A stretch of DNA of 64,000 bases from Metabacillus sp. B2-18 (GTDB taxonomy: Bacteria > Bacillota > Bacilli > Bacillales > Bacillaceae), in NCBI RefSeq assembly GCF_021117275.1, contig NZ_CP088245.1, positions 471,501-535,500 of the forward strand, given 5' to 3'. A program made the position numbers and the translations under genes. Below, piece by piece: positions 1 to 64,000 of this stretch. The notes under the pieces were generated by a model. That model was given only the letters and a program-made list of their open reading frames with translations, was not told the DNA's origin and did no database searches. Numbering within the stretch: position 1 is the first letter of the stretch; each line of letters starts with the position of its first letter.

Positions 1-1
1 A

Positions 2-805
2 AAAACTAGTTTCTTTTTAGTGCTTCAAGCAATATTTTTAGCAGTTATCGTAACAACAATACAGGAAAGTTCCCAAATCATTTCTTTAATTGGAATGTTT
101 GTTTGTGAAATAGTTAGGCTAAGAAAGCTGCCGCTAGAAGTAAAAGAACAACATGAGGTTCAACAGTTGTCTAAGAAGTTGGAAGAGATGAATGAACATT
201 TTTTAACGGTAAGATCACAACGACATGATTTTCTAAAGCATGTTAGTACATTAGAATTTCTAATAGAACATGAAACGAATCACAAAGCCAAGGAATACTT
301 TCGTTTATTGCTTGGTGAATATAATATGGTCAACCAGGCAATAAAAGGAGAAGAATCTCATATCTCTTCCATTCTATTAAAATATAAAAAGTTAGCTGAA
401 CAAACAGGAACAGGTATTGAATATAGCTTTAATGTACCAGTCTCGTCACTGCCTATGAAGCCAATTCATCAGGTTCAATTGATCGCAAATCTCTTAGAGA
501 ATGCCGTTGAGGCTTCACAGAGTTATCATGAAATTTATCATCAGTCCGCCCTTGCTGTAAAAACAGAAATTCATGGCGGCATTTATATTCTTGAAATCAT
601 AAACAATGCTATATTTACCGGTAAAAACGAAATAGATTATTTGTTTGAAAAGTTCGGTGCAACTTCAAAGGGGAAAGGTCATCAAGGTTTAGGTACCTTT
701 ATCATCTCTAATTTAGTAAAGTCATATAATGGACGATTATCTTTTCAATATATTGAAAATACAATAAATATAAAGATAAAAATTCCACTTATAGTTAAAG
801 GCTGA
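2..805 (+). CDS. GHKL sensor histidine kinase, 5'-truncated by window edge
   Basis: This is the C-terminal part of a membrane-linked sensor kinase that autophosphorylates on His and would pass phosphate to a response regulator outside the window. The frame is open to the first bases, so the true start lies upstream; the GTG at base 20 is only an in-frame codon. A hydrophobic segment comes first. A coiled region follows with the H-box RSQRHDFLKHV, then a GHKL ATPase domain with N-box NLLENAVEAS and G-box GLGTF. The RHDFL..H form is typical of the SpoOB/AgrC/CitA-type phosphoacceptor group. The gene ends in a terminator hairpin that contains its own stop codon. The signal sensed cannot be told because the sensor part is missing. 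Confidence 0.8.
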   Translation, partial: KTSFFLVLQAIFLAVIVTTIQESSQIISLIGMFVCEIVRLRKLPLEVKEQHEVQQLSKKLEEMNEHFLTVRSQRHDFLKHVSTLEFLIEHETNHKAKEYFRLLLGEYNMVNQAIKGEESHISSILLKYKKLAEQTGTGIEYSFNVPVSSLPMKPIHQVQLIANLLENAVEASQSYHEIYHQSALAVKTEIHGGIYILEIINNAIFTGKNEIDYLFEKFGATSKGKGHQGLGTFIISNLVKSYNGRLSFQYIENTINIKIKIPLIVKG

Positions 806-828
806 TTCGAAAGATGAGTCAGCCTTTT
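797..828. terminator. bidirectional rho-independent terminator
   Basis: The 9-bp arms AAAGGCTGA (797-805) and TCAGCCTTT (819-827) are perfectly complementary, with A and T runs outside. It serves the kinase (+) and the membrane protein (-). Both stop codons lie inside the stem. Confidence 0.85.
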
Positions 829-1379
829 GTAAGGTTATTTATTTTAATTAACTTCTCAACCATCCATTTAATGCTGATTGCTAAAAGGATATAAATAGGA
901 AATGAGTAAAAATGGGACCAACTTATCTGTAGATAAATTCCTAATAATATAGCTATCGGTTCAAAAATAAATGAAAAGATAGCAGATAGGATGATGGAGG
1001 CGAAAATATATGATCTCCATTTTGTGAAAAATTGATAAAGTAACATAAAATAAATGGAAATCATTAGATCGATACATAAAATCCTTGGGCCCCAAGGTAG
1101 AATCATTTTAGGATATTCCCAAACTTGCAGCTCCCCTCCGAGAGTGTCCAAAAAGGTTACGATATTTAATGTGATAAATCCAAACAAAAGAATCGTCAAC
1201 AGTCTGCTTTTGTCTAGTAAACGAATCCATACAATAAACAAAATAACGAACGTAATAATAAGGAACCACCATTGATAGCTAAAAATAATATCATCTCGCC
1301 AATATTCCCAACGAATTTTTGATAATTTCGCTTGAGTTTCCATAATATCAATTAGGCTCGGATTCATCGCATACCTCAC
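819..1379 (-). CDS. CBO0543-type integral membrane protein
   Basis: A 186-residue membrane protein with about five hydrophobic helices. The segment WEYPKMILPWGPRILCID and the WEYWRDDI stretch near the N-terminus match what I know of the CBO0543 family, common in Bacillus and Clostridium and often near sporulation or sensing genes. No catalytic motif is visible and the function is unknown. It is convergent with the upstream kinase and shares that gene's terminator. Start choice is uncertain: MRYAMNP has two closely spaced ATGs and no strong ribosome binding site. Confidence 0.65.
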   Translation of the reverse strand: MRYAMNPSLIDIMETQAKLSKIRWEYWRDDIIFSYQWWFLIITFVILFIVWIRLLDKSRLLTILLFGFITLNIVTFLDTLGGELQVWEYPKMILPWGPRILCIDLMISIYFMLLYQFFTKWRSYIFASIILSAIFSFIFEPIAILLGIYLQISWSHFYSFPIYILLAISIKWMVEKLIKINNLTKG

Positions 1380-1700
1380 AATGTAAAATGTTGTTACTTA
1401 TTATGGGTATTTTATTAAATATTATGAGTGTATGTTGAAAGAATGGGATTTCAAGTAAGTAAAGTTTCTATAGTCGTCATATTATTGTTTTTCATGTAAT
1501 CTAGATTCAATGTCAAGTTATCGCATGCGCATTTAAACATACTTAACGAAAGTGATTATTATTCTAATAAATAGTAGTGGAGAAACATAAGATGATACGA
1601 AGCATAGTGCTTGGTATCCAAAACGTTCATTTGTAGACTATATACTTAGTGTAAGTTACTTTATTGTATCTCTTACTATTACCTGGGGGCCCTATTTAGA
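1380..1700. other. intergenic region with one hairpin
   Basis: These 321 bases lie between divergent genes and hold no convincing ORF. The only clear structure is the inverted repeat at 1594-1618. The run TGGGGGC about ten bases before 1701 is the probable ribosome binding site of the ABC exporter. I could not assign a clean -35/-10 pair. Confidence 0.5.
1594..1618. promoter_or_regulatory. inverted repeat upstream of ABC exporter operon
   Basis: The arms GATACGAAGCA (1594-1604) and TGCTTGGTATC (1608-1618) pair with one mismatch around a 3-base loop. No T-run follows, so it is not a terminator. It could be a repressor operator or an mRNA hairpin for the exporter operon about 85 bases downstream. 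Confidence 0.4.
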
Positions 1701-3431
1701 ATGTTAAAATTAAGATCATTTCTACATCCATACAAAATACCGATGGTGGTTGCATTGCTATTAATGTTAACTGAATTGGCAGTGGAACTATTACAACCTT
1801 TATTAATGGCAAAAATTATTGATGATGGAATACTAAAAGAGAACTATTCGATCGTTACTTTTTGGGGCGCAGTGATGTTGGGTTTGTCTCTCCTCGCATT
1901 TGCTTCAGGTATTATTAATTCTTTCTATGCTGCACATGTTAGTCAGGGCTTTGGTTTTGAAATAAGAAAACAATTATTTACAAAGGTTCAATCCTTTACC
2001 TTTGAGAAACTAAGTAAGTTTCCTGCATCATCTCTTATTACAAGAATGACCAATGACATTACCCAGCTACAAAATACGCTGTTTATGGGTCTTCGAATTA
2101 TGTTAAGAGCCCCGCTTCTTGTTATTGGCTCAGTTATCATGTCATTTTTTGTGAATGCTGCTTTAGCAACAGTGTTTGCGTTTGTTATTCCTGTTGTTAT
2201 CATTCTTCTTATTTGGATTATGAAAAAAGGTAGTGGTTTATTCAAAAAGGTTCAAGCGAAATTAGATGCAGTGAATGACGTATTAAGAGAAAATCTGATG
2301 GGGATGAGGTTAATTAAGGCTTATGTACGTAGAGGTCATGAAATTGAACGCTTTACAAAAGCCACTAATTCATTAAGGAATTCAACAACAAAAACATTGC
2401 GAATGATTGAAATGGCAATGCCGATCTTGCTTCTTATTATGAATATCGGCATTATCTACATTCTGTGGAATGGTCAAGTACAGGTTGCAAATGGAAATAT
2501 TCAGGTAGGTGAAGTGGTTGCAATTGTCAACTATGGTCTAAGAACAACAGCAGCTTTATCAATGTTTTCCTTTATTGTTATGTTTCTTTCACGCTCTCGT
2601 GCTTCGGCTTCACGTGTGATGGAGGTTTTAGAAACAGATGGATCGGAAGAGTCTGTGGGGGAACAGGTATTACTCCAAGACGGAAGTATCAAATTTAATA
2701 ATGTTACATTTGTTTATCCTGGAACTAGTGAAAGAGTATTAAAAGATATTTCTTTTCATGTGAAAGCAGGTGACACAGTTGCTGTAATGGGTGGCACAGG
2801 ATCAGGGAAGTCATCTCTTTTTCAGTTAATTCCAAGACTATATGGAGTTAACTCGGGAAAGATCTTAATTGACGATGTTTCAGTTGAGAGCATGAACATC
2901 GAGTATTTGCGGAATCAAATAGGTTTAGTTCCTCAGGAAGCCGTGTTATTCTCTGGATCAATAAAGGACAATATTGCGTGGGGGAAGGAGCATGCTTCAA
3001 ATGAAGAGATCATTGAAGCGGCAAAAGCAGCGCAAATTCACGAAACGATTATAAAGCTTCCTAATCAGTATGAAACAAAAATAGGACAAAAAGGGGTTAA
3101 TCTTTCAGGTGGACAAAAGCAAAGATTGTCTGTTGCAAGAGCCTTTGTCCGCAGACCGAAAATACTCTTGTTAGATGATAGCACTAGTGCTCTTGATGTC
3201 AAAACAGAAAAGAAATTACTGAATGCATTAAAAAACTATACATGCACGACGTTACTTATTACTCAAAAAATTAGCACAGCACAAGAGTCAGATCACATTT
3301 TATTGTTGGATGAAGGGAAGGTAGTAGCTTATGGACAACATCATAGGTTATTAGAAACATCCCTTCTCTATCAAAAAATCTATCAATCTCAAATGATGGA
3401 GGGGGTGTCCAATGTTAAAGCATCTAACTAG
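1701..3431 (+). CDS. heterodimeric ABC exporter, subunit with degenerate ATP site (YfiB-like)
   Basis: A 576-residue half-transporter: a six-helix membrane domain in the first ~310 residues and an ATPase domain after it. Walker A is GGTGSGKSS (364-372) and the signature LSGGQKQR is intact. The residue after Walker B is Asp493 instead of the catalytic Glu (LLLDDST), and the H-loop His is Gln522 (ITQK). This is the known pattern of the non-catalytic partner in heterodimeric exporters such as BmrC/BmrD or TM287/288. Length and sequence resemble B. subtilis YfiB. It overlaps the next gene by 20 bp, so the two are translationally coupled. The substrate is unknown and likely an amphipathic drug or lipid-like molecule. 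Confidence 0.85.
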   Translation: MLKLRSFLHPYKIPMVVALLLMLTELAVELLQPLLMAKIIDDGILKENYSIVTFWGAVMLGLSLLAFASGIINSFYAAHVSQGFGFEIRKQLFTKVQSFTFEKLSKFPASSLITRMTNDITQLQNTLFMGLRIMLRAPLLVIGSVIMSFFVNAALATVFAFVIPVVIILLIWIMKKGSGLFKKVQAKLDAVNDVLRENLMGMRLIKAYVRRGHEIERFTKATNSLRNSTTKTLRMIEMAMPILLLIMNIGIIYILWNGQVQVANGNIQVGEVVAIVNYGLRTTAALSMFSFIVMFLSRSRASASRVMEVLETDGSEESVGEQVLLQDGSIKFNNVTFVYPGTSERVLKDISFHVKAGDTVAVMGGTGSGKSSLFQLIPRLYGVNSGKILIDDVSVESMNIEYLRNQIGLVPQEAVLFSGSIKDNIAWGKEHASNEEIIEAAKAAQIHETIIKLPNQYETKIGQKGVNLSGGQKQRLSVARAFVRRPKILLLDDSTSALDVKTEKKLLNALKNYTCTTLLITQKISTAQESDHILLLDEGKVVAYGQHHRLLETSLLYQKIYQSQMMEGVSNVKASN

Positions 3432-5247
3432 CCCGTTTAAGTATGAAAGAATTTCTATGGACAACCGAAATCAGCTAAAGAAAAAACAAAAAGTAGGGTT
3501 TAAAGAGGGGCTGCAAACGGTCCTTAGGATTTGGAGGTATTTATCCGAAAAAAAAGGTCAGTTTTTCCTTGTGCTGGTTATGGTTATTTTAAGCTCAGGC
3601 TTAGGATTGTTAGGGCCATATTTAATTGGAAAAACAATTGATGAACATATTGTTACATTAGCGACCGATGGCTTGGCTTTCATGGTTATTGGGCTGATAG
3701 CCGTCTTTATATTCCATTCAATATCATTATTCTTACAAAATTATTGGATGATTGGTATTTCGCAATATACAGTAAATAAAATGAGGTTTAATTTGTTTAA
3801 TCATCTACATTTCCTTCCTATTTCATTTTTTGATAAAAGACAGCATGGAGAACTAATGAGCCGTGTGACAAATGATATTGAAAATGTCAGCTCAACCTTA
3901 AATAGCTCAGTTATTCAAATCTTTTCAAGTATATTGACCTTAATCGGTACAGTGACAGTTATGTTATGGCTAAGCCCTTTATTAACCCTTATTACTTTAA
4001 TGATTATCCCTCTTATGATTATCGGTATGAAGTGGATTACTAGACGTACCGGGAGTCTTTTTAAACAGCAACAACAACGTTTAGGTGAACTCAACGGTTA
4101 TATTGAGGAAGTAATATCGGGGCAGAAAATGATTAAAGCCTATTCGCAAGAACAAAAGGTGATTGAAAGCTTTATTGACAAAAGTAATAACTTAAGAAAA
4201 TCAGGGTTTTGGGCTCAAACGATTTCAGGTTTTATTCCTAAGGTTATGAATATGCTGAATAACCTTAGCTTTGCTATCATTGCAGGGATTGGGGGGCTAT
4301 TTGCTCTTAATGGAATGATTACAATAGGTACGATTGTAATTTTTGCGGAATACGCAAGACAATTCACTCGCCCGCTAAATGACTTAGCAAATCAATTTAA
4401 TACGTTGTTATCGGCAATAGCTGGAGCTGAAAGAGTGTTTGATATTCTAGATGAAGAAAGAGAAAAGGATGTAAGCTCTCCAATGGCTATTACCGAATTA
4501 AATGGAGAGGTTCGTTTTAAAGACGTTTGCTTTTCTTACGAACAAGGAGATGATAAGCAAACGATAGAGGGTGTAGATTTCCTAGCACGACCTGGTGAAA
4601 CCGTTGCTTTAGTAGGTCCAACAGGTGCTGGGAAGACAACTGTTATTAATTTAATATCTCGTTTTTATGATGCTGATCAAGGTTCAATTTACATTGATGG
4701 AAAAAATATAAACAGAATAAGCAGGGACAGCTTACGAAATCAAATGGCCTTCGTGCTGCAGGATACCTTTCTTTTTAAAGGCACAATTTTAGATAACATT
4801 AGGTATGGAAGAATGAATGCATCTGATGAGGAAGTTATCGAAGCAGCAAAGCTTGCAAATGCAGAATCATTTATTCATAAGCTACCTGAGCAATATCATT
4901 CACTCATTCAACATGATGGAAATGGAATTAGTCATGGTCAGAAACAGCTACTGGCTATCGCTAGAGCAATGCTTGCGGACCCTAAGATTTTAATTCTAGA
5001 TGAAGCGACGAGCAGTATTGATACGATCACAGAACTAAGAATTCAAGAGGCATTATCGAGATTGATGAAGGGAAGAACAACCTTTGTCATTGCTCATCGA
5101 TTAAATACGATCAAGATGGCTGATCAAATTATTGTTTTAAAAGATGGAAAAATCATTGAAAAAGGAACACATAAACAATTACTTGAAGAACGAGGATTTT
5201 ACTTTGATATGCAATGTCAAAGTGAAATGCTTCAATATGAATCTTAA
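3412..5247 (+). CDS. heterodimeric ABC exporter, catalytic subunit (YfiC-like)
   Basis: A 611-residue partner of the upstream half-transporter, with a membrane domain (about residues 45-345) followed by an ATPase domain. Walker A is GPTGAGKTT. Walker B with catalytic Glu (LILDEATSS) and the H-loop His (VIAHRL) are intact, but the ABC signature is ISHGQ (506-510) rather than LSGGQ. Together with the upstream Asp and Gln changes, this makes one composite ATP site inactive and leaves one competent. The start at 3412 is chosen because GGAGGGGG lies about seven bases upstream, although an ATG at 3457 is possible. A terminator follows. Confidence 0.87.
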   Translation: MLKHLTSPFKYERISMDNRNQLKKKQKVGFKEGLQTVLRIWRYLSEKKGQFFLVLVMVILSSGLGLLGPYLIGKTIDEHIVTLATDGLAFMVIGLIAVFIFHSISLFLQNYWMIGISQYTVNKMRFNLFNHLHFLPISFFDKRQHGELMSRVTNDIENVSSTLNSSVIQIFSSILTLIGTVTVMLWLSPLLTLITLMIIPLMIIGMKWITRRTGSLFKQQQQRLGELNGYIEEVISGQKMIKAYSQEQKVIESFIDKSNNLRKSGFWAQTISGFIPKVMNMLNNLSFAIIAGIGGLFALNGMITIGTIVIFAEYARQFTRPLNDLANQFNTLLSAIAGAERVFDILDEEREKDVSSPMAITELNGEVRFKDVCFSYEQGDDKQTIEGVDFLARPGETVALVGPTGAGKTTVINLISRFYDADQGSIYIDGKNINRISRDSLRNQMAFVLQDTFLFKGTILDNIRYGRMNASDEEVIEAAKLANAESFIHKLPEQYHSLIQHDGNGISHGQKQLLAIARAMLADPKILILDEATSSIDTITELRIQEALSRLMKGRTTFVIAHRLNTIKMADQIIVLKDGKIIEKGTHKQLLEERGFYFDMQCQSEMLQYES

Positions 5248-5262
5248 TGGGATGTATTGCAG

Positions 5263-5292
5263 AACCTTCTTACTTAATTAAGAAGGTTTTTT
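5263..5292 (+). terminator. rho-independent terminator of ABC exporter operon
   Basis: A perfect 10-bp stem, AACCTTCTTA (5263-5272) with TAAGAAGGTT (5279-5288), followed by a T-run. Confidence 0.9.
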
Positions 5293-5438
5293 CTTTTGAC
5301 TGTTGTTGACACTAGGAAATATTTACACAAAATCAATACTCTATTTACAAAAATATACATTATCTTTAAACCAACTTTATAATTCGTTGATACTATAAAG
5401 CTGTGAAGGACAAGTGAATAGATTAGGTTGTGAAAATG

Positions 5439-5510
5439 AGAAACCATAAAAAGAAATAGGAGAATTACGTTATCGTAACCCCTGTGTTTTTTTATGGTTT
5501 CTTTATTTTA
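5439..5510 (+). promoter_or_regulatory. terminator-like leader, probable GlpP antitermination site
   Basis: A perfect 14-bp inverted repeat, AGAAACCATAAAAA (5439-5452) and TTTTTATGGTTTCT (5489-5502), encloses a 36-base loop with its own small hairpin TTACG-TTAT-CGTAA (5465-5478). A T-rich tract follows. It lies just upstream of glpP. In B. subtilis, GlpP with glycerol-3-phosphate binds leader mRNAs of the glp regulon and lets transcription pass such terminators, so autoregulation is inferred. A possible -10 is TATAAT at 5378-5383, with only a weak -35 (TATACA, 5354-5359). Confidence 0.6.
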
Positions 5511-5549
5511 CTATTCAACCTTCAAGTTAATTATGAAGGAGTGGGTAGG

Positions 5550-6146
5550 ATGGACATGCTACAGGAATTTGCAAAAAGATTGAAAGAAGATCAGGTTATT
5601 GCATCTATTAAAGATCCCAAAAGCTTGGATCAGTTTTTAAACACAAATATACAATCAGCCTTTTTATTAACAGGAAACATTAGTGTGATTAAAAGATATG
5701 TTGACTTACTAAAGAAAAACAATAGATTTGTGTTTTTGCATATAGAAAAAATCCCGGGCATCAGTTATGACCGTGAAGGATTGAAATTTATAGCAAAGTA
5801 TGTAAAGCCAACTGGAATTATAACAACGAAAAGCTCGCTTATCCAATTAGCAAAAAAAGAAGGTTTGTTAACAATTCAAAGGCTCTTTTTAGTTGATACA
5901 GATGCAGTGAAAAACGGCTTACAAACAGTCAACGATATTCAACCAGATGCTCTTGAGATTATGCCTGCGCTTATTCCAGATATGATTAGCAAGTTAAGAA
6001 GAGAAACAAATCTTCCTATTATTACAGGTGGACTTATTCAAAATCAATTACAAATTGAAGCGGCATTAGAGAGTGGAGCTGTAGCTGTTTCGACTGGGAG
6101 ACCTTGGCTTTGGAAGACCTGTAAAGAGGAAAAGCATCGTATATAA
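5550..6146 (+). CDS. glpP: glycerol-3-phosphate responsive antiterminator GlpP
   Basis: A 198-residue RNA-binding antiterminator that, with glycerol-3-phosphate, allows transcription through leader terminators of glycerol and glycerophosphate genes. The sequence fits the G3P_antiterm family, a TIM-barrel-like fold. It has FLLTGNI near residue 40, HIEKIPGI, TTKSSLI, ALEIMPALIP and a phosphate-site-like C-terminal motif GAVAVSTGRPWLW. The start at 5550 is preferred because AAGGAG lies nine bases before it; a longer frame from 5484 would run through the leader terminator. It heads the ugpCAEB genes, 21 bases apart. Confidence 0.93.
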   Translation: MDMLQEFAKRLKEDQVIASIKDPKSLDQFLNTNIQSAFLLTGNISVIKRYVDLLKKNNRFVFLHIEKIPGISYDREGLKFIAKYVKPTGIITTKSSLIQLAKKEGLLTIQRLFLVDTDAVKNGLQTVNDIQPDALEIMPALIPDMISKLRRETNLPIITGGLIQNQLQIEAALESGAVAVSTGRPWLWKTCKEEKHRI

Positions 6147-6167
6147 ATACATGAGGAGGTTTACGGA

Positions 6168-7289
6168 ATGAAGCGTGTACAGTTAAAAAAAGTGACAAAG
6201 TCCTATGATGGGAAATCTGATGTGATAAAAGAAATTGATGTCACAATTGAACCAGGTGAATTTTTTGTATTAGTAGGTCCTTCTGGATGTGGAAAAAGCA
6301 CAATGCTTCGAATGATTGCTGGGCTTGAGGGTATATCAAAAGGAGAATTATTTATTGGTGATATCCTTTCCAATCAACTACCACCAAGTCAGCGGAACCT
6401 ATCAATGGTGTTTCAAAACTATGCATTATATCCACATCTAAGTGTTGAACAAAACATTACCTTTGGCTTACATACAAAGAAAATCTCAAAATCAGAGCAA
6501 AAGAAACGATGCCTAGAGACTGCTGAAATGTTGGGGTTGTCCGAATTGTTAGATCGTAAACCGAGACAATTGTCAGGTGGTCAACGACAAAGGGTAGCAT
6601 TAGCACGTGCGATTGTTACACATGCACCGATTTGTTTAATGGACGAGCCTTTATCTAATTTAGATGCAAAGCTAAGAGCAAAAATGAGATCTGAAATCAG
6701 GCAGATTCAAAGAAAACTAGGTATTACGATGGTCTATGTTACACATGATCAAACGGAAGCAATGACAATGGCTGACCGTATGATGATTTTGCATAACGGT
6801 AAAATACAGCAAATTGGCCGACCTATTGATATCTATAATAGCCCTGCGAATACATTTGTAGCATCTTTCATCGGAGCACCTCCGATGAATCTCTCAGTAG
6901 TATCAGTAAGAGATAATCGTTTACTTCTTGATGATAACCGTTCAATTTTACTAGCTAATGAGGTTGCTAGTCTTCTGCCTAAAGATAAGAAGCTAATGGT
7001 AGGAGTCCGTTCTGAGGCTGTAAAGCTTGCTAAAGAAGGTAAGATGAGCTTTTTCGCTGAGGCTGTAAATGTGGAGGTGCTTGGTACAGAAACTCTCATT
7101 ACATTTGAGGTTGGTCATAAACAGTGGATTGCAAAATGGAACGGACAATGGAACGTTGATATCGGGGAAAGAATTCCGTTATACGTTACACCTTCAGAAA
7201 TTTATATGTTTGATGCTGACAGTGGGGAGTGTTTATGGCATCAATCTAATAGATTTGATCAACACACTCTTAAGGAGGCAGTTTTATGA
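6168..7289 (+). CDS. ugpC: glycerol-phosphate ABC importer, ATPase UgpC-like
   Basis: A 373-residue ATPase of the MalK/UgpC/MsmX group that energises the adjacent UgpA/UgpE permeases. The N-terminal ATPase carries Walker A GPSGCGKST, signature LSGGQRQR, Walker B LMDEPLSNLD and switch His YVTHDQTEAM. The C-terminal ~130 residues form the TOBE-type domain usual for this subfamily. A strong GAGGAGG site precedes the ATG, and the gene ends with a 4-bp overlap (ATGA) with ugpA. Context with glpP and a GP-PDE points to glycerol-3-phosphate or glycerophosphodiesters as substrate, though MsmX-like ATPases can serve several sugar importers. Confidence 0.9.
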   Translation: MKRVQLKKVTKSYDGKSDVIKEIDVTIEPGEFFVLVGPSGCGKSTMLRMIAGLEGISKGELFIGDILSNQLPPSQRNLSMVFQNYALYPHLSVEQNITFGLHTKKISKSEQKKRCLETAEMLGLSELLDRKPRQLSGGQRQRVALARAIVTHAPICLMDEPLSNLDAKLRAKMRSEIRQIQRKLGITMVYVTHDQTEAMTMADRMMILHNGKIQQIGRPIDIYNSPANTFVASFIGAPPMNLSVVSVRDNRLLLDDNRSILLANEVASLLPKDKKLMVGVRSEAVKLAKEGKMSFFAEAVNVEVLGTETLITFEVGHKQWIAKWNGQWNVDIGERIPLYVTPSEIYMFDADSGECLWHQSNRFDQHTLKEAVL

Positions 7290-8224
7290 GTAGCTTGCCT
7301 GATGTTTCATCACCTTCGCTTGATATACAAACAAGTTCAAAAGTCAAAAAAAGAGAGGTACCCAACTTTTTAATAGGATTACTTTATCTGGCACCATCTA
7401 TTATTCTGTTTGGATTATTTCTTTTTTATCCAATGTTACGCACGTTATATTTAAGCTTTTTTTTAACAGATGGACAAGGAGTGCCGATTACGTTTGTTGG
7501 CTTTGAAAACTTCACTTATCTTTTACAGTCTAAGAGTTTTCAGCAAAGTCTAAAAGCAACAATACTATTTGTCTTGTACACAGTTCCTTTAGGAGTGGTG
7601 ATTGCATTATTTTTAGCAGTTATTGCAAATGAAAAGGTGAAGGGAATAGGCTTTTTTCGAACGATATATTCGTCCACGATGGGAATGAGTGTCGCGGCTT
7701 CTTCGGTTATTTGGATGTTTATGTATAACCCTGCAATAGGAATATTAAATAAGTTGGTCACAGCTGTTGGTGGATCGGAAATTCAATGGTTATTAGACCC
7801 GAAGTTTGCTCTGTTCTCTGTTGCGATATCAACAATTTGGATGAATACAGGATTTGCTTTTCTTATTTTGTTAGGAGGATTGCAAAATATTGATGATTAT
7901 TTGTACGAGAATGCTGAGATAGCAGGAGTGAGCTATTGGTATAAACTCAGGAAAATTACAATCCCGATGTTATCTCCGACACTATTCTTTATTATTACAG
8001 TTTCCTTAATCAATGCATTTCAAACCTTTGGACAGATCGATATTTTAACAAAGGGAGGACCAGTGGAGTCGACAAATGTCATTGTCTATTCCATCTATAA
8101 AGATGCATTTGTAAACTATAATGTTGGGTCTGCAAGCGCTCAAGCAACAATTCTTTTCTTCTGTATCTTATTTATTACCATTCTTCAATTTAAGCTTGGG
8201 GAACGGAAGGTGCATTATCAATGA
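7286..8224 (+). CDS. ugpA: glycerol-phosphate ABC importer permease UgpA-like
   Basis: A 312-residue inner-membrane permease with six predicted helices. The cytoplasmic EAA loop reads ENAEIAGVSYWYKL and contacts the ATPase. The long soluble N-terminus before the first helix is typical of MalF/UgpA-type subunits. It overlaps ugpC and ugpE by 4 bp each, so the three are translationally coupled. Substrate specificity is inferred from neighbours, not from this protein. Confidence 0.88.
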   Translation: MSSLPDVSSPSLDIQTSSKVKKREVPNFLIGLLYLAPSIILFGLFLFYPMLRTLYLSFFLTDGQGVPITFVGFENFTYLLQSKSFQQSLKATILFVLYTVPLGVVIALFLAVIANEKVKGIGFFRTIYSSTMGMSVAASSVIWMFMYNPAIGILNKLVTAVGGSEIQWLLDPKFALFSVAISTIWMNTGFAFLILLGGLQNIDDYLYENAEIAGVSYWYKLRKITIPMLSPTLFFIITVSLINAFQTFGQIDILTKGGPVESTNVIVYSIYKDAFVNYNVGSASAQATILFFCILFITILQFKLGERKVHYQ

Positions 8225-9033
8225 GGAGTTTTAAAAAGATTGTATTATATACGCTGTTAATTGTCTCAGTTATTTTTATGGTGTTTCCAATTTTTTATGC
8301 ATTCATGATCAGTTTTATGCAAGGAGGAGAGGTGCTCAAAGGTAATCTAATCCCTAATAGTCTTACCTTAGAAAACTATAAATCCGCTTTTGAAAAGGTC
8401 CCGCTACTTCAATATCTATGGAATAGTTTTTATGTGTCAACCGTTGTTATGGTAGGTCAATTAATAGTGTCTAGCTTGGCAGCATTTGCCTTTGTATTTA
8501 TATCCTTTAAAGGAAGAGAACTTATTTTCTTCTTATTTATTTCAACGATGATGATTCCTTGGGAAGCAACAATGGTTCCGAATTTCATGACGATTCAAAA
8601 GCTTGGATGGCTGAATTCCTATTCTAGTCTTACCATTCCATTTTTCGCATTAGCCTTCGGAACGTTTTTGTTAAGACAACAATTTAAAACAATCCCTAAG
8701 GAATTGTATGAAGCTTCACAGGTTGCTGGAATAAGTCATTTTCGCTTCTTTTGGAACGTTGTTTTACCAGTTTCAAAAACAAGCTTAATAACATTAGGAA
8801 TCTATAGCTTTTTAACAACCTGGAATATGTACCTATGGCCGTTGCTTGTAACAAACAACGAAAGTGTTCGAACGGTACAAATTGGTTTAAAACAGCTGCA
8901 ATCACAAGAAATTTCTACCGAATGGGGGGTGGTGATGGCGGCAGTCGTTGTAGTTATTCTTCCTACACTCATTTTATTGTTTATCGGTCAAAGACGTCTT
9001 CAAAGTGGACTTACACAAGGCGCAATTAAGTAA
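8221..9033 (+). CDS. ugpE: glycerol-phosphate ABC importer permease UgpE-like
   Basis: A 270-residue second permease of the MalG/UgpE type with six helices. The EAA loop is YEASQVAGISHFRFF, followed by WNVVLPVSK. It forms the heterodimeric channel with UgpA. It overlaps ugpA by 4 bp and is followed after 24 bases by the gene for the binding lipoprotein, which has its own AAGGAGG site. Confidence 0.88.
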   Translation: MRSFKKIVLYTLLIVSVIFMVFPIFYAFMISFMQGGEVLKGNLIPNSLTLENYKSAFEKVPLLQYLWNSFYVSTVVMVGQLIVSSLAAFAFVFISFKGRELIFFLFISTMMIPWEATMVPNFMTIQKLGWLNSYSSLTIPFFALAFGTFLLRQQFKTIPKELYEASQVAGISHFRFFWNVVLPVSKTSLITLGIYSFLTTWNMYLWPLLVTNNESVRTVQIGLKQLQSQEISTEWGVVMAAVVVVILPTLILLFIGQRRLQSGLTQGAIK

Positions 9034-9057
9034 TGCAAAAATAAGGAGGACTCATTC

Positions 9058-10437
9058 ATGAAGAAAAAATTATTAATTATTCTATCTGCTTTGTTTTTAT
9101 TGTTATTAGGAGCTTGTTCAAGTTCAAACACGAATTCTTCAGGTGCAAAATCAGAAGCTGAAGGTACGAAAGGGACAGACACAGAGGAAACTGCAGGAAA
9201 ACAAGAAGTAGTTTTTTGGCACGCAATGAGTGGTGATCTTGAAACAGTATTAAACAATATTGTATCTGATTTTAATGAATCTCAAGATAATATTGAAGTT
9301 AAACCGGTTTTCCAAGGTACATATGAAGAGGCACTAACAAAGTTCAACACTGTTGCTGGTACAGCAGATGCTCCAACAATTATGCAGACATTTGAAGTTG
9401 GAACGAAGTATATGATTGATAGTGGTCACGTTCAGCCTGTACAAAAATTTATTGATGAGGATAATTATGACACATCACAATGGGAGAAAAACATTTCAAA
9501 TTACTATACAGTTGATGGTGAGCAATATTCAATGCCGTTCAATTCATCAACACCTGTATTAATTTATAATAAAGATGCGTTTAAAGAAGCTGGATTAGAT
9601 CCTGAGAAAGCTCCGATGACATACAGTGAGCTAAAAGATGCTGGGAAAAAATTAACAATATCAGATGGCGGAGAAACAAGTCAGTATGGATTCTCTATTT
9701 TAAATTATGGTTGGTTCTTTGAAGAGATGCTAGCAGAACAGGGTGGTCATTACGTTGATAATGAAAACGGTCGTTCTGGAAATGCAACAAAGGCTACTTT
9801 TAATGATGAATTAGGATTAAATGTATTTAACTTAATTTCAGATATGTATAACGAAGGAACATTTTATAATGTAGGACAAAACTGGGATGATATGCGTGCA
9901 GCATTTCAATCAGGTAAAATGACGATGTATTTAGATTCCTCAGCTGGTGTGAAAACAATTGTAGATAATGCTGATTTTGAAGTTGGCGTTTCATATCTTC
10001 CAATTCCCGATGATGCTGAAAGAAATGGTGTCATTATTGGTGGAGCATCAGTTTGGATGTCAAGTGGTATTGATGAAGCAAAGCAAAAGGCTGCTTGGGA
10101 ATTCATGAAATATTTAACTACTCCTGAAGTTCAAGCGGATTGGCATGTGAAAACAGGTTACTTCGCAATCAATCCTGCTGCATATGAACAGGACGTTGTA
10201 AAACAGGAATGGGAAAAATACCCACAACTTAAAGTGACAGTTGATCAATTACGCGATACAAAGGCTAACACAGCTACACAAGGAGCGCTGATTTCTGTAT
10301 TCCCTGAATCAAGACAAAAAGTTGTTACAGCAATGGAGAACTTATATCAAGGAATGGATCCCAAGGAAGCTCTTGATCAAGCAGCTGAAGAAACGAATCG
10401 TGCATTAGAGGTTGCGAATAAAAAGCAAGGAAACTAA
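9058..10437 (+). CDS. ugpB: glycerol-phosphate ABC importer, binding lipoprotein UgpB-like
   Basis: A 459-residue extracellular solute-binding lipoprotein of the sugar/glycerol-phosphate family 1. The signal peptide ends in the lipobox LLGAC (Cys20), so the protein is lipid-anchored outside the membrane. A Ser/Thr/Glu-rich linker follows. The mature part begins VVFWHAMSG and includes MPFNSSTPVLIYNKDAF, typical of UgpB. It is the last gene of the transport operon and ends before a terminator. The likely ligand is sn-glycerol-3-phosphate or a glycerophosphodiester. Confidence 0.9.
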   Translation: MKKKLLIILSALFLLLLGACSSSNTNSSGAKSEAEGTKGTDTEETAGKQEVVFWHAMSGDLETVLNNIVSDFNESQDNIEVKPVFQGTYEEALTKFNTVAGTADAPTIMQTFEVGTKYMIDSGHVQPVQKFIDEDNYDTSQWEKNISNYYTVDGEQYSMPFNSSTPVLIYNKDAFKEAGLDPEKAPMTYSELKDAGKKLTISDGGETSQYGFSILNYGWFFEEMLAEQGGHYVDNENGRSGNATKATFNDELGLNVFNLISDMYNEGTFYNVGQNWDDMRAAFQSGKMTMYLDSSAGVKTIVDNADFEVGVSYLPIPDDAERNGVIIGGASVWMSSGIDEAKQKAAWEFMKYLTTPEVQADWHVKTGYFAINPAAYEQDVVKQEWEKYPQLKVTVDQLRDTKANTATQGALISVFPESRQKVVTAMENLYQGMDPKEALDQAAEETNRALEVANKKQGN

Positions 10438-10491
10438 TGAGCTTTAGGCATTTTGAAGTGAGAGTAGATTGTTATTTACCACATCTACTTT

Positions 10492-10527
10492 GACCCTTGA
10501 AGGATATTCTCTTCAAAGGGTCTTTTT
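10492..10527 (+). terminator. terminator between ugpB and GP-PDE gene
   Basis: The arms GACCCTTGAAG (10492-10502) and CTTCAAAGGGTC (10511-10522) pair with one bulged base, followed by TTTTTG. Some read-through into the next gene, only 35 bases on, is possible. Confidence 0.8.
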
Positions 10528-10561
10528 GTTTTAGAGATAACTAAAGTATAGGAGAGCCGAT

Positions 10562-11284
10562 ATGAGTAATAATGTAGAAATTTTTGCACACCGTGGTTTA
10601 AGTGGGTTTTATCCGGAAAATACAATGGCGGCATTTAAAGCGGCAGTTGAAGTAGGGGCACATGGTATTGAATTAGATGTGCAAATGTCAAAGGAGGGAG
10701 AGCTTGTCGTAATCCATGATGAAAAATTAGAACGAACAACAAATGGAGTAGGATATGTAAAGGATTTAACATTAAATCAATTAAAACAATACGATGCAGG
10801 AAGCTGGTTTCATGCTGACTTCGAAAATGAAAAGATTCCTACACTAAATGAAGTGTTAGAGTGGGTGAAATTACTTCCAAAGAAGCTAATTGTTAACATA
10901 GAATTGAAAAATGATAGAATTGAATATGAAAATCTTGAGAAAAAGGTATTACGTTTAATTTATGAGCTAAATCTCCAGCAACAATGTATCTTATCTTCGT
11001 TTAATAGAGATAGCTTAAAAAAGATATATGAGCTTGATCATAATATAGAAACAGCTCTACTATTTCAAGGTGTACCAACGGACGTGTTAAATTTGGCAAA
11101 AAATCTTCATGTTCAAGCTCTTCATAGTGAAGCGGTATTTGCGCAATCCATTTTAGGAAGAAAAGCGAATCTAGCAGGTTATCCAATTAGGGTCTTTACA
11201 ATAAATACGTTAGTGGATTTTAATTCGCTAAAGAATACAAATACTTCTGTTGTTATGACTGATTTCCCTCAGTTGTTTCTCTAA
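10562..11284 (+). CDS. cytoplasmic glycerophosphodiester phosphodiesterase
   Basis: A 240-residue GP-PDE that hydrolyses glycerophosphodiesters to glycerol-3-phosphate and an alcohol. The catalytic TIM-barrel motifs are present: AHRGLSGFYPENT, then GIELDVQMSKEGELVVIHDE with the metal-binding Glu and Asp, and the catalytic His. There is no signal peptide, so it acts inside the cell on imported substrate, fitting its place behind the Ugp importer and glpP. It resembles the short GlpQ/YqiK type. AGGAG lies about eight bases before the ATG. Confidence 0.9.
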   Translation: MSNNVEIFAHRGLSGFYPENTMAAFKAAVEVGAHGIELDVQMSKEGELVVIHDEKLERTTNGVGYVKDLTLNQLKQYDAGSWFHADFENEKIPTLNEVLEWVKLLPKKLIVNIELKNDRIEYENLEKKVLRLIYELNLQQQCILSSFNRDSLKKIYELDHNIETALLFQGVPTDVLNLAKNLHVQALHSEAVFAQSILGRKANLAGYPIRVFTINTLVDFNSLKNTNTSVVMTDFPQLFL

Positions 11285-11409
11285 TTCATGGGTAGGGTAT
11301 TCTTGTAGTTTATTACTATTGTGAGTAATTTATTACAAAAATATAATTATTTTTATCTTTATGGAAAGAAAAGTAAAATTATTATTTTTATATATCTATT
11401 TACTCGGTC

Positions 11410-11432
11410 ATTCTCAATAGTTTATTGAGAAT
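11410..11432. repeat. perfect 10-bp inverted repeat
   Basis: ATTCTCAATA (11410-11419) and TATTGAGAAT (11423-11432) flank a 3-base loop. No T-run follows, so an operator or weak mRNA hairpin is more likely than a terminator. Confidence 0.5.
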
Positions 11433-11540
11433 TACATATGTTAAACTAGTTGATGGGTTTTTTGAACATGCTATTTTAATAGTGTTTATAATTGAATATT
11501 CTCTTACTTAACTTAATGTTGGAATTCATAGTGTTTTAAA

Positions 11541-11562
11541 TTATTTTATTATAATAAAATAA
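11541..11562. repeat. 22-bp perfect palindrome upstream of symporter
   Basis: TTATTTTATTA followed directly by TAATAAAATAA, with no spacer, about 100 bases before the symporter start. It consists only of A and T, so chance is possible, but it has the form of a dimeric repressor site. Confidence 0.4.
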
Positions 11563-11663
11563 AATGTGAGATTACCTAACATTGCTATTGTGTTATATAG
11601 AGATATTGATTATAATTTTAAAAGATAGAAAATTCAGCTTTTTATAAAAAAGGGGGTTTGTTT

Positions 11664-13118
11664 ATGGAGGGATTTGTTTCTGCCTTAAACAGTGTCTTGT
11701 GGAGCACACCAGTAATTTATATTTTACTAGGTGTGGGATTGTTGTTTTCCATTTTAACTCGTTTTCTACAGGTAAGACACATTAAGGAAATGATTAAGCT
11801 TATGTTTCAAGGTAAAAGCTCAGAAGCTGGGGTATCCTCATTCCAGGCACTTGCAATCGCACTTTCTGGACGTGTAGGAACAGGAAATATTGCTGGGGTA
11901 GCTACAGCAATTGCTTTTGGTGGTCCTGGAGCAGTATTTTGGATGTGGGCAATTGCTTTTATCGGAGCTTCTAGTGCTTTTATTGAGTCAACACTAGCTC
12001 AGATTTACAAAGTGAAACAAGATGGTCAATACCGTGGGGGTCCTGCCTATTTCATTGAAAAAGGAATTGGCTGGAAATGGTTTGCTGTTCTTTTTGCATT
12101 TGCAGCATTAATTGCAATGGCGATTTTAATGCCGGGTGTACAATCTAACTCAATCGCACTTGGTATGGAAAATGCATTTGGAATTCCTAAAGCAGTTACT
12201 GGTCTTGCAGTTGTTGTACTTCTAGCTGTTATTATCTTCGGTGGAGTTAAAAGAATTGCCACTGCAGCTCAATTAATTGTGCCATTTATGGCAATTGGTT
12301 ATATCGTTTTATCACTTATTATCATTCTTATGAATATTACAGAGTTACCTGCAGTTATTTCTCTTATTTTCCGAAGCGCATTTGCGTTAGATTCTGCTTT
12401 TGGTGGACTAATTGGTATGGCAATTTCTTGGGGAGTAAAACGTGGTATTTACTCTAATGAAGCTGGTCAAGGTACTGGTCCTCACATGGCAGCTGCTGCA
12501 GAGGTTTCACACCCTGCTAAGCAAGGTTTAGTTCAAGCTTTTTCTGTATATATTGACACGTTATTTGTATGTTCAGCAACAGCATTTATGATTTTATTCA
12601 CTGGTATGTATAATACAGAAGCTCCTGATGGTTCATTTATCGTTAACAATCTTGAAGGAGTTGAAGCGGGTCCTGGTTATACTCAAGCAGCAATTGATAG
12701 TGTTATTCCAGGATTTGGTGCAGGATTTGTAGCGATTGCATTATTCTTCTTTGCTTTTACAACGATCATGGCTTACTACTATATTGCTGAAACAAATATT
12801 GCTTACCTTATTCGTGGTAAGAGTGGTAAAATTCCAATGCTACTTTTAAAAGTTATTCTTTTAGGAGTAACATTCTACGGAGCTGTTAAAACGGCAGGTT
12901 TAGCATGGGCACTAGGTGATGTTGGATTAGGAATTATGGTATGGCTAAACGTTATTGCTATATTAATTCTTGCCAAACCGGCATTACTAGCTCTTAAAGA
13001 TTATGAGCAACAGAAAAAACAAGGAAAAGACCCTGTCTTTGATCCGAAAGCATTAGGAATCAAAAATGCTGATTATTGGGAAACTGAGTACAAGAAGGAT
13101 CAAGATCAAGCGTCGTGA
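11664..13118 (+). CDS. sodium/alanine-glycine symporter (AGCS family)
   Basis: A 484-residue secondary transporter that takes up small neutral amino acids (alanine, glycine, or glutamine in AlsT-like members) with Na+ or H+. It has around ten hydrophobic helices. The family region GNIAGVATAIAFGGPGAVFW is followed by SAFIESTLAQIYK and later GISWGV/NEAGQGTGPHMAAAAE-type segments. The start is set at the ATG at 11664, eight bases after AAAAGGGGG, rather than an in-frame TTG at 11658. It is a single gene with its own terminator. The exact substrate cannot be read from sequence. Confidence 0.9.
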   Translation: MEGFVSALNSVLWSTPVIYILLGVGLLFSILTRFLQVRHIKEMIKLMFQGKSSEAGVSSFQALAIALSGRVGTGNIAGVATAIAFGGPGAVFWMWAIAFIGASSAFIESTLAQIYKVKQDGQYRGGPAYFIEKGIGWKWFAVLFAFAALIAMAILMPGVQSNSIALGMENAFGIPKAVTGLAVVVLLAVIIFGGVKRIATAAQLIVPFMAIGYIVLSLIIILMNITELPAVISLIFRSAFALDSAFGGLIGMAISWGVKRGIYSNEAGQGTGPHMAAAAEVSHPAKQGLVQAFSVYIDTLFVCSATAFMILFTGMYNTEAPDGSFIVNNLEGVEAGPGYTQAAIDSVIPGFGAGFVAIALFFFAFTTIMAYYYIAETNIAYLIRGKSGKIPMLLLKVILLGVTFYGAVKTAGLAWALGDVGLGIMVWLNVIAILILAKPALLALKDYEQQKKQGKDPVFDPKALGIKNADYWETEYKKDQDQAS

Positions 13119-13120
13119 GG

Positions 13121-13150
13121 AAAAGGCTAACCATTTGGTTAGCCTTTTTT
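13121..13150 (+). terminator. rho-independent terminator of AGCS symporter
   Basis: A perfect 12-bp stem, AAAAGGCTAACC (13121-13132) with GGTTAGCCTTTT (13137-13148), followed by a T-run. Confidence 0.92.
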
Positions 13151-13237
13151 GGTGCCTGTCACTACCCGGTTTTTGTCGAATTAAAATAACTTATTTGTAC
13201 ATATTAAAAATGATATTGCTGTAAGGAGGGGTCATTT

Positions 13238-13393
13238 ATGTCTAAAGAAGGCAGACAAAATTCGGAGCAATCAACTAAGCAGATGGCAAAGCAACAAGGC
13301 AAAAATGATATTGAATTTGGTACAGATGTTCAAATAGGAAATAGTCAGCATCAGAGCCAAAAGAAGAGCGGTAGACAGATGAATAAAAAGTAA
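13238..13393 (+). CDS. small Gln/Lys-rich protein, possibly gamma-SASP-like
   Basis: A 51-residue hydrophilic ORF starting MSKEGRQNSEQ and ending RQMNKK, behind a strong ribosome binding site (AAGGAGGGG, then ATG at 13238) and followed by a terminator. It is rich in Gln, Lys, Ser and Asn with no Cys or Trp. The stretch KQQGKNDIEFGTD faintly recalls the GQFGTEFASET repeat of gamma-type small acid-soluble spore proteins (SspE), but only one such unit is present. A real gene is likely from the signals; the family assignment is a guess. Confidence 0.6.
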   Translation: MSKEGRQNSEQSTKQMAKQQGKNDIEFGTDVQIGNSQHQSQKKSGRQMNKK

Positions 13394-13408
13394 GTTGAAC
13401 TAATAAAG

Positions 13409-13440
13409 AAGCAGCTAAAAAGTTATTAGCTGCTTTCTTT
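13409..13440 (+). terminator. rho-independent terminator
   Basis: A perfect 10-bp stem, AAGCAGCTAA (13409-13418) with TTAGCTGCTT (13426-13435), then TCTTT. It ends the small ORF and lies next to the convergent permease gene. Confidence 0.8.
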
Positions 13441-13445
13441 CATTT

Positions 13446-15443
13446 CTATTTTATCTGCTCTTTCATCTGATCTGTCATATACTTATCAGGTATAGAACCA
13501 TACCATTCATTTCCGTCCTTTAGAATGAGTTTCACATAATAAGTATGATCTGATGAATACTCAGTAAAGTGGCGGATAAGTGTTGTTAGAGACTCTTTAT
13601 CAGTTATTGTCGCATGCTTTTGACCAGTTTGATAATACTCTTCTGGTGAGAACATATCTTCAGCTTGATTTTGAGGGTTTACAATTGTCAATTCAGCTTC
13701 CTTAATATCATGAACATCAATCCGATCATCCTCTAAATAACCATGTTCATCTAACCACTTCGTAACATTGTCATAAGACTTTTTCCAATCAATTGAATAG
13801 CCGTCAAAAAAATGTTCCTCGTTATTACTACGCTTGAATTCAATGTCAATATAAGCCCAAGGAGTTGCTGGACTGACAATATCTTCTATAGATTGAGAGA
13901 GTATATCTTTTTCTAATACTCTTCTAAATTCTTCAATTTCTTTTTTATCTGAAATCGTAATCGTATTAGTGTGATGCCCAGGACCAACTGGATGAATTCT
14001 CATATTTAAAATATCTTCTCTTTGTAACTGGAAGAATTCAGGTTTGTTAACAATATAACCCTCTGATTCCATTACAGGTGTAAGATTTTTTTGGAAGGCT
14101 TCAGCAGGTAATTGATACTCGCGTGTAAATTGTTTACCGTCCTTCAGTCGGTATGTAATGAATCCTTGTACTTTGTTTATATCTGAATGCTGCTGTGATT
14201 CAATAAAATCTTTTTGATTGATAATTTCTTCATGGAGGTTTCTTACGTCTTGGATATAAAGCTTATTATCGGAAAATGGGTCAATATCGTTTCTAATTAA
14301 CTCTTGCATATCATACTTATTACCGAAGTAAACTTCTTCGATTTGATCCATTCTAGGTAGATTAGCTTCATAATTGATTAAGTCTGTTTTAATACCTAAT
14401 AGTACAGCGATAAATATAACACTGTAAATGATAAATCCTGTAAAGAAATGGAGGCGAAGGATACGCCATGTTTTGAGTAAAACCATTTCAGCTACTGTAT
14501 AACCAATTAACGCTCCAATGATATAGCCAAATATAATCCAATTCCAATTAAGATCACCTGTAGCAGAAAAATAACTGCCACCTAAAATCATACTGCAAAA
14601 AGTTACACCATATTTAAAAATCGGTCTTAAGAAAGGAAAGGCAATAACATCAGTTGCTCGTTCTAGCTGTCTTAATTTATATAAAACTAAACCAATAACA
14701 AAAAAGAACACAGTAAAAAGAATATAGATCATTATTTCAAGGATTGAATATGGTTGAGGTCCTTCCCAGCTTCCAACGAATCGTAGAAATGGAGATAGAT
14801 ACATAAGTTCTTCTTCTATAAAGGCAGTCGTAAACCCAAAGAGAAGAAAAGAGAGATTATATGTAACCATCGTAACCATACCAATAGGTAAAAAAAGAAG
14901 TATATAAGTTAAAATTGCCTGTACAGTTGACATCCCTGTAATAAAACCAACTGCAATGGAAAAAGAAAACATCATGCACGTTAATAAAGTAACAATACCT
15001 ATCCAAGAAAAAAGATCTGAAATTGTTAGAATATTAGAAAACCCTTCAATTGTATTTGTCACAAAGAATGTAATAATGGCCGTTATAATGATCGGTACAA
15101 TTAATAGAAGTAGACCACTAATTACATGACTGACATATAATGTTTTTCTTTTAATAGGAAGGCTATGGATCATATCTACTGAAGCTTCATTTTGTATGTA
15201 GCGGAACAGTAATAATCCTGCAGCAACTGGGACTGCAAAGTATAGAACGATTTGTATCTCTGGATTCACCATTAAATAATTCTTATAATCTGAAAAAATG
15301 ACATATTTTCTAGATGCGATTTGAAGGAGGCCAAGTGGTAATGTAAATAAAAGACTAACTAAATAGACAAGGCTAATCCATCCAAATTGTCTGAAGTCTT
15401 GCTTGATGACAGCATTTTTATAGAAGGATTTTCTCGATTTCAT
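13446..15443 (-). CDS. ABC transporter permease (YtrC/D-like, large C-terminal domain)
   Basis: A 665-residue permease. About the first 370 residues contain many hydrophobic helices of an ABC-2-like export domain. The rest is a long hydrophilic domain beginning around DLINYEANLPRMDQ, rich in charged residues, as in larger Ytr-type permeases of Bacillus (DUF6449-like, from memory). The start at 15443 is chosen because GGAGG lies nine bases upstream, inside the ATPase gene. It overlaps the ATPase stop by 26 bp. Last gene of a GntR-ATPase-permease operon. Related operons respond to cell-wall antibiotics; the substrate here is unknown. Confidence 0.8.
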   Translation of the reverse strand: MKSRKSFYKNAVIKQDFRQFGWISLVYLVSLLFTLPLGLLQIASRKYVIFSDYKNYLMVNPEIQIVLYFAVPVAAGLLLFRYIQNEASVDMIHSLPIKRKTLYVSHVISGLLLLIVPIIITAIITFFVTNTIEGFSNILTISDLFSWIGIVTLLTCMMFSFSIAVGFITGMSTVQAILTYILLFLPIGMVTMVTYNLSFLLFGFTTAFIEEELMYLSPFLRFVGSWEGPQPYSILEIMIYILFTVFFFVIGLVLYKLRQLERATDVIAFPFLRPIFKYGVTFCSMILGGSYFSATGDLNWNWIIFGYIIGALIGYTVAEMVLLKTWRILRLHFFTGFIIYSVIFIAVLLGIKTDLINYEANLPRMDQIEEVYFGNKYDMQELIRNDIDPFSDNKLYIQDVRNLHEEIINQKDFIESQQHSDINKVQGFITYRLKDGKQFTREYQLPAEAFQKNLTPVMESEGYIVNKPEFFQLQREDILNMRIHPVGPGHHTNTITISDKKEIEEFRRVLEKDILSQSIEDIVSPATPWAYIDIEFKRSNNEEHFFDGYSIDWKKSYDNVTKWLDEHGYLEDDRIDVHDIKEAELTIVNPQNQAEDMFSPEEYYQTGQKHATITDKESLTTLIRHFTEYSSDHTYYVKLILKDGNEWYGSIPDKYMTDQMKEQIK

Positions 15444-16320
15444 AACCCACATCCTCCATTTCATAAATAAATATTTCTTCTAATGTTAAAGGTAATAGAT
15501 CATAAAGCAAAACATCTGTTGAATGAATGATTTTACTAATTTTTTCTTCACTACCTCGAACAATTAAAAGAGAAACACTTCCTCGTTTTTCATAATGTAA
15601 AATATGCAGCTGATTTAATAGATGCTCCTCGTGTGTAGGATCAGCTAAAGCTAGTTGAACCTTATGGGTATCAGATTTTAAGTCATCTATTTCTTTTTCA
15701 ATCATGATTTTTCCCTTATGCATAATCCCAACATGATCGCATAAGTCCTCGATTTCTCGAAGATTGTGAGAAGATATAATAATTGTCATTTCTCTTTCAG
15801 CTACATCTTGAAATAATAGATTTTTAATTTTTTGCCTCATAACAGGATCAAGACCGTCGATTGGTTCATCGAGGATCATGACATCTGGCATCGCTGATAA
15901 AGCAAGCCAAAAGGCCACTTGTCGCTTCATGCCTTTAGATAGTCTATGTACCTTTTTATTTAAGCCAATATTAAAGGCTGAACTAAGCTGCTCAAAACGT
16001 TTTTGGTTCCATTTTGGATAATACTCTCTGTATTGAGATGCCATTTGAGCTACTGTCGCTTGCGGGAAAAAATAAAGAACATCTGGAATAAATATAACCC
16101 GTTCTTTTATTTGTACATTTTCGTAAGAGGGTATGCCATCAATCAAAATCGTTCCCTTATCAGCTCGATTAATGCCTGCGATTATTTTTAAAAGTGAGGT
16201 TTTTCCAGCCCCATTAGAGCCTAATAATCCATAGATTGATCCTTTCTTAACATGAAGGGTAAGGTCATCTACAGCAAGGTGATCGTTATATTTTTTATTT
16301 ACGGAATTTACCTGAATCAT
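15418..16320 (-). CDS. ABC transporter ATPase (YtrB-like)
   Basis: A 300-residue ATPase with Walker A GSNGAGKTS, signature LSKGMKRQ in place of LSGGQ, Walker B VMILDEPIDGLD and switch His ISSHNLREI. The variant signature is common in this exporter group. The C-terminal ~90 residues are a poorly conserved accessory region. The start ATG overlaps the end of the GntR gene by 26 bp, and AAGGGGG lies about nine bases before it. It energises the downstream permease. Confidence 0.88.
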   Translation of the reverse strand: MIQVNSVNKKYNDHLAVDDLTLHVKKGSIYGLLGSNGAGKTSLLKIIAGINRADKGTILIDGIPSYENVQIKERVIFIPDVLYFFPQATVAQMASQYREYYPKWNQKRFEQLSSAFNIGLNKKVHRLSKGMKRQVAFWLALSAMPDVMILDEPIDGLDPVMRQKIKNLLFQDVAEREMTIIISSHNLREIEDLCDHVGIMHKGKIMIEKEIDDLKSDTHKVQLALADPTHEEHLLNQLHILHYEKRGSVSLLIVRGSEEKISKIIHSTDVLLYDLLPLTLEEIFIYEMEDVGYEIEKILL

Positions 16321-16702
16321 TGTATTTTACCCCCTTTGTTTGGTGATGTGCTTCATCAAATAATACGTATAAATCTTCTTTTGTTAACCCTAAATAGATC
16401 GCTTCGGCAATTAGTTTTTTTATGTCGCTTTTTAGATCATCCAATTGTTCATTGCTTGGCATATGTTCTATTGCAGAAACAAAGTTTCCCTTCCCTTTAA
16501 TGGAGTAGATATATCCTTGATTTTCAAGCTCACGATAAGCTCTTTGAATCGTATTTGGATTAATCGTTAACTGACTTGAGAGCATTCGAACAGAAGGTAA
16601 TTGCTCATCAGGCTTAAGAATCCGGTTGATGATAAGCTCTTTTATTTTGTCGACTAATTGCTCATATATGGGCTTTCTGCTTCTTACATCTAATTGAAAC
16701 AT
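16295..16702 (-). CDS. GntR-family repressor (YtrA-type)
   Basis: A 135-residue transcriptional regulator. The winged-helix N-terminus (residues ~10-75) has the GntR signature LPSVRMLSSQLTINPNTIQR and RAYRELENQGYIYSIKGKG. A short C-terminal helical tail of the YtrA subfamily follows, without a ligand-binding FCD or UTRA domain. It heads the ABC operon and overlaps the ATPase gene. A perfect 12-bp inverted repeat just upstream (16721-16749) is its likely operator, so autorepression is inferred, with release by an unknown cell-envelope signal. Confidence 0.9.
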   Translation of the reverse strand: MFQLDVRSRKPIYEQLVDKIKELIINRILKPDEQLPSVRMLSSQLTINPNTIQRAYRELENQGYIYSIKGKGNFVSAIEHMPSNEQLDDLKSDIKKLIAEAIYLGLTKEDLYVLFDEAHHQTKGVKYNDSGKFRK

Positions 16703-16720
16703 TTGTAACCCCCTTCGTCT

Positions 16721-16749
16721 TAACTGTATTAATATACTTAATACAGTTA
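16721..16749 (-). promoter_or_regulatory. operator of GntR/ABC operon
   Basis: TAACTGTATTAA (16721-16732) and TTAATACAGTTA (16738-16749) form a perfect 12-bp inverted repeat with a 5-base spacer. On the minus strand it overlaps a plausible promoter: TTTACC upstream, and TATTAA 17 bases on. It lies 18 bases before the GntR start codon. Confidence 0.75.
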
Positions 16750-16884
16750 ATGGTAAAGTTTTATGGAAGATAATGCAATATAAAATTTAGATATTTTAAG
16801 TTATTTTGTAGGTGTAAAGATATACAAATGTAGTACAAATATTATACAATAATGAAAACGTGAAACTGAGAGGATGGAAGACAG

Positions 16885-18153
16885 ATGTTTGGATTAAAGA
16901 AAAAACCAATAGAGGATTATACATTTCAACCAAAAATTAATTTTCCAGAAGACCATGAAATTGCGGTTGTTTCTGATAAAGAAATTTCTTTAAGACTTCA
17001 GTATATGGGCTTTAAAAAAGAATATCTTGAAATACTACAACAATCACAACCTTTTTTATTAGATATCATCGACGAGGTACTGCAAAATGTTCTAAATCAC
17101 CTTTTCAAACAACCACTACTACAAAAGATAGCCACAGAAAATACGACTAGAGATCGGTTATACAAAGTGTTTGTACATTATTTTAAAAGTATCCTTAGTG
17201 GAAATCTTGATGAAGAATATTTTCAAATGAGAAAAAGAATTGGAAGTACACACAATGGTGCTAGTTTACCAGCGTCATGGTTTATTGCTACTTATTCTGC
17301 ATTGAACACCTTGTTAATTCCTCAAATTGTAAAAAAGTTTGAAAAGGATCCAGAAATGCTATCAAAGGTTCTTTTGGCTGTAACACATGTGACAAATCTT
17401 GATTCACAATTAGTAATTGAAAACTATATTGGATCAAGAATGAATGAGCTGGAGCAACTAAATGCGTCCAAAGAGTCTCTACAGAAGGAATTAGTAGCTA
17501 TTAGTCAAGAAGTTGCAGCTTCAGTAGAAGAAACGGAAGCAACGATCTATGAAACAAGTACAAAAGCTGACCAAATACGAAAGGAAATAGAATTAACTCA
17601 GAAAAGTAGTCAAAATCTAGTTAGCTTAACAAATGAAAATGAATCACAAATGGGATCAATGATTGGTACCTTTAATGATGTTATTGGCGGGATGGACAAG
17701 TCAATCAAGGGAATTATTGATTTGAAAAATACTTCAGAAATGATACTGGCTATGACAAGAAGCATCGAAGAAATTGCTGATCAAACAAATCTATTAGCAT
17801 TAAATGCCTCAATTGAAGCGGCTAGAGCTGGTGAAGAAGGAAAAGGCTTTGCCGTTGTGGCATCAGAAGTAAGAAAACTCGCAGAAAACTCTAAAAAGAT
17901 GAGTAATGAGATCAAAACATTAGTTGAAAAAAATAATAACTCTACTAAACATTTAGTTGATAATATGAAAGCGATGAATGACTCAACTCAAGCATCACAA
18001 GATAAAATTCAGCAGGTAAAAGGTGGATTACTTACAGTAAAGATGGAAATGGTAAACTATTTATCAATGTTTGATCGCAATAAACATGATCTTGATTCTA
18101 TTGTTCAATCTATTAAAGAGATTAATCATACAACGAGCAGTTTATCTGATTAG
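16885..18153 (+). CDS. hemAT: globin-coupled aerotaxis transducer HemAT
   Basis: A 422-residue soluble chemoreceptor. The N-terminal globin domain (about 20-180) binds heme and oxygen. The proximal His is at position 123 ([13 protein letters not shown]), the same number I recall for B. subtilis HemAT (432 residues). The C-terminal half is a methyl-accepting signalling domain with the hairpin tip [20 protein letters not shown], which contacts CheA/CheW. There is no membrane segment. It has its own ribosome binding site and terminator. A weak sigma-D-like match upstream was not strong enough to call. Confidence 0.93.
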
Positions 18154-18204
18154 CTAACTCTTTATTAGAGAAAGCTGAGGATGGTCAACAGTAGATTAGG
18201 AGAT

Positions 18205-18224
18205 GCCGCGTAATGCGGCTTTTT
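18205..18224 (+). terminator. short terminator after hemAT
   Basis: A 5-bp GC stem, GCCGC (18205-18209) with GCGGC (18215-18219), followed by TTTTTG. Confidence 0.65.
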
Positions 18225-18389
18225 GTGTTTGGTGCTTACGCAGCTATTTTTGTCGAATGATAGATTATATGGCAAAATTGATAGATAAAAAAGGAAGTCC
18301 TTAATTTTGCCTCTATTGCTCCCACTTTTCTTACTATTAACTACCTGTTATGCTATACAATAGATAAAATTGTTGAAGGATTGGATAAA

Positions 18390-20285
18390 ATGAGCATATT
18401 ACAGGTAGAAAATCTATATAAAACATATGGTGAAAAGACATTATTTGACCATATATCATTTACCATTGCAGCAAAGCAGAGGATTGGATTAATAGGAGTT
18501 AATGGAACGGGAAAATCAACACTATTAAAGGTGATTGCGGGCATAGAGTCAGCTGATTCAGGTGAGATAACTCATTCAAATACAATAAGAATTGAATATT
18601 TATCACAGCAGCCAGAATTAACTGAGAACTTAACAATTTTAGAGCAAATCTATTACGGTGATGCCCCGATCATGCAGGTAATGAGAGAATATGAACTTGC
18701 TCAAAGTGAACTTGAACGGGACCCAGAAAATGAAACAAAGCTCAAGCATCTCATGAATGTGCAGGCGAAAATGGATCAGCACGATGCTTGGGAAGCAAAT
18801 ACTGTAGCAAAAACAATATTAACGAAACTAGGAATTACCGACTTTCAAAAGCCGGTCAACCATTTATCAGGTGGTCAAAAGAAACGGGTTGCTATTGCTA
18901 AAGCCTTAATTCAGCCTGCAGACATACTCATTCTCGATGAGCCGACGAACCATCTTGATAATGAGACAATTGAATGGCTTGAAGGCTTTCTAGCACAATA
19001 TAAAGGTTCTATTGTTCTTATCACTCATGATCGTTACTTTTTAAACCGTGTAACAAATCAAATATTTGAATTAGATCAGGGCCAGCTTTATACATATTCA
19101 GGTAACTATGAGGTTTTCCTAGAGAAAAAAGCTGAGAGGGAAATGAACGCAGAGCTAGCTGAAGAAAAACGTCAGAACTTGTTAAGACGCGAATTAGCCT
19201 GGCTTAGACGAGGTGCAAAGGCACGAACTACTAAACAAAAGGCACGAATTGGTAGAGCGGAGGAACTTCAGGAACAAAAAGGACCTGCAGCAAAGCAAGA
19301 TTTAGATTTTTCGATTGGTTCCACTCGACTAGGGAAAAAGGTGTTAGAGCTTGAACATATTTCTAAAGCTTATGATGGCAGAAGCCTTATAAATGATTTT
19401 AGTTATTTAATTACTCCAGGTGAAAGGCTTGGAATTATCGGTCCAAATGGAACAGGAAAGTCGACACTTTTAAATATTATGGCAGGGCGTATTAAAGCTG
19501 ATCAGGGAACAATTGATGTAGGAACAACGGTTAAAATTGGTTTTTATACACAAGAGCATGAAGAAATGGATGAAAACCTTCGTGTTATTGAATATATTAA
19601 AGAAACAGCTGAAGTAGTCTATACGATTGATAATCAAGTCATAACAGCTGAGCAGATGCTTGAACGCTTTTTGTTCCCTCGCTCAGCTCAATGGACCTAC
19701 ATTCGTAAGCTCTCAGGTGGAGAAAGAAGAAGGCTCTACTTATTAAAAGTTTTAATGGAGGAGCCAAATGTTCTTTTTCTAGATGAGCCAACAAATGACC
19801 TTGATACACAAACATTAAGTGTGTTAGAAGATTATTTGGATCAATTTCCGGGAGTTGTGTTAACTGTATCCCATGATCGCTATTTTCTTGATCGTGTAGT
19901 CGATCATCTGATCGTTTTTGAAAGCAATGGAAATATTACTCGATTCCAAGGCAGTTATTCAGATTTCATGGAAGAGAAAAAACTACAGGAAATGAATTCA
20001 GTAAAAGAAGAAACAGCTACCGATAAAACCTCATACAAAAAGGATAAGAAAAAACGCCTTTCCTATAAAGAACAGCAGGAATGGGAAGGAATTGAGGATA
20101 AAATTGCCGAGTTGGAAGAACGAAAAGAGCAACTAGAACAGGAGATTGCTGCAGCAGGAAGTGACCTTGGAAAAGTACAAGAGCTTTATAAAGAGCAAGA
20201 GAAAGTCGAGCAAACCTTGGACGAAACCATGGAACGTTGGGAAGAATTATCTCTTCTAGTTGAAGAAATTGAACAGAGTAAATAA
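18390..20285 (+). CDS. yfmR: ABC-F ribosome-associated ATPase (YfmR/Uup type)
   Basis: A 631-residue ABC-F protein with two ATPase domains and no membrane part. Domain 1 has GVNGTGKST, LSGGQKKR and LDEPTNHLD. Domain 2 has GPNGTGKST, LSGGERRR and LDEPTNDLD. The linker contains the WLRRGAKARTTKQKAR motif that reaches the ribosomal P-site tRNA. A charged C-terminal coiled coil (~545-631) is typical of Uup/YfmR. Such proteins relieve translational stalling; B. subtilis YfmR acts in parallel with EF-P. The start is the ATG at 18390, nine bases after GAAGGA, rather than the TTG at 18381. Confidence 0.9.
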   Translation: MSILQVENLYKTYGEKTLFDHISFTIAAKQRIGLIGVNGTGKSTLLKVIAGIESADSGEITHSNTIRIEYLSQQPELTENLTILEQIYYGDAPIMQVMREYELAQSELERDPENETKLKHLMNVQAKMDQHDAWEANTVAKTILTKLGITDFQKPVNHLSGGQKKRVAIAKALIQPADILILDEPTNHLDNETIEWLEGFLAQYKGSIVLITHDRYFLNRVTNQIFELDQGQLYTYSGNYEVFLEKKAEREMNAELAEEKRQNLLRRELAWLRRGAKARTTKQKARIGRAEELQEQKGPAAKQDLDFSIGSTRLGKKVLELEHISKAYDGRSLINDFSYLITPGERLGIIGPNGTGKSTLLNIMAGRIKADQGTIDVGTTVKIGFYTQEHEEMDENLRVIEYIKETAEVVYTIDNQVITAEQMLERFLFPRSAQWTYIRKLSGGERRRLYLLKVLMEEPNVLFLDEPTNDLDTQTLSVLEDYLDQFPGVVLTVSHDRYFLDRVVDHLIVFESNGNITRFQGSYSDFMEEKKLQEMNSVKEETATDKTSYKKDKKKRLSYKEQQEWEGIEDKIAELEERKEQLEQEIAAAGSDLGKVQELYKEQEKVEQTLDETMERWEELSLLVEEIEQSK

Positions 20286-20291
20286 TGGAAG

Positions 20292-20330
20292 AAGACTTAG
20301 TGCACCCTATGAAGTGTATTAAGTCTTTTT
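20292..20330 (+). terminator. rho-independent terminator of yfmR
   Basis: AAGACTTA (20292-20299) pairs with TAAGTCTT (20320-20327), with further pairing inside the loop (CAC/GTG), then a T-run. Confidence 0.8.
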
Positions 20331-20433
20331 AGCTTTTTGATAGGTAAGTTATCTTGTGGAAGAGCACGATCTATAAATTTAATTAAACATTTGTTCAAAC
20401 TTACATTGAGGAATTACATGGGTTGTGTTGTCT

Positions 20434-20547
20434 GTAGTCAGGTCAAACCGGCTTCTGATCAAGTCAAAATCATAAGACGTTAAGTCAAAACAAGGATTGG
20501 TCACGTCTAAATCCGGTAGTCACGTCAAAAGGTTCTCCGTTCTCAAA
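20434..20547. repeat. phased array of GTCAAA motifs at ~21-bp steps
   Basis: GTCAAA or a one-base variant starts at 20442, 20463, 20484, 20505 (GTCTAA), 20524 and 20542 (CTCAAA), giving steps of 21, 21, 21, 19 and 18 bases. A longer repeat, GTAGTCA[G/C]GTCAAA, occurs at 20434 and 20516. No ORF spans it. It fills much of the 344-base gap between yfmR and the cyclo-ligase gene. The rest of the gap shows nothing clear. Confidence 0.6.
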
Positions 20548-20674
20548 ATGCAGTCAATCCATTCGAACTATCCGAATTGAAACATACACTTCATATAATC
20601 CTCATACGTGTGTATCCTTTTCACTTTGTTTATAATACAGGTAACAAACGTAATAGAATGGAGTTTAGTTTTAT

Positions 20675-21400
20675 ATGAAAACAAAGGATGAAATTAGACA
20701 TAAGGTTTGGAATCAGCTTACTGAGGAGAAGAACGGGCGCTTTCCTTTTCCTCTAGTAAATCGGATTCTTAACTTTAAAGGATCGGAAATTGCTGCAGCT
20801 CATATTACAACATTGCCGGAATATAAAGAAGCAAAAGTGATTAAAGTAAATCCTGATGCTCCACAGCTTCCGTTGCGTAAACAAATTCTTTTAGATGGGA
20901 AGGTATTACTTGTCCCTACTCCACGTCTTAAGGCTGGTTTTATTTTGGTAAAACCGGAGTGGGTTCCTGCTGGGGAGGAACGTAAAGCCGCAAGCTTAAG
21001 TCACATTAAATCATATGGAAAAGAAATTCCTTTAACAGAAATACCGCCCATTGATTTAATGGTCGTTGGTTCGGTTGCAATTCATTCGGACGGGAGAAGA
21101 CTGGGGAAAGGGGAGGGCTATGCTGATCGTGAATATGCAATTATCCGTGAGTTGGGTAACCCACCTGTTCCAATTGTTACGACTATTCATAGTACCCAAT
21201 TAGTTGGTGATGATATTCCTAGAGATACATTCGATTTAACGGTAGATTGGATTGCAACTGAAAATGGACTTACAAAAACTAATTCTCCATATGAAAAACC
21301 TAATGGTGTTGAGTGGAACCATGTTTCAGAGGAAGAAATGATCGAAATGCCGGTATTAAAACAGCTTTGGGACCTAAAGTATTCTAAGAAAGAAATTTAA
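20675..21400 (+). CDS. 5-formyltetrahydrofolate cyclo-ligase family protein (MTHFSD-like)
   Basis: A 241-residue protein of the 5-formyl-THF cyclo-ligase fold. The nucleotide-binding motif near residues 145-160 reads GRRLGKGEGYADREY, close to the GxRLGxGxGYYD pattern of the enzyme family. It is longer than the classical ~190-residue enzyme and resembles the MTHFSD-type branch, whose biochemical role is less certain. It may recycle 5-formyl-THF to methenyl-THF with ATP. It is monocistronic or weakly linked to nos, 85 bases downstream. Confidence 0.75.
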   Translation: MKTKDEIRHKVWNQLTEEKNGRFPFPLVNRILNFKGSEIAAAHITTLPEYKEAKVIKVNPDAPQLPLRKQILLDGKVLLVPTPRLKAGFILVKPEWVPAGEERKAASLSHIKSYGKEIPLTEIPPIDLMVVGSVAIHSDGRRLGKGEGYADREYAIIRELGNPPVPIVTTIHSTQLVGDDIPRDTFDLTVDWIATENGLTKTNSPYEKPNGVEWNHVSEEEMIEMPVLKQLWDLKYSKKEI

Positions 21401-21485
21401 TCAACGAGAGTTTAGAATAGACGCAAGGAACGGACAGGAAGTAAGATATAAGAAAATATGTAAGAACTTTTAAGAGGTGACCAGA

Positions 21486-22577
21486 TTGGTTGCAAACGTG
21501 CAGCTAGAACATGAAGCAATTGAATTTATAAAAATCGCTTATAAAGAACTTGGGAAATCAAGCGACCAAATAGATGAACGAATAAAAGAAGTTAAATCTC
21601 AAATAGAATACAAAGGCTATTACGACCATACCTTTGAAGAGCTCGAGCATGGAGCGAAAATGGCATGGCGAAACAGTAATAAATGTATTGGGAGATTATT
21701 TTGGAATTCATTAACTGTATTTGATCAACGCCATACACAATCAGAAGAAGAGGTTTTTCAAGCGTTGCAAAATCATATTTCCTTTGCTACAAACGCTGGT
21801 AAGATTAGGCCGGCTATCACTATTTTTAAGCCTTCATTAGGGAAAGAAAATGATGTTAGAATATGGAATCATCAATTAATTCGCTATGCAGGATATGAAA
21901 CAGAGCACGGAATTTTAGGAGATCCGGCTTCTATCTTGTTTACAAAGCAATGTGAGAAACTAGGCTGGCGGGGAGAGGGAACGAATTTTGATGTGCTTCC
22001 ACTCATTATTCAGGTTAATAATCAACATCCTAAGTTGTTTGCAATACCAGAAGATAAAGTATTAGAGGTGTCTATCGTCCACCCAGAAATAAAAGCTATA
22101 GCAGATCTTCATTTAAGATGGTATGGTGTTCCAATCATTTCCGATATGAAGCTGGAGATTGGTGGGATTGAGTATACAGCAGCCCCATTTAACGGTTGGT
22201 ATATGGAAACTGAAATTGGTGCAAGAAATTTAGCTGATTCGTTTCGCTACAATCTTCTACCTAAAATAGCTTCGATTATGAATTTAGATACAAGAAGTCA
22301 TGCAAATCTATGGAAAGATAGAGCGCTTATCGAACTGAATGCTGCAGTTCTTCATTCCTTTAAAAATGCAGGTGTAAGTATTGTTGATCACCATACTGCT
22401 GCTCAGCAATTCAAACGGTTTGAACAAAACGAACGTGAAAATTCCAGAGACATTACTGGTGACTGGACGTGGTTGATTCCTCCTGTATCACCTACAACAA
22501 CACATGTTTTTCATCAAAGCTATGAAAATAAAGTGATAAAACCAAATTATTTTTATCAAGCATTACCATATGACTAA
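21486..22577 (+). CDS. nos: nitric oxide synthase oxygenase
   Basis: A 363-residue bacterial NOS oxygenase domain that makes NO and citrulline from arginine using an unrelated cellular reductase. Heme-thiolate Cys67 lies in [16 protein letters not shown]. The arginine site [15 protein letters not shown] is complete, as are [13 protein letters not shown] and the C-terminal DWTWLIPP pterin region. There is no reductase domain, as usual in Bacillus. The start is most likely TTG at 21486, five bases after AGAGGTGA; the GTG at 21477 lies inside that ribosome binding site. A terminator follows. Confidence 0.95.
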
Positions 22578-22614
22578 TTAGGGGCACACATTATGGTGTG
22601 CCTCTAATTCTTTT
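22578..22614 (+). terminator. rho-independent terminator of nos
   Basis: A 12-bp stem with one G-U, TTAGGGGCACAC with GTGTGCCTCTAA, then TTCTTTT. Confidence 0.85.
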
Positions 22615-22623
22615 AAGAGAAAA

Positions 22624-22755
22624 TTATTTGCTATGTTTCTCAAGAAGGTTAGCTAGAAAATGTTTTTTGTAGCTTTCGAGTTTTCTCTCTTCATGACGGC
22701 GAACACCTAATTTCTTAAGTTCTTCAACATACCATCCTTTGCTTCCGTAATGCAT
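22624..22755 (-). CDS. DUF2639 family small protein
   Basis: A 43-residue basic protein beginning MHYGSKGWYVEELKKLG with RRHEERKLESYKKH after it. This matches my memory of the DUF2639 (YflJ-like) family of Bacillus, which has no known function. The start at 22755 is preferred to an upstream ATG at 22806 because AAAGGGTGA lies just before it and the family is about this long. A hairpin with a T-tract on the minus strand (around 22825-22850) precedes it. Confidence 0.75.
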   Translation of the reverse strand: MHYGSKGWYVEELKKLGVRRHEERKLESYKKHFLANLLEKHSK

Positions 22756-23104
22756 TGAAATCACCCTTTCAGCTGAATTTTTTAGAATAAATAGAGCATC
22801 GTTCAATAGAACGTAACAAAAATAGCCTCTATTCCGATAAGAATAGAAGCCATTTTAAGTTTTGTGGTGTCATTGTAACATCTATAAAACTGTGTGAAAA
22901 GGGGGGATTTTCAACTTTTTTCTTAAAAAACTGCCGTAGAGCGATTTTAAAGAACAGAAAAATTTTATGATAAAAAACATTAGAAATTGACAAATGCTTT
23001 GTTTTTTAGAGAAAACTCGAATTATTTTGCAAATTATAATGGGATATTTTGCCCATTCATGATATATTTTCTTTATAAAAGGGGTACACATAAGGGGGAT
23101 ATGT

Positions 23105-24583
23105 ATGAATGCGATAGAAAAAATGGTTAATACTGATATGACGAAAAAAAATACATTAATGTTTATTAGTTTCTCCATTTCCTTGATAATGGCTATGGCT
23201 AAAACAATAGCAGTTCAGGATATGTCCAAGGGGATTTTTTATGGAGGACAATTGTTAGCGTTTACATTGCTGTATCTTATCTTTCAAAAGCTATTAAATA
23301 AACCAGTATTTTTCCCGTACACTAGTATTTTTACAATCTATGTATTTTTGATTTCTGCTCTTTTTATATGGGGGCCGAATGCTGAAATTATTATTATTAT
23401 TTTATTTTTAACCTTAATTTCCTCTATCCATATGAAGAGGGATATCTTTGCTTTAGGCTATACACTAGGGTTCATCGCTTTTACTTTATCATTTATTTTG
23501 AGACAAGAAGATAACTTAGCTTTATCAACTATTTTTGCTTCAGCAGGAATTGTCTATGTATTATCAGGGTTAGTCCTTGGAATTGTTATTCAATTAAATG
23601 CACGACAATTCCGTCAGCTACAGAATTTTCTTGATCAGGCTGAAAGTGAAGCGAGTGAGAAAGAGAAACAGAAGCAACATCTTGAAATAAATGTATCTGG
23701 AATTGTGGAAGCCATTTCGATTGTTAATAAGCAAGTTCAAGATAGTTTAGAAGCGCAACAAGAAATGAAACAGGCGATTACGGAAGTATCAGCCGGCAGT
23801 CAAAATCAATCAGACCAAATTAATGATATATCGGAAAATGCAAAGTTAACGATGAAATCAATGGAGAAGCTTCATTCTATTTCAAATGATCTAAAAGAAG
23901 ATTCCACTCGTGCAAGTAACATTATTCTTGAAGGGAATCAGCAGGTATATGAATTAAATTCAGATATGCACCAGTTAAAAGCTATGATTACTGAGTTAGA
24001 TCATACGTTTAAGTTACTAACAAACACAATTACAGAAATGAATCAATTAACAAATTCAATAAAGGAAATCACTGACCAAACTGGTTTACTTGCCTTAAAT
24101 GCGTCTATTGAAGCTGCCCGAGCCGGTGAATCTGGCAAGGGGTTTTCAGTTGTTGCTTCAGAGATTAGAAAGTTAGCAGATGTGACAAGGGCTACAACAG
24201 AAAAAATAAATGAAAATCTTCAAACTTTAAATGAAAGTAATGCAGCTGCTGTTTCAAAGATGGAGGACAGTTATTCTTTTATTGATCGAAGTGTAAAGTC
24301 AACGGACAAGGTAAGTACATCGATCGATCATGTGAAGAAAACATTAGAAAACCTATCTTCGCAATTTGAACAATTTACACAGTTTGCTAATCTTGTGAAA
24401 GGTCAGTCACGTGATGTACAGCTATCCACAAATGAGCTGGCAGCTATTATTGAACAATCTTCAGCAAGTCTTCAGGAAATGAGTGCAACTGTTGAAAACT
24501 TAACAGAGGATAACAAGACAATTGCACAATTAATGGGAGAAACGTCTATAAAAGCTGAAAATTTGAGACATACAAATTTATGA
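23105..24583 (+). CDS. membrane methyl-accepting chemotaxis protein
   Basis: A 492-residue chemoreceptor. About residues 17-175 contain six hydrophobic helices with almost no extracytoplasmic loop, so the signal is probably sensed in or near the membrane. A long coiled-coil signalling domain follows, with hairpin tip [18 protein letters not shown]. There is no HAMP domain recognisable by eye and no Cache-type sensor domain. The ligand is unknown. AAGGGGG precedes the ATG. It is a single gene with a strong terminator. Confidence 0.88.
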
Positions 24584-24592
24584 CATTCATAC

Positions 24593-24637
24593 AAAAAAGC
24601 TGTAAAACGAGATACTTCTTCGTTTTACAGCTTTTTT
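24593..24637. terminator. bidirectional terminator between MCP and MFS genes
   Basis: A long stem, AAAAAAGCTGTAAAACGA (24593-24610) with TCGTTTTACAGCTTTTTT (24620-24637). A/T tracts on both sides serve both convergent genes. Confidence 0.92.
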
Positions 24638-25914
24638 TAACTAGCTTCTATATGTTTAACCTGTTTTAATTCTGCTTTTTGAAACATCACATAATATAAG
24701 AATCCACTTAATACTGCTAGTGCTCCAAGAATCACAAAAGTAATTTGATAACCAAACCATAATGACATTGGGATGGCGATTGGTGCAATCGTACGCCCAA
24801 TTGTATATCGCAGGCTAGCAGCGGCAAAATATTGACCACGCATATGATCAGGGGCAAGTTTTGAAACAAACGTTTGTTGGATTCCGGCTGTCATAAGTTC
24901 TGCAAATGTAAAGATTGCCATAGCTAGGATGTAGAGCCAAAGAGAGCTCGTAAAACCGAAAACAACCATTGAGATTCCATAGATGAAAGAAGAAAGGACA
25001 AAAACATTCCTCTCTTTGAATGTCCCCATCCATTTTGTTATGAAAATTGTAAATAGAGCCACAAGTAAACCATTTTCTGAAAGAATCAAGCCAAATGCTT
25101 GCTCACCGTTTAATGTTAAGGACCAATCACCAAAGCGGAACATTTCTTGCTGTTGAATCATGTCTGTCATATAAACAGGAATAATCATATCTAGCTGCAT
25201 AAAGGTAAGTGCAACGAGAACACCTGCAATTATATAAAGTAAAAACGTTTGGTCACGGAAGATAATTCGATAATCTTGGATTTGTTGTAGTATGGGACTA
25301 TACCATCTCCGGGCCTCATCAGCTGAACTTGCTTTGTAGGGAGGTGCAGTTTCTCTTGTTTGCTTTGCTAATAAAAGAGAAAGCAACATACAAATGAATC
25401 CTGCAACTAATAATACTTCAAATGGATACTGAACATAAAAAATTGCACCTAAAATAGGTCCGATGACAACAGCAATATTAATAGATGTATAAAAAATAGC
25501 AAAAACGCTACTACGATGCTTTTCTTCAACTACGTCGGCAACCATTGCTTGAGAGGCTGGCCAGTAAAAAGAACCAAATACTCCTGCGAACGCAAAACAA
25601 ATAAAGCCGAGAATAGGCATTTCGAGCCAAGGAGAATTTGATAATGCAAATATCATAAAGGATAAACCTTGACCACATGAAGCCATTACCATCATGGTTT
25701 TTCTTCCGAATCGATCAGCACAATATCCACCCATTAAATTGGCAAGAACTGAAAAAACTTGCGATATAATAAGGAATAAGCCGGCCTGTGCTTTACCGAA
25801 TTCATCAGCGAAATAAATCGTTAAAAAGGGGAAGAACATCCAAAATGTTATGTTCATCAAGGCTTCACCAAATAATCGTATCTTAAGATTTGTATCCCAA
25901 TCTCTTATTTTCAT
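24637..25914 (-). CDS. MFS transporter
   Basis: A 425-residue major facilitator with about twelve helices. The loop 2-3 motif reads GGYCADRFGRKT, the classic MFS motif A. A second-half loop is less conserved, and a ~50-residue hydrophilic insertion (about 270-300) with a DMIQQQEMFRFGDW-type stretch is unusual. It is probably a drug or metabolite exporter; the substrate is not deducible. GAGG lies eight bases before the start. Confidence 0.85.
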   Translation of the reverse strand: MKIRDWDTNLKIRLFGEALMNITFWMFFPFLTIYFADEFGKAQAGLFLIISQVFSVLANLMGGYCADRFGRKTMMVMASCGQGLSFMIFALSNSPWLEMPILGFICFAFAGVFGSFYWPASQAMVADVVEEKHRSSVFAIFYTSINIAVVIGPILGAIFYVQYPFEVLLVAGFICMLLSLLLAKQTRETAPPYKASSADEARRWYSPILQQIQDYRIIFRDQTFLLYIIAGVLVALTFMQLDMIIPVYMTDMIQQQEMFRFGDWSLTLNGEQAFGLILSENGLLVALFTIFITKWMGTFKERNVFVLSSFIYGISMVVFGFTSSLWLYILAMAIFTFAELMTAGIQQTFVSKLAPDHMRGQYFAAASLRYTIGRTIAPIAIPMSLWFGYQITFVILGALAVLSGFLYYVMFQKAELKQVKHIEAS

Positions 25915-26166
25915 TTTGAATACCTCGATTCTAAAAATCTACGTTCCTCATCATACTCTTTCGGGTTACGAAATACAATAGAGTTTTGAAAAACTTTACT
26001 TAAACGTAATGTGTTTTTTTTGTATTTAAAGTTTGATTTATACCTAACTCACATACATGAAGAGTTTCGCAAATGTTGTTTTCTTGTTCATAATTAGGGA
26101 ATTTATAATTTTAAAGGAAGTTGTACAAAATGAAATAAATAAAACATTCATTCGAGGAGGGATAGA

Positions 26167-26832
26167 GTGAAAAAATCTTATCTTCTATTTCTTATTATTT
26201 TACTCTTAACAGGTTGTGTGCAAAATACAGAAGAGCAAGGAGATCAACCTGTAGAAGAAGATAATGTAACAGAAGAAGAAACAATAGATACCGAAACAAA
26301 TGAGGAAGAAGCAGCTGAGTCTCCAAAAGGTGAGAAGGAGCTCGTATTAGAAAATGCTGAAAAAGTAATAGGTTACTTAAAGGATCAAAACTTTAAAGAA
26401 CTTTCTACCTATGTTCATTCGGATAAGGGTGTGTTGTTTTCGCCATACGCTTTTATAGAGGACGATGCTGTTACATTCAAGCAAGAGGACATCTTGCATT
26501 TCTTCCATTTCGAAGAAGAGTATACATGGGGGGTAAGAGATGGAAGTGGTGAGCCAATTAAGTTAATTCCAAGTGAATATTATGATGAATTTATTTATGA
26601 TGCGAGCTACCATCAGGCCGATGAGGTCGTTTATAATCCAGAACAAGCACGAGGGAATAGTATTAAAAATATCAGAGACAAATTTCCTGATTCTCAAGTC
26701 GTTGAGTATTACGTAAAAGGAACAGAGGAAAATGGCAATATGGATTGGAAGGCATTAAACCTTGTTTTTGAAAAAAATGCTAAGGATGAATGGAAGCTTG
26801 TTGCGATTGTTCATGATCAGTGGACGATATAA
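26167..26832 (+). CDS. lipoprotein of unknown function
   Basis: A 221-residue lipoprotein starting at a GTG behind GAGGAGGGA. The signal peptide ends in the lipobox LLTGC (Cys17), followed by a ~35-residue acidic linker rich in Glu and Thr. The folded part (about 55-221) has many aromatic residues (FFHFEEEYTWGVRDG, EYYDEFIYDASYH) and ends KLVAIVHDQWTI, which suggests a small beta-rich NTF2-like or similar domain. I do not recognise the family. It is monocistronic with its own terminator. Confidence 0.75.
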   Translation: MKKSYLLFLIILLLTGCVQNTEEQGDQPVEEDNVTEEETIDTETNEEEAAESPKGEKELVLENAEKVIGYLKDQNFKELSTYVHSDKGVLFSPYAFIEDDAVTFKQEDILHFFHFEEEYTWGVRDGSGEPIKLIPSEYYDEFIYDASYHQADEVVYNPEQARGNSIKNIRDKFPDSQVVEYYVKGTEENGNMDWKALNLVFEKNAKDEWKLVAIVHDQWTI

Positions 26833-26839
26833 CGTGATT

Positions 26840-26888
26840 AATCCTGTATACCTGTGAGTTTAAGCATCATGGGTGTACAGGATTTTTT
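26840..26888 (+). terminator. rho-independent terminator of lipoprotein gene
   Basis: AATCCTGTATACC (26840-26852) pairs with GGTGTACAGGATT (26872-26884) with one G-U pair, then a T-run. Confidence 0.85.
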
Positions 26889-27061
26889 TGTTTGCTTCAT
26901 AATTGTCTTATCAATATGATAACAACTATCGTTCCTGTTCCCAGAAAGACACCATCACCTTAAATTCAAATCGGAAGGTTTTTAATCCTGTTCCGTTTCT
27001 TGTCACACCTTCTTGTGCATTTCAATAAAATATTAAAAAGCCTAGAAGGGAAGAGAAGTGA

Positions 27062-27994
27062 ATGTGGCAATGGACCATAGGTTTAGTTCTTGTTTTGATG
27101 ATTGTCTGCTCAATAGGTATTTATTTGTTAAGCCGTCTTCTTCTTTCGCCGACAAGAGTTCCTTATGACAAAACGTATAAGCTTGGTATTCAAAAGGGAG
27201 AAATTGATGCCAACATCTTTCGCACGATAGAAAAAGAAGAATTATATATCCCGTCTTACCATGGATATAAGCTACATGGAATGCTTTTTCCGGTGAAAAA
27301 CAGTAAAAAAGTAATTATAATTGCTCATGGAATTCGCTGGTCTTTGTTTGGAAGTTTTAAATATGTGGATATGTTTCAGAAAAGGGGATTTCACGTTTTG
27401 CTATGTGATCATCGGTTTCATGGATTAAGCGGAGGAAATTATACCTCTTTTGGTTACTATGAAAAAGATGATTTAAGAGCGTGGATTGACTACTTATCAG
27501 TGCGAATGGGAGATCGTGCATTTATAGGTTTGTTGGGCGAATCACTTGGAGCTGCCTCGGCATTAGAGGTAAGCAAACGAGACAACAGAGTGCAGTTTTG
27601 TATTGCTGACTGCTCATTTAGCGATTTTTCAAGCTTATTAAAATTAAGATTGAGGCTTGATTTAAGGCTGCATTTTTATCCTCTTATTGATGTTGTAAGT
27701 CTTATAATTAAGTTACGTCATGGGTGGAGTTTCCCTGAAATTTCACCAATAAAAGGGTTAGAAAAAACAAAAACCCCCATTCTATTTATTCATGGTAAAG
27801 AAGATACGTTTATTCCTTTGCAAATGACGTTAGACATGTTTAAACGAAAAAAGGGAAATAAAAAGCTCTATTTAGTTCCTGAAGCAGGTCATGCAGAAGC
27901 ATATAATACAGATCCGAAGGGCTATGAAAAGAAAGTAAGTGACTTTATAAAGGAAATTGAAAGTGGGTTAAGAGAAGAGGCCAACTTATGTTAG
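27062..27994 (+). CDS. membrane-anchored alpha/beta hydrolase (YqkD-like)
   Basis: A 310-residue hydrolase with an N-terminal hydrophobic anchor (about residues 4-27) and an alpha/beta-hydrolase fold. The visible triad is Ser in GLLGESLGAAS, Asp in HGKEDTFIP and His in EAGHAEAY. It resembles B. subtilis YqkD, an uncharacterised esterase-like protein. The substrate is unknown. It is not in an obvious operon and is followed by a long inverted-repeat element rather than a simple terminator. Confidence 0.85.
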   Translation: MWQWTIGLVLVLMIVCSIGIYLLSRLLLSPTRVPYDKTYKLGIQKGEIDANIFRTIEKEELYIPSYHGYKLHGMLFPVKNSKKVIIIAHGIRWSLFGSFKYVDMFQKRGFHVLLCDHRFHGLSGGNYTSFGYYEKDDLRAWIDYLSVRMGDRAFIGLLGESLGAASALEVSKRDNRVQFCIADCSFSDFSSLLKLRLRLDLRLHFYPLIDVVSLIIKLRHGWSFPEISPIKGLEKTKTPILFIHGKEDTFIPLQMTLDMFKRKKGNKKLYLVPEAGHAEAYNTDPKGYEKKVSDFIKEIESGLREEANLC

Positions 27995-28057
27995 TCGGCC
28001 TTCTTTGTAAAGAGGTAAGAAAGAAAGTTTAAAATTTTGTACGTAGTTTTAGTGTCT

Positions 28058-28168
28058 AGCGCAAGCACCTAGCCCCTCGAGGTCATAAGCTAATTTGCCA
28101 TTGAAGGCCAAGAACGCCTTCCATGGCAAATCATCTTATTGCCCGAGGCTGGTCAAGGCGCTTGCGCT
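28058..28168. repeat. long intergenic cruciform repeat element
   Basis: The outer arms AGCGCAAGC (28058-28066) and GCTTGCGCT (28160-28168) enclose imperfect middle arms (CCTCGAGG / CCGAGG region) and a strong inner hairpin. The inner hairpin is ATTTGCCAT-t-GAAGGC (28093-28108) with GCCTTC-c-ATGGCAAAT (28116-28131) and a 7-base loop. It is more GC-rich than its surroundings. The form is that of dispersed intergenic elements known in Bacillus genomes. It may also end transcription of both flanking genes, since CTTTTCTATT follows on the plus strand. Confidence 0.75.
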
Positions 28169-28174
28169 TTTCTA

Positions 28175-28984
28175 TTATCCCAAATCCCACGCTTCATGCA
28201 GCTTAGGTACGTCAGAAATGAGCTGCTGTGTGTATGGATGCTGAGGGTTCATTAAGACATTATCGGCACTCCCTTGTTCAACAATTTTTCCTTTTTCCAT
28301 GATATAAAGTGTATCACTTACATAATAGGCAAGACCGACGTCATGAGTAATGAAGATAATCGTCATATTGTTTTCTTCTCTTAGCTTTAGTAACATATCT
28401 AAAATAGTAGAGCGAGAGCAGGCATCAACCATTGAGGTTGGTTCATCTGCTAGTAATACCTTTGGATGAAGAAGAAAAATTCTAGCAATCATCAAACGTT
28501 GCATTTGTCCACCTGAGAGCTCAAAAGGATATTTATTATAAAGTTCTTCAAATTTCAGGTTAACAAACGTACATGCTTCTTTCATTTTCTCAAAGCGTTC
28601 TTCCTTAGAAAGCTTTAAGCCTTGTAGTTCAATACAGTCATTTAATAGTTTTTCGACTTTATGAAACAAGTTAAAAGAAGAGAATGGGTCCTGAAAAATA
28701 GCTTGAATATCCTGCCAGTATGCTTTTCGATCACGATGACTTTTTAGTTTGCGTGACTTTCCTTTATACTCGATATCTCCACTTGTTTCCTTTAGTAGCC
28801 CCATGACCATTTTAGCGAGTGTTGTTTTCCCACTCCCACTTTCACCAACGATTGAAATAATTTCTCCTCGGTGGAAGTTAAAGTTTACTTGGTCAACGGC
28901 TGTGTTTTTATTTTTCCCATAACCGAAAACTTTTGTTATGTTTTTCCCGCTAATTAAAACCTCTTGATCAGGCTTCATTTGCAT
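28175..28984 (-). CDS. Opp/Dpp-type ABC importer ATPase F subunit
   Basis: A 269-residue ATPase with Walker [10 protein letters not shown], signature LSGGQMQR, Walker [12 protein letters not shown] and switch His FITHDVG. It pairs with the D-type ATPase upstream, overlapping it by 17 bp. It is shorter than typical OppF (~305-330) and lacks the full C-terminal cysteine region. An alternative ATG at 28978 has better spacing from AAAGGAG. It is the last gene of the five-gene importer operon. Confidence 0.88.
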
Positions 28985-29975
28985 ACCACTCCTTTAGCGT
29001 CTCATTGTCAATTCGACAACGATACAAACGTTCACCTAGATGTTGAGTTGTAATTTTTCCGGTACGGCATTCATCTGTTGCATAGGAACATCGTTCAGCA
29101 AATCGGCAGCCATCTATTTTCTTTTTTAAATTAGGTGGTGCTCCTGGAATCGCAGCTAGTTTATGTTCCTTCATGCCAGATTCAGGGACAATAATGGAGC
29201 CCATTAGCTTTTTGGTATAAGGATGAATGGGATTAAATATAACGTCTTCGGCTTTTCCTCTTTCGACGATTTCTCCTGCGTACATCACCATAATTTCGTC
29301 TGTTACATGATAGAGAAGAGGAAGTTCATGTGTAATGAATACTAGTGAACGGATGAATTTTTTATCTAATAAATCTTTTAATAATTTAATGACAACTTTT
29401 TGGGAAGTCACATCGAGTGCAGAGGTTGGTTCATCAGCGATTAATACTTTTGGATTTAAAATGGTTGAAATAGCAATAACCGTTCTTTGTTTCATCCCTC
29501 CAGAAAGTTCATTCGGATAAGAATTTAACACTTTAGGTGAAAGATTTAATGTTTCAAATCTTTCAGCAGCCATTTCATAGACTTGTTTTTTCGACAGTTC
29601 TGGTTGATGTTCCTTCATAATGTCTTCAATAAACTTAATAATCTTAATGGTTGGATTTAAGGCATTCATTGCCGCTTGTGGAATATAGGCAATTTCTCTG
29701 CCTAACACTTGTTTTCTAAGCTTTTCTTTTTCGAGCTTCATAATATCTACACCATTGATATTAATAGAACCGCTACCAAAGTGAAGTGGAGGAAAGTAGA
29801 ATCCCATTAAGCTTAAGGCTAAAGTCGATTTACCACATCCTGATTCTCCGGCAATACCAATTGTTTTTCCATCTTCAAGGTGAAAATCCACACCATCAAC
29901 AGCATAGACCTTTTCTTTTAATCTGGTTTTATAGTAAGTTTTTAATTCTTTAACATCAAGAATATGTTTACTCAT
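28968..29975 (-). CDS. Opp/Dpp-type ABC importer ATPase D subunit
   Basis: A 335-residue ATPase with Walker [10 protein letters not shown], signature LSGGMKQR, Walker [12 protein letters not shown] and switch His FITHELPLL. The C-terminal oligopeptide/HPY region has four cysteines ([14 protein letters not shown] and YRC), the known Fe-S site of Opp/Dpp ATPases. AGGAG lies eight bases before the start, which follows the permease stop closely. Confidence 0.9.
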
Positions 29976-29979
29976 ATCA

Positions 29980-30816
29980 TTAACTCCTTATCTTAGGGTT
30001 AAAAATTTCATCCATCCCAGTATTCATTAAATAGAGAGAAAATGTAATGATCGCAATAGCTATTGCTGCAGGTATAAACGCCCACCACGCACCGGATACA
30101 GGAGCTTCAAAGATTAAAGCCCAGTTCATAATAATACCAAGAGAAATTGTATTGTATGGTCCAAGTCCCAGCATAGAGATTGATGCCTCTGAAAGAATAC
30201 CTGATGCTGTTTGCAGAACAAATGCCATTACAACATAAGACATGATGTAAGGTAAAATCTCAAAAATAATGATTCTTGGTGTGCTATGACCAGATATTTT
30301 TGCGATATTAACGTGATCTCTGTTTCGTAGAGAGGATGTTTGAGCGCGGACGGCACGTGCTGTCCATGGCCAACTTGTTATGCCAATTACAATCGCTGTA
30401 ATTAACGAACTTCTTGAATCTATACTGACTGAGATCAGAATTAAGACAATGAAAGATGGAATAACGATAAAGATATTGGTGATGGCAGATAAAATTTCAT
30501 CAAAAATTCCTCCGATATAACCGGCGGATAACCCGATGATTAACCCAATAATCGTTGCACTTAAGCCGGCAATTAATCCTACAAAAATGGAGGTCTTGAT
30601 TCCATAAATAAGTTCAAGAAATAAATCTCTTCCAAAGTTGTCGGAGCCTAACCATAACTCAGCACTTGGTGGCTGAAAGGCGAGTGCAACCATTTCAGTT
30701 GGATCAGCAGTATTAATTAAGGGATAGATCGTTACAAATGCGAGCATCAACAAAAATGAAATGGAACCGATAAGAAATTTTGGGGAGCGAATTAATATTT
30801 GTAAAGAACTGTTCAT
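29980..30816 (-). CDS. Opp/Dpp-type ABC importer permease C subunit
   Basis: A 278-residue permease with an N-terminal cytoplasmic segment, an [20 protein letters not shown] motif diagnostic of OppC/DppC, and about six helices. The EAA loop region is around [14 protein letters not shown]. The start at 30816 is chosen because GGAGGA ends nine bases upstream and the ATG follows the previous gene's TGA by one base; a longer frame from 30879 would overlap the B permease. It forms the channel with the B subunit. Confidence 0.88.
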
Positions 30817-30817
30817 A

Positions 30818-31828
30818 TCATTCTTCCTCCATTTGCGAAGCTTTGATTCTAGGGTCAACCAACCCATAAATAATTTCAATGGTGAAATTAGCTAATAGAA
30901 CGGATATGGCAATAAGAAGAGTAGCACCAGATATGAGTGGATAATCTAGTTGACGTATTGCAGTAAATAGCCATGTTCCGATACCAGGATAGCTAAAAAC
31001 AATTTCAGTAATTAATGACCCGCCGATCATCGTACCGATTGATAAAGCCAAACCTGTAATCTGTGGTAACATTGCATTTTTAAATACATATCTAGAAATT
31101 GTAGAATCTTTAATACCAAGTAATTTGCTATATAAAACATAATCTGTGTTTAATTCGTAAATCGACATTTCTCTCATTCCGATAGCTTGACCACCAATTG
31201 TAACCAAGACAATCGAAATAAAAGGGAGGAAGTGGTGACTAATTACAGATCCAATAAACTCAAAGCTTAAATTTGGTGTCATCTGATAATTGTAGCCGCC
31301 GGATGTTGGGAACCAATTAAGAGTTAGCCCAAAGATATAGAGCATAATAATCGCCAAAATAAAAAATGGGATGGAGTTGATAAATAAAAATGTAGGGAAA
31401 AGCACTTTATCAAATACACCTTTTTTATAAGCAGCAATAGCTCCAAGGGCATTTCCTACGATCCAACCTACAAGGATAGCAGGCAGTTGGAGAGCTAATG
31501 TCCAAGGAACAGCTGAGGCAAGAATAGAAGTAACAGACATAGGATAGAGTCCGAATGACGTTCCTAAATCACCCTTCAATAAATTTCCTAAGTAAATAAA
31601 AAATTGTTCCCATAACGGCTTATCAATACCAAACTCTGCAGCAAACGTATCGTATACCTTCTTGATTGAATCACTGTCTGTCATCCCTTGAGTCATTTGG
31701 TTGGCAATCACACTTACTGGATTTCCTTCTATTAACCTTGGTAGAAGGAAGTTAAGCGCGACTGCAATAAACAAGGTCACAATATACCAGAGGGATTTTT
31801 TTAAGAAAAACTTCCGATAGGCATTCAT
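30818..31828 (-). CDS. Opp/Dpp-type ABC importer permease B subunit
   Basis: A 336-residue permease of the OppB/DppB type. The first helix is followed by an extracytoplasmic segment with [10 protein letters not shown]. Further helices and a C-terminal segment ([14 protein letters not shown]) match the family motif near the last helices. It is separated from the binding-protein gene upstream by 100 bases with a strong hairpin, and is tightly linked to the C subunit. Confidence 0.88.
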
Positions 31829-31874
31829 GACTTCACAGCACCCCCATTATTAGGACTTTTAGTTTTGGAAAGGA

Positions 31875-31910
31875 GTAGTTGGGATAACCAGCATTAATAA
31901 TCCCAACTAC
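31875..31910 (-). promoter_or_regulatory. intercistronic hairpin in importer operon
   Basis: A perfect 11-bp stem, GTAGTTGGGAT (31875-31885) with ATCCCAACTAC (31900-31910), between the binding-protein gene and the permease genes. No T-run follows on the minus strand, so it more likely protects the upstream mRNA or gives partial termination. That would raise binding-protein levels over permease, as known for other ABC importers. Confidence 0.6.
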
Positions 31911-31928
31911 CTCTATCTATCTTTCAAT

Positions 31929-33728
31929 CTATTTATTTGTGATTTGATACAAGTCTTTTACACCTGCTCCGTCAATAGAAATTTGTGGTGGAATGTTATT
32001 GCCATCTCCTTCAACTGCAAAGCCTTTCCAAACCGATTCATTCACTGTATGGAATACCCAAGGTCTATACATAAGTGGGATTGATGGAATGTCTTCTAAA
32101 TAAATTTTTGTAAGTTCTGTGTACATTTCTTTTAATTTCGCTTCATCTGTAATTGTTGGAATTTCCTTAATTAACTCATCAGCTCTTTCATTTTTATATC
32201 TTCCCCAGTTCCAGAACGCCATTTCACCAACTGGAGCTACACCTTCTGAATACATGATTGTTCTCGCTCTATCCCAAGGCTGACTCGGACTAACTGCACC
32301 CGCAGGCGTATTCATAATGATGTCAAATTTCCCTGTTTGTAAATCATTTGTCCAAACAGGAGCTTCAGGGAAGTTCGTTCTAATTTCAATTCCAATGGCT
32401 TTAGCGTTTTGTGCGACAATTTCTAGGGCAGCATTCCAATCAGACCAACCATATGGACATTCAATTTCCCATGGTCCAAGTCTTACCCCATTGAGAACAC
32501 GAATACCATCTGCTCCTTTTTTCGCTCCAATACTATCAAGCAGCTTATTGGCTGCATCAACATCTGTTGTCCATTGAAGTGATTTAATGGCATCTTGATC
32601 TACATACTTTGTTTCAGAAGGAGTATCTAATGTAATAGATGGTTTCATTTCACCAGAATATCCACTCATTGCTAACTCTGAAATTTTGTCATAATCAATT
32701 GCCATCGCAATTGCTCTTCTAACATCTGGATTATTTAATCCATCTTTTGTCATATTAAAGAAAATAGAAGGCATTGAACCAGGTAAGTAGTATGGTTTGT
32801 CTTGCACATATGTTTTGATAGGTGCACCATCTTCCCACATTTTCCAAACCTGAGGAATAAATTGTTGTGAAACGTCAACTTCTCCTTTTTTAAATGCTAG
32901 AGAACCTGCAGCATTATCCTTATAAATTACATGACTTACATACTTCGGAGCCGGTAAGCCACCAAATAGAGATTGTCCCCAGTAGTTATCATCTCTAATT
33001 AAGGTGATCTTTTGGTTATCATATGTGTGCATTTTGTATGGGCCAGTACCAACAGGATCTGGATTCACTTCTTCACGAATCTTGGCAATATCGTTCCCAC
33101 TTTTAGCTTCAATTTCTTCCCAAACATGCTTAGGCATCATCGGAACTAATTGAAGACTATCTAAAACTGTGAGTCGATTAGGATTATCTTGTTTTAAGCG
33201 GATATTAACGGCGTTATCACCGTCTGCTTCTACCGCATCAATTGCTTCCCAGAAGTTGCTCCAAGAGATAGAGTATTTACTTCCTAGTTCATAGGAGTAC
33301 ACAACGTCTTCAGAAGTGAATGCTTCTCCGTCATTCCACTTTGCATCAGGATTTAATTCAATGTGAAGTGTCGTGTCATCAGTCCATTCATAACTTGTAC
33401 CAAGTAATGGCTCTAACGCACCATCAAGCATATTAATCATGAAAAGATTTTCATAGATTAGTGTTCTCGAGTTCGCATAAGCAATTGGAAAGGATGGATT
33501 TCCCCCTAATGGACTAAAGGTTGAAGGCGGTCCCCATTGTAAACCATTTACATACAATGTTTCATTTCTTGGTGTTGTTCCGGATGAATTTTGTTCTGAA
33601 TCATTTCCTTCTTCACTTGGAGTTGGTTCATTTGTTGTTGGTGGCTTTACCTCATTGTTACAAGCAGCTAGTAGTCCAATTACCATGATTAGACTGAAAA
33701 ATAAACTTAAAACGCTTTTTAACCTCAT
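31929..33728 (-). CDS. ABC importer binding lipoprotein, family 5, possibly oligosaccharide-binding
   Basis: A 599-residue extracellular binding protein of solute-binding family 5. The lipobox is LLAAC (Cys22), followed by a Pro/Glu/Asn/Ser-rich linker. The mature start, ETLYVNGLQWGPPSTFSPLG, recalls cellobiose/beta-oligosaccharide binders of this family such as the Thermotoga cellobiose protein, more than peptide binders. Many exposed Trp residues are present. It is the first gene of the operon, with a GAGGGGGG ribosome binding site. A perfect cre site upstream supports carbon-catabolite control and therefore sugar transport; the ligand is inferred. Confidence 0.82.
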   Translation of the reverse strand: MRLKSVLSLFFSLIMVIGLLAACNNEVKPPTTNEPTPSEEGNDSEQNSSGTTPRNETLYVNGLQWGPPSTFSPLGGNPSFPIAYANSRTLIYENLFMINMLDGALEPLLGTSYEWTDDTTLHIELNPDAKWNDGEAFTSEDVVYSYELGSKYSISWSNFWEAIDAVEADGDNAVNIRLKQDNPNRLTVLDSLQLVPMMPKHVWEEIEAKSGNDIAKIREEVNPDPVGTGPYKMHTYDNQKITLIRDDNYWGQSLFGGLPAPKYVSHVIYKDNAAGSLAFKKGEVDVSQQFIPQVWKMWEDGAPIKTYVQDKPYYLPGSMPSIFFNMTKDGLNNPDVRRAIAMAIDYDKISELAMSGYSGEMKPSITLDTPSETKYVDQDAIKSLQWTTDVDAANKLLDSIGAKKGADGIRVLNGVRLGPWEIECPYGWSDWNAALEIVAQNAKAIGIEIRTNFPEAPVWTNDLQTGKFDIIMNTPAGAVSPSQPWDRARTIMYSEGVAPVGEMAFWNWGRYKNERADELIKEIPTITDEAKLKEMYTELTKIYLEDIPSIPLMYRPWVFHTVNESVWKGFAVEGDGNNIPPQISIDGAGVKDLYQITNK

Positions 33729-33757
33729 TAACCAGTTCCCCCCTCTGATTCCAATAA

Positions 33758-33771
33758 AGTAAACGCTTTCA
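33758..33771 (-). promoter_or_regulatory. cre site (CcpA operator)
   Basis: On the minus strand the 14-mer TGAAAGCGTTTACT fits the catabolite-responsive element consensus TGWAARCGYTWNCW at every position. It lies about 30 bases before the binding-protein start, where CcpA would block transcription during growth on preferred sugars. Confidence 0.8.
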
Positions 33772-33939
33772 AGTAAAATATATTATTTGTTTTGAAAACA
33801 AGAACTAATAATTTAAAAATTTCAGAATTATTTTTTGAATTTTTTGAAATTTAGGGATGGAGGACTATCTTTAGCGTGGTCTAGAGATTGTATTTGGGAT
33901 TAGAAAGGGATGGGCTATGGGCTTCGGAGAAGGGAGGGG

Positions 33940-34056
33940 ATGAACGACAAAACGGGAATAGTTCGTAGCCGGACTGTCGTTCATAAGTGTGATGAACGAC
34001 AAAAAGGGAATTGTTCGTAGCCACACTGTCGTTCACCAAGAAAATGAACGACAAAA
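33940..34056. repeat. 52-bp tandem repeat with internal palindrome
   Basis: Units start ATGAACGACAAAA at 33940, 33992 and 34044, exactly 52 bases apart. The first two are full and the third is cut after about 13 bases. Each full unit carries TGAACGACA and its complement TGTCGTTCA about 25 bases apart, and shares GTTCGTAGCC. Units 1 and 2 differ at about four positions over the first 43 bases. The remaining intergenic DNA (33772-33939) shows nothing clear. Confidence 0.75.
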
Positions 34057-34108
34057 CAAAACTCCACAGGAAGAATATGTTCTTCATCACCAAGCTACTT
34101 TATACATT

Positions 34109-34603
34109 TTACTGCTCTCCTAATTTAGCAACCATATCCCAAGAAGTCCCATCAATACCAGTTTTCTTGAATCCAAATCTTTCATATAAACGTAGAGCAG
34201 GATTGGAGGGATCCACACTAAGTGAAATTCTTAGAAATCCTTTTGATGCTGCTTGTGATTTTATTTCTTTTAGCAATTCTGATCCAATGCCTTTTCCTCT
34301 GAATTTTGGAAGAATGGCCATGCTTAGGATTGGTGTTTCCTCATCAATATAACCATATGTTTTAGACAAATCGTCAAAGAGGCGGATCCAAACAGCTCCA
34401 AGTTTATTTCCGTTTGAATCAACAGCAAGTAGTGCTAGATCTCCGTTTCTTCCCCAGTCTTTGACGTAACTAGCCATCTTCGGTGTTTCAATAATACTGC
34501 GTGGAGGTTTTTCTGAATGTTCATCCACATATACTGCTTCGTATAGCATATCCCAAAGAAAATGTACATCGTCTTTTGTTGCTTCTATAACTTTAATTGT
34601 CAT
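34109..34603 (-). CDS. GNAT-family N-acetyltransferase
   Basis: A 164-residue acyl-CoA-dependent N-acetyltransferase. Motif A, ILPKFRGKGIGSELL (about residues 95-110), binds CoA, and the motif-B-like end ALRLYERFGFKKTGID is present. The N-terminal half has a KPPRSI..TPKMASYVKDWG stretch seen in Bacillus GNATs annotated for unknown small substrates. The start lacks a strong ribosome binding site. Confidence 0.85.
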   Translation of the reverse strand: MTIKVIEATKDDVHFLWDMLYEAVYVDEHSEKPPRSIIETPKMASYVKDWGRNGDLALLAVDSNGNKLGAVWIRLFDDLSKTYGYIDEETPILSMAILPKFRGKGIGSELLKEIKSQAASKGFLRISLSVDPSNPALRLYERFGFKKTGIDGTSWDMVAKLGEQ

Positions 34604-34673
34604 TTATATCAACTCGCTTTTTTTTTAGTTAATATTCGCTACTATTTGAAAAAACTCCTTTTTAAGCAAAAAA

Positions 34674-34699
34674 GTTTATAGTGAGACAAGCACGGGTAA
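34674..34699 (+). promoter_or_regulatory. sigma-B-type promoter of yfkM
   Basis: GTTTAT (34674-34679), a 14-base spacer and GGGTAA (34694-34699) match the general stress sigma-B consensus (GTTTAA, 12-15, GGGWAW) with one difference. It lies about 35 bases before yfkM, a known general stress gene in B. subtilis. Confidence 0.7.
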
Positions 34700-34735
34700 T
34701 AAAGAAATGTATTCAAAAAGAGGAGGTTATACAAT

Positions 34736-35251
34736 ATGTCTAAGCATATTGCTGTTGTCTTAACTGATTACTTTGAGGATATTGAATATACTGATCCTGC
34801 TAAAGCATTTAAAGAACAAGGTCATTCTTTAACTACAATTGAAAAGGTTAAAGGGAAAACAGTGACAGGAAAACAAGGTGAAGCAAGAGTTGAAATCGAT
34901 GCTTCTATCGATGAGGTAGATTCTAGTCAATTTGATGCCTTGTTTATACCGGGGGGATTTTCTCCAGATCAATTAAGAGCGGACGAGAGATATATTCGTT
35001 TTGCAAAAGAGTTCATGGAAGATCAAAAACCTGTTTTTGCGATATGTCATGGACCACAATTGCTTATCTCTGCCGAAGCATTAAATAATCGTGATGTAAC
35101 TGGTTATCAATCCATTATGATTGATTTGAAAAATGCTGGTGCAAATGTACATGATAAAGAAGTTGTAGTTTGCGGCAACCAACTCGTAACAAGTAGAAAA
35201 CCTGATGATTTACCTGCTTTTACTAGAGAATCATTAAAATTAATTTCTTAA
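34736..35251 (+). CDS. yfkM: DJ-1/PfpI family general stress protein YfkM
   Basis: A 171-residue protein of the type-1 glutamine-amidotransferase-like DJ-1/PfpI fold. The nucleophile elbow AICHGPQLL carries the reactive Cys, and the Glu-bearing loop FEDIEYTDP is near the N-terminus. Family members act as proteases, deglycases or chaperones; the activity here is not proven. Length and sequence fit B. subtilis YfkM (general stress protein 18). A sigma-B promoter lies upstream and a terminator follows. Confidence 0.9.
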   Translation: MSKHIAVVLTDYFEDIEYTDPAKAFKEQGHSLTTIEKVKGKTVTGKQGEARVEIDASIDEVDSSQFDALFIPGGFSPDQLRADERYIRFAKEFMEDQKPVFAICHGPQLLISAEALNNRDVTGYQSIMIDLKNAGANVHDKEVVVCGNQLVTSRKPDDLPAFTRESLKLIS

Positions 35252-35280
35252 AACAAACGTTTGTTTAAGATGCAATTGTA

Positions 35281-35312
35281 AAGACCCCCCTAACCAAAAG
35301 GGGGGTTTACTT
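35281..35312 (+). terminator. rho-independent terminator of yfkM
   Basis: Six C (35285-35290) pair with six G (35300-35305), flanked by A and T bases. Confidence 0.75.
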
Positions 35313-35466
35313 ATTTTTTATTCTTTGAATGATCTTCAGTTGGCAAAGGGTCAACACGATAGGAATCTTCAGCATTAATAGCAGCTTTTAACCCATAAAG
35401 AACAAGGATAATTGAGATTATGAGGAATCCACATAAACTGATTGTAGCTAACCACCAATTTAACAT
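35311..35466 (-). CDS. small single-pass membrane protein
   Basis: A 51-residue ORF behind AGGAGGGGG on the minus strand. It has one hydrophobic helix (about residues 4-25, WWLATISLCGFLIISIILVL) and a hydrophilic tail ending VDPLPTEDHSKNKK. The tail vaguely recalls the DPLP motif of short YtzI-like proteins of Bacillus. No function is known. The strong ribosome binding site and defined topology argue that it is real. Confidence 0.65.
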   Translation of the reverse strand: MLNWWLATISLCGFLIISIILVLYGLKAAINAEDSYRVDPLPTEDHSKNKK

Positions 35467-35524
35467 AAAAAAATCCCCCTCCTTTTTACATTCATATGTA
35501 AGTAGGGAAGGAGTCAGAATTAGA

Positions 35525-35752
35525 TTATTGTCCTTTGCGTAGATTTCCTAATTCTTCTGCAATAGCTTGCATTTCATTAGGGCTGAAGGAATTTCTCTTC
35601 ATAACATGCTCGTAAATATCCTTCAATTCTTCGTACATTTCTTCATCAAAATGAGAAGGTTTAATAGCACCTAGATTTAGAACTCTGAGTTTTTCCTTGA
35701 TTTGCTCAATCATATACTCAACATTTTCAACTGACTTTTCAGTAAGGTTCAT
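35525..35752 (-). CDS. yfkK: DUF1128 family protein YfkK
   Basis: A 75-residue soluble, mostly helical protein that matches B. subtilis YfkK (DUF1128), with [18 protein letters not shown] and [17 protein letters not shown]. The function is unknown. The start at 35752 is chosen from family length; the longer frame to 35815 adds a hydrophobic leader not seen in the family. It lies divergently next to yfkJ, as in B. subtilis. Confidence 0.88.
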
Positions 35753-35953
35753 TCCCTTCAGTCCTTTCGCGAAATCGGTAATCATTATGGTTATTGTAAC
35801 ATGAAATACTAGCACACATTCAAAAACTTGTTACTTAGTCCTAATTAAGTATATAACGACGAATTGTATTTGAATAAGGAAAAATATTATCATAATAAGT
35901 AGAAATAATTGTTTTTAAAAGAAAACTATTGGGAAAAAGGTAAGGAGGATATA

Positions 35954-36424
35954 ATGGTTAACATTTTATTTGTTTGTTTGGGGAATATATGCCGTTCACC
36001 AATGGCTGAAGCTGTTATGAGAGATTTAGTTAAGAAGGAAGGGTTAGATGAAGCCATTCAAATTGATTCAGCTGGAACAGGAAACTGGCATACAGGGAAA
36101 CCCCCACATGAAGGAACTCGTCGCATTTTAGATCATTACAACATCTCTTATGAAGGACAAAAGGCAAGGCAGCTTACAAAAGAAGATCTATCTCAATATG
36201 ATTATTTGATTGGGATGGATAATGAAAATATTGGGAATATTAGACGTTTAGCTGGATATCATTCAACAGGGAAAATTCAACGATTATTAGATTATGTAGA
36301 AGAGTCGGACATATTAGATGTTCCTGACCCATATTATACAGGTAACTTTGATGAAGTTTTTGAGATGGTCCATAAAAGCTGTAGCAACTTATTAAAAGAA
36401 ATTAAATCTTTACATAAACTTTAA
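35954..36424 (+). CDS. yfkJ: low-molecular-weight protein tyrosine phosphatase YfkJ
   Basis: A 156-residue LMW tyrosine phosphatase. The P-loop CLGNICRS (CX5R-S) lies at the N-terminus, and the general-acid Asp is in DVPDPYY near the C-terminus. It dephosphorylates protein tyrosine and possibly arginine. AAGGAGGA precedes the ATG at 35954, so the longer frame from 35909 is not used. It begins the yfkJ-yfkI-yfkH operon, which has short gaps. Confidence 0.93.
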   Translation: MVNILFVCLGNICRSPMAEAVMRDLVKKEGLDEAIQIDSAGTGNWHTGKPPHEGTRRILDHYNISYEGQKARQLTKEDLSQYDYLIGMDNENIGNIRRLAGYHSTGKIQRLLDYVEESDILDVPDPYYTGNFDEVFEMVHKSCSNLLKEIKSLHKL

Positions 36425-36442
36425 TGATAGGAGGTATGTTAG

Positions 36443-36775
36443 GTGGCAAATGAAAATAAGTTAGTTAGAGGTATTGTAATCGGTGCCCTTGTTGGAGCAG
36501 CTGTTTCATTATTGGACAAACATACTCGTGAAGACGTTATACAAGCTGGTAAAAATGTATCCTCAAAAATTAAAGGCTATGTTGATGAACCTACTACATT
36601 AACGAGCGAAGTTAAGCAAAAGATAGATAATGTGAAGGATAAAGTACAAGAAGTATCAGAAGATCTTTCCTTTCTAAATGAAAAGGTGAAGGAGCTTAGG
36701 GAAACAACACCACAAGTTGTAGGCTTAGTACAAGAAACAAAAGAAAGGTTCATTCCGAAACGAGACCAATCGTGA
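36443..36775 (+). CDS. yfkI: YtxH-like general stress protein YfkI
   Basis: A 110-residue protein starting at GTG behind AGGAGG. The first ~25 residues are a Gly/Ala-rich membrane helix (GIVIGALVGAAVSLL), followed by a long amphipathic, highly charged helical region of the YtxH type. It lies between yfkJ and yfkH, as in B. subtilis. The role is unknown, probably membrane-associated stress tolerance. Confidence 0.82.
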   Translation: MANENKLVRGIVIGALVGAAVSLLDKHTREDVIQAGKNVSSKIKGYVDEPTTLTSEVKQKIDNVKDKVQEVSEDLSFLNEKVKELRETTPQVVGLVQETKERFIPKRDQS

Positions 36776-36784
36776 GGTGAATGC

Positions 36785-37609
36785 ATGTTTAAAGAAGGTT
36801 CGTTCCTAAAAGAATTAGTCAAAAGATTTACAAGTGATGAGGTACCAGGCCTTTCAGCTCAGCTTTCTTATTTCTTTTTATTGTCGTTATTTCCTTTTCT
36901 CATTTTTTTAATCACCTTGCTTGGGTATTTACCGATTTCTCAAGAGGATGTATTAAACACAATAAAACAGTTTGCTCCTGGAGAATCAATGCAATTAATA
37001 AATGATACGTTAAATCAAATTTTAAATGATAAAAATGGTAAGCTTTTATCATTTGGTATTATTGCAACCCTTTGGTCAGCATCCAATGGAATTAATGCTA
37101 TTGTTCGAGCTTTTAATAAGGCGTATGATGTCGAGGAAAGCCGCTCGTTCTTTGTTTCAAGAGGGATGGCAATTCTACTTACAATTGCAATGGTTTTTGT
37201 CATTATAGTAGCTCTTTTATTACCCGTGTTTGGAAAAGAAATTGGCCTTTTTATTTTTTCTCATTTTGGTGTGTCAGCACAGTTTTTAACGATTTGGAAT
37301 ACGATGCGCTGGCTTGTAAGTGGAGTAATACTTTTCATTGTGTTTACAGCCCTATATTTTGTTGCACCTAATAAGCGTTTGCATCTTAAGGACGGAATAC
37401 CAGGTGCGATTGCCGCAACAATCGGCTGGATTGCTGTATCACTTGCGTTTTCTTATTATGTTGGTAATTTTGCCAACTATAGTGCCACATATGGAAGTAT
37501 TGGAGGAATTATTGTTTTAATGGTGTGGCTTTATTTATCAGGAATGATCATTATTCTTGGTGGGGAATTTAATGCACTGTTATATAAACGGAAGCATGCC
37601 TTAAAGTGA
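36785..37609 (+). CDS. yfkH: YihY/BrkB-family membrane protein YfkH
   Basis: A 274-residue inner-membrane protein with about six helices of the YihY family (formerly called ribonuclease BN by mistake). Family features are LSAQLSYFFLLSLFPFLIF, LWSASNGINAIVRAFNKAYDVEESR and YGSIGGIIVLMVWLYLSG. It is the third gene of the yfkJIH operon. Its function is unsettled; transport or membrane organisation has been suggested for the family. Confidence 0.9.
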   Translation: MFKEGSFLKELVKRFTSDEVPGLSAQLSYFFLLSLFPFLIFLITLLGYLPISQEDVLNTIKQFAPGESMQLINDTLNQILNDKNGKLLSFGIIATLWSASNGINAIVRAFNKAYDVEESRSFFVSRGMAILLTIAMVFVIIVALLLPVFGKEIGLFIFSHFGVSAQFLTIWNTMRWLVSGVILFIVFTALYFVAPNKRLHLKDGIPGAIAATIGWIAVSLAFSYYVGNFANYSATYGSIGGIIVLMVWLYLSGMIIILGGEFNALLYKRKHALK

Positions 37610-37706
37610 ATTACCAAATGTTTTAGTTCATATTGCATCCCTTAAAGTGAAATAGTAAGTAAGAAGACAAAAGTCTTTATTTTTATGAAAAGTGGGGGAT
37701 TAAACA

Positions 37707-37814
37707 ATGGCAAAACATACAAAAAAAGGTGGAAGCCATAACAAGCAAAACTCGAAGCAGAGTCCGAAGCATAAAACAAGCGGAAGTGCAAACGGTCAAA
37801 ACGGTTATCATTAA
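37707..37814 (+). CDS. very small basic Lys/His/Gly-rich protein
   Basis: A 35-residue ORF beginning MAKHTKKGGSHNKQ behind GTGGGGGA and followed at once by a strong terminator. It has no hydrophobic segment and no acidic residue, with many Lys, His, Asn, Gln and Ser. Such sequences in spore formers are often minor small acid-soluble or spore-core proteins, but I cannot place it in a family. Confidence 0.5.
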   Translation: MAKHTKKGGSHNKQNSKQSPKHKTSGSANGQNGYH

Positions 37815-37823
37815 ATAAGAAAG

Positions 37824-37858
37824 GGCTGGCTAGGTTTAAAACCTAGTCAGCCTTTTTC
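37824..37858 (+). terminator. rho-independent terminator
   Basis: GGCTGGCTAGGTTT pairs with AAACCTAGTCAGCC with one G-U, then TTTTTCTT. It ends the small ORF and adjoins the convergent BH0509-type gene. Confidence 0.85.
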
Positions 37859-37859
37859 T

Positions 37860-38009
37860 TTACTCAGCATGCTCCAAACAGCTGTTATAAACGGTGCTGT
37901 AGATATGTTCAATATCAGCATCTGTCATATAAAGTAAAGAGTCTTTGTCAATTTCCTTCATTCTTTCAATAAATTCAATCATGTTTTTACGTTCCTGTCT
38001 GTTCATCAT
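37860..38009 (-). CDS. BH0509 family small protein
   Basis: A 49-residue protein beginning MMNRQERKNMIEFIE and containing YMTDADIEHIYS. This pattern fits the short BH0509 family of Bacillaceae as I remember it, with no known function. A GGGAG sequence precedes the tandem ATG codons, so the true start may be the second one (38006). Confidence 0.7.
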   Translation of the reverse strand: MMNRQERKNMIEFIERMKEIDKDSLLYMTDADIEHIYSTVYNSCLEHAE

Positions 38010-38140
38010 TTTCCCATCTCCCTTTGTAGTTGTTATGATACAGTTTATTGTTGTTAGTTGTATTATATAACAGATTATTTAAAATGTTCAAACCTTTTTT
38101 GAAAATTTTTTAAAAGAGGCGCCAGCAGGCTCTGAAAATG

Positions 38141-38165
38141 AAAAAAGCTGACAAGATGTCAGCTT
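38141..38165 (-). terminator. terminator of MFS gene
   Basis: A perfect 9-bp stem, AAGCTGACA (38145-38153) with TGTCAGCTT (38157-38165). The T-run lies on the minus strand (A-run 38141-38146). The MFS stop codon lies inside the hairpin. Confidence 0.88.
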
Positions 38166-39355
38166 GAAAAATGATCCATGGAGGGATTAGTGGATTTTTC
38201 TGTTGTTAAAATTGGTTTATAGAGAGTAACAGCTATAAATATAAGTAACAACATACTACTAATGATGAAGAAATAGCTAATATCATTGGTGTACTTGATA
38301 AAAATACCACCTAGATAAGGGCCAGCTAGACTGCCAACACTAAAGGCAACTCCACATAGGAGATTTCCGGTTGGGAGCAGGTTTTTTGGCATTAGGTCAG
38401 TCATGTAACTGATTCCTAGTGAGAAGGTAGAGCCTACAACCGTTCCAGATATGAATAAGCAAATAATCAGAGCAGTTGGAGAATGTTCAACAAAACTGGC
38501 TATTGTAAAGCTCAAAAAGCCTGTGAATAAAATAAACATTAACACAGTTCTTCTTCCAAATTTGTCACTTAAAATGCCAAGCGGAAGTTGAAATGTGATT
38601 GCTCCTATTGCAAAAGAAAACAGTAAAATAGAAATATTCGTTACATCAAGACCAATTCGGAGTGCGTAAACAGGAAAGCTACCGTTTAATGAGGATTCTA
38701 AAAATCCATATCCTAAAGGAGGTAAAAATGCAACCCATCCGTATTTCCATGCACTTCTAAATCGTTTCATTGTTTCTTTCATTGAATTAACCTCAATGGT
38801 TTGCTCAGGAAAGTCGTTTTTTAGAAGAAACAATAGAGCCCAGCCTATAAAACAAAGAACAGATGAAATAATAAAAGGCAATGCTTCGTTTATGTTAACG
38901 AGTGATGCAAGTAATGGACCTGCTGCAAAACCAACGCCAAAAAATAGGCCGTACAGTGAAATGTTTCTTCCTCTTTTATCCTCAGACGAAAATGAGGTAA
39001 TCCATGTTTGTGTACCAAAATGCAGGGCATGGTCACCAATTCCAATCAAAAGTCGCAGGCCAAACCAAAACCAAAAGGATTTCCATAACGGAAATAATGC
39101 AAGAGAGGAAGCTACGACTAAGCCGCCGAGGATAATAATTGGTTTATAGCCAAACCGTTTTAATGGATATTCCATAAAGGGAGATACTAAAAGAATACCA
39201 ATGTATAGAGCTGTTGCGTTTAAGCCATTTAGGTCTGAAGATACCCCACTATTTTCAAAAATAATTGCAATTAGTGGTAGAAGCATTCCTTGGCTAAACC
39301 CTGATATCCCGACAATAGAAACCAATATCCAAAAACGAACTCGTTGAGTATTCAT
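38159..39355 (-). CDS. yfkF: MFS transporter, YfkF-like
   Basis: A 398-residue major facilitator with about twelve helices. The first-half motif A position reads EYPLKRFGYKP and the second-half copy GILSDKFGRRT. Length and position beside yfkH match B. subtilis YfkF, an uncharacterised multidrug-type carrier. The start at 39355 follows GAGAGGTG; the longer frame to 39478 adds a non-homologous leader. Confidence 0.8.
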   Translation of the reverse strand: MNTQRVRFWILVSIVGISGFSQGMLLPLIAIIFENSGVSSDLNGLNATALYIGILLVSPFMEYPLKRFGYKPIIILGGLVVASSLALFPLWKSFWFWFGLRLLIGIGDHALHFGTQTWITSFSSEDKRGRNISLYGLFFGVGFAAGPLLASLVNINEALPFIISSVLCFIGWALLFLLKNDFPEQTIEVNSMKETMKRFRSAWKYGWVAFLPPLGYGFLESSLNGSFPVYALRIGLDVTNISILLFSFAIGAITFQLPLGILSDKFGRRTVLMFILFTGFLSFTIASFVEHSPTALIICLFISGTVVGSTFSLGISYMTDLMPKNLLPTGNLLCGVAFSVGSLAGPYLGGIFIKYTNDISYFFIISSMLLLIFIAVTLYKPILTTEKSTNPSMDHFSS

Positions 39356-39503
39356 GTAAGCACCTCTCATGATTTTAAAAATAATTCTTAAATGCCAGTA
39401 ATACTTTAAACCGAATAACAAAATTATACAAGAAAAATAAGATAACATTCTTTTGTAATCGTCGTTTTTTAGATACAATAACTTAAAAACTGAGGTGAAG
39501 ATA

Positions 39504-39893
39504 ATGGAATTTAAAATGAAGAAAGAAGTTGGCTTTACAACAACAACAGAATATGGAGAATTGCATATAGCAGGCGATGAAGCCTACGGGTATAGACCTT
39601 ATCAACTAATGGTCGCATCAATTGCTGTTTGTAGTGGTGGTGTATTGCGGAAGATTTTAGCTAAGAAAAGAATAGAGATAGAGGATTTAACTATATCTAC
39701 TGATGTAGAACGTAATGAGGCTGAAGCAAATAAGATCGAAAAGATACATATTCACTACAAAATTAAAGGTCATAATTTAAACGAAAACAAAATTCATCAA
39801 TCAATTTTATTAGCTAGTAAAAATTGTCCAATGGCTCAGTCAGTTAAAGGTAGTATTGAAATAGAGGAAACATTTGAATTGATCCAAAAGTAA
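39504..39893 (+). CDS. OsmC-family protein
   Basis: A 129-residue OsmC/Ohr-fold protein of the YhfA-like branch. One redox-type Cys lies in ASIAVCSGGVLRKIL and the second in ASKNCPMAQSVKG, the usual two-cysteine arrangement for thiol-dependent peroxide reduction. ATG 39504 lies six bases after GAGGTG, rather than the GTG inside that site. It is convergent with the YdaG-like gene and shares its terminator. Confidence 0.85.
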   Translation: MEFKMKKEVGFTTTTEYGELHIAGDEAYGYRPYQLMVASIAVCSGGVLRKILAKKRIEIEDLTISTDVERNEAEANKIEKIHIHYKIKGHNLNENKIHQSILLASKNCPMAQSVKGSIEIEETFELIQK

Positions 39894-39900
39894 TAAATGA

Positions 39901-39931
39901 AAAAGCCAGATGAATGATTCACCTGGCTTTT
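39901..39931. terminator. bidirectional terminator
   Basis: AAAAGCCAG (39901-39909) pairs with CTGGCTTTT (39923-39931), with inner TGAAT/ATTCA pairs. Confidence 0.88.
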
Positions 39932-39937
39932 CCGAGT

Positions 39938-40357
39938 TTATAATGACAATGTTTCAGGTTCACTTGAAGACTTTTCGAAATAACGATAAGAAGAAGGTGA
40001 AATTTTTAAAAGCATATAGTTAGGATCATCTGCACTTGGAATCCAACTTTTTAAGTGCTCATTCCAGAATTTTTCTTTAAGTTCCTTAGATTCCTCTACC
40101 ATAACTGTTCCTTCCACCTCCACATATGGGTCGTCCCATCCTTTACAATCATTTCCTAATAAAATATGAACATTAGGGTTTGCGTTGATATCCTCAACCT
40201 TGTGGGTGTCTTTATTGGTGGCTGTATATAAAACTAAATCCTCATTAAAAAACAGCATGAATCGAGAGAAAGGCTTGTTTTGACTGATAGTTGCTAATGT
40301 ACCTACTTTATGATTTTGTACGACTTCAAGTAATTTATTTTTCAAATCCTCACTCAT
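39938..40357 (-). CDS. pyridoxamine-phosphate-oxidase-fold general stress protein (YdaG-like)
   Basis: A 139-residue split-barrel flavin-binding-fold protein close to B. subtilis YdaG (general stress protein 26). Shared segments are HKVGTLATIS, NPNVHILLGND and DDPNYMLLKISP. The B. subtilis relative is in the sigma-B regulon; here no clear sigma-B promoter is visible. GAAAGGAG precedes the start. The substrate is unknown. Confidence 0.87.
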   Translation of the reverse strand: MSEDLKNKLLEVVQNHKVGTLATISQNKPFSRFMLFFNEDLVLYTATNKDTHKVEDINANPNVHILLGNDCKGWDDPYVEVEGTVMVEESKELKEKFWNEHLKSWIPSADDPNYMLLKISPSSYRYFEKSSSEPETLSL

Positions 40358-40504
40358 TGGATAAGCTCCTTTCTTTCCTCATACAATATAGTTGCGTATG
40401 TAAAAAGCTTCACACTATATTAATGTGCAATAAAACGATGGATTTCATTCATCTTTAGTGTAAAGGAAGTTAAAGAGTTGAGAATTGGTGTTTAATTACT
40501 TAAA

Positions 40505-40630
40505 CAAAAAGAGACTCTGTGTATAAATACACAGAGTCTTATAGTTTGTGTAGGACGAAACAGATAACTAGAGAAATTGGTAACGCTTGCAAAAAAGCGT
40601 TAAATTCCTAGGGACACTTTATCGTGTACC
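40505..40630 (-). ncRNA. candidate structured small RNA on minus strand
   Basis: The interval has its own minus-strand promoter (40634-40662) and a perfect 12-bp terminator hairpin, AGACTCTGTGTA with TACACAGAGTCT (40512-40539), then CTTTTTG on the minus strand. Between them are a 5' hairpin (ACAC/GTGT with flanking GG/CC, 40611-40630) and AACGCTT/AAGCGTT (40582-40602). There is no ORF. It lies between divergent ydaG-like and yczE-like genes. I do not recognise a known RNA family. The ends are approximate. Confidence 0.5.
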
Positions 40631-40633
40631 TAT

Positions 40634-40662
40634 ATGATACTATAATCTTTAAGGATTGTAAA
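40634..40662 (-). promoter_or_regulatory. sigma-A-type promoter of candidate small RNA
   Basis: On the minus strand, TTTACA (40662-40657), 17 bases, TATCAT (40639-40634). Each hexamer is one base off consensus and the spacing is ideal. Confidence 0.55.
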
Positions 40663-40748
40663 TATTCTGTTTATTAATTTTACTATTTGTTTTAAAGTAA
40701 TGTTTGTCCTCATATTTATTAGCATCTACTTAGAAAGGAACTAAAAGG

Positions 40749-41354
40749 ATGAAGATTAGAATTTTATTTTATTTAATTGGCCTCTTCTTAATGGGTTTTG
40801 GTGTCACACTGACAATAAAAGCTGACTTAGGAGCTGGAGCATGGGATGCCTTAAACGTTGGTCTGTCAAATGTTGTTGGGTTAACAGTAGGAAGTTGGGT
40901 TATTATCATTGGGGTAATCTTAATATTTATTAACGCCTTAATCGTTAGAGGTAAACCTAAATTACTAGCTGTGGTTACAATTTTATTAATAGGTTTTTCA
41001 GTTGATTTTTGGCTAATAGTAGTTATGAACAACGTTCATTTAAGTACATTATTATTACAGGTAATATCTCTTATCGCCGGGATAATACTTATTGCCATTG
41101 GCGTAGCCATGTATTTGCAAACAAAATTTCCTGCTAATCCAATTGATCAACTGATGATCTCATTGCATGAAAGGTTTCAATTGAACTTTATGATCGCTAA
41201 AACAATTGGAGAGGTTACCGCACTAATCTTAGCGTTTATTTTGCAAGGACCCATTGGTGTAGGGACAATCATCATTACCTTTTTAATTGGGCCAATGATT
41301 CAATGGATAAATAAGCCTATGACGAAGAGGTATGAGTTATTGCTAAAGAGATAG
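40749..41354 (+). CDS. YczE/YyaS/YitT-family membrane protein
   Basis: A 201-residue protein with about five hydrophobic helices. FGVTLTIKADLGAGAWDALNVG near the N-terminus and KFPANPIDQLM later are features of the YczE-like branch of the YitT family. B. subtilis YczE is needed for some lipopeptide production by an unknown mechanism, but function here is open. The 5' region contains the divergent small-RNA candidate. Confidence 0.8.
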   Translation: MKIRILFYLIGLFLMGFGVTLTIKADLGAGAWDALNVGLSNVVGLTVGSWVIIIGVILIFINALIVRGKPKLLAVVTILLIGFSVDFWLIVVMNNVHLSTLLLQVISLIAGIILIAIGVAMYLQTKFPANPIDQLMISLHERFQLNFMIAKTIGEVTALILAFILQGPIGVGTIIITFLIGPMIQWINKPMTKRYELLLKR

Positions 41355-41466
41355 TAGAGAAATCGTCATGCTTAAGAACTTTATAGAAGTACTGATTAAA
41401 AATTTTGGATAAACCATTTCCCGATTGAAAACAATAATGATAAGCATGTTGAAAGGAGTAAAAACC

Positions 41467-42261
41467 ATGAAAAGAAGATTGCTCATTTCTTTAGTTTTGC
41501 TTTTATCATTTAGTTTTTCAAGTGCTGTATTAGCAGAAGGGAAAACACAAAAGCCGAAGATGCCTGGATCGGTAATGGATATATCAAAAGAAAACACATA
41601 TCCAAACCCTACTCAGGATTTACCCTATTTACAGCCAAGTGAGCTAACTCAGCAACTGATTGACACATCAGAAGTTCCAATTGAGAATCCTGATTTGATT
41701 CGGATTTTAAATGAATCCACCATTTCTGATGCACCACTTGCCTTCGGATATCGTGCCACCATTTATTTAGGTCAGTGGGCACTTAATTATGAATCAACTG
41801 AAACAGCAACAAATTGGGAGTATCAAAAAATAAACACAAATTATCAAGATAATCGTGGTGGAAAATCACAAATTCAAATGCATTATCGCCAGGAGGCGCA
41901 AAAATCTGTAAAAGGTGGCTTAACCGCAAAAGTCCCTGAAGCAGAGCATGTTAAAAAAATGATGTTGTTAGAGGCAATGAAGAAAACAAGTTTACCATTA
42001 GCGTTTGAAACAATCATTGGGGCAGGAACAAAGAAGGATCAGGTGTATAATGTACCACCTAAAAAATTAGGCTACTTATATGCTTATGCTCCTGCAGTTA
42101 ATGAAAAAGGAAAAGTAACGTATGGTGAAGTTTATTTGGTATTAAAAGGTAATAAGAAAAGCATTGTTGTAAAGAATATAACATCACAAGGAATTGGCGC
42201 ATGGATTCCATTACAAGATCATGCATCATTTGGATTTGTTACATCTGATCAACCTAGATAA
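41467..42261 (+). CDS. yfkD: secreted protein YfkD
   Basis: A 264-residue exported protein, the same length as B. subtilis YfkD. The signal peptide MKRRLLISLVLLLSFSFSSAVLA has a likely cleavage after ALA. The mature part is hydrophilic with WALNYESTETATNWEYQ and KLGYLYAYAPAVN. The function is unknown. The start at 41467 follows AAAGGAG. It is convergent with yfkC, and one terminator serves both. Confidence 0.85.
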   Translation: MKRRLLISLVLLLSFSFSSAVLAEGKTQKPKMPGSVMDISKENTYPNPTQDLPYLQPSELTQQLIDTSEVPIENPDLIRILNESTISDAPLAFGYRATIYLGQWALNYESTETATNWEYQKINTNYQDNRGGKSQIQMHYRQEAQKSVKGGLTAKVPEAEHVKKMMLLEAMKKTSLPLAFETIIGAGTKKDQVYNVPPKKLGYLYAYAPAVNEKGKVTYGEVYLVLKGNKKSIVVKNITSQGIGAWIPLQDHASFGFVTSDQPR

Positions 42262-42265
42262 CCAT

Positions 42266-42301
42266 AAAAAATCAGTACCTTGTGTTAGGTACTGATTTTT
42301 T
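42266..42301. terminator. bidirectional terminator of yfkD and yfkC
   Basis: A perfect 15-bp stem, AAAAAATCAGTACCT (42266-42280) with AGGTACTGATTTTTT (42287-42301). The yfkC stop codon lies at the loop. Confidence 0.93.
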
Positions 42302-43133
42302 CATTTTGGTTTAATGAAACTCTTTCTTCTGCCAACTGAATATTTTCATCGAATAGAGCTTTAGCAATGATTTTTCTAGCTTCCTTCGCCGCATTCCAAT
42401 AATGTTGGTCATCAACTAAACCGATTATTGCATATTCGTAGCCCCGATAATTAGCATTTAAAGAGGTAATCCCGAATAAGTGAAAGGGCTCGATAATTGT
42501 GTCAGATAAATCTCTTTTTAAGTAGTCTCCCAATTCCTGGTTTACTTTTTCACAGGTGTGTTCTAGTACTGTCCACACTTTATCTGGATCTTCTCTAAAG
42601 CTTGTCACAACACGCTCAATAACCCTCATCCGGTCTATGTTATAGTTATGAATTTGCTTTATTTCACCGTTACTAATCGTTAATAATTTTCCGCTCCATT
42701 CTCGTACCTTTAAAGAGCGGAGTCCGATTTCTTCAACAGTGCCATTAAATGTGTTGTTGATTGTAATGAAATCACCTTGATGAAGCTGTTTTTCATAAAT
42801 TAAAAACATTCCCGCTAAAATGTCCTTTATTAAGCTTTGTGCTCCAAACCCGATTACAATACCTGCCACACCGGCACCTGCTAAGATGGATCCGAAATTT
42901 TCAACAAATAAAGAAATAATGTATAGGATGAAACCTATAGTTGCCGCGTATCTTGTAACAGATCGAATCAAACTTTCAATTGTTTTTTCTTTTCGTTCTT
43001 CTATAAAATCTGTTCGTTGGAAGAACTTTCTAATAAAGAAATTAATGATAAAAACACTTAATGCTAAAAGAATTGCAACTATAATCACTTTTAATAACTC
43101 ATATTCTTTTAAAAACGCTAGTGCCTGATCCAT
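42285..43133 (-). CDS. yfkC: mechanosensitive channel MscS-family protein YfkC
   Basis: A 282-residue small-conductance mechanosensitive channel. There are two or three N-terminal helices, then the pore-lining helix with SILAGAGVAGIVIGFGAQSLIKDILAG split by Gly and Ala. The cytoplasmic beta domain begins GDFITINNTFNGTVEEIGLRS. It would release solutes on hypo-osmotic shock. Length and position match B. subtilis YfkC. It lies nine bases after yfkAB on the same strand, so the two are probably co-transcribed. Confidence 0.9.
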   Translation of the reverse strand: MDQALAFLKEYELLKVIIVAILLALSVFIINFFIRKFFQRTDFIEERKEKTIESLIRSVTRYAATIGFILYIISLFVENFGSILAGAGVAGIVIGFGAQSLIKDILAGMFLIYEKQLHQGDFITINNTFNGTVEEIGLRSLKVREWSGKLLTISNGEIKQIHNYNIDRMRVIERVVTSFREDPDKVWTVLEHTCEKVNQELGDYLKRDLSDTIIEPFHLFGITSLNANYRGYEYAIIGLVDDQHYWNAAKEARKIIAKALFDENIQLAEERVSLNQNEKIST

Positions 43134-43142
43134 CTTCTCACC

Positions 43143-44264
43143 TTATATATTCGATTTTCTTTTTGTAAAATCTATATCTTGGTAATAACTATTTTTAACA
43201 AGTACGTTAGGTCCTAGACATTGAACTGATGGGCAGTGACAATTTAGTGATTTAGCAAGTTTAGTGTTCATCCAGTTTGAATATGCTGATTGTAAAGTGT
43301 TATGTTGTATATTTCCTAGTGGCGGAGTATCGCCGAAGTCAGTCACAATAATATCTCCATTAAAGATATTTACATTAAGTCTTGAACGGCCATCAGGATC
43401 ATTTCGTACCGTAACACTTTTACTTTCACGTAAACGTTTGATGAGTTCTAAATCCTCTTCATTTTGACTGCAAGCATAAAAGGGCAAAGTTCCAAACAAC
43501 ATCCATACACTTTCATCCCGAAAATCTAATAACTGATGAATTACTTTTCTCATTTCTGGAAGAGAAAGAGTTTCTAAGGCACTTGCAAAATCACTTGGAT
43601 ACATTGGGTGAATTTCATGACGCTGACAAAGCATTTCTTCAACAATTTGCTTATGTATTTTCTCTATATAAGGAAGTGTTCGTTTATTAAGCATCGTTTC
43701 AGCAGATACAATCACACCCGCTTTTACTAGAGCTCTGCTATTCTCAATCATTCGATCAAACAAAGCAGCTCTTTGTTTGTAAGTTGGCTTTCGCTCCATA
43801 ACAGCAAACCCGACCTCGACGAATTCATCAATCGTACCCCAATTATGAGATATATGTAAAACGTCGAGGTAAGGTATAATTTTTTCGTAACGCTTTAAAT
43901 CCAAGGTTAAATTAGAATTAATTTGTGTACGAACACCGCGTTCGTGGGCATACTTAAGAAGAGGTACCACATACTGTTCAACAGATTTTAATGAAAGCAT
44001 CGGCTCCCCACCTGTAATACTTATAGAACGTAAAGTTGGTACTTCATCTAACCTTTTTAACAGGAGATCAATAGGAAGTGCTTTTGGATCTTTAGGTTGT
44101 AAGGTATAACCAACTGCACAATGCTCACATCGCATGTTACAAAGAGTTGTTGTGGTAAATTCAATATTCGTTAACGTCATTTCGCCATACTGCTCAATAT
44201 CTAAATAGGCTTCCCACGGATCATATGAGGTTGTAATTGTTTTTAATGGTTTTAGTGCATTCAT
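43143..44264 (-). CDS. yfkAB: radical SAM protein YfkAB
   Basis: A 373-residue radical SAM enzyme. The [4Fe-4S] motif CNMRCEHC (CxxxCxxC) lies near residue 40 and binds S-adenosylmethionine; GGEP follows as ITGGEPML. The C-terminus has a second Cys cluster, CHCPSVQC (CxCxxxxC), which probably holds an auxiliary cluster. It corresponds to the fused yfkA/yfkB reading frame of B. subtilis. The substrate is unknown; no small precursor peptide gene was seen beside it. AAGGAG precedes the start. Confidence 0.9.
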   Translation of the reverse strand: MNALKPLKTITTSYDPWEAYLDIEQYGEMTLTNIEFTTTTLCNMRCEHCAVGYTLQPKDPKALPIDLLLKRLDEVPTLRSISITGGEPMLSLKSVEQYVVPLLKYAHERGVRTQINSNLTLDLKRYEKIIPYLDVLHISHNWGTIDEFVEVGFAVMERKPTYKQRAALFDRMIENSRALVKAGVIVSAETMLNKRTLPYIEKIHKQIVEEMLCQRHEIHPMYPSDFASALETLSLPEMRKVIHQLLDFRDESVWMLFGTLPFYACSQNEEDLELIKRLRESKSVTVRNDPDGRSRLNVNIFNGDIIVTDFGDTPPLGNIQHNTLQSAYSNWMNTKLAKSLNCHCPSVQCLGPNVLVKNSYYQDIDFTKRKSNI

Positions 44265-44425
44265 AATGTTTGCTCCTTTTTAAAAGGGTGAAAATGAAAT
44301 ATATAATATACATTCGCTTATTTTAACAGAAACCTTAAGGGAGAACATCCATTAATTCTGATGATTATACTTGTCAAAGAATTATTAATCATCTACGATA
44401 CATGTATCTGAAAGGAGAGGAAATA

Positions 44426-44614
44426 ATGGGTAACGCAGTACACGATAAGGATTCTCAACTATCCTATTTAAAAAATCGCTTAAATATGTTTTTAGAAGTC
44501 ATTGATTCGATGGATCCAGAATCTACAGATGTAGACGATGTTGATCGTTTAATACAAATGCTTGATGATCTTGAATTAAAGCATAATCAGTTTAAAAAAG
44601 ACTGGAAAGAATGA
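44426..44614 (+). CDS. SE1561 family small protein
   Basis: A 62-residue acidic helical protein starting MGNAVHDKDSQLSYLKNRL behind AAAGGAGAGG, with DPESTDVDDVDRLIQMLDDLE. It fits the uncharacterised SE1561 family. A terminator starts at its stop codon. Confidence 0.78.
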   Translation: MGNAVHDKDSQLSYLKNRLNMFLEVIDSMDPESTDVDDVDRLIQMLDDLELKHNQFKKDWKE

Positions 44615-44642
44615 GCTGGCACAAATTGTGTCGGCTTTTTTT
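44614..44642 (+). terminator. rho-independent terminator
   Basis: AGCTGGCACA (44614-44623) pairs with TGTGTCGGCT (44627-44636) including two G-U pairs, followed by a T-run. Confidence 0.82.
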
Positions 44643-44806
44643 GATAATGCAGCATACCAAAAGAACCCTGAAAACGCTTCTTTTCAATAAATCGCTTGAG
44701 GAGTATAATGAAAATTGTGGGAAAAGACCGAAAGTTTATAAATTAGTAGTGATTAGTGTAGGCACATGCTTAGTTGCTGAGCTTTCACACGAGGGGGAGA
44801 ATCGAG

Positions 44807-46345
44807 ATGGAGAACTTTTATGAAAGCATGTATCAATTAATAGTAGAAACTTCAACTAACTTACCAAAAGATGTAAGAAGAGCAATTGCAGCAGCAAAAT
44901 TAAAAGAAAATGCTGGAACACGCTCAGCTATGTCTCTTGCAACGATTACAAATAATATTAAAATGGCTGATGATAATGTTTCTCCAATTTGCCAGGATAC
45001 AGGCTTACCTACCTTTAAAATAAAAGTGCCGGTATCTGCTAATCAGATTGAGATGAAAAAGCAAATTAAACGCGCAATCGAACAAGCTACGAAAGACGGA
45101 AAATTAAGACCAAATTCTGTTGACTCTATTTCTGGTGATAATAGTGGGGACAACCTTGGAGAAGGAACACCTGTTATTAAATTTGAACAATGGGAAAACG
45201 ATTATATTGATGCCCGCCTCATTCTAAAAGGAGGAGGTTGTGAAAATAAGAATATCCAGTACAGTCTTCCTTGTGAGCTTGAAGAGTTAGGAAAAGCAGG
45301 CCGTGACTTAGATGGAATTCGTAAGTGTATTATGCATTCTGTATATCAAGCACAAGGACAAGGCTGTAGTGCCGGCTTCATCGGTGTTGGGATTGGTGGA
45401 GATCGTACAAGCGGTTATGAGTTGGCGAAGGAACAGCTGTTTAGAAGAGTTGATGATGTGAATGAACGTGAGGAGTTGCGTCAGCTTGAAGAATATGTTA
45501 TGGAAAATGCCAATGAGTTAGGAATTGGAACAATGGGCTTTGGTGGTGAAACAACGTTACTGGGTTGTAAGGTTGGAGTTATTAACCGTATTCCAGCTAG
45601 TTTCTTTGTTTCAGTTGCCTACAATTGTTGGGCATATCGCCGTTTAGGTGTATACATTGATCCAAAAACAGGTTCAATTAATGAGTGGTTATATCAAGAT
45701 GGAGAAGAAGTTGACTTTTCACAAGATGAAGTTGCGGCAACTCATGAGCAAAGCGAACAAACAAGAGAAGTAGTCCTTGAAGCTCCTATTACAGAAGAAA
45801 AAATAAGAGAGCTAAAGGTAGGGGATGTTGTTCGTATTAACGGAATGATGTATACAGGTCGTGATGCTATTCATAAATACCTTTCAGAAAATGATTCTCC
45901 TGTTGACTTGAATGGTCAAATTATTTATCATTGTGGCCCTGTTATGTTAAAAGATGAAAATGGAAACTATCATGTGAAAGCTGCTGGTCCTACAACTAGT
46001 ATTCGTGAAGAGCCTTATCAAGGTGATATTATGAAACGTTTCGGTATTCGTGCGGTTATCGGAAAAGGCGGAATGGGACCGAAAACATTAAAAGCACTAG
46101 GAGAGCATGGTGGTGTTTACTTAAACGCAATTGGTGGAGCAGCACAATACTACGCTGATTGTATCAAATCAGTTGAAGGTGTTGATCTTATGCAATTTGG
46201 AATACCTGAAGCTATGTGGCATTTAAAAGTAGAAGGCTTTACTGCTGTTGTTACAATGGATTCTCATGGTAATAGCCTACATGCAGATGTAGATAAAAGC
46301 TCACTTGAAAAACTAGCTCAATTTAAAGAGCCTGTATTTAAATAA
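44807..46345 (+). CDS. class I fumarate hydratase
   Basis: A 512-residue iron-sulfur fumarase that interconverts fumarate and malate in the TCA cycle. It contains the fused alpha (about 1-280) and beta (about 330-512) parts. Likely cluster cysteines lie in SPICQDTG, GQGCSAGF and GGETTLLGCKV. The beta part has RINGMMYTGRDAIHKY and AAGPTTSIREEPYQ. The start at 44807 follows GAGGGGGAG; the longer frame from 44774 is not needed. It is oxygen-sensitive, unlike class II FumC. Confidence 0.92.
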   Translation: MENFYESMYQLIVETSTNLPKDVRRAIAAAKLKENAGTRSAMSLATITNNIKMADDNVSPICQDTGLPTFKIKVPVSANQIEMKKQIKRAIEQATKDGKLRPNSVDSISGDNSGDNLGEGTPVIKFEQWENDYIDARLILKGGGCENKNIQYSLPCELEELGKAGRDLDGIRKCIMHSVYQAQGQGCSAGFIGVGIGGDRTSGYELAKEQLFRRVDDVNEREELRQLEEYVMENANELGIGTMGFGGETTLLGCKVGVINRIPASFFVSVAYNCWAYRRLGVYIDPKTGSINEWLYQDGEEVDFSQDEVAATHEQSEQTREVVLEAPITEEKIRELKVGDVVRINGMMYTGRDAIHKYLSENDSPVDLNGQIIYHCGPVMLKDENGNYHVKAAGPTTSIREEPYQGDIMKRFGIRAVIGKGGMGPKTLKALGEHGGVYLNAIGGAAQYYADCIKSVEGVDLMQFGIPEAMWHLKVEGFTAVVTMDSHGNSLHADVDKSSLEKLAQFKEPVFK

Positions 46346-46357
46346 ACGTTTAATTAG

Positions 46358-46393
46358 AGAAGACCTGGGTATGTTGCCATGGTCTTCTTTTAA
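46358..46393 (+). terminator. terminator of fumarase gene
   Basis: AGAAGACC (46358-46365) pairs with GGTCTTCT, with inner GG/CC pairs, then TTTTAATTT. Confidence 0.75.
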
Positions 46394-46572
46394 TTTATGT
46401 TGGATTAAAAGAAGAAATATTATGAACATTAATGGAATGTTTCATTGTAAAAAATCTGTAAAAAAGGAAGATTTTTCCTTTACATTCATTTATAATCAAT
46501 CCTTGGGTGCTTACGTTACTATAGGCACACTATTCTATAGGGAAATAGGTTTAGTGAACGGGGGGGAAAGCT

Positions 46573-49500
46573 TTGCTTAAGTTTATTATAAAGCGAAAGA
46601 TTTTAGTAAGTTTAGTTACGGTTTTAGTGTTAATCGTAGGAAGCTATTCATTACTGAAGCTGGACAAAGAATTAATGCCACCCATTAATTTTGATGGTGC
46701 GTATGTGGATGTGAGTGCTGGTGAAATGTCTGCAATTGAGGTGGAGAGGACCATCACGAATCCACTAGAACAAAGCATTCAAGGTATTGATGGAGTTGAA
46801 GAGGTTAGCTCTACAACTTCAATCGGAAGAAGCGCTTTAAATATTACAATAGAAACAGGGCGGGGTGATGAAGTTTCAAAAGAAATAGAATCTGTCGTCC
46901 AAGCAACAACTGCAGATATTAGCGGTATTAATGAGGTCGTTACAGATCAAATAGGAACAAGTTCTACTTATGAGTTCTATATGGATGTTTCAAATGGTGA
47001 AATGGAAGAGATGACGGCTTTTGCTGAAGAAGTTTTAGAGCCACGACTTGAGGAACTTCCGGAAGTAAGAGATGTTTCTTTGGCTGGAATTCAAGAACAT
47101 GAAATGAATATTGAGTTTGATCGCGAGAACGTTCAGGAAAAAGGTTTGGATCTCTCACAAATTAGTACTGTAATAGGGCAGGCAAATAGTGAGGCAACAT
47201 TAGGAGAATTAAGTGAAGACCAGGATGCGCCTTCTTTACGTTGGAATACAAAGTTAGAATCTGTTGAGGACATAGAGAACATTCAAATTATGACTCAAAC
47301 AGGTGCTATTAAATTGAAAGAGATTGCTGATGTATCGATAGATCCAAAGGGAAATTCATCATTTGTATGGAAAAACGGTACAAAAGATTTTGTATTTGTC
47401 CAAATCGGACGAGTGGCAGATGTTACTCAAATTGAAATGGCTGAAGCAATAAGGGCAGAAATCAAAGAAATTAAAGACGAAGGATTAGTTAAAGATTTTG
47501 AATTAAATGAGATGGTTGCACAGGCTGACTATGTTAAGGAATCGATTGATGGAGTTTCAAGTAATATCATTATCGGGGGCGTAATAGCAGTTATTATTTT
47601 ATTATTATTTTTACGCAACGTGAGAGCCACGATTATTGTCGGACTCTCCATTCCAACCTCGATCTTACTTACGTTTTTAGCAATGTGGGCATTAGACTAT
47701 AGCTTAAATATGTTAACTCTAATTGGATTAGGCTTAGGAATTGGAATGATGGTTGACTCATCTATTGTTATCCTTGAATCTATTTATAGGAAAAAAGAAC
47801 AAGGACTGAAACCATTAGAGTCTGTTGTGGAGGGGACAAAAGAAGTTGCCTCAGCTGTATTTGCGTCGATGCTAACAACAATTGTTGTTTTCCTACCAAT
47901 TGGTTTGTTAGGCGGAGAAATGGGGCGATTTATGATCCTTCTATCCGTGGTTGTCTCTGCTACATTAATTAGTTCTGTTATTGTTTCTTTTACCCTTATC
48001 CCGAGTTTATCTGAGAACTTTTTAAAGCTAGGGAAGAAACAGGTGAAAAAGGAAGGACGATTGTTAAAAGGTTATAGCCGTTTTGTATCATGGGTTATTA
48101 CGAAGAAACGAAACAGCTTTATCATGGTCGGAATTTTCTTTATGATGTTTGTTGGTTCGTTTTTCTTAGTGTCAAAAATTTCGATGACCATTATGCCTGA
48201 TGTTTATAACCGATATTCAGAGTTGATGGTTGATCTGGAAACAGGTGTGTCTGTCGAGGACAAAGAAAAAATTGTTGAACAAATTAACGAAAGTCTCTCT
48301 AAGATTGAGGATGTTGAACAAAATTATGTAATGGATAATGGCTCTATGCTTTACACTATTATTAATATGACCAAAGGTAATGACATCGTAAAAGGACAAA
48401 AAGAAGTCAATGAGGAAATATTGAGCTCCTTACGAAAGATCCAAGAGGATTACCCTATTGAAGGCATTCAAACAGCTGCTTCAACAGGTGGAGGTTACCC
48501 TGTTCAAGTGTTAATTAAAGGTGAAAGTTTTGATGAGCTAAAAACAATTGCAGATAATTTCTCTAGTGAATTAGAAAAAATCGAAGGTATTGTGGCTGTG
48601 AAAAATTCTATTGAGCGTACTTCTGTTGAAGAAGTTGTGCAGTTAAAAGAGGATGCAATTGAAGATGCGGGATTATCTTCATCACAGGTTAGACAATTTA
48701 TTGAGCAGGCCTTTTTAAATATGCCACTGGGCGAGGTTACGGTCGAGGAAGAAAATATTCCCCTTATAATGAAGTGGAATGAAAGTACAAATAATAAGGA
48801 TGCGCTGTTAAAATTAAAAATTCCTACAAATGATGGAGAAAAGAGTCTTTCAAGCTTTATTGAACTAGTAAGTGTTGATACTCCAAATGAAATTTCTCAT
48901 GATGAAGGAGATCGTTTTATTACGGTTTCGGCAGATATTAAGGAGACAGATTTAGGAACAATCAATCGAGAAGTTCAATCTTTAATAGAAGATTTTGAAA
49001 CACCGACTGGTTACAATGTATCGGTTGCGGGTGATTTGGAACAGCAACAAGAACTTATCCAAGATATGATTCTAATCCTAGCTATATCAATATTCTTAGT
49101 TTACCTTGTTATGGCTGTTCAGTTTAATAATTTGGCTCATCCTCTAGTTGTGATGTCTATTATACCTATGACTATTGTGGGCGTTATAGCAGGACTATTC
49201 ATTACACAACGTGAGTTAAGTATTATGTCAGGAATGGGGATTGTCATGTTAATAGGAATCGTTCTAAACAATGCAATCCTGCTTATTGATCGTACAAATC
49301 AATTACGCAAAGAAGGATATAATGTGACTGAAGCTATCGTCGCAGCAGGAAAAGATCGAATCCGACCGATTTTTATGACAACTTTAACAACAGCAGGAGG
49401 AATGCTTCCACTTGCATTAGCATCAGGTACATCTGGAAACTATCAGGCTCCAATGGCTACAGCGATTATCTCTGGATTATTATTTGCAACATTTATTACA

Positions 49501-49614
49501 TTAGTACTTATTCCAGCTGTTTATCGTATTTTTAACAGTATTGGCAATGGTTTTAATCGTTTTTCTAAGAAAAAGAATAAAAAAGAAAAGATTATTGAGG
49601 AAATCGCAAGCTGA
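46573..49614 (+). CDS. RND-family efflux transporter (SwrC-like)
   Basis: A 1013-residue RND pump with a first helix, a large external loop, six helices, a second large loop and further helices. The proton-relay region reads IGLGLGIGMMVDSSIVILE, and the second half has VMLIGIVLNNAILLIDR. It resembles B. subtilis SwrC (YerP), which exports surfactin and gives swarming ability. No adaptor or outer-membrane partner is needed in a Gram-positive. It starts at TTG after GGGGGGAAAG. An inverted repeat AAAGGAA/TTCCTTT (46464-46482) lies in the leader and may be regulatory. Confidence 0.88.
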   Translation: MLKFIIKRKILVSLVTVLVLIVGSYSLLKLDKELMPPINFDGAYVDVSAGEMSAIEVERTITNPLEQSIQGIDGVEEVSSTTSIGRSALNITIETGRGDEVSKEIESVVQATTADISGINEVVTDQIGTSSTYEFYMDVSNGEMEEMTAFAEEVLEPRLEELPEVRDVSLAGIQEHEMNIEFDRENVQEKGLDLSQISTVIGQANSEATLGELSEDQDAPSLRWNTKLESVEDIENIQIMTQTGAIKLKEIADVSIDPKGNSSFVWKNGTKDFVFVQIGRVADVTQIEMAEAIRAEIKEIKDEGLVKDFELNEMVAQADYVKESIDGVSSNIIIGGVIAVIILLLFLRNVRATIIVGLSIPTSILLTFLAMWALDYSLNMLTLIGLGLGIGMMVDSSIVILESIYRKKEQGLKPLESVVEGTKEVASAVFASMLTTIVVFLPIGLLGGEMGRFMILLSVVVSATLISSVIVSFTLIPSLSENFLKLGKKQVKKEGRLLKGYSRFVSWVITKKRNSFIMVGIFFMMFVGSFFLVSKISMTIMPDVYNRYSELMVDLETGVSVEDKEKIVEQINESLSKIEDVEQNYVMDNGSMLYTIINMTKGNDIVKGQKEVNEEILSSLRKIQEDYPIEGIQTAASTGGGYPVQVLIKGESFDELKTIADNFSSELEKIEGIVAVKNSIERTSVEEVVQLKEDAIEDAGLSSSQVRQFIEQAFLNMPLGEVTVEEENIPLIMKWNESTNNKDALLKLKIPTNDGEKSLSSFIELVSVDTPNEISHDEGDRFITVSADIKETDLGTINREVQSLIEDFETPTGYNVSVAGDLEQQQELIQDMILILAISIFLVYLVMAVQFNNLAHPLVVMSIIPMTIVGVIAGLFITQRELSIMSGMGIVMLIGIVLNNAILLIDRTNQLRKEGYNVTEAIVAAGKDRIRPIFMTTLTTAGGMLPLALASGTSGNYQAPMATAIISGLLFATFITLVLIPAVYRIFNSIGNGFNRFSKKKNKKEKIIEEIAS

Positions 49615-49619
49615 TGATT

Positions 49620-49650
49620 GAAACCCTTCATTTATTTGAAGGGTTTCTTT
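49620..49650 (+). terminator. terminator of RND gene
   Basis: GAAACCCTTCA (49620-49630) pairs with TGAAGGGTTTC (49637-49647), followed by TTT. Confidence 0.88.
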
Positions 49651-49725
49651 ATGGTAGTTTTTTTCAGTATTTAAATTCTCTCTTTAACAACACTATAAAT
49701 AATAACAAGAATGAGGAGAGAGTTT

Positions 49726-50526
49726 ATGAAAAAATTGACCGTTGTTTTAACGCTTTTTTGCTTATGTTTTATTTCAATGAATTCTGTTTCAGCAATTTCG
49801 AATAAGCCTATTCATTGGGGATTTAAAAAGAGTCGAAATCATGAACCTGCAACTGCTGGGGAGGAATTAGATGCATTGCTTTCAAAATATGGCGGCTTTT
49901 ATATAGGTGATACAACGAAAAAAGATATTTACCTTACATTTGACAATGGTTACGAAAATGGGTATACACCTAAAGTTCTTGATGTTCTTAAAAAGCAAAA
50001 GGTGCCTGCAACATTTTTTGTGACCGGACATTATCTTGATTCTGAGCCTGAACTAGTAAAACGAATGGTTAATGAAGGGCATATTGTCGGTAATCACTCA
50101 TGGTATCATCCGGATTTAACAACTCAAAGTGATGAAGAATTTAAGAAAGAATTAGAATCTGTTCGTATCAAAGTAGAAGAACTGACAAGTCAACAAGGCA
50201 TGAGCTATCTTAGACCTCCAAGAGGGATTTTTAGTGAAAAGGTGCTTGCTAAAGCTGAAGAGCTTGGATATACTTCTGTTTTTTGGTCACTTGCGTTTGT
50301 TGACTGGAAAGTAGACTCTCAAAAAGGCTGGAAGTACTCATATGATAATATTATGAAGCAAATTCATCCCGGTTCTATTATTTTGCTTCATACTGTATCA
50401 AAAGATAATGCCGAGGCATTGGATCATGCGATTGAAGAATTAAGAAAACAAGGCTATACCTTCAAAAGCCTAGATGATTTGATGATAAATAAAATGATGG
50501 ATCATCCATATTTACTTTCCCTTTGA
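49726..50526 (+). CDS. pdaA: delta-lactam-biosynthetic de-N-acetylase PdaA
   Basis: A 266-residue secreted polysaccharide deacetylase that removes the N-acetyl group of muramic acid to form the delta-lactam of spore cortex. The signal peptide ends near SVSA. The NodB domain has IYLTFDNGYENG (the TFDNG form typical of PdaA), HSWYHPDL metal His residues and LRPPRGIF. The start at 49726 follows AGGAGAGAG. A weak sigma-G-like pair (AGTATT and AACACTA) lies upstream. The terminator hairpin includes the stop codon. Confidence 0.92.
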   Translation: MKKLTVVLTLFCLCFISMNSVSAISNKPIHWGFKKSRNHEPATAGEELDALLSKYGGFYIGDTTKKDIYLTFDNGYENGYTPKVLDVLKKQKVPATFFVTGHYLDSEPELVKRMVNEGHIVGNHSWYHPDLTTQSDEEFKKELESVRIKVEELTSQQGMSYLRPPRGIFSEKVLAKAEELGYTSVFWSLAFVDWKVDSQKGWKYSYDNIMKQIHPGSIILLHTVSKDNAEALDHAIEELRKQGYTFKSLDDLMINKMMDHPYLLSL

Positions 50527-50546
50527 TACGATCAAAGGGTTTTTTC
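50519..50546 (+). terminator. terminator of pdaA
   Basis: A perfect 9-bp stem, CCCTTTGAT (50519-50527) with ATCAAAGGG (50531-50539), then a T-run. The stop codon lies in the stem. Confidence 0.9.
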
Positions 50547-50612
50547 CTTTTCCGTAGGTTCCTTATTCTAAAATGATATAATAAAAATAAAAGAAGAAGA
50601 GGAAGAAAAAGC

Positions 50613-51479
50613 ATGCGGATGGAAATCATAACATGTAAAGGTCCATATCATTTTGATTCAGTTCTAGATCGTCTATCATTGGATCCTATCATACATATTA
50701 ATAAGGATGAACAATTGGTCAAAGTCCCTTTCGTTATAGAAGGAAAGTCATATGTACTTAATGTAAGAGCAATTGGAACAGTAAAAGAACCTGCTTTTGA
50801 AATAAGTGGCGCTGATAAAACGATTAAGGAAGAGGCTATAAGGCGAATTAGAAGGATATTTCAGTTTGACTTTTCTTTAGATGAAGTTATGAGTCATTTT
50901 CATCAAACAAATCTTTCTAGAATCTTTCAGCAACATGAAGGAACACCAATTGTGTTAGAATTTGATTTTTATAGCTGTTTAATGAAGTGTATTATCCATC
51001 AACAGTTAAATTTAGCTTTTGCTCATACATTAACATCTAGATTTGTGAAAGAGTTTGGATATCAAATAGAGGGTGTTTGGTTTTATCCTACACCTGAGAC
51101 AGTAGCCGGGTTGGAGTATGATGACTTAAGGGCATTACAATTTAGCGGTAGAAAAGCAGAGTATGTAATTGATACCTCAAGACTTATTGTAGACGGAAAG
51201 CTCAATCTAATGGAGTTGGACTTGCTCCCAGAGGAAGAATTGATGAAGGAACTAGTGAAAATACGTGGTATTGGTCCATGGACGGTGCAAAACTTCATGC
51301 TTTCTGGTCTTGGGCGTCCAAACCTATTTCCCAAAGCTGATATTGGTATACAAAAAGCAATTCAAAAGCATTTTAACCTTGAGAAAAAACCAACTAGTGA
51401 TGAAATGGACGAATATAGCAAAGGGTGGTCTCCTTATTTAAGTTATGCCACATTATATTTATGGAGAAGCATTGAGTAG
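50613..51479 (+). CDS. yfjP: AlkA-type DNA-3-methyladenine glycosylase YfjP
   Basis: A 288-residue base-excision repair enzyme. The helix-hairpin-helix [17 protein letters not shown] and the catalytic Asp in FPKADIGIQ (about 240) are intact. The N-terminal beta domain (first ~95 residues) is the AlkA/Ogg1 type. It removes alkylated purines. Length and neighbours match B. subtilis YfjP. A second ATG six bases on is an alternative start. It is followed after 16 bases by the methyltransferase gene. Confidence 0.88.
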
Positions 51480-51495
51480 AAACGGAGCGTTAAAT

Positions 51496-52899
51496 ATGAA
51501 AGAAAAGAAACAGGTGCAAACTAGCCAAATTAAAATTTCAAAGGGACAAACTTTCCCGTTAACAATAAAGCGTTTAGGGATTAATGGAGAAGGTGTAGGC
51601 TATTTTAAACGACAAGTTGTCTTTGTCCCTGGAGCACTGCCTGGTGAAGAAATATTAGTAGAAGCGACTAACATTCAATCAAAGTTTGCGGAGGGAAAAG
51701 TAAAAGCAATACGAAAGAAATCCCCATTCCGTGTTAAGCCGCCTTGTCCAATTTATGAGGAATGTGGTGGCTGTCAGCTTCAACATTTAGCCTATGATCA
51801 GCAGCTGAAGGAAAAGCGTGATATTGTTGTTCAGTCTATGGAAAGACATACAAAATTAAAAATCTCCTCCTTGGATATTCGTCAGACTATCGGTATGGAA
51901 GACCCGTGGAACTATCGGAACAAAAGTCAGTTTCAAGTGGGGCAGCAAAAGGGGAAAGTAATTGCAGGCCTATATGGATTGGAATCACACCGCCTTATTC
52001 CTATTCAGAATTGTATGGTTCAGCATCCTCTAACAAATAAGGTAACTGAAGGGGTAAAGCAAATTCTCGAAGATTTCCAGGTGCCGATTTACGATGAACG
52101 AAAGAGAAAAGGGATCGTAAGAACAATCGTTACACGTGCCGGTTTTCAAACAGGAGAAGTACAGGTCGTTTTAATTACGACTCAAAAAGAAGTACCTCGT
52201 AAAAAGTTAATCATGGCTGAAATACAAAAAAGGTTTCCTGAAGTAAAATCTCTTGTTCAGAATATAAATGGAAACAAAACATCGCTTATTTTTGGTGAAA
52301 AAACATTACATCTAAGTGGTGAAGAAGTTATCCAGGAAACGTTAGGAGACTTGAGCTTCGAACTTTCAGCAAGAGCATTCTTTCAACTGAATCCTGTTCA
52401 AACTGTAAAGCTGTATGATGAAGTAAAGAATGCAGCAAGTCTTACCGGCAATGAAAAAATTGCTGATGCATATTGCGGAGTAGGAACAATTGGCTTATGG
52501 TTAGCGAAGGATGCAAGTGAAGTGCGCGGAATGGATACAATTGAAGCAGCTGTTATTGATGCACAAGAAAATGCTCGTAGACACGATATAGAAAATGCAA
52601 CCTATGTAACAGGCACTGCAGAGCACTGGCTGCCAAAATGGGTAGAGGAAGGCTGGCGACCAGACGTTGTTGTGGTGGATCCCCCACGTACGGGCTGTGA
52701 TCGGAAGTTATTAGATGCGATTAGAAAAGTGAAGCCGAAGAAATTTGTTTATGTATCGTGTAATCCTTCCACACTTGCGAAGGATATTGATTATTTAAGT
52801 AAAGATTATAAAGTCGAGTATATTCAGCCAGTGGATATGTTTCCGCATACGGCGCACGTGGAGTGTGTTTCAAAGCTTGTATTAAGAAATGATAACTAA
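51496..52899 (+). CDS. yfjO: 23S rRNA (uracil-C5)-methyltransferase RlmD family (YfjO)
   Basis: A 467-residue SAM-dependent RNA methyltransferase. The N-terminal TRAM domain (about 10-75) binds RNA. An Fe-S cysteine set, [10 protein letters not shown], follows. The C-terminal SAM domain has [12 protein letters not shown] and [10 protein letters not shown], and the catalytic Cys is in YVSCNPST. It likely forms m5U in 23S rRNA; B. subtilis has two paralogues and the exact site here is not known. The start at 51496 lies eight bases after CGGAG. Confidence 0.9.
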
Positions 52900-52917
52900 T
52901 ATCTTTTGGCCGTTTTC

Positions 52918-52954
52918 ACCAGGTAGAACTCAAAGAGTTCCTACCTGGTTTTTT
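52918..52954 (+). terminator. terminator of yfjO
   Basis: ACCAGGTAG (52918-52926) pairs with CTACCTGGT (52941-52949), with inner ACTC/GAGT pairs, then a T-run. Confidence 0.92.
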
Positions 52955-53100
52955 ATTCGTTAATAAAGTAATTAATATTGATGTAGGATGTTAGAAATGT
53001 GTCGGTATGATCCTCCATACCCAAAAGATTGGATAATATAGGTAGTTGATGGTATATTATGAAATAGTTGTATTTTGATAGATATTGGTAGGTGAGTTAG

Positions 53101-53817
53101 ATGCTCAAGGAAAAAGTGATGCTGGTAGAAGATGATCATGATATACGTGAAGTTTTGCAATTATACCTATTAAAGGAAGGGTATTCTGTCATTCATGCTG
53201 AAGATGGCCTAACGGCATTACAATTAGTAGAAACGGAAAAGCCTGATATCATCGTTTTGGACGTAGTACTTCCGCGGATGGATGGGTTTGAGGTATGTCG
53301 TTTACTTCGTCAAAAAACAAATATTCCTATCTTGTTTTTGAGCTCAAAAGAAGATGAATTTGATAAGATATTGGGGCACAAAATTGGTGGGGATGATTAC
53401 ATTACTAAACCCTTTAGTCCAGCTCTTGTAACAGTGAAAATTCAAGCCCATCTACGTCGGCATCATAATATTGATCACCAATTAAGGCCTGTGAAGGAGC
53501 AGTTTTTGAAAAAAATAGAATATCCAGGATTAATTATAGATAAAGTAAGCTGTGTTGTAAAAGTGAATGGTGCAACTGTCCCCTTGTCTACAAAGGAATA
53601 TCAACTCCTTTGTTTATTAGCAGAACATCCTAATCGTGTTTATAGTGTTGAAGATTTATTTGAACTAATCTGGGGGGGAGAAAGCCTAGGTGACCACCGT
53701 ACAGTTATGGTTCATATAAGTAATTTACGCAAAAAAATTGAACCTATACCAGCCGATCCCATGTATATTGTTACAGTTAGAGGGATGGGGTATAAATTCA
53801 TTGCTTCTCAGGAGTGA
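53101..53817 (+). CDS. OmpR/PhoB-family response regulator
   Basis: A 238-residue response regulator. The receiver domain (1-118) has the acidic pocket EDD (10-12), phosphoacceptor Asp54 (IIVLDVVLP) and Lys103 (YITKPF). A winged-helix DNA-binding domain (about 135-238) contains STKEYQLLCLLAEHPNRVYS and ends RGMGYKF. It lies just before the giant sensor kinase on the same strand, separated only by an opposite-strand SinI-like gene, and is the likely partner of that kinase. Target genes are unknown. Confidence 0.92.
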   Translation: MLKEKVMLVEDDHDIREVLQLYLLKEGYSVIHAEDGLTALQLVETEKPDIIVLDVVLPRMDGFEVCRLLRQKTNIPILFLSSKEDEFDKILGHKIGGDDYITKPFSPALVTVKIQAHLRRHHNIDHQLRPVKEQFLKKIEYPGLIIDKVSCVVKVNGATVPLSTKEYQLLCLLAEHPNRVYSVEDLFELIWGGESLGDHRTVMVHISNLRKKIEPIPADPMYIVTVRGMGYKFIASQE

Positions 53818-53818
53818 G

Positions 53819-53953
53819 TTAGTTATTTTTAAAAAAGTTGTGTATTTCTTCGGGAGTCATGCCAAGGTTTTTTGCTTCCAAGATGAGCTGTACCCATTCC
53901 TGGTCTATCTCTTGATCATCATTACTGCAATTCAATAGATTCGTTTTTTCCAT
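53819..53953 (-). CDS. SinI-like anti-repressor, 44 residues
   Basis: A short ORF behind GGAGG seven bases before the ATG. The segment DQEWVQLILEAKNLGMTPEE (17-36) closely resembles the dimerisation helix of SinI (DQEWVELMVEAKEANISPEE in B. subtilis, from memory), which binds SinR and frees biofilm genes from repression. The SinR partner is not in this window. It is convergent with the response regulator (one base between stops) and divergent from the giant kinase, so it may share that kinase's control region. Confidence 0.85.
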   Translation of the reverse strand: MEKTNLLNCSNDDQEIDQEWVQLILEAKNLGMTPEEIHNFFKNN

Positions 53954-54012
53954 CTCCAAACCTCCATGAACATTCCTACATAAATATAATAATGTTAAAA
54001 CTATAAGGTCTG

Positions 54013-54040
54013 TTTAAGATTACTTAAAGTTTAGTTAAAG
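54013..54040. promoter_or_regulatory. TTAA direct repeats, candidate response-regulator site
   Basis: TTTAAG, CTTAAAG and GTTAAAG occur in a row, with TTAA cores at 54014, 54024 and 54035 (10- and 11-base steps). This is the layout of PhoP/OmpR-family direct-repeat boxes. It lies between the divergent SinI-like and kinase genes, 30-55 bases from the kinase start. Confidence 0.4.
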
Positions 54041-54068
54041 AATTGGAAATTCCTAAAGGATGACAATA

Positions 54069-57000
54069 ATGAACAGAATGCCGATATTAAATAACTATAA
54101 AATAATTAATATTGAAGTTGAAAATAGTAAATCAATTATCTATAAAGGATATTCTTTACAAGAAAAAAAGCTTGTTCTATTGAAGACCATGAAACAGTCT
54201 ACCCCACCCCCGCACGAAACTGCATCCAGCATACATGAATTTTACATAACAAAAGAAATGAATATGGATGAAATTATCCGTCCAGTCAAAATAGAAAGTT
54301 ATTTAAATGAACCAATCCTAGTGTTGGAATATTTCTCTGGTGTTACCATGAGAGACTTTCTTAAAACTCAAAGGAAGGATATTTTAGAATTTCTTTCTAT
54401 TGCAGTTAAACTAGCATCTGCTTTAATAAATGTACATCAACATCAGATCATCCACAAAAATATAAATCCTGAAAACATAATTCTTAATACATCAAATGGT
54501 CAAATGAAGATTACGGGATTTAATCATGCAACAAAACTAAAAAAGGAAAACCAGAGTAATAGTTTAACTCCGTATGAACTTGAAGGTCATCTTGCTTATA
54601 TTTCTCCTGAGCAAACTGGTAGAATGAACCGATCTGTAGATTATCGAGCAGATTTATATTCTCTTGGTGTTTTATTTTATGAAATGTTCACAGGAATTCA
54701 GCCTTTTACTAGTAATGAATCAATTGAGTTAGTACACGCGCACTTGGCAAAAACTCCTCAGAATCCAATTTCACTAAACGATAATATTCCAGAAAGTATT
54801 TCTAATATTATTATGAAGCTTTTAGCAAAAATTCCAGAAGATAGATATAAGAGTGCATTTGGGCTACGAGAAGACTTAAAAAAGTGTATGGATCAACTTC
54901 GGCTATTCGGTGAGATAGAAGTATTTCAGCTTGGACAGGATGATCCACTTAATGTCTTTGAGGTAGATGGTAAGCTATATGGAAGAAACGTAGAAATTGA
55001 AAAATTAAAATTGGCATTTAATAAGGTGAGTACAGGACATTCTGAGTTAGTGTTAATTCAAGGACATTCGGGTATAGGAAAAACTGCGCTTGTAAATGAA
55101 ATTCAAATTCCGCTTGTTAGAGAAAAAGGCTACTTTATATCTGGTAAGTTTGATTTACTCCAAAGACAGAAGCCATACTCACCAATACTTTCTGCATTTA
55201 AATTATTAATAAGGAAATTATTGACTGAAGGGGATACAAGAATACAGAACTGGAAAACAGCCATTGAACGTGAACTATTAGGTAGTGTTTCGATTATTAC
55301 ATCACTGATCCCGGAATTAAAATGGATAGTAGGGAGCAATTCGCAGGAAGAGGAGTTCTCAGTGAAGGATGCGCATCTACGATTTCATTTGATCTTCCAA
55401 AAATTCGTGAATGTATTCGCTACAAAGGACCACCCGTTAGTTCTATTTCTTGATGATCTTCAGTGGGCAGATACAGCCTCATTGGCATTGATTGAATATT
55501 TACTAACACACATAGATTGTCGTTACTTTTTATTAATAGGGGCTTATCGCGATAATGAGGTTGGAATTGAACACCCATTCACGGAAACCATTCATAATCT
55601 CGAAAAGAAGAAAGTTGCAATCTCAACAATTTCTTTAACTCCATTAAAGGAAAGTGTTGTTTGTCATTGGGTGGAAGAAACAATTATGAATGATGAAAAA
55701 GAGGCTAGAAAACTAGCTGAACTAATGTTCAGAATTACTCAAGGGAATCCGTTTTTTATAAAACAGCTTTTTCAATCTTTTTATGAAGATGAAACAATTT
55801 TCTTTAATGCGAATTTAGGGAAATGGTCTATTCAGTTTGATATGGTGATGAAAGTCTTAGAAAAAGAAACGATAGTCGACTTAATGGTTAAAAGGATAGA
55901 GCAACTTCCAATGGAAACTCAGGCTATACTAAAACTAGCTTCGTGCATAGGTAATGAATTCGATTTAAAAACATTATCAATTATTTGTGAAGAAGAATAT
56001 GATAGGATCGGAAAACAACTATGGTCGGCTCTTGAAGTAGGGTTAATTTTACCAGAAGATTCAACTTATAAATGGATATATCCGGAAGGTCTCAAACAAT
56101 TTATAGATAATCAACCACCTGCATATCGATTCTTACATGATAGGGTTCAGCAAGCTATTCATTCTATGATTGTTAAAGAAGAGCGAGAAAAGACACACCT
56201 TAAAATAGGTAGACTCTTAATCAGGTTTGGAGCAGGTAATGATTCTTTATTCGAAATTGTTAATCATTTAAATATCGGAAGAAAGTACCTAAATAAGAAT
56301 GAACTCATATCTTTAGTTGAGAAAAATGTAAAAGCTGGTGAACAAGCAAAAGCATCAGCTGCATTTAAGGAGTCACTTGAATATTATAAAATAGCACACG
56401 AGTTACTTGGTGAAGCATGGGAAACAAATTATGATTTAACAATCAGGTTAATGACGGGTCTTGGTGAATGTCAATATTTAAACAGTCAATTTGATGAATC
56501 TGAATCTACATTTAACCAAGTGTTGGAACGTGTTAAGACAAAACATGAAAAGTTAGAAATTTATAACCTTAAAGTTGTCCTTTATACACATGTTCATCGT
56601 GTACAAGAGGCTGTAGAATCTGGGATTGCTGGATTAAGACTATTTGGATGGAATATTAATCGCAATCCAAATAAGAGGTTAGTTGCAAAAGAGTTTCTTT
56701 TCGTTAAAGCAGCACTGTGGGGGAAAAGTGCAGAAGATTTAATGAAGCTTCCTGAACTAATAGATCAAGAAAAACGATTATTATTAAATACGATGATAAC
56801 GATGAATGCACCATCTTTTCACGTTGATCAAAATTTAGCAACTATTTTAATGCTAAGAGCATTACGTTTTTCTCTAAAAAACGGAATCACTGATATCACA
56901 TCTTTAGTAGTTAATAATTACGCACTTATTTTAAGTGCTGGTTTTAGTGACTATGATCATAGCTATGAGTTTGGTAAGCTTGCAATTGAACTTGCTGAAG

Positions 57001-59249
57001 GTTCTGGTGATCCAGGGTTAAAAGGAAGAGTGTATTTTGTTTATGGTAGCTTTATTAATCATTGGAAGCACCACATTAAAGATAATTTACAATACTTGAA
57101 ATGGTCGCAGCACTTTTGTATAGAGGCGGGAAATATTCACCTTGCTGGAGCGAATAGTTCTTTTATCGCGATTACACTGTTTATGATGGGAGATCACTTA
57201 AAGGATGTACTTGCTGGTATTAAGAATCAACGCATATTTATAGATCGAATCGGATATGTCATTTCGAAAGGATTTTTAAATGAACTGATACAATGGGTCG
57301 ACATTTTAATGAACGAAAAAGCAAAAACAAGTTGGGATTTTGAACAAGTTTTAGATGATGATTCAGCCAAAATCATTCATTATACATTAAGGTTACAGTT
57401 GTCTTATTTGTTTAATGAAGAGAATTTTGCGAGTAATTTAATCAATCATTTAGATAAATTAGTAAGTAATCGATTAACTCTAGTTATTATATCTGAGTAT
57501 TATTTTTATGATTCTCTTTGGGCTTCACGATTATATGATAAGGCAGACTCATCAAATAAAAAGTTACTTTATAAAAGAATCAAAAAAAATATCAAGAAAC
57601 TCGGAAGATGGGCAAAGCTTTGTCCGGAAAATTATCTTCATAAATGGAAACTATTAAAAGCTGAATTAGCAAAAATAGATCATAATCATTCCATTGCAAG
57701 GAATGAATATGATGCAGCTATTCAGTTGGCAAAGGAAAATAACTTTGTTCAAGATGTTGCTATTAGTAATGAAGCTGCAGGTTATTATTATTTTTCAAGA
57801 GGTCTTGAAAGCTTAGCTGGCGCTTATTTGACAGAAGCATACCGTACGTATATGAAATGGGGTGCGTATGCAAAAGCCCTTAAATTACAAAAGGAATTTG
57901 ATAGCTTCATTATTAATGTAGAAAAAAGCGGTCCTGATTTTCAGATTTCTCAATTTGATTTTGATGCTTCATTAAAAGCCTCTCAAGCGATATCGAGTGA
58001 GATTATCCAAGAAAATCTGGTGAAGAAGTTAATGGATATTACAATGCGAAATGCTGGTGCAGAGCGCGGAATTCTTCTGCTTAATAGGGAAAAACAATTA
58101 ACTGTAGCAGCTGCAGCCAATATTGATAGCGAAATAGATGAAGAGTTATCCTTTCATATAGTAGAAGAAAACAAAGTATACCCTGAAATGGTTATTCAAT
58201 ATGTAGTTAATAGCAGGGAGGCTGTTGTATTAAATGATGCAACAGTAGAAGGTATGTTTACAGGTGATCCATATGTGATTGCCGAAAAGCCAAAGTCTAT
58301 TTTATGTCTACCAACAATTTATAAAGGAAATGTAAATAGTGTTTTATATCTTGAGAATAATCAAACAACATATGCATTTACTCAAGAAAGAATAAAGTTT
58401 TTAACTTTTCTTTCTACACAAGCGGCAATATCTATAGAAAATGCAGAACTTTATGGAAATCTTGAAGGAAAAGTAAAAGAGCGTACAAAAGAGTTTGAAA
58501 AAGTCAACAAACACCTCGAACAAGCAAATAGCGAACTTGCTAGAGCAGAACAAGAACGTAGGCATTTGTTATCGAATATATCACATGATTTAAGAGCCCC
58601 TATTACAACAGTAAGGGGGTATGTTGAGGCGATATTGGATGGATTAGTAGAAACAGAAGACCAAAGGGATGCGTATTTGAGGAGATGTATTGAAAGAATA
58701 GACGGGTTGAATGTAATGATTAATGATTTATTTGAACTTGCCCAATTAGAATCTCGACAAATCAATTTTTCGTTTGACATTGTCCCAATTGATCAATTGA
58801 TAAAACGTTTATGTAGTCAATATGAATATGATATAAAAAGTAAGGGTTTTTTCTTTAACGTAATAATTGAAGAAATCAATGAAGAAACATATCCAATGGT
58901 TTCGGTGGATGTAAAAAGATTTAATCAAGTTTTTTCAAATATACTTATAAATGCTACGAATCATATAAAAACAGGGGGGATCTCAATTTCTTTAAAATTT
59001 GATAAAGATCTTGGTGATGCCTTTATTACAATAGAAGATAGCGGGGAAGGTATTTTGGAGGAAGATCTTCCTTATATATTTGATCGGAACTTTACGAGAT
59101 CAAGAAAAGGAAATGGACTCGGATTAGCAATCTGTAGAGAAATTATTCTTTTGCACAAGGGGCGTATATGGGCAGAAAGCATACACGGTGAAGGCTCAAT
59201 ATTTTGTATTCAATTACCGGTCTTTCAGGTAGATCAACTAATAAGGTGA
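54069..59249 (+). CDS. degenerate Ser/Thr kinase-AAA ATPase-GAF-sensor histidine kinase fusion
   Basis: A 1726-residue cytoplasmic multidomain sensor. The protein-kinase-like domain (about 10-280) lacks key residues. The catalytic loop is HKNINPEN (129-136), with Asn for HRD Asp and Asn for the following Lys, and DFG is GFN (150-152), so it is probably a pseudokinase. An AAA/STAND-type ATPase follows with Walker A GHSGIGKTA (332-340) and Walker B LVLFLDDLQWAD (about 460). A long helical, TPR-like region runs about 720-1290. A GAF domain (about 1305-1465) and a complete histidine kinase (SHDLRAP, His1506; N-box NILINATNH; GLGLAICRE) follow. The start at 54069 lies eight bases after AAAGGA. Confidence 0.9.
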   Translation: MNRMPILNNYKIINIEVENSKSIIYKGYSLQEKKLVLLKTMKQSTPPPHETASSIHEFYITKEMNMDEIIRPVKIESYLNEPILVLEYFSGVTMRDFLKTQRKDILEFLSIAVKLASALINVHQHQIIHKNINPENIILNTSNGQMKITGFNHATKLKKENQSNSLTPYELEGHLAYISPEQTGRMNRSVDYRADLYSLGVLFYEMFTGIQPFTSNESIELVHAHLAKTPQNPISLNDNIPESISNIIMKLLAKIPEDRYKSAFGLREDLKKCMDQLRLFGEIEVFQLGQDDPLNVFEVDGKLYGRNVEIEKLKLAFNKVSTGHSELVLIQGHSGIGKTALVNEIQIPLVREKGYFISGKFDLLQRQKPYSPILSAFKLLIRKLLTEGDTRIQNWKTAIERELLGSVSIITSLIPELKWIVGSNSQEEEFSVKDAHLRFHLIFQKFVNVFATKDHPLVLFLDDLQWADTASLALIEYLLTHIDCRYFLLIGAYRDNEVGIEHPFTETIHNLEKKKVAISTISLTPLKESVVCHWVEETIMNDEKEARKLAELMFRITQGNPFFIKQLFQSFYEDETIFFNANLGKWSIQFDMVMKVLEKETIVDLMVKRIEQLPMETQAILKLASCIGNEFDLKTLSIICEEEYDRIGKQLWSALEVGLILPEDSTYKWIYPEGLKQFIDNQPPAYRFLHDRVQQAIHSMIVKEEREKTHLKIGRLLIRFGAGNDSLFEIVNHLNIGRKYLNKNELISLVEKNVKAGEQAKASAAFKESLEYYKIAHELLGEAWETNYDLTIRLMTGLGECQYLNSQFDESESTFNQVLERVKTKHEKLEIYNLKVVLYTHVHRVQEAVESGIAGLRLFGWNINRNPNKRLVAKEFLFVKAALWGKSAEDLMKLPELIDQEKRLLLNTMITMNAPSFHVDQNLATILMLRALRFSLKNGITDITSLVVNNYALILSAGFSDYDHSYEFGKLAIELAEGSGDPGLKGRVYFVYGSFINHWKHHIKDNLQYLKWSQHFCIEAGNIHLAGANSSFIAITLFMMGDHLKDVLAGIKNQRIFIDRIGYVISKGFLNELIQWVDILMNEKAKTSWDFEQVLDDDSAKIIHYTLRLQLSYLFNEENFASNLINHLDKLVSNRLTLVIISEYYFYDSLWASRLYDKADSSNKKLLYKRIKKNIKKLGRWAKLCPENYLHKWKLLKAELAKIDHNHSIARNEYDAAIQLAKENNFVQDVAISNEAAGYYYFSRGLESLAGAYLTEAYRTYMKWGAYAKALKLQKEFDSFIINVEKSGPDFQISQFDFDASLKASQAISSEIIQENLVKKLMDITMRNAGAERGILLLNREKQLTVAAAANIDSEIDEELSFHIVEENKVYPEMVIQYVVNSREAVVLNDATVEGMFTGDPYVIAEKPKSILCLPTIYKGNVNSVLYLENNQTTYAFTQERIKFLTFLSTQAAISIENAELYGNLEGKVKERTKEFEKVNKHLEQANSELARAEQERRHLLSNISHDLRAPITTVRGYVEAILDGLVETEDQRDAYLRRCIERIDGLNVMINDLFELAQLESRQINFSFDIVPIDQLIKRLCSQYEYDIKSKGFFFNVIIEEINEETYPMVSVDVKRFNQVFSNILINATNHIKTGGISISLKFDKDLGDAFITIEDSGEGILEEDLPYIFDRNFTRSRKGNGLGLAICREIILLHKGRIWAESIHGEGSIFCIQLPVFQVDQLIR

Positions 59250-59261
59250 ATAAAAAAATGT

Positions 59262-59307
59262 ACTGACCACCTGGAAGTGTGTTATTACGGCTATGTGGTC
59301 AGTTTTT
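59262..59307 (+). terminator. terminator of giant kinase gene
   Basis: ACTGACCAC (59262-59270) pairs perfectly with GTGGTCAGT (59295-59303), followed by TTTT. Confidence 0.88.
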
Positions 59308-59440
59308 AACTTGCTACTCGGCGAGCTTTCTTTATGAATAATCTTTTAGAGAAATTATAAGGAGTAGAAACGTTTCGGAGTGGGCTTAATCATAGAACTT
59401 TGATGTATTTTTAAAGAACAGAAAAAAATGATTTAAACAC

Positions 59441-59469
59441 TTGACTTCTACGAATCATGATGATAAGAT
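59441..59469 (+). promoter_or_regulatory. rrn promoter P1
   Basis: TTGACT (59441-59446), 17 bases, TAAGAT (59464-59469). It shares TTGACTTCTACGAA with P2. Tandem promoters are usual for Bacillus rrn operons. Confidence 0.8.
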
Positions 59470-59557
59470 ATCACTTGTCGCTAATTAGAGGCGAAAAGAG
59501 CTTGATTCTAAATCAGTTAGTTGGTGCATTATATTTCGAAAAAACATCTATTAGTTA

Positions 59558-59586
59558 TTGACTTCTACGAAGTGTTGTGATAAACT
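59558..59586 (+). promoter_or_regulatory. rrn promoter P2
   Basis: TTGACT (59558-59563), 17 bases, TAAACT (59581-59586), about 195 bases before the 16S start. Confidence 0.8.
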
Positions 59587-59709
59587 AATTTATGTAGTCG
59601 AGACGTGTTAAAGATAAACAAAATGATATATTATCGACTAAAACTTCTTCTTAGAAGTTGCGAAGTGAGAAGTTGTTTGGTATGATATTGCTTGTCCTTG
59701 AAATAGTAG

Positions 59710-59726
59710 TTCTTTGAAAACTAAAC
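59710..59726 (+). promoter_or_regulatory. boxA antitermination site of rrn leader
   Basis: TTCTTTGAAAACTAAAC fits the Bacillus rrn boxA. A related CCTTGAAAACTAG sequence lies at about 61422 in the 16S-23S spacer. Confidence 0.7.
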
Positions 59727-59740
59727 AAAACAGAAACGTC
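59717..59740 (+). other. 5' arm of 16S processing stem
   Basis: This segment is complementary, with one bulged base, to 61368-61392 beyond the 16S 3' end. The two form the long stem cut by RNase III during 16S maturation. Confidence 0.75.
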
Positions 59741-59780
59741 AACGTTTTAAAAAAGATTTAATTATGAGCTTTATCAACTC

Positions 59781-64000
<4,220 letters not shown>

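Follow-up and report, generated by a model that had tools for sequence, protein, structure and literature searches.

The DNA analysed here, hereafter the window, is a stretch of 64,000 nucleotides from Metabacillus sp. B2-18 (GCF_021117275.1, NZ_CP088245.1, positions 471,501–535,500, forward strand; labelled G000 in our survey), and the locus studied occupies positions 53101–59249 of it. Genes for an OmpR-family response regulator (RR) and for a giant histidine kinase flank a small SinI-like gene on the opposite strand (Table 1). This order, the strands and the single base separating the RR end from the SinI-like stop codon (53819–53821) had been described in an earlier note made from the sequence and were borne out, whereas the shared divergent region given there as 115 bases measures 100–115 bases depending on the start codons chosen, 115 being the upper value. 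We consider the ATG the likelier start of the SinI-like gene, because the alternative TTG abuts the ribosome-binding site.

Table 1 Features of the locus, in window positions or, for domains, in residues of the kinase.
Feature	Position	Strand	Basis and remarks
OmpR-family response regulator (receiver domain and winged helix), 238 aa	53101..53817	+	Pfam
SinI-family anti-repressor ORF	53819..53953	-	Pfam SinI; 44 aa from ATG 53953, 46 aa from TTG 53959
GGAGGT ribosome-binding site of SinI-like gene	53960..53965	-	sequence; 6 nt from ATG 53953
Putative -10 element TATAGT of SinI-like gene, fourth 11-bp register, CTTATAGT	54000..54005	-	sequence
Putative RR-binding array, three 7-bp direct repeats, 11-bp period	54012..54040	-	conservation
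Giant kinase, 1729 aa	54060..59249	+	Pfam; alternative ATG at 54069
Pseudokinase domain (Pkinase)	kinase aa 25-264	+	Pfam
AAA_16/STAND ATPase domain	kinase aa 305-492	+	Pfam
Weak TPR match (TPR_12)	kinase aa 769-825	+	Pfam 24.6 bits, below cut-off 30.1
GAF domain	kinase aa 1319-1459	+	Pfam
HisKA	kinase aa 1500-1565	+	Pfam
HATPase_c	kinase aa 1617-1721	+	Pfam

By their domains the two flanking genes encode an orthodox and, as had been claimed, complete two-component pair: the RR has a receiver and an output domain (Response_reg, 98.2 bits; Trans_reg_C, 93.4 bits), the H, N and G boxes of the histidine kinase are intact in the alignment, and phosphotransfer between them is predicted from their adjacency. 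A fixed LD-motif pattern for the region of the receiver aspartate matched 24 of the 27 RRs surveyed and left the other three unmatched. The kinase appears from its domain make-up to be a STAND-type receptor, with intact Walker A and B motifs. The label of pseudokinase proved correct, as the window kinase reads HKN and GFN where a catalytic Ser/Thr kinase has HRD and DFG; both catalytic aspartates are replaced in each of the 26 module kinases included in the alignment (G006, with its N-terminal piece in another frame, was left out).

The earlier note had proposed a search for co-occurrence of the three genes in other genomes, and that relatives keeping the kinase and RR with no SinI gene nearby would speak against a link between them. 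In 27 RR-kinase loci, with kinase identities of 40–100%, the RR ortholog lies directly upstream of the kinase without exception, and the antisense SinI-like ORF is kept in the same order in 26, a recurrence that rules out a chance neighbourhood. The sole exception, G018, retains RR and kinase and has neither the SinI ORF nor the promoter array described below. More distant loci, at the level of the class (L210, L212 and L213), encode an OmpR-type RR and the kinase with no SinI in the stretch read, and therefore the pair seems to be older than its link to SinI. Some related receptors of the order, which have either a LuxR HTH fused to them or an RR of the NarL type, likewise lie beside or near sinI.

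Assignment of the small ORF to the SinI family, as in the earlier description, was confirmed by its score of 49.1 bits against PF08671 (cut-off 31.4, E 4.7e-13); the 46 aa version contains a SinI domain, no HTH and otherwise only a weak, below-cut-off match to MerR. Over the searched genomes carrying a module SinI, the ORF exceeds the Pfam cut-off in 24 of 25, and the G333 copy falls below it, yet can be aligned to that of G163. Because the module SinI reaches 37 bits against the 80 required by the NCBIfam equivalog NF046031, we do not class it as an orthologous SinI, and a tree of module and canonical cores (~38–40 aa) gave no firm placement of the one relative to the other. In the window the gene is not directly upstream of sinR, and the genome has its canonical sinI-sinR pair away from the module; the module SinI therefore comes in addition to the standard SinI.

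In the SinI/SinR system, a textbook switch of cell fate whose known main input is Spo0A, SinI lifts SinR repression of matrix genes. Promoters of the PhoB/PhoP type carry tandem direct repeats with an 11-bp period just upstream of the -10 element, with half-sites such as CTGTCAT or TTAACA. In the window, the interval between the SinI-like gene and the kinase contains the array CTTTAAC-TAAA-CTTTAAG-TAAT-CTTAAAC on the minus strand, oriented toward the SinI-like gene. Direct repeats of this type (CTTTAAC-N4-CTTTAAG-N4-CTTAAAC), likewise directed at the SinI-like gene, are present in all 26 such intervals, with a self-match of 0.675 at lag 11 against 0.42–0.59 at other lags within 5–25. Using a matrix trained on these same 26 loci, the arrays score 23–50 bits, and the best of 734,948 positions elsewhere in the loci, RR upstream regions included, scores 13.2. 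When the matrix was built from seven close loci only, the array came out as the top site of its locus in 16 of the remaining 19 loci with a SinI gene; in the other three (G276, G402, G333) this leave-clade-out score was not above the best background. The fourth register reads TATAGT or TATACT in 15 of the 26 loci and contains TATA in 19, with no TATA in seven. The interval thus has the layout of a PhoB/PhoP-type promoter, to which the RR may bind. These shared repeats point to activation of the SinI-like gene by the sensor, and the earlier proposal that the sensor might adjust expression of this gene gains independent support from the conserved array, which is missing together with the gene in G018.

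We think it likely that the module is a two-component system dedicated to feeding the SinI/SinR switch, the sensor acting through phosphorylated RR to drive transcription of an additional SinI that antagonises SinR. The receptor kinase, with its dead protein-kinase domain, AAA_16 ATPase, TPR-like region and GAF domain, would sense a ligand or state and phosphorylate the adjacent OmpR/PhoP-like RR. The phosphorylated RR would then bind the tandem array, a site recognised by its conservation, and activate sinI-like, the divergent gene; the -10-like element of this gene comes after the array, as at PhoB/PhoP promoters. The SinI-family helical hairpin would sequester SinR or a SinR paralog, so that matrix genes could be derepressed with no need for the Spo0A route to canonical sinI. 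Binding to SinR, an effect on biofilm or sporulation and a phenotype of the module are predictions from sequence.

All 26 RR-kinase genomes searched contain a SinR ortholog; this is weak evidence, as SinR is widespread in the order in any case (292 of 397 genomes). The module could also drive the SinI-like gene for another partner, such as an SlrR-like SinR paralog, another SinI-domain protein or the kinase: a canonical sinI is already present in the genome, SinR paralogs exist in many of the 26 genomes, and the core motif is EAK in many module copies against EAL in most canonical ones. Nevertheless, the module SinI profile, made from 14 SinI sequences, matches the solved SinI structures 5tmx_A and 1b0n_B, and a few of the genomes with a SinR ortholog (e.g. 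G042, G454, G444) lack a second full-length SinR match at E 1e-6; we regard such a partner as unlikely. In G124 sinR immediately follows the kinase, close to sipW/tasA-like genes, and in G420 it lies 13 kb from the module; in these two genomes and in G163 and G333, no sinI adjoins sinR, and other SinI-domain ORFs are found elsewhere. G124 and G420 are also the only two of the 27 loci with matches to sinR, SipW-, TasA- or exopolysaccharide-type genes in their flanks, as surveyed in tblastn searches (E 1e-8) that took nine proteins of three genomes as queries. The flanks covered were of unequal length: as much as 20 kb to either side for most loci, a single long side for G054, G042, G372 and G006, shorter stretches for G008 and G439, 6 kb in three named loci and the window itself for G000.

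In the window ~20 bp separate the end of the array from the start of the kinase gene, and regulators of the OmpR type are frequently autoregulated, so the repeats might instead control the kinase gene or the RR-kinase pair, with the SinI-like gene a passenger in the gap. This we hold to be improbable, given that the repeats point at the sinI-like gene and are followed on that strand by TATAGT or TATACT in most loci, that G018 keeps the pair with neither SinI nor array, and that the RR upstream region contains no comparable site.

Five of the nine genus genomes with the RR-kinase pair have a strong array at canonical sinI too, ~230 bp upstream of its riboswitch. Weak versions at canonical sinI occur in two module-less genus genomes (18.9 and 19.1; 11 of 12 covered, G007 left out), and we treat the canonical-sinI array as partial evidence. 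Because this array points away from sinI, G000, G015 and G006 have none and weak versions occur in those two module-less genomes, another regulator may bind there. These weak arrays, and half-sites resembling the TTAACA-like PhoP boxes on an 11-bp period, could be read as marking the module array as a site for another OmpR-family regulator such as PhoP, which would place the SinI-like gene in the phosphate regulon rather than under this pair. Many phosphate-gene sites would then be expected; yet by pattern search the exact array occurs in its own genome in the module interval only, and matches outside the module and canonical-sinI sites across the 26 genomes are at control level (eight, against ten in controls), making this reading very improbable. 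The riboswitch is of the c-di-GMP-I class and was found at many canonical sinI loci (10 of 12 in one set, 14 of 20 in another), with none found in the window. Its presence at canonical sinI is not new, having been reported for B. methanolicus (PMC4342826).

The stop codons of the SinI-like gene and of the RR are no more than ~30 bases apart and in most loci overlap, and because no terminator was found in the interval between RR and kinase, the sinI-like gene may be antisense inside a single RR-kinase transcription unit. Three distant pairs of module SinI genes show pS of 0.52–0.72 and pN of 0.21–0.29, which together with the Pfam match rules out a non-coding ORF; close pairs are uninformative, with pN above pS in three of six and few changes per pair. 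That the transcript acts chiefly as antisense RNA in feedback on RR-kinase read-through, the peptide being secondary, is suggested by this overlap, the missing terminator and the close pairs, but is the least probable reading of all in view of the distant pairs, the five residues invariant across 14 aligned SinI sequences and the Pfam match in nearly every genome.

If our preferred reading of a dedicated input is correct, a second SinI under a giant receptor gives the SinI/SinR switch a separate signal, the single, simple transcriptional output makes this signal and receptor activation testable by reporter, and part of the widespread giant STAND/GAF kinase family acquires a concrete function. 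More tentatively, and with somewhat less than even confidence, we propose that Bacillales possess a whole class of giant pseudokinase-STAND-TPR-GAF receptors that serve SinI/SinR as dedicated inputs independent of Spo0A, repeatedly wired to it by different outputs. In some species with a lone sinR, the SinI under receptor control would be a main antagonist. The outputs in such a class would be an OmpR pair with its own sinI, a NarL pair near sinI-sinR and a LuxR-fused one-component protein beside sinI.

Our literature search, which left most subscription journals outside its reach, returned no description of an RR, SinI-like protein and giant kinase in this composition, in agreement with the earlier note, and novelty is thus provisional. 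Like the canonical sinI-sinR system, the module encodes a SinI-family protein presumed to antagonise SinR; unlike it, in the window its sinI is not next to sinR, has a different promoter and lacks the riboswitch. The kinase shows full-length homology (~35% over 99% of the query to cyanobacterial proteins) and shared Pfam domains with giant Ser/Thr-kinase/ATPase/GAF/histidine kinases such as cyanobacterial hybrids, but the 26 alignable module kinases are without the HRD/DFG aspartates, and a separate OmpR-type RR and a SinI gene stand in place of the fused receiver of the hybrids. Sources name these giant kinases "trifunctional" or "ATP-binding sensor histidine kinase". With PhoB/PhoP-type promoters the array shares 11-bp-period direct repeats before a -10 element, and differs in its CTTTAAC/G half-site and in having apparently a single strong target in its own genome. 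A gene antisense between two co-directional genes recalls the noncontiguous operon or excludon (PMC7154746), although here RR-kinase co-transcription is putative. Another close parallel is SlrA of Bacillus subtilis, a SinI paralog under the TetR-type repressor YwcC, reported to inhibit SinR and derepress matrix genes (PMC10878085): in both cases a second SinI-family protein is placed under its own signal-responsive regulator, there a one-component TetR repressor, and here an RR, paired with a giant histidine kinase of the STAND type, and an array of 11-bp period.

The window locus holds, in order, a response regulator (RR), a SinI-family open reading frame (ORF) and a giant sensor kinase, to which we refer together as the module. 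The stop codons of the RR and of the SinI-family ORF are separated by a single base in the window sequence, as the earlier note had stated.

Features of the module, its genome and related loci
Feature	Position	Strand	Source
OmpR-family response regulator	53101-53817	+	window
SinI-family ORF	stop at 53819, likely start ATG 53953	opposite to response regulator	window
Giant sensor, 1729 aa	54060-59249	+	window
16S and 23S rRNA genes	59782-64000		window
SinI-domain ORF, 44 aa	C1:2974666-2974728 (L004)		own genome
SinI-domain ORF, 53 aa	C1:4621391-4621456 (L005)		own genome
c-di-GMP-I aptamer, canonical sinI leader	L003:1344-1427		own genome
LuxR-type HTH relative, 1550 aa	L104:4969-9910		G175
STAND-GAF-LuxR HTH relative, 1263 aa	L110:3724-7886		G392
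sinR with SipW-like and TasA-like genes	L090:274-3404		G124
Array match with one mismatch	L183:667-694		G012

The sensor combines Pkinase, AAA_16, GAF, HisKA and HATPase_c domains, with a TPR match below the cut-off and intact Walker A/B motifs and histidine-kinase boxes. Its description as a pseudokinase holds, as the HRD and DFG aspartates are absent from its protein-kinase domain, with other residues in their place in each of the 26 module kinases alignable there. The solved structures nearest the RR by sequence include RegX3, MtrA and PhoP. The profile of the SinI-family protein matches solved SinI, residues W20, L23, A27, G31 and F40 being invariant in 14 sequences, and three distant pairs indicate coding constraint on the sinI-like gene (pS 0.52–0.72, pN 0.21–0.29); six close pairs were uninformative, three of them having pN > pS. 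Because a canonical sinI-sinR pair lies elsewhere in the genome, ~2.85 Mb from the window locus, the module ORF is an additional SinI-family gene. Besides these, the genome has a pair of short SinI-domain ORFs (L004 and L005) located away from sinR; L005 scores below the Pfam cut-off. The rRNA genes begin ~530 bp past the kinase gene and, in the close relative G006, the kinase gene (L064) is split across two reading frames.

Kinase searches returned 13 matches in 120 relatives and 9 in 21 genus genomes (own genome included in both), 22 in 397 order genomes and 50 in 398 class genomes, as well as four loci in named genomes, of which L060–L062 are full-length relatives and L063, whose match is confined to the kinase end, was left out. 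We analysed 34 loci, the window and 33 others. Kinases were 40–100% identical in 27, all with an RR ortholog directly upstream, and an antisense SinI-like ORF was present in the RR-kinase gap (192–351 nt) in 26 of these 27, so that the co-occurrence for which the earlier note had suggested searching is conserved. The OmpR-type RR of the module is absent from the seven lower-identity loci (G175, G141, G040, G186, G108, G121 and the second copy of G392). In the 25 genomes searched that carry the module ORF, it exceeded the Pfam SinI cut-off 24 times, G333 being the exception. Loci with the module carry 11 different family labels in the genome tool, and the module is patchily distributed (16/397 order genomes); within the genus, 8 of 21 genomes have all three genes and G018 has two. 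Sequence comparison indicates that the module is real and conserved.

The interval between sinI-like and kinase is poorly conserved apart from tandem repeats, which read CTTTAAC-N4-CTTTAAG-N4-CTTAAAC in the sinI direction, with an 11-bp period (self-match 0.675 at lag 11, 0.42–0.59 at other lags). Of the 26 loci, 15 have TATAGT or TATACT and 19 have TATA at a fourth register, which in the window is 46 nt upstream of the sinI-like ATG. Counted from an assumed start site, the boxes are centred near -46, -35 and -24, positions which would fit activation by PhoB/PhoP-type regulators. A position matrix over the 26 loci scored the array at 23–50 bits, against a best of 13.2 among 734,948 other positions of the same loci, and G018 at -20.9. 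Because the training set of this matrix comprised the very sites being scored, we built a second one from the window's seven closest loci. Core scores were then 8–36.5 in the 19 other SinI-bearing loci, and the array was the best site of its locus in 16 of these 19, by a small margin in G163 (9.1 versus 8.7); other sites scored higher in G276 (11.9 versus 12.4), G402 (14.0 versus 18.1) and G333 (8.0 versus 13.2).

G018 keeps the RR and kinase and lacks both SinI and array, no SinI reading frame having been found in its RR-kinase gap even by a permissive profile search. The exact array pattern occurs once in the window's genome; with three mismatches it matched five other places, as well as the same array in an overlapping register, versus four control matches. 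Across 26 genomes, with up to two mismatches allowed, the pattern matched 34 times: module sites accounted for 19 matches (19 genomes), canonical sinI loci for 7 (5 genomes) and other places for 8, compared with 10 matches of the reversed control. In G276, G372, G333, G163, G392 and G196 the module site has diverged too far to be matched by this pattern. Since the array is missing together with SinI in G018, is oriented toward sinI-like and, away from module and canonical sinI sites, matches no more often than the control, we take it to concern sinI-like. The one-mismatch match in G012 lies just upstream of an ORF resembling a TetR-type regulator.

Every RR-kinase genome searched for SinR has an ortholog (26 of 26, with G018 among them and the genome of L060 left out), which is mildly informative because SinR is frequent across the order (292/397); for the 16 module genomes of the order draw, 0.735 to the power 16 is ~0.007 assuming independence, and the genomes are not independent. 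In G124, sinR directly follows the kinase, adjoined by genes which by resemblance are SipW-like (one) and TasA-like (two), possibly a matrix operon. In G420, sinR is 13 kb off, and an XRE gene and polysaccharide-type genes, again by resemblance, lie upstream of the RR. In surveyed flanks of unequal length, the other 25 loci showed neither sinR nor matrix-type genes. As no SinI-like ORF adjoins sinR in G124, G420, G163 or G333, the module copy of SinI may carry more weight in these four; each has other SinI-domain ORFs, one of which, in G124, adjoins a SinR paralog ~5 kb from sinR.

Canonical sinI is also accompanied by a strong array (28–33 bits) in G011, G001, G003, G008 and G012 (L174–L178); it lies ~230 bp upstream of the gene's c-di-GMP-I aptamer and points away from sinI, as do all arrays near this gene. 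At this position G018 has a weak array (16.7), and G000 (the window genome), G015 and G006 have none. The canonical sinI region was obtained from 11 of the 12 genus genomes that lack the module; no strong array was present in these, and G016 (18.9) and G017 (19.1) have weak ones. The riboswitch aptamer occurs in the canonical sinI leader of the window's genome and in homologous loci (10 of 12 canonical sinI loci; 14 of 20 further loci, some without canonical sinI), and was already noted at canonical sinI of B. methanolicus (PMC4342826).

Other members of the receptor family differ in layout. The G175 relative ends in a LuxR-type HTH, not a kinase, with a SinI ORF (39.1 bits) 60–120 nt downstream, and the second G392 relative is preceded by a same-strand SinI ORF (41.6 bits) ~200 nt away; these LuxR-HTH-fused giant STAND/GAF members close beside SinI ORFs are a one-component variant. 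G040 pairs a HisKA_3 kinase with a NarL-type RR, sinI-sinR lying ~3.3 kb downstream, and G186 and G121 share its kinase motif, with weakly matched RRs and, by profile search, a SinI/SinR pair 2–3 kb downstream. The SinI match in G141 is weak (0.0031), and SinI was not found in the upstream stretch of G108, in the upstream parts of nine class-level loci or in seven more such loci. At class-level loci L210, L212 and L213 an OmpR-type RR (46–47% identity) adjoins the kinase, and therefore the RR-kinase pair seems older than its link to SinI, which appears to have been added within Bacillales. The receptor family seems to have become associated with SinI in different layouts and, we infer, in independent events.

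The STAND/TPR/GAF part of the sensor could sense a signal, leading through phosphotransfer to RR binding and activation of sinI-like, whose product would capture SinR and thereby derepress the matrix. The interval from RR to kinase yielded no terminator, so a joint transcript of the two genes could cross sinI-like in antisense. The earlier proposal that the giant sensor adjusts SinI-like expression gains support from comparative genomics, through the three conserved genes, the array and the joint absence in G018.

Among the best 120 proteins listed of 8000 candidates scored, 66 share at least 40% identity (1719–1762 aa); their organism-named members are Bacilli, mostly of Bacillaceae-type genera, and one is named 'Bacillota' alone. 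Beyond these, listed identity falls to 32–39%, with many cyanobacterial proteins. For two of the 66 the listed name is 'trifunctional serine/threonine-protein kinase/ATP-binding protein/sensor histidine kinase'; the first of these functions is doubtful in the module clade because HRD and DFG are lost. Our literature search, with subscription journals mostly outside its coverage, found no SinI-family gene described as having an RR or giant kinase of its own. The closest regulatory parallel is that of SlrA, which YwcC controls in B. subtilis (PMC10878085). Judged from its genes, the module would be a variation on a known arrangement, a SinI-family anti-repressor under a dedicated regulator.
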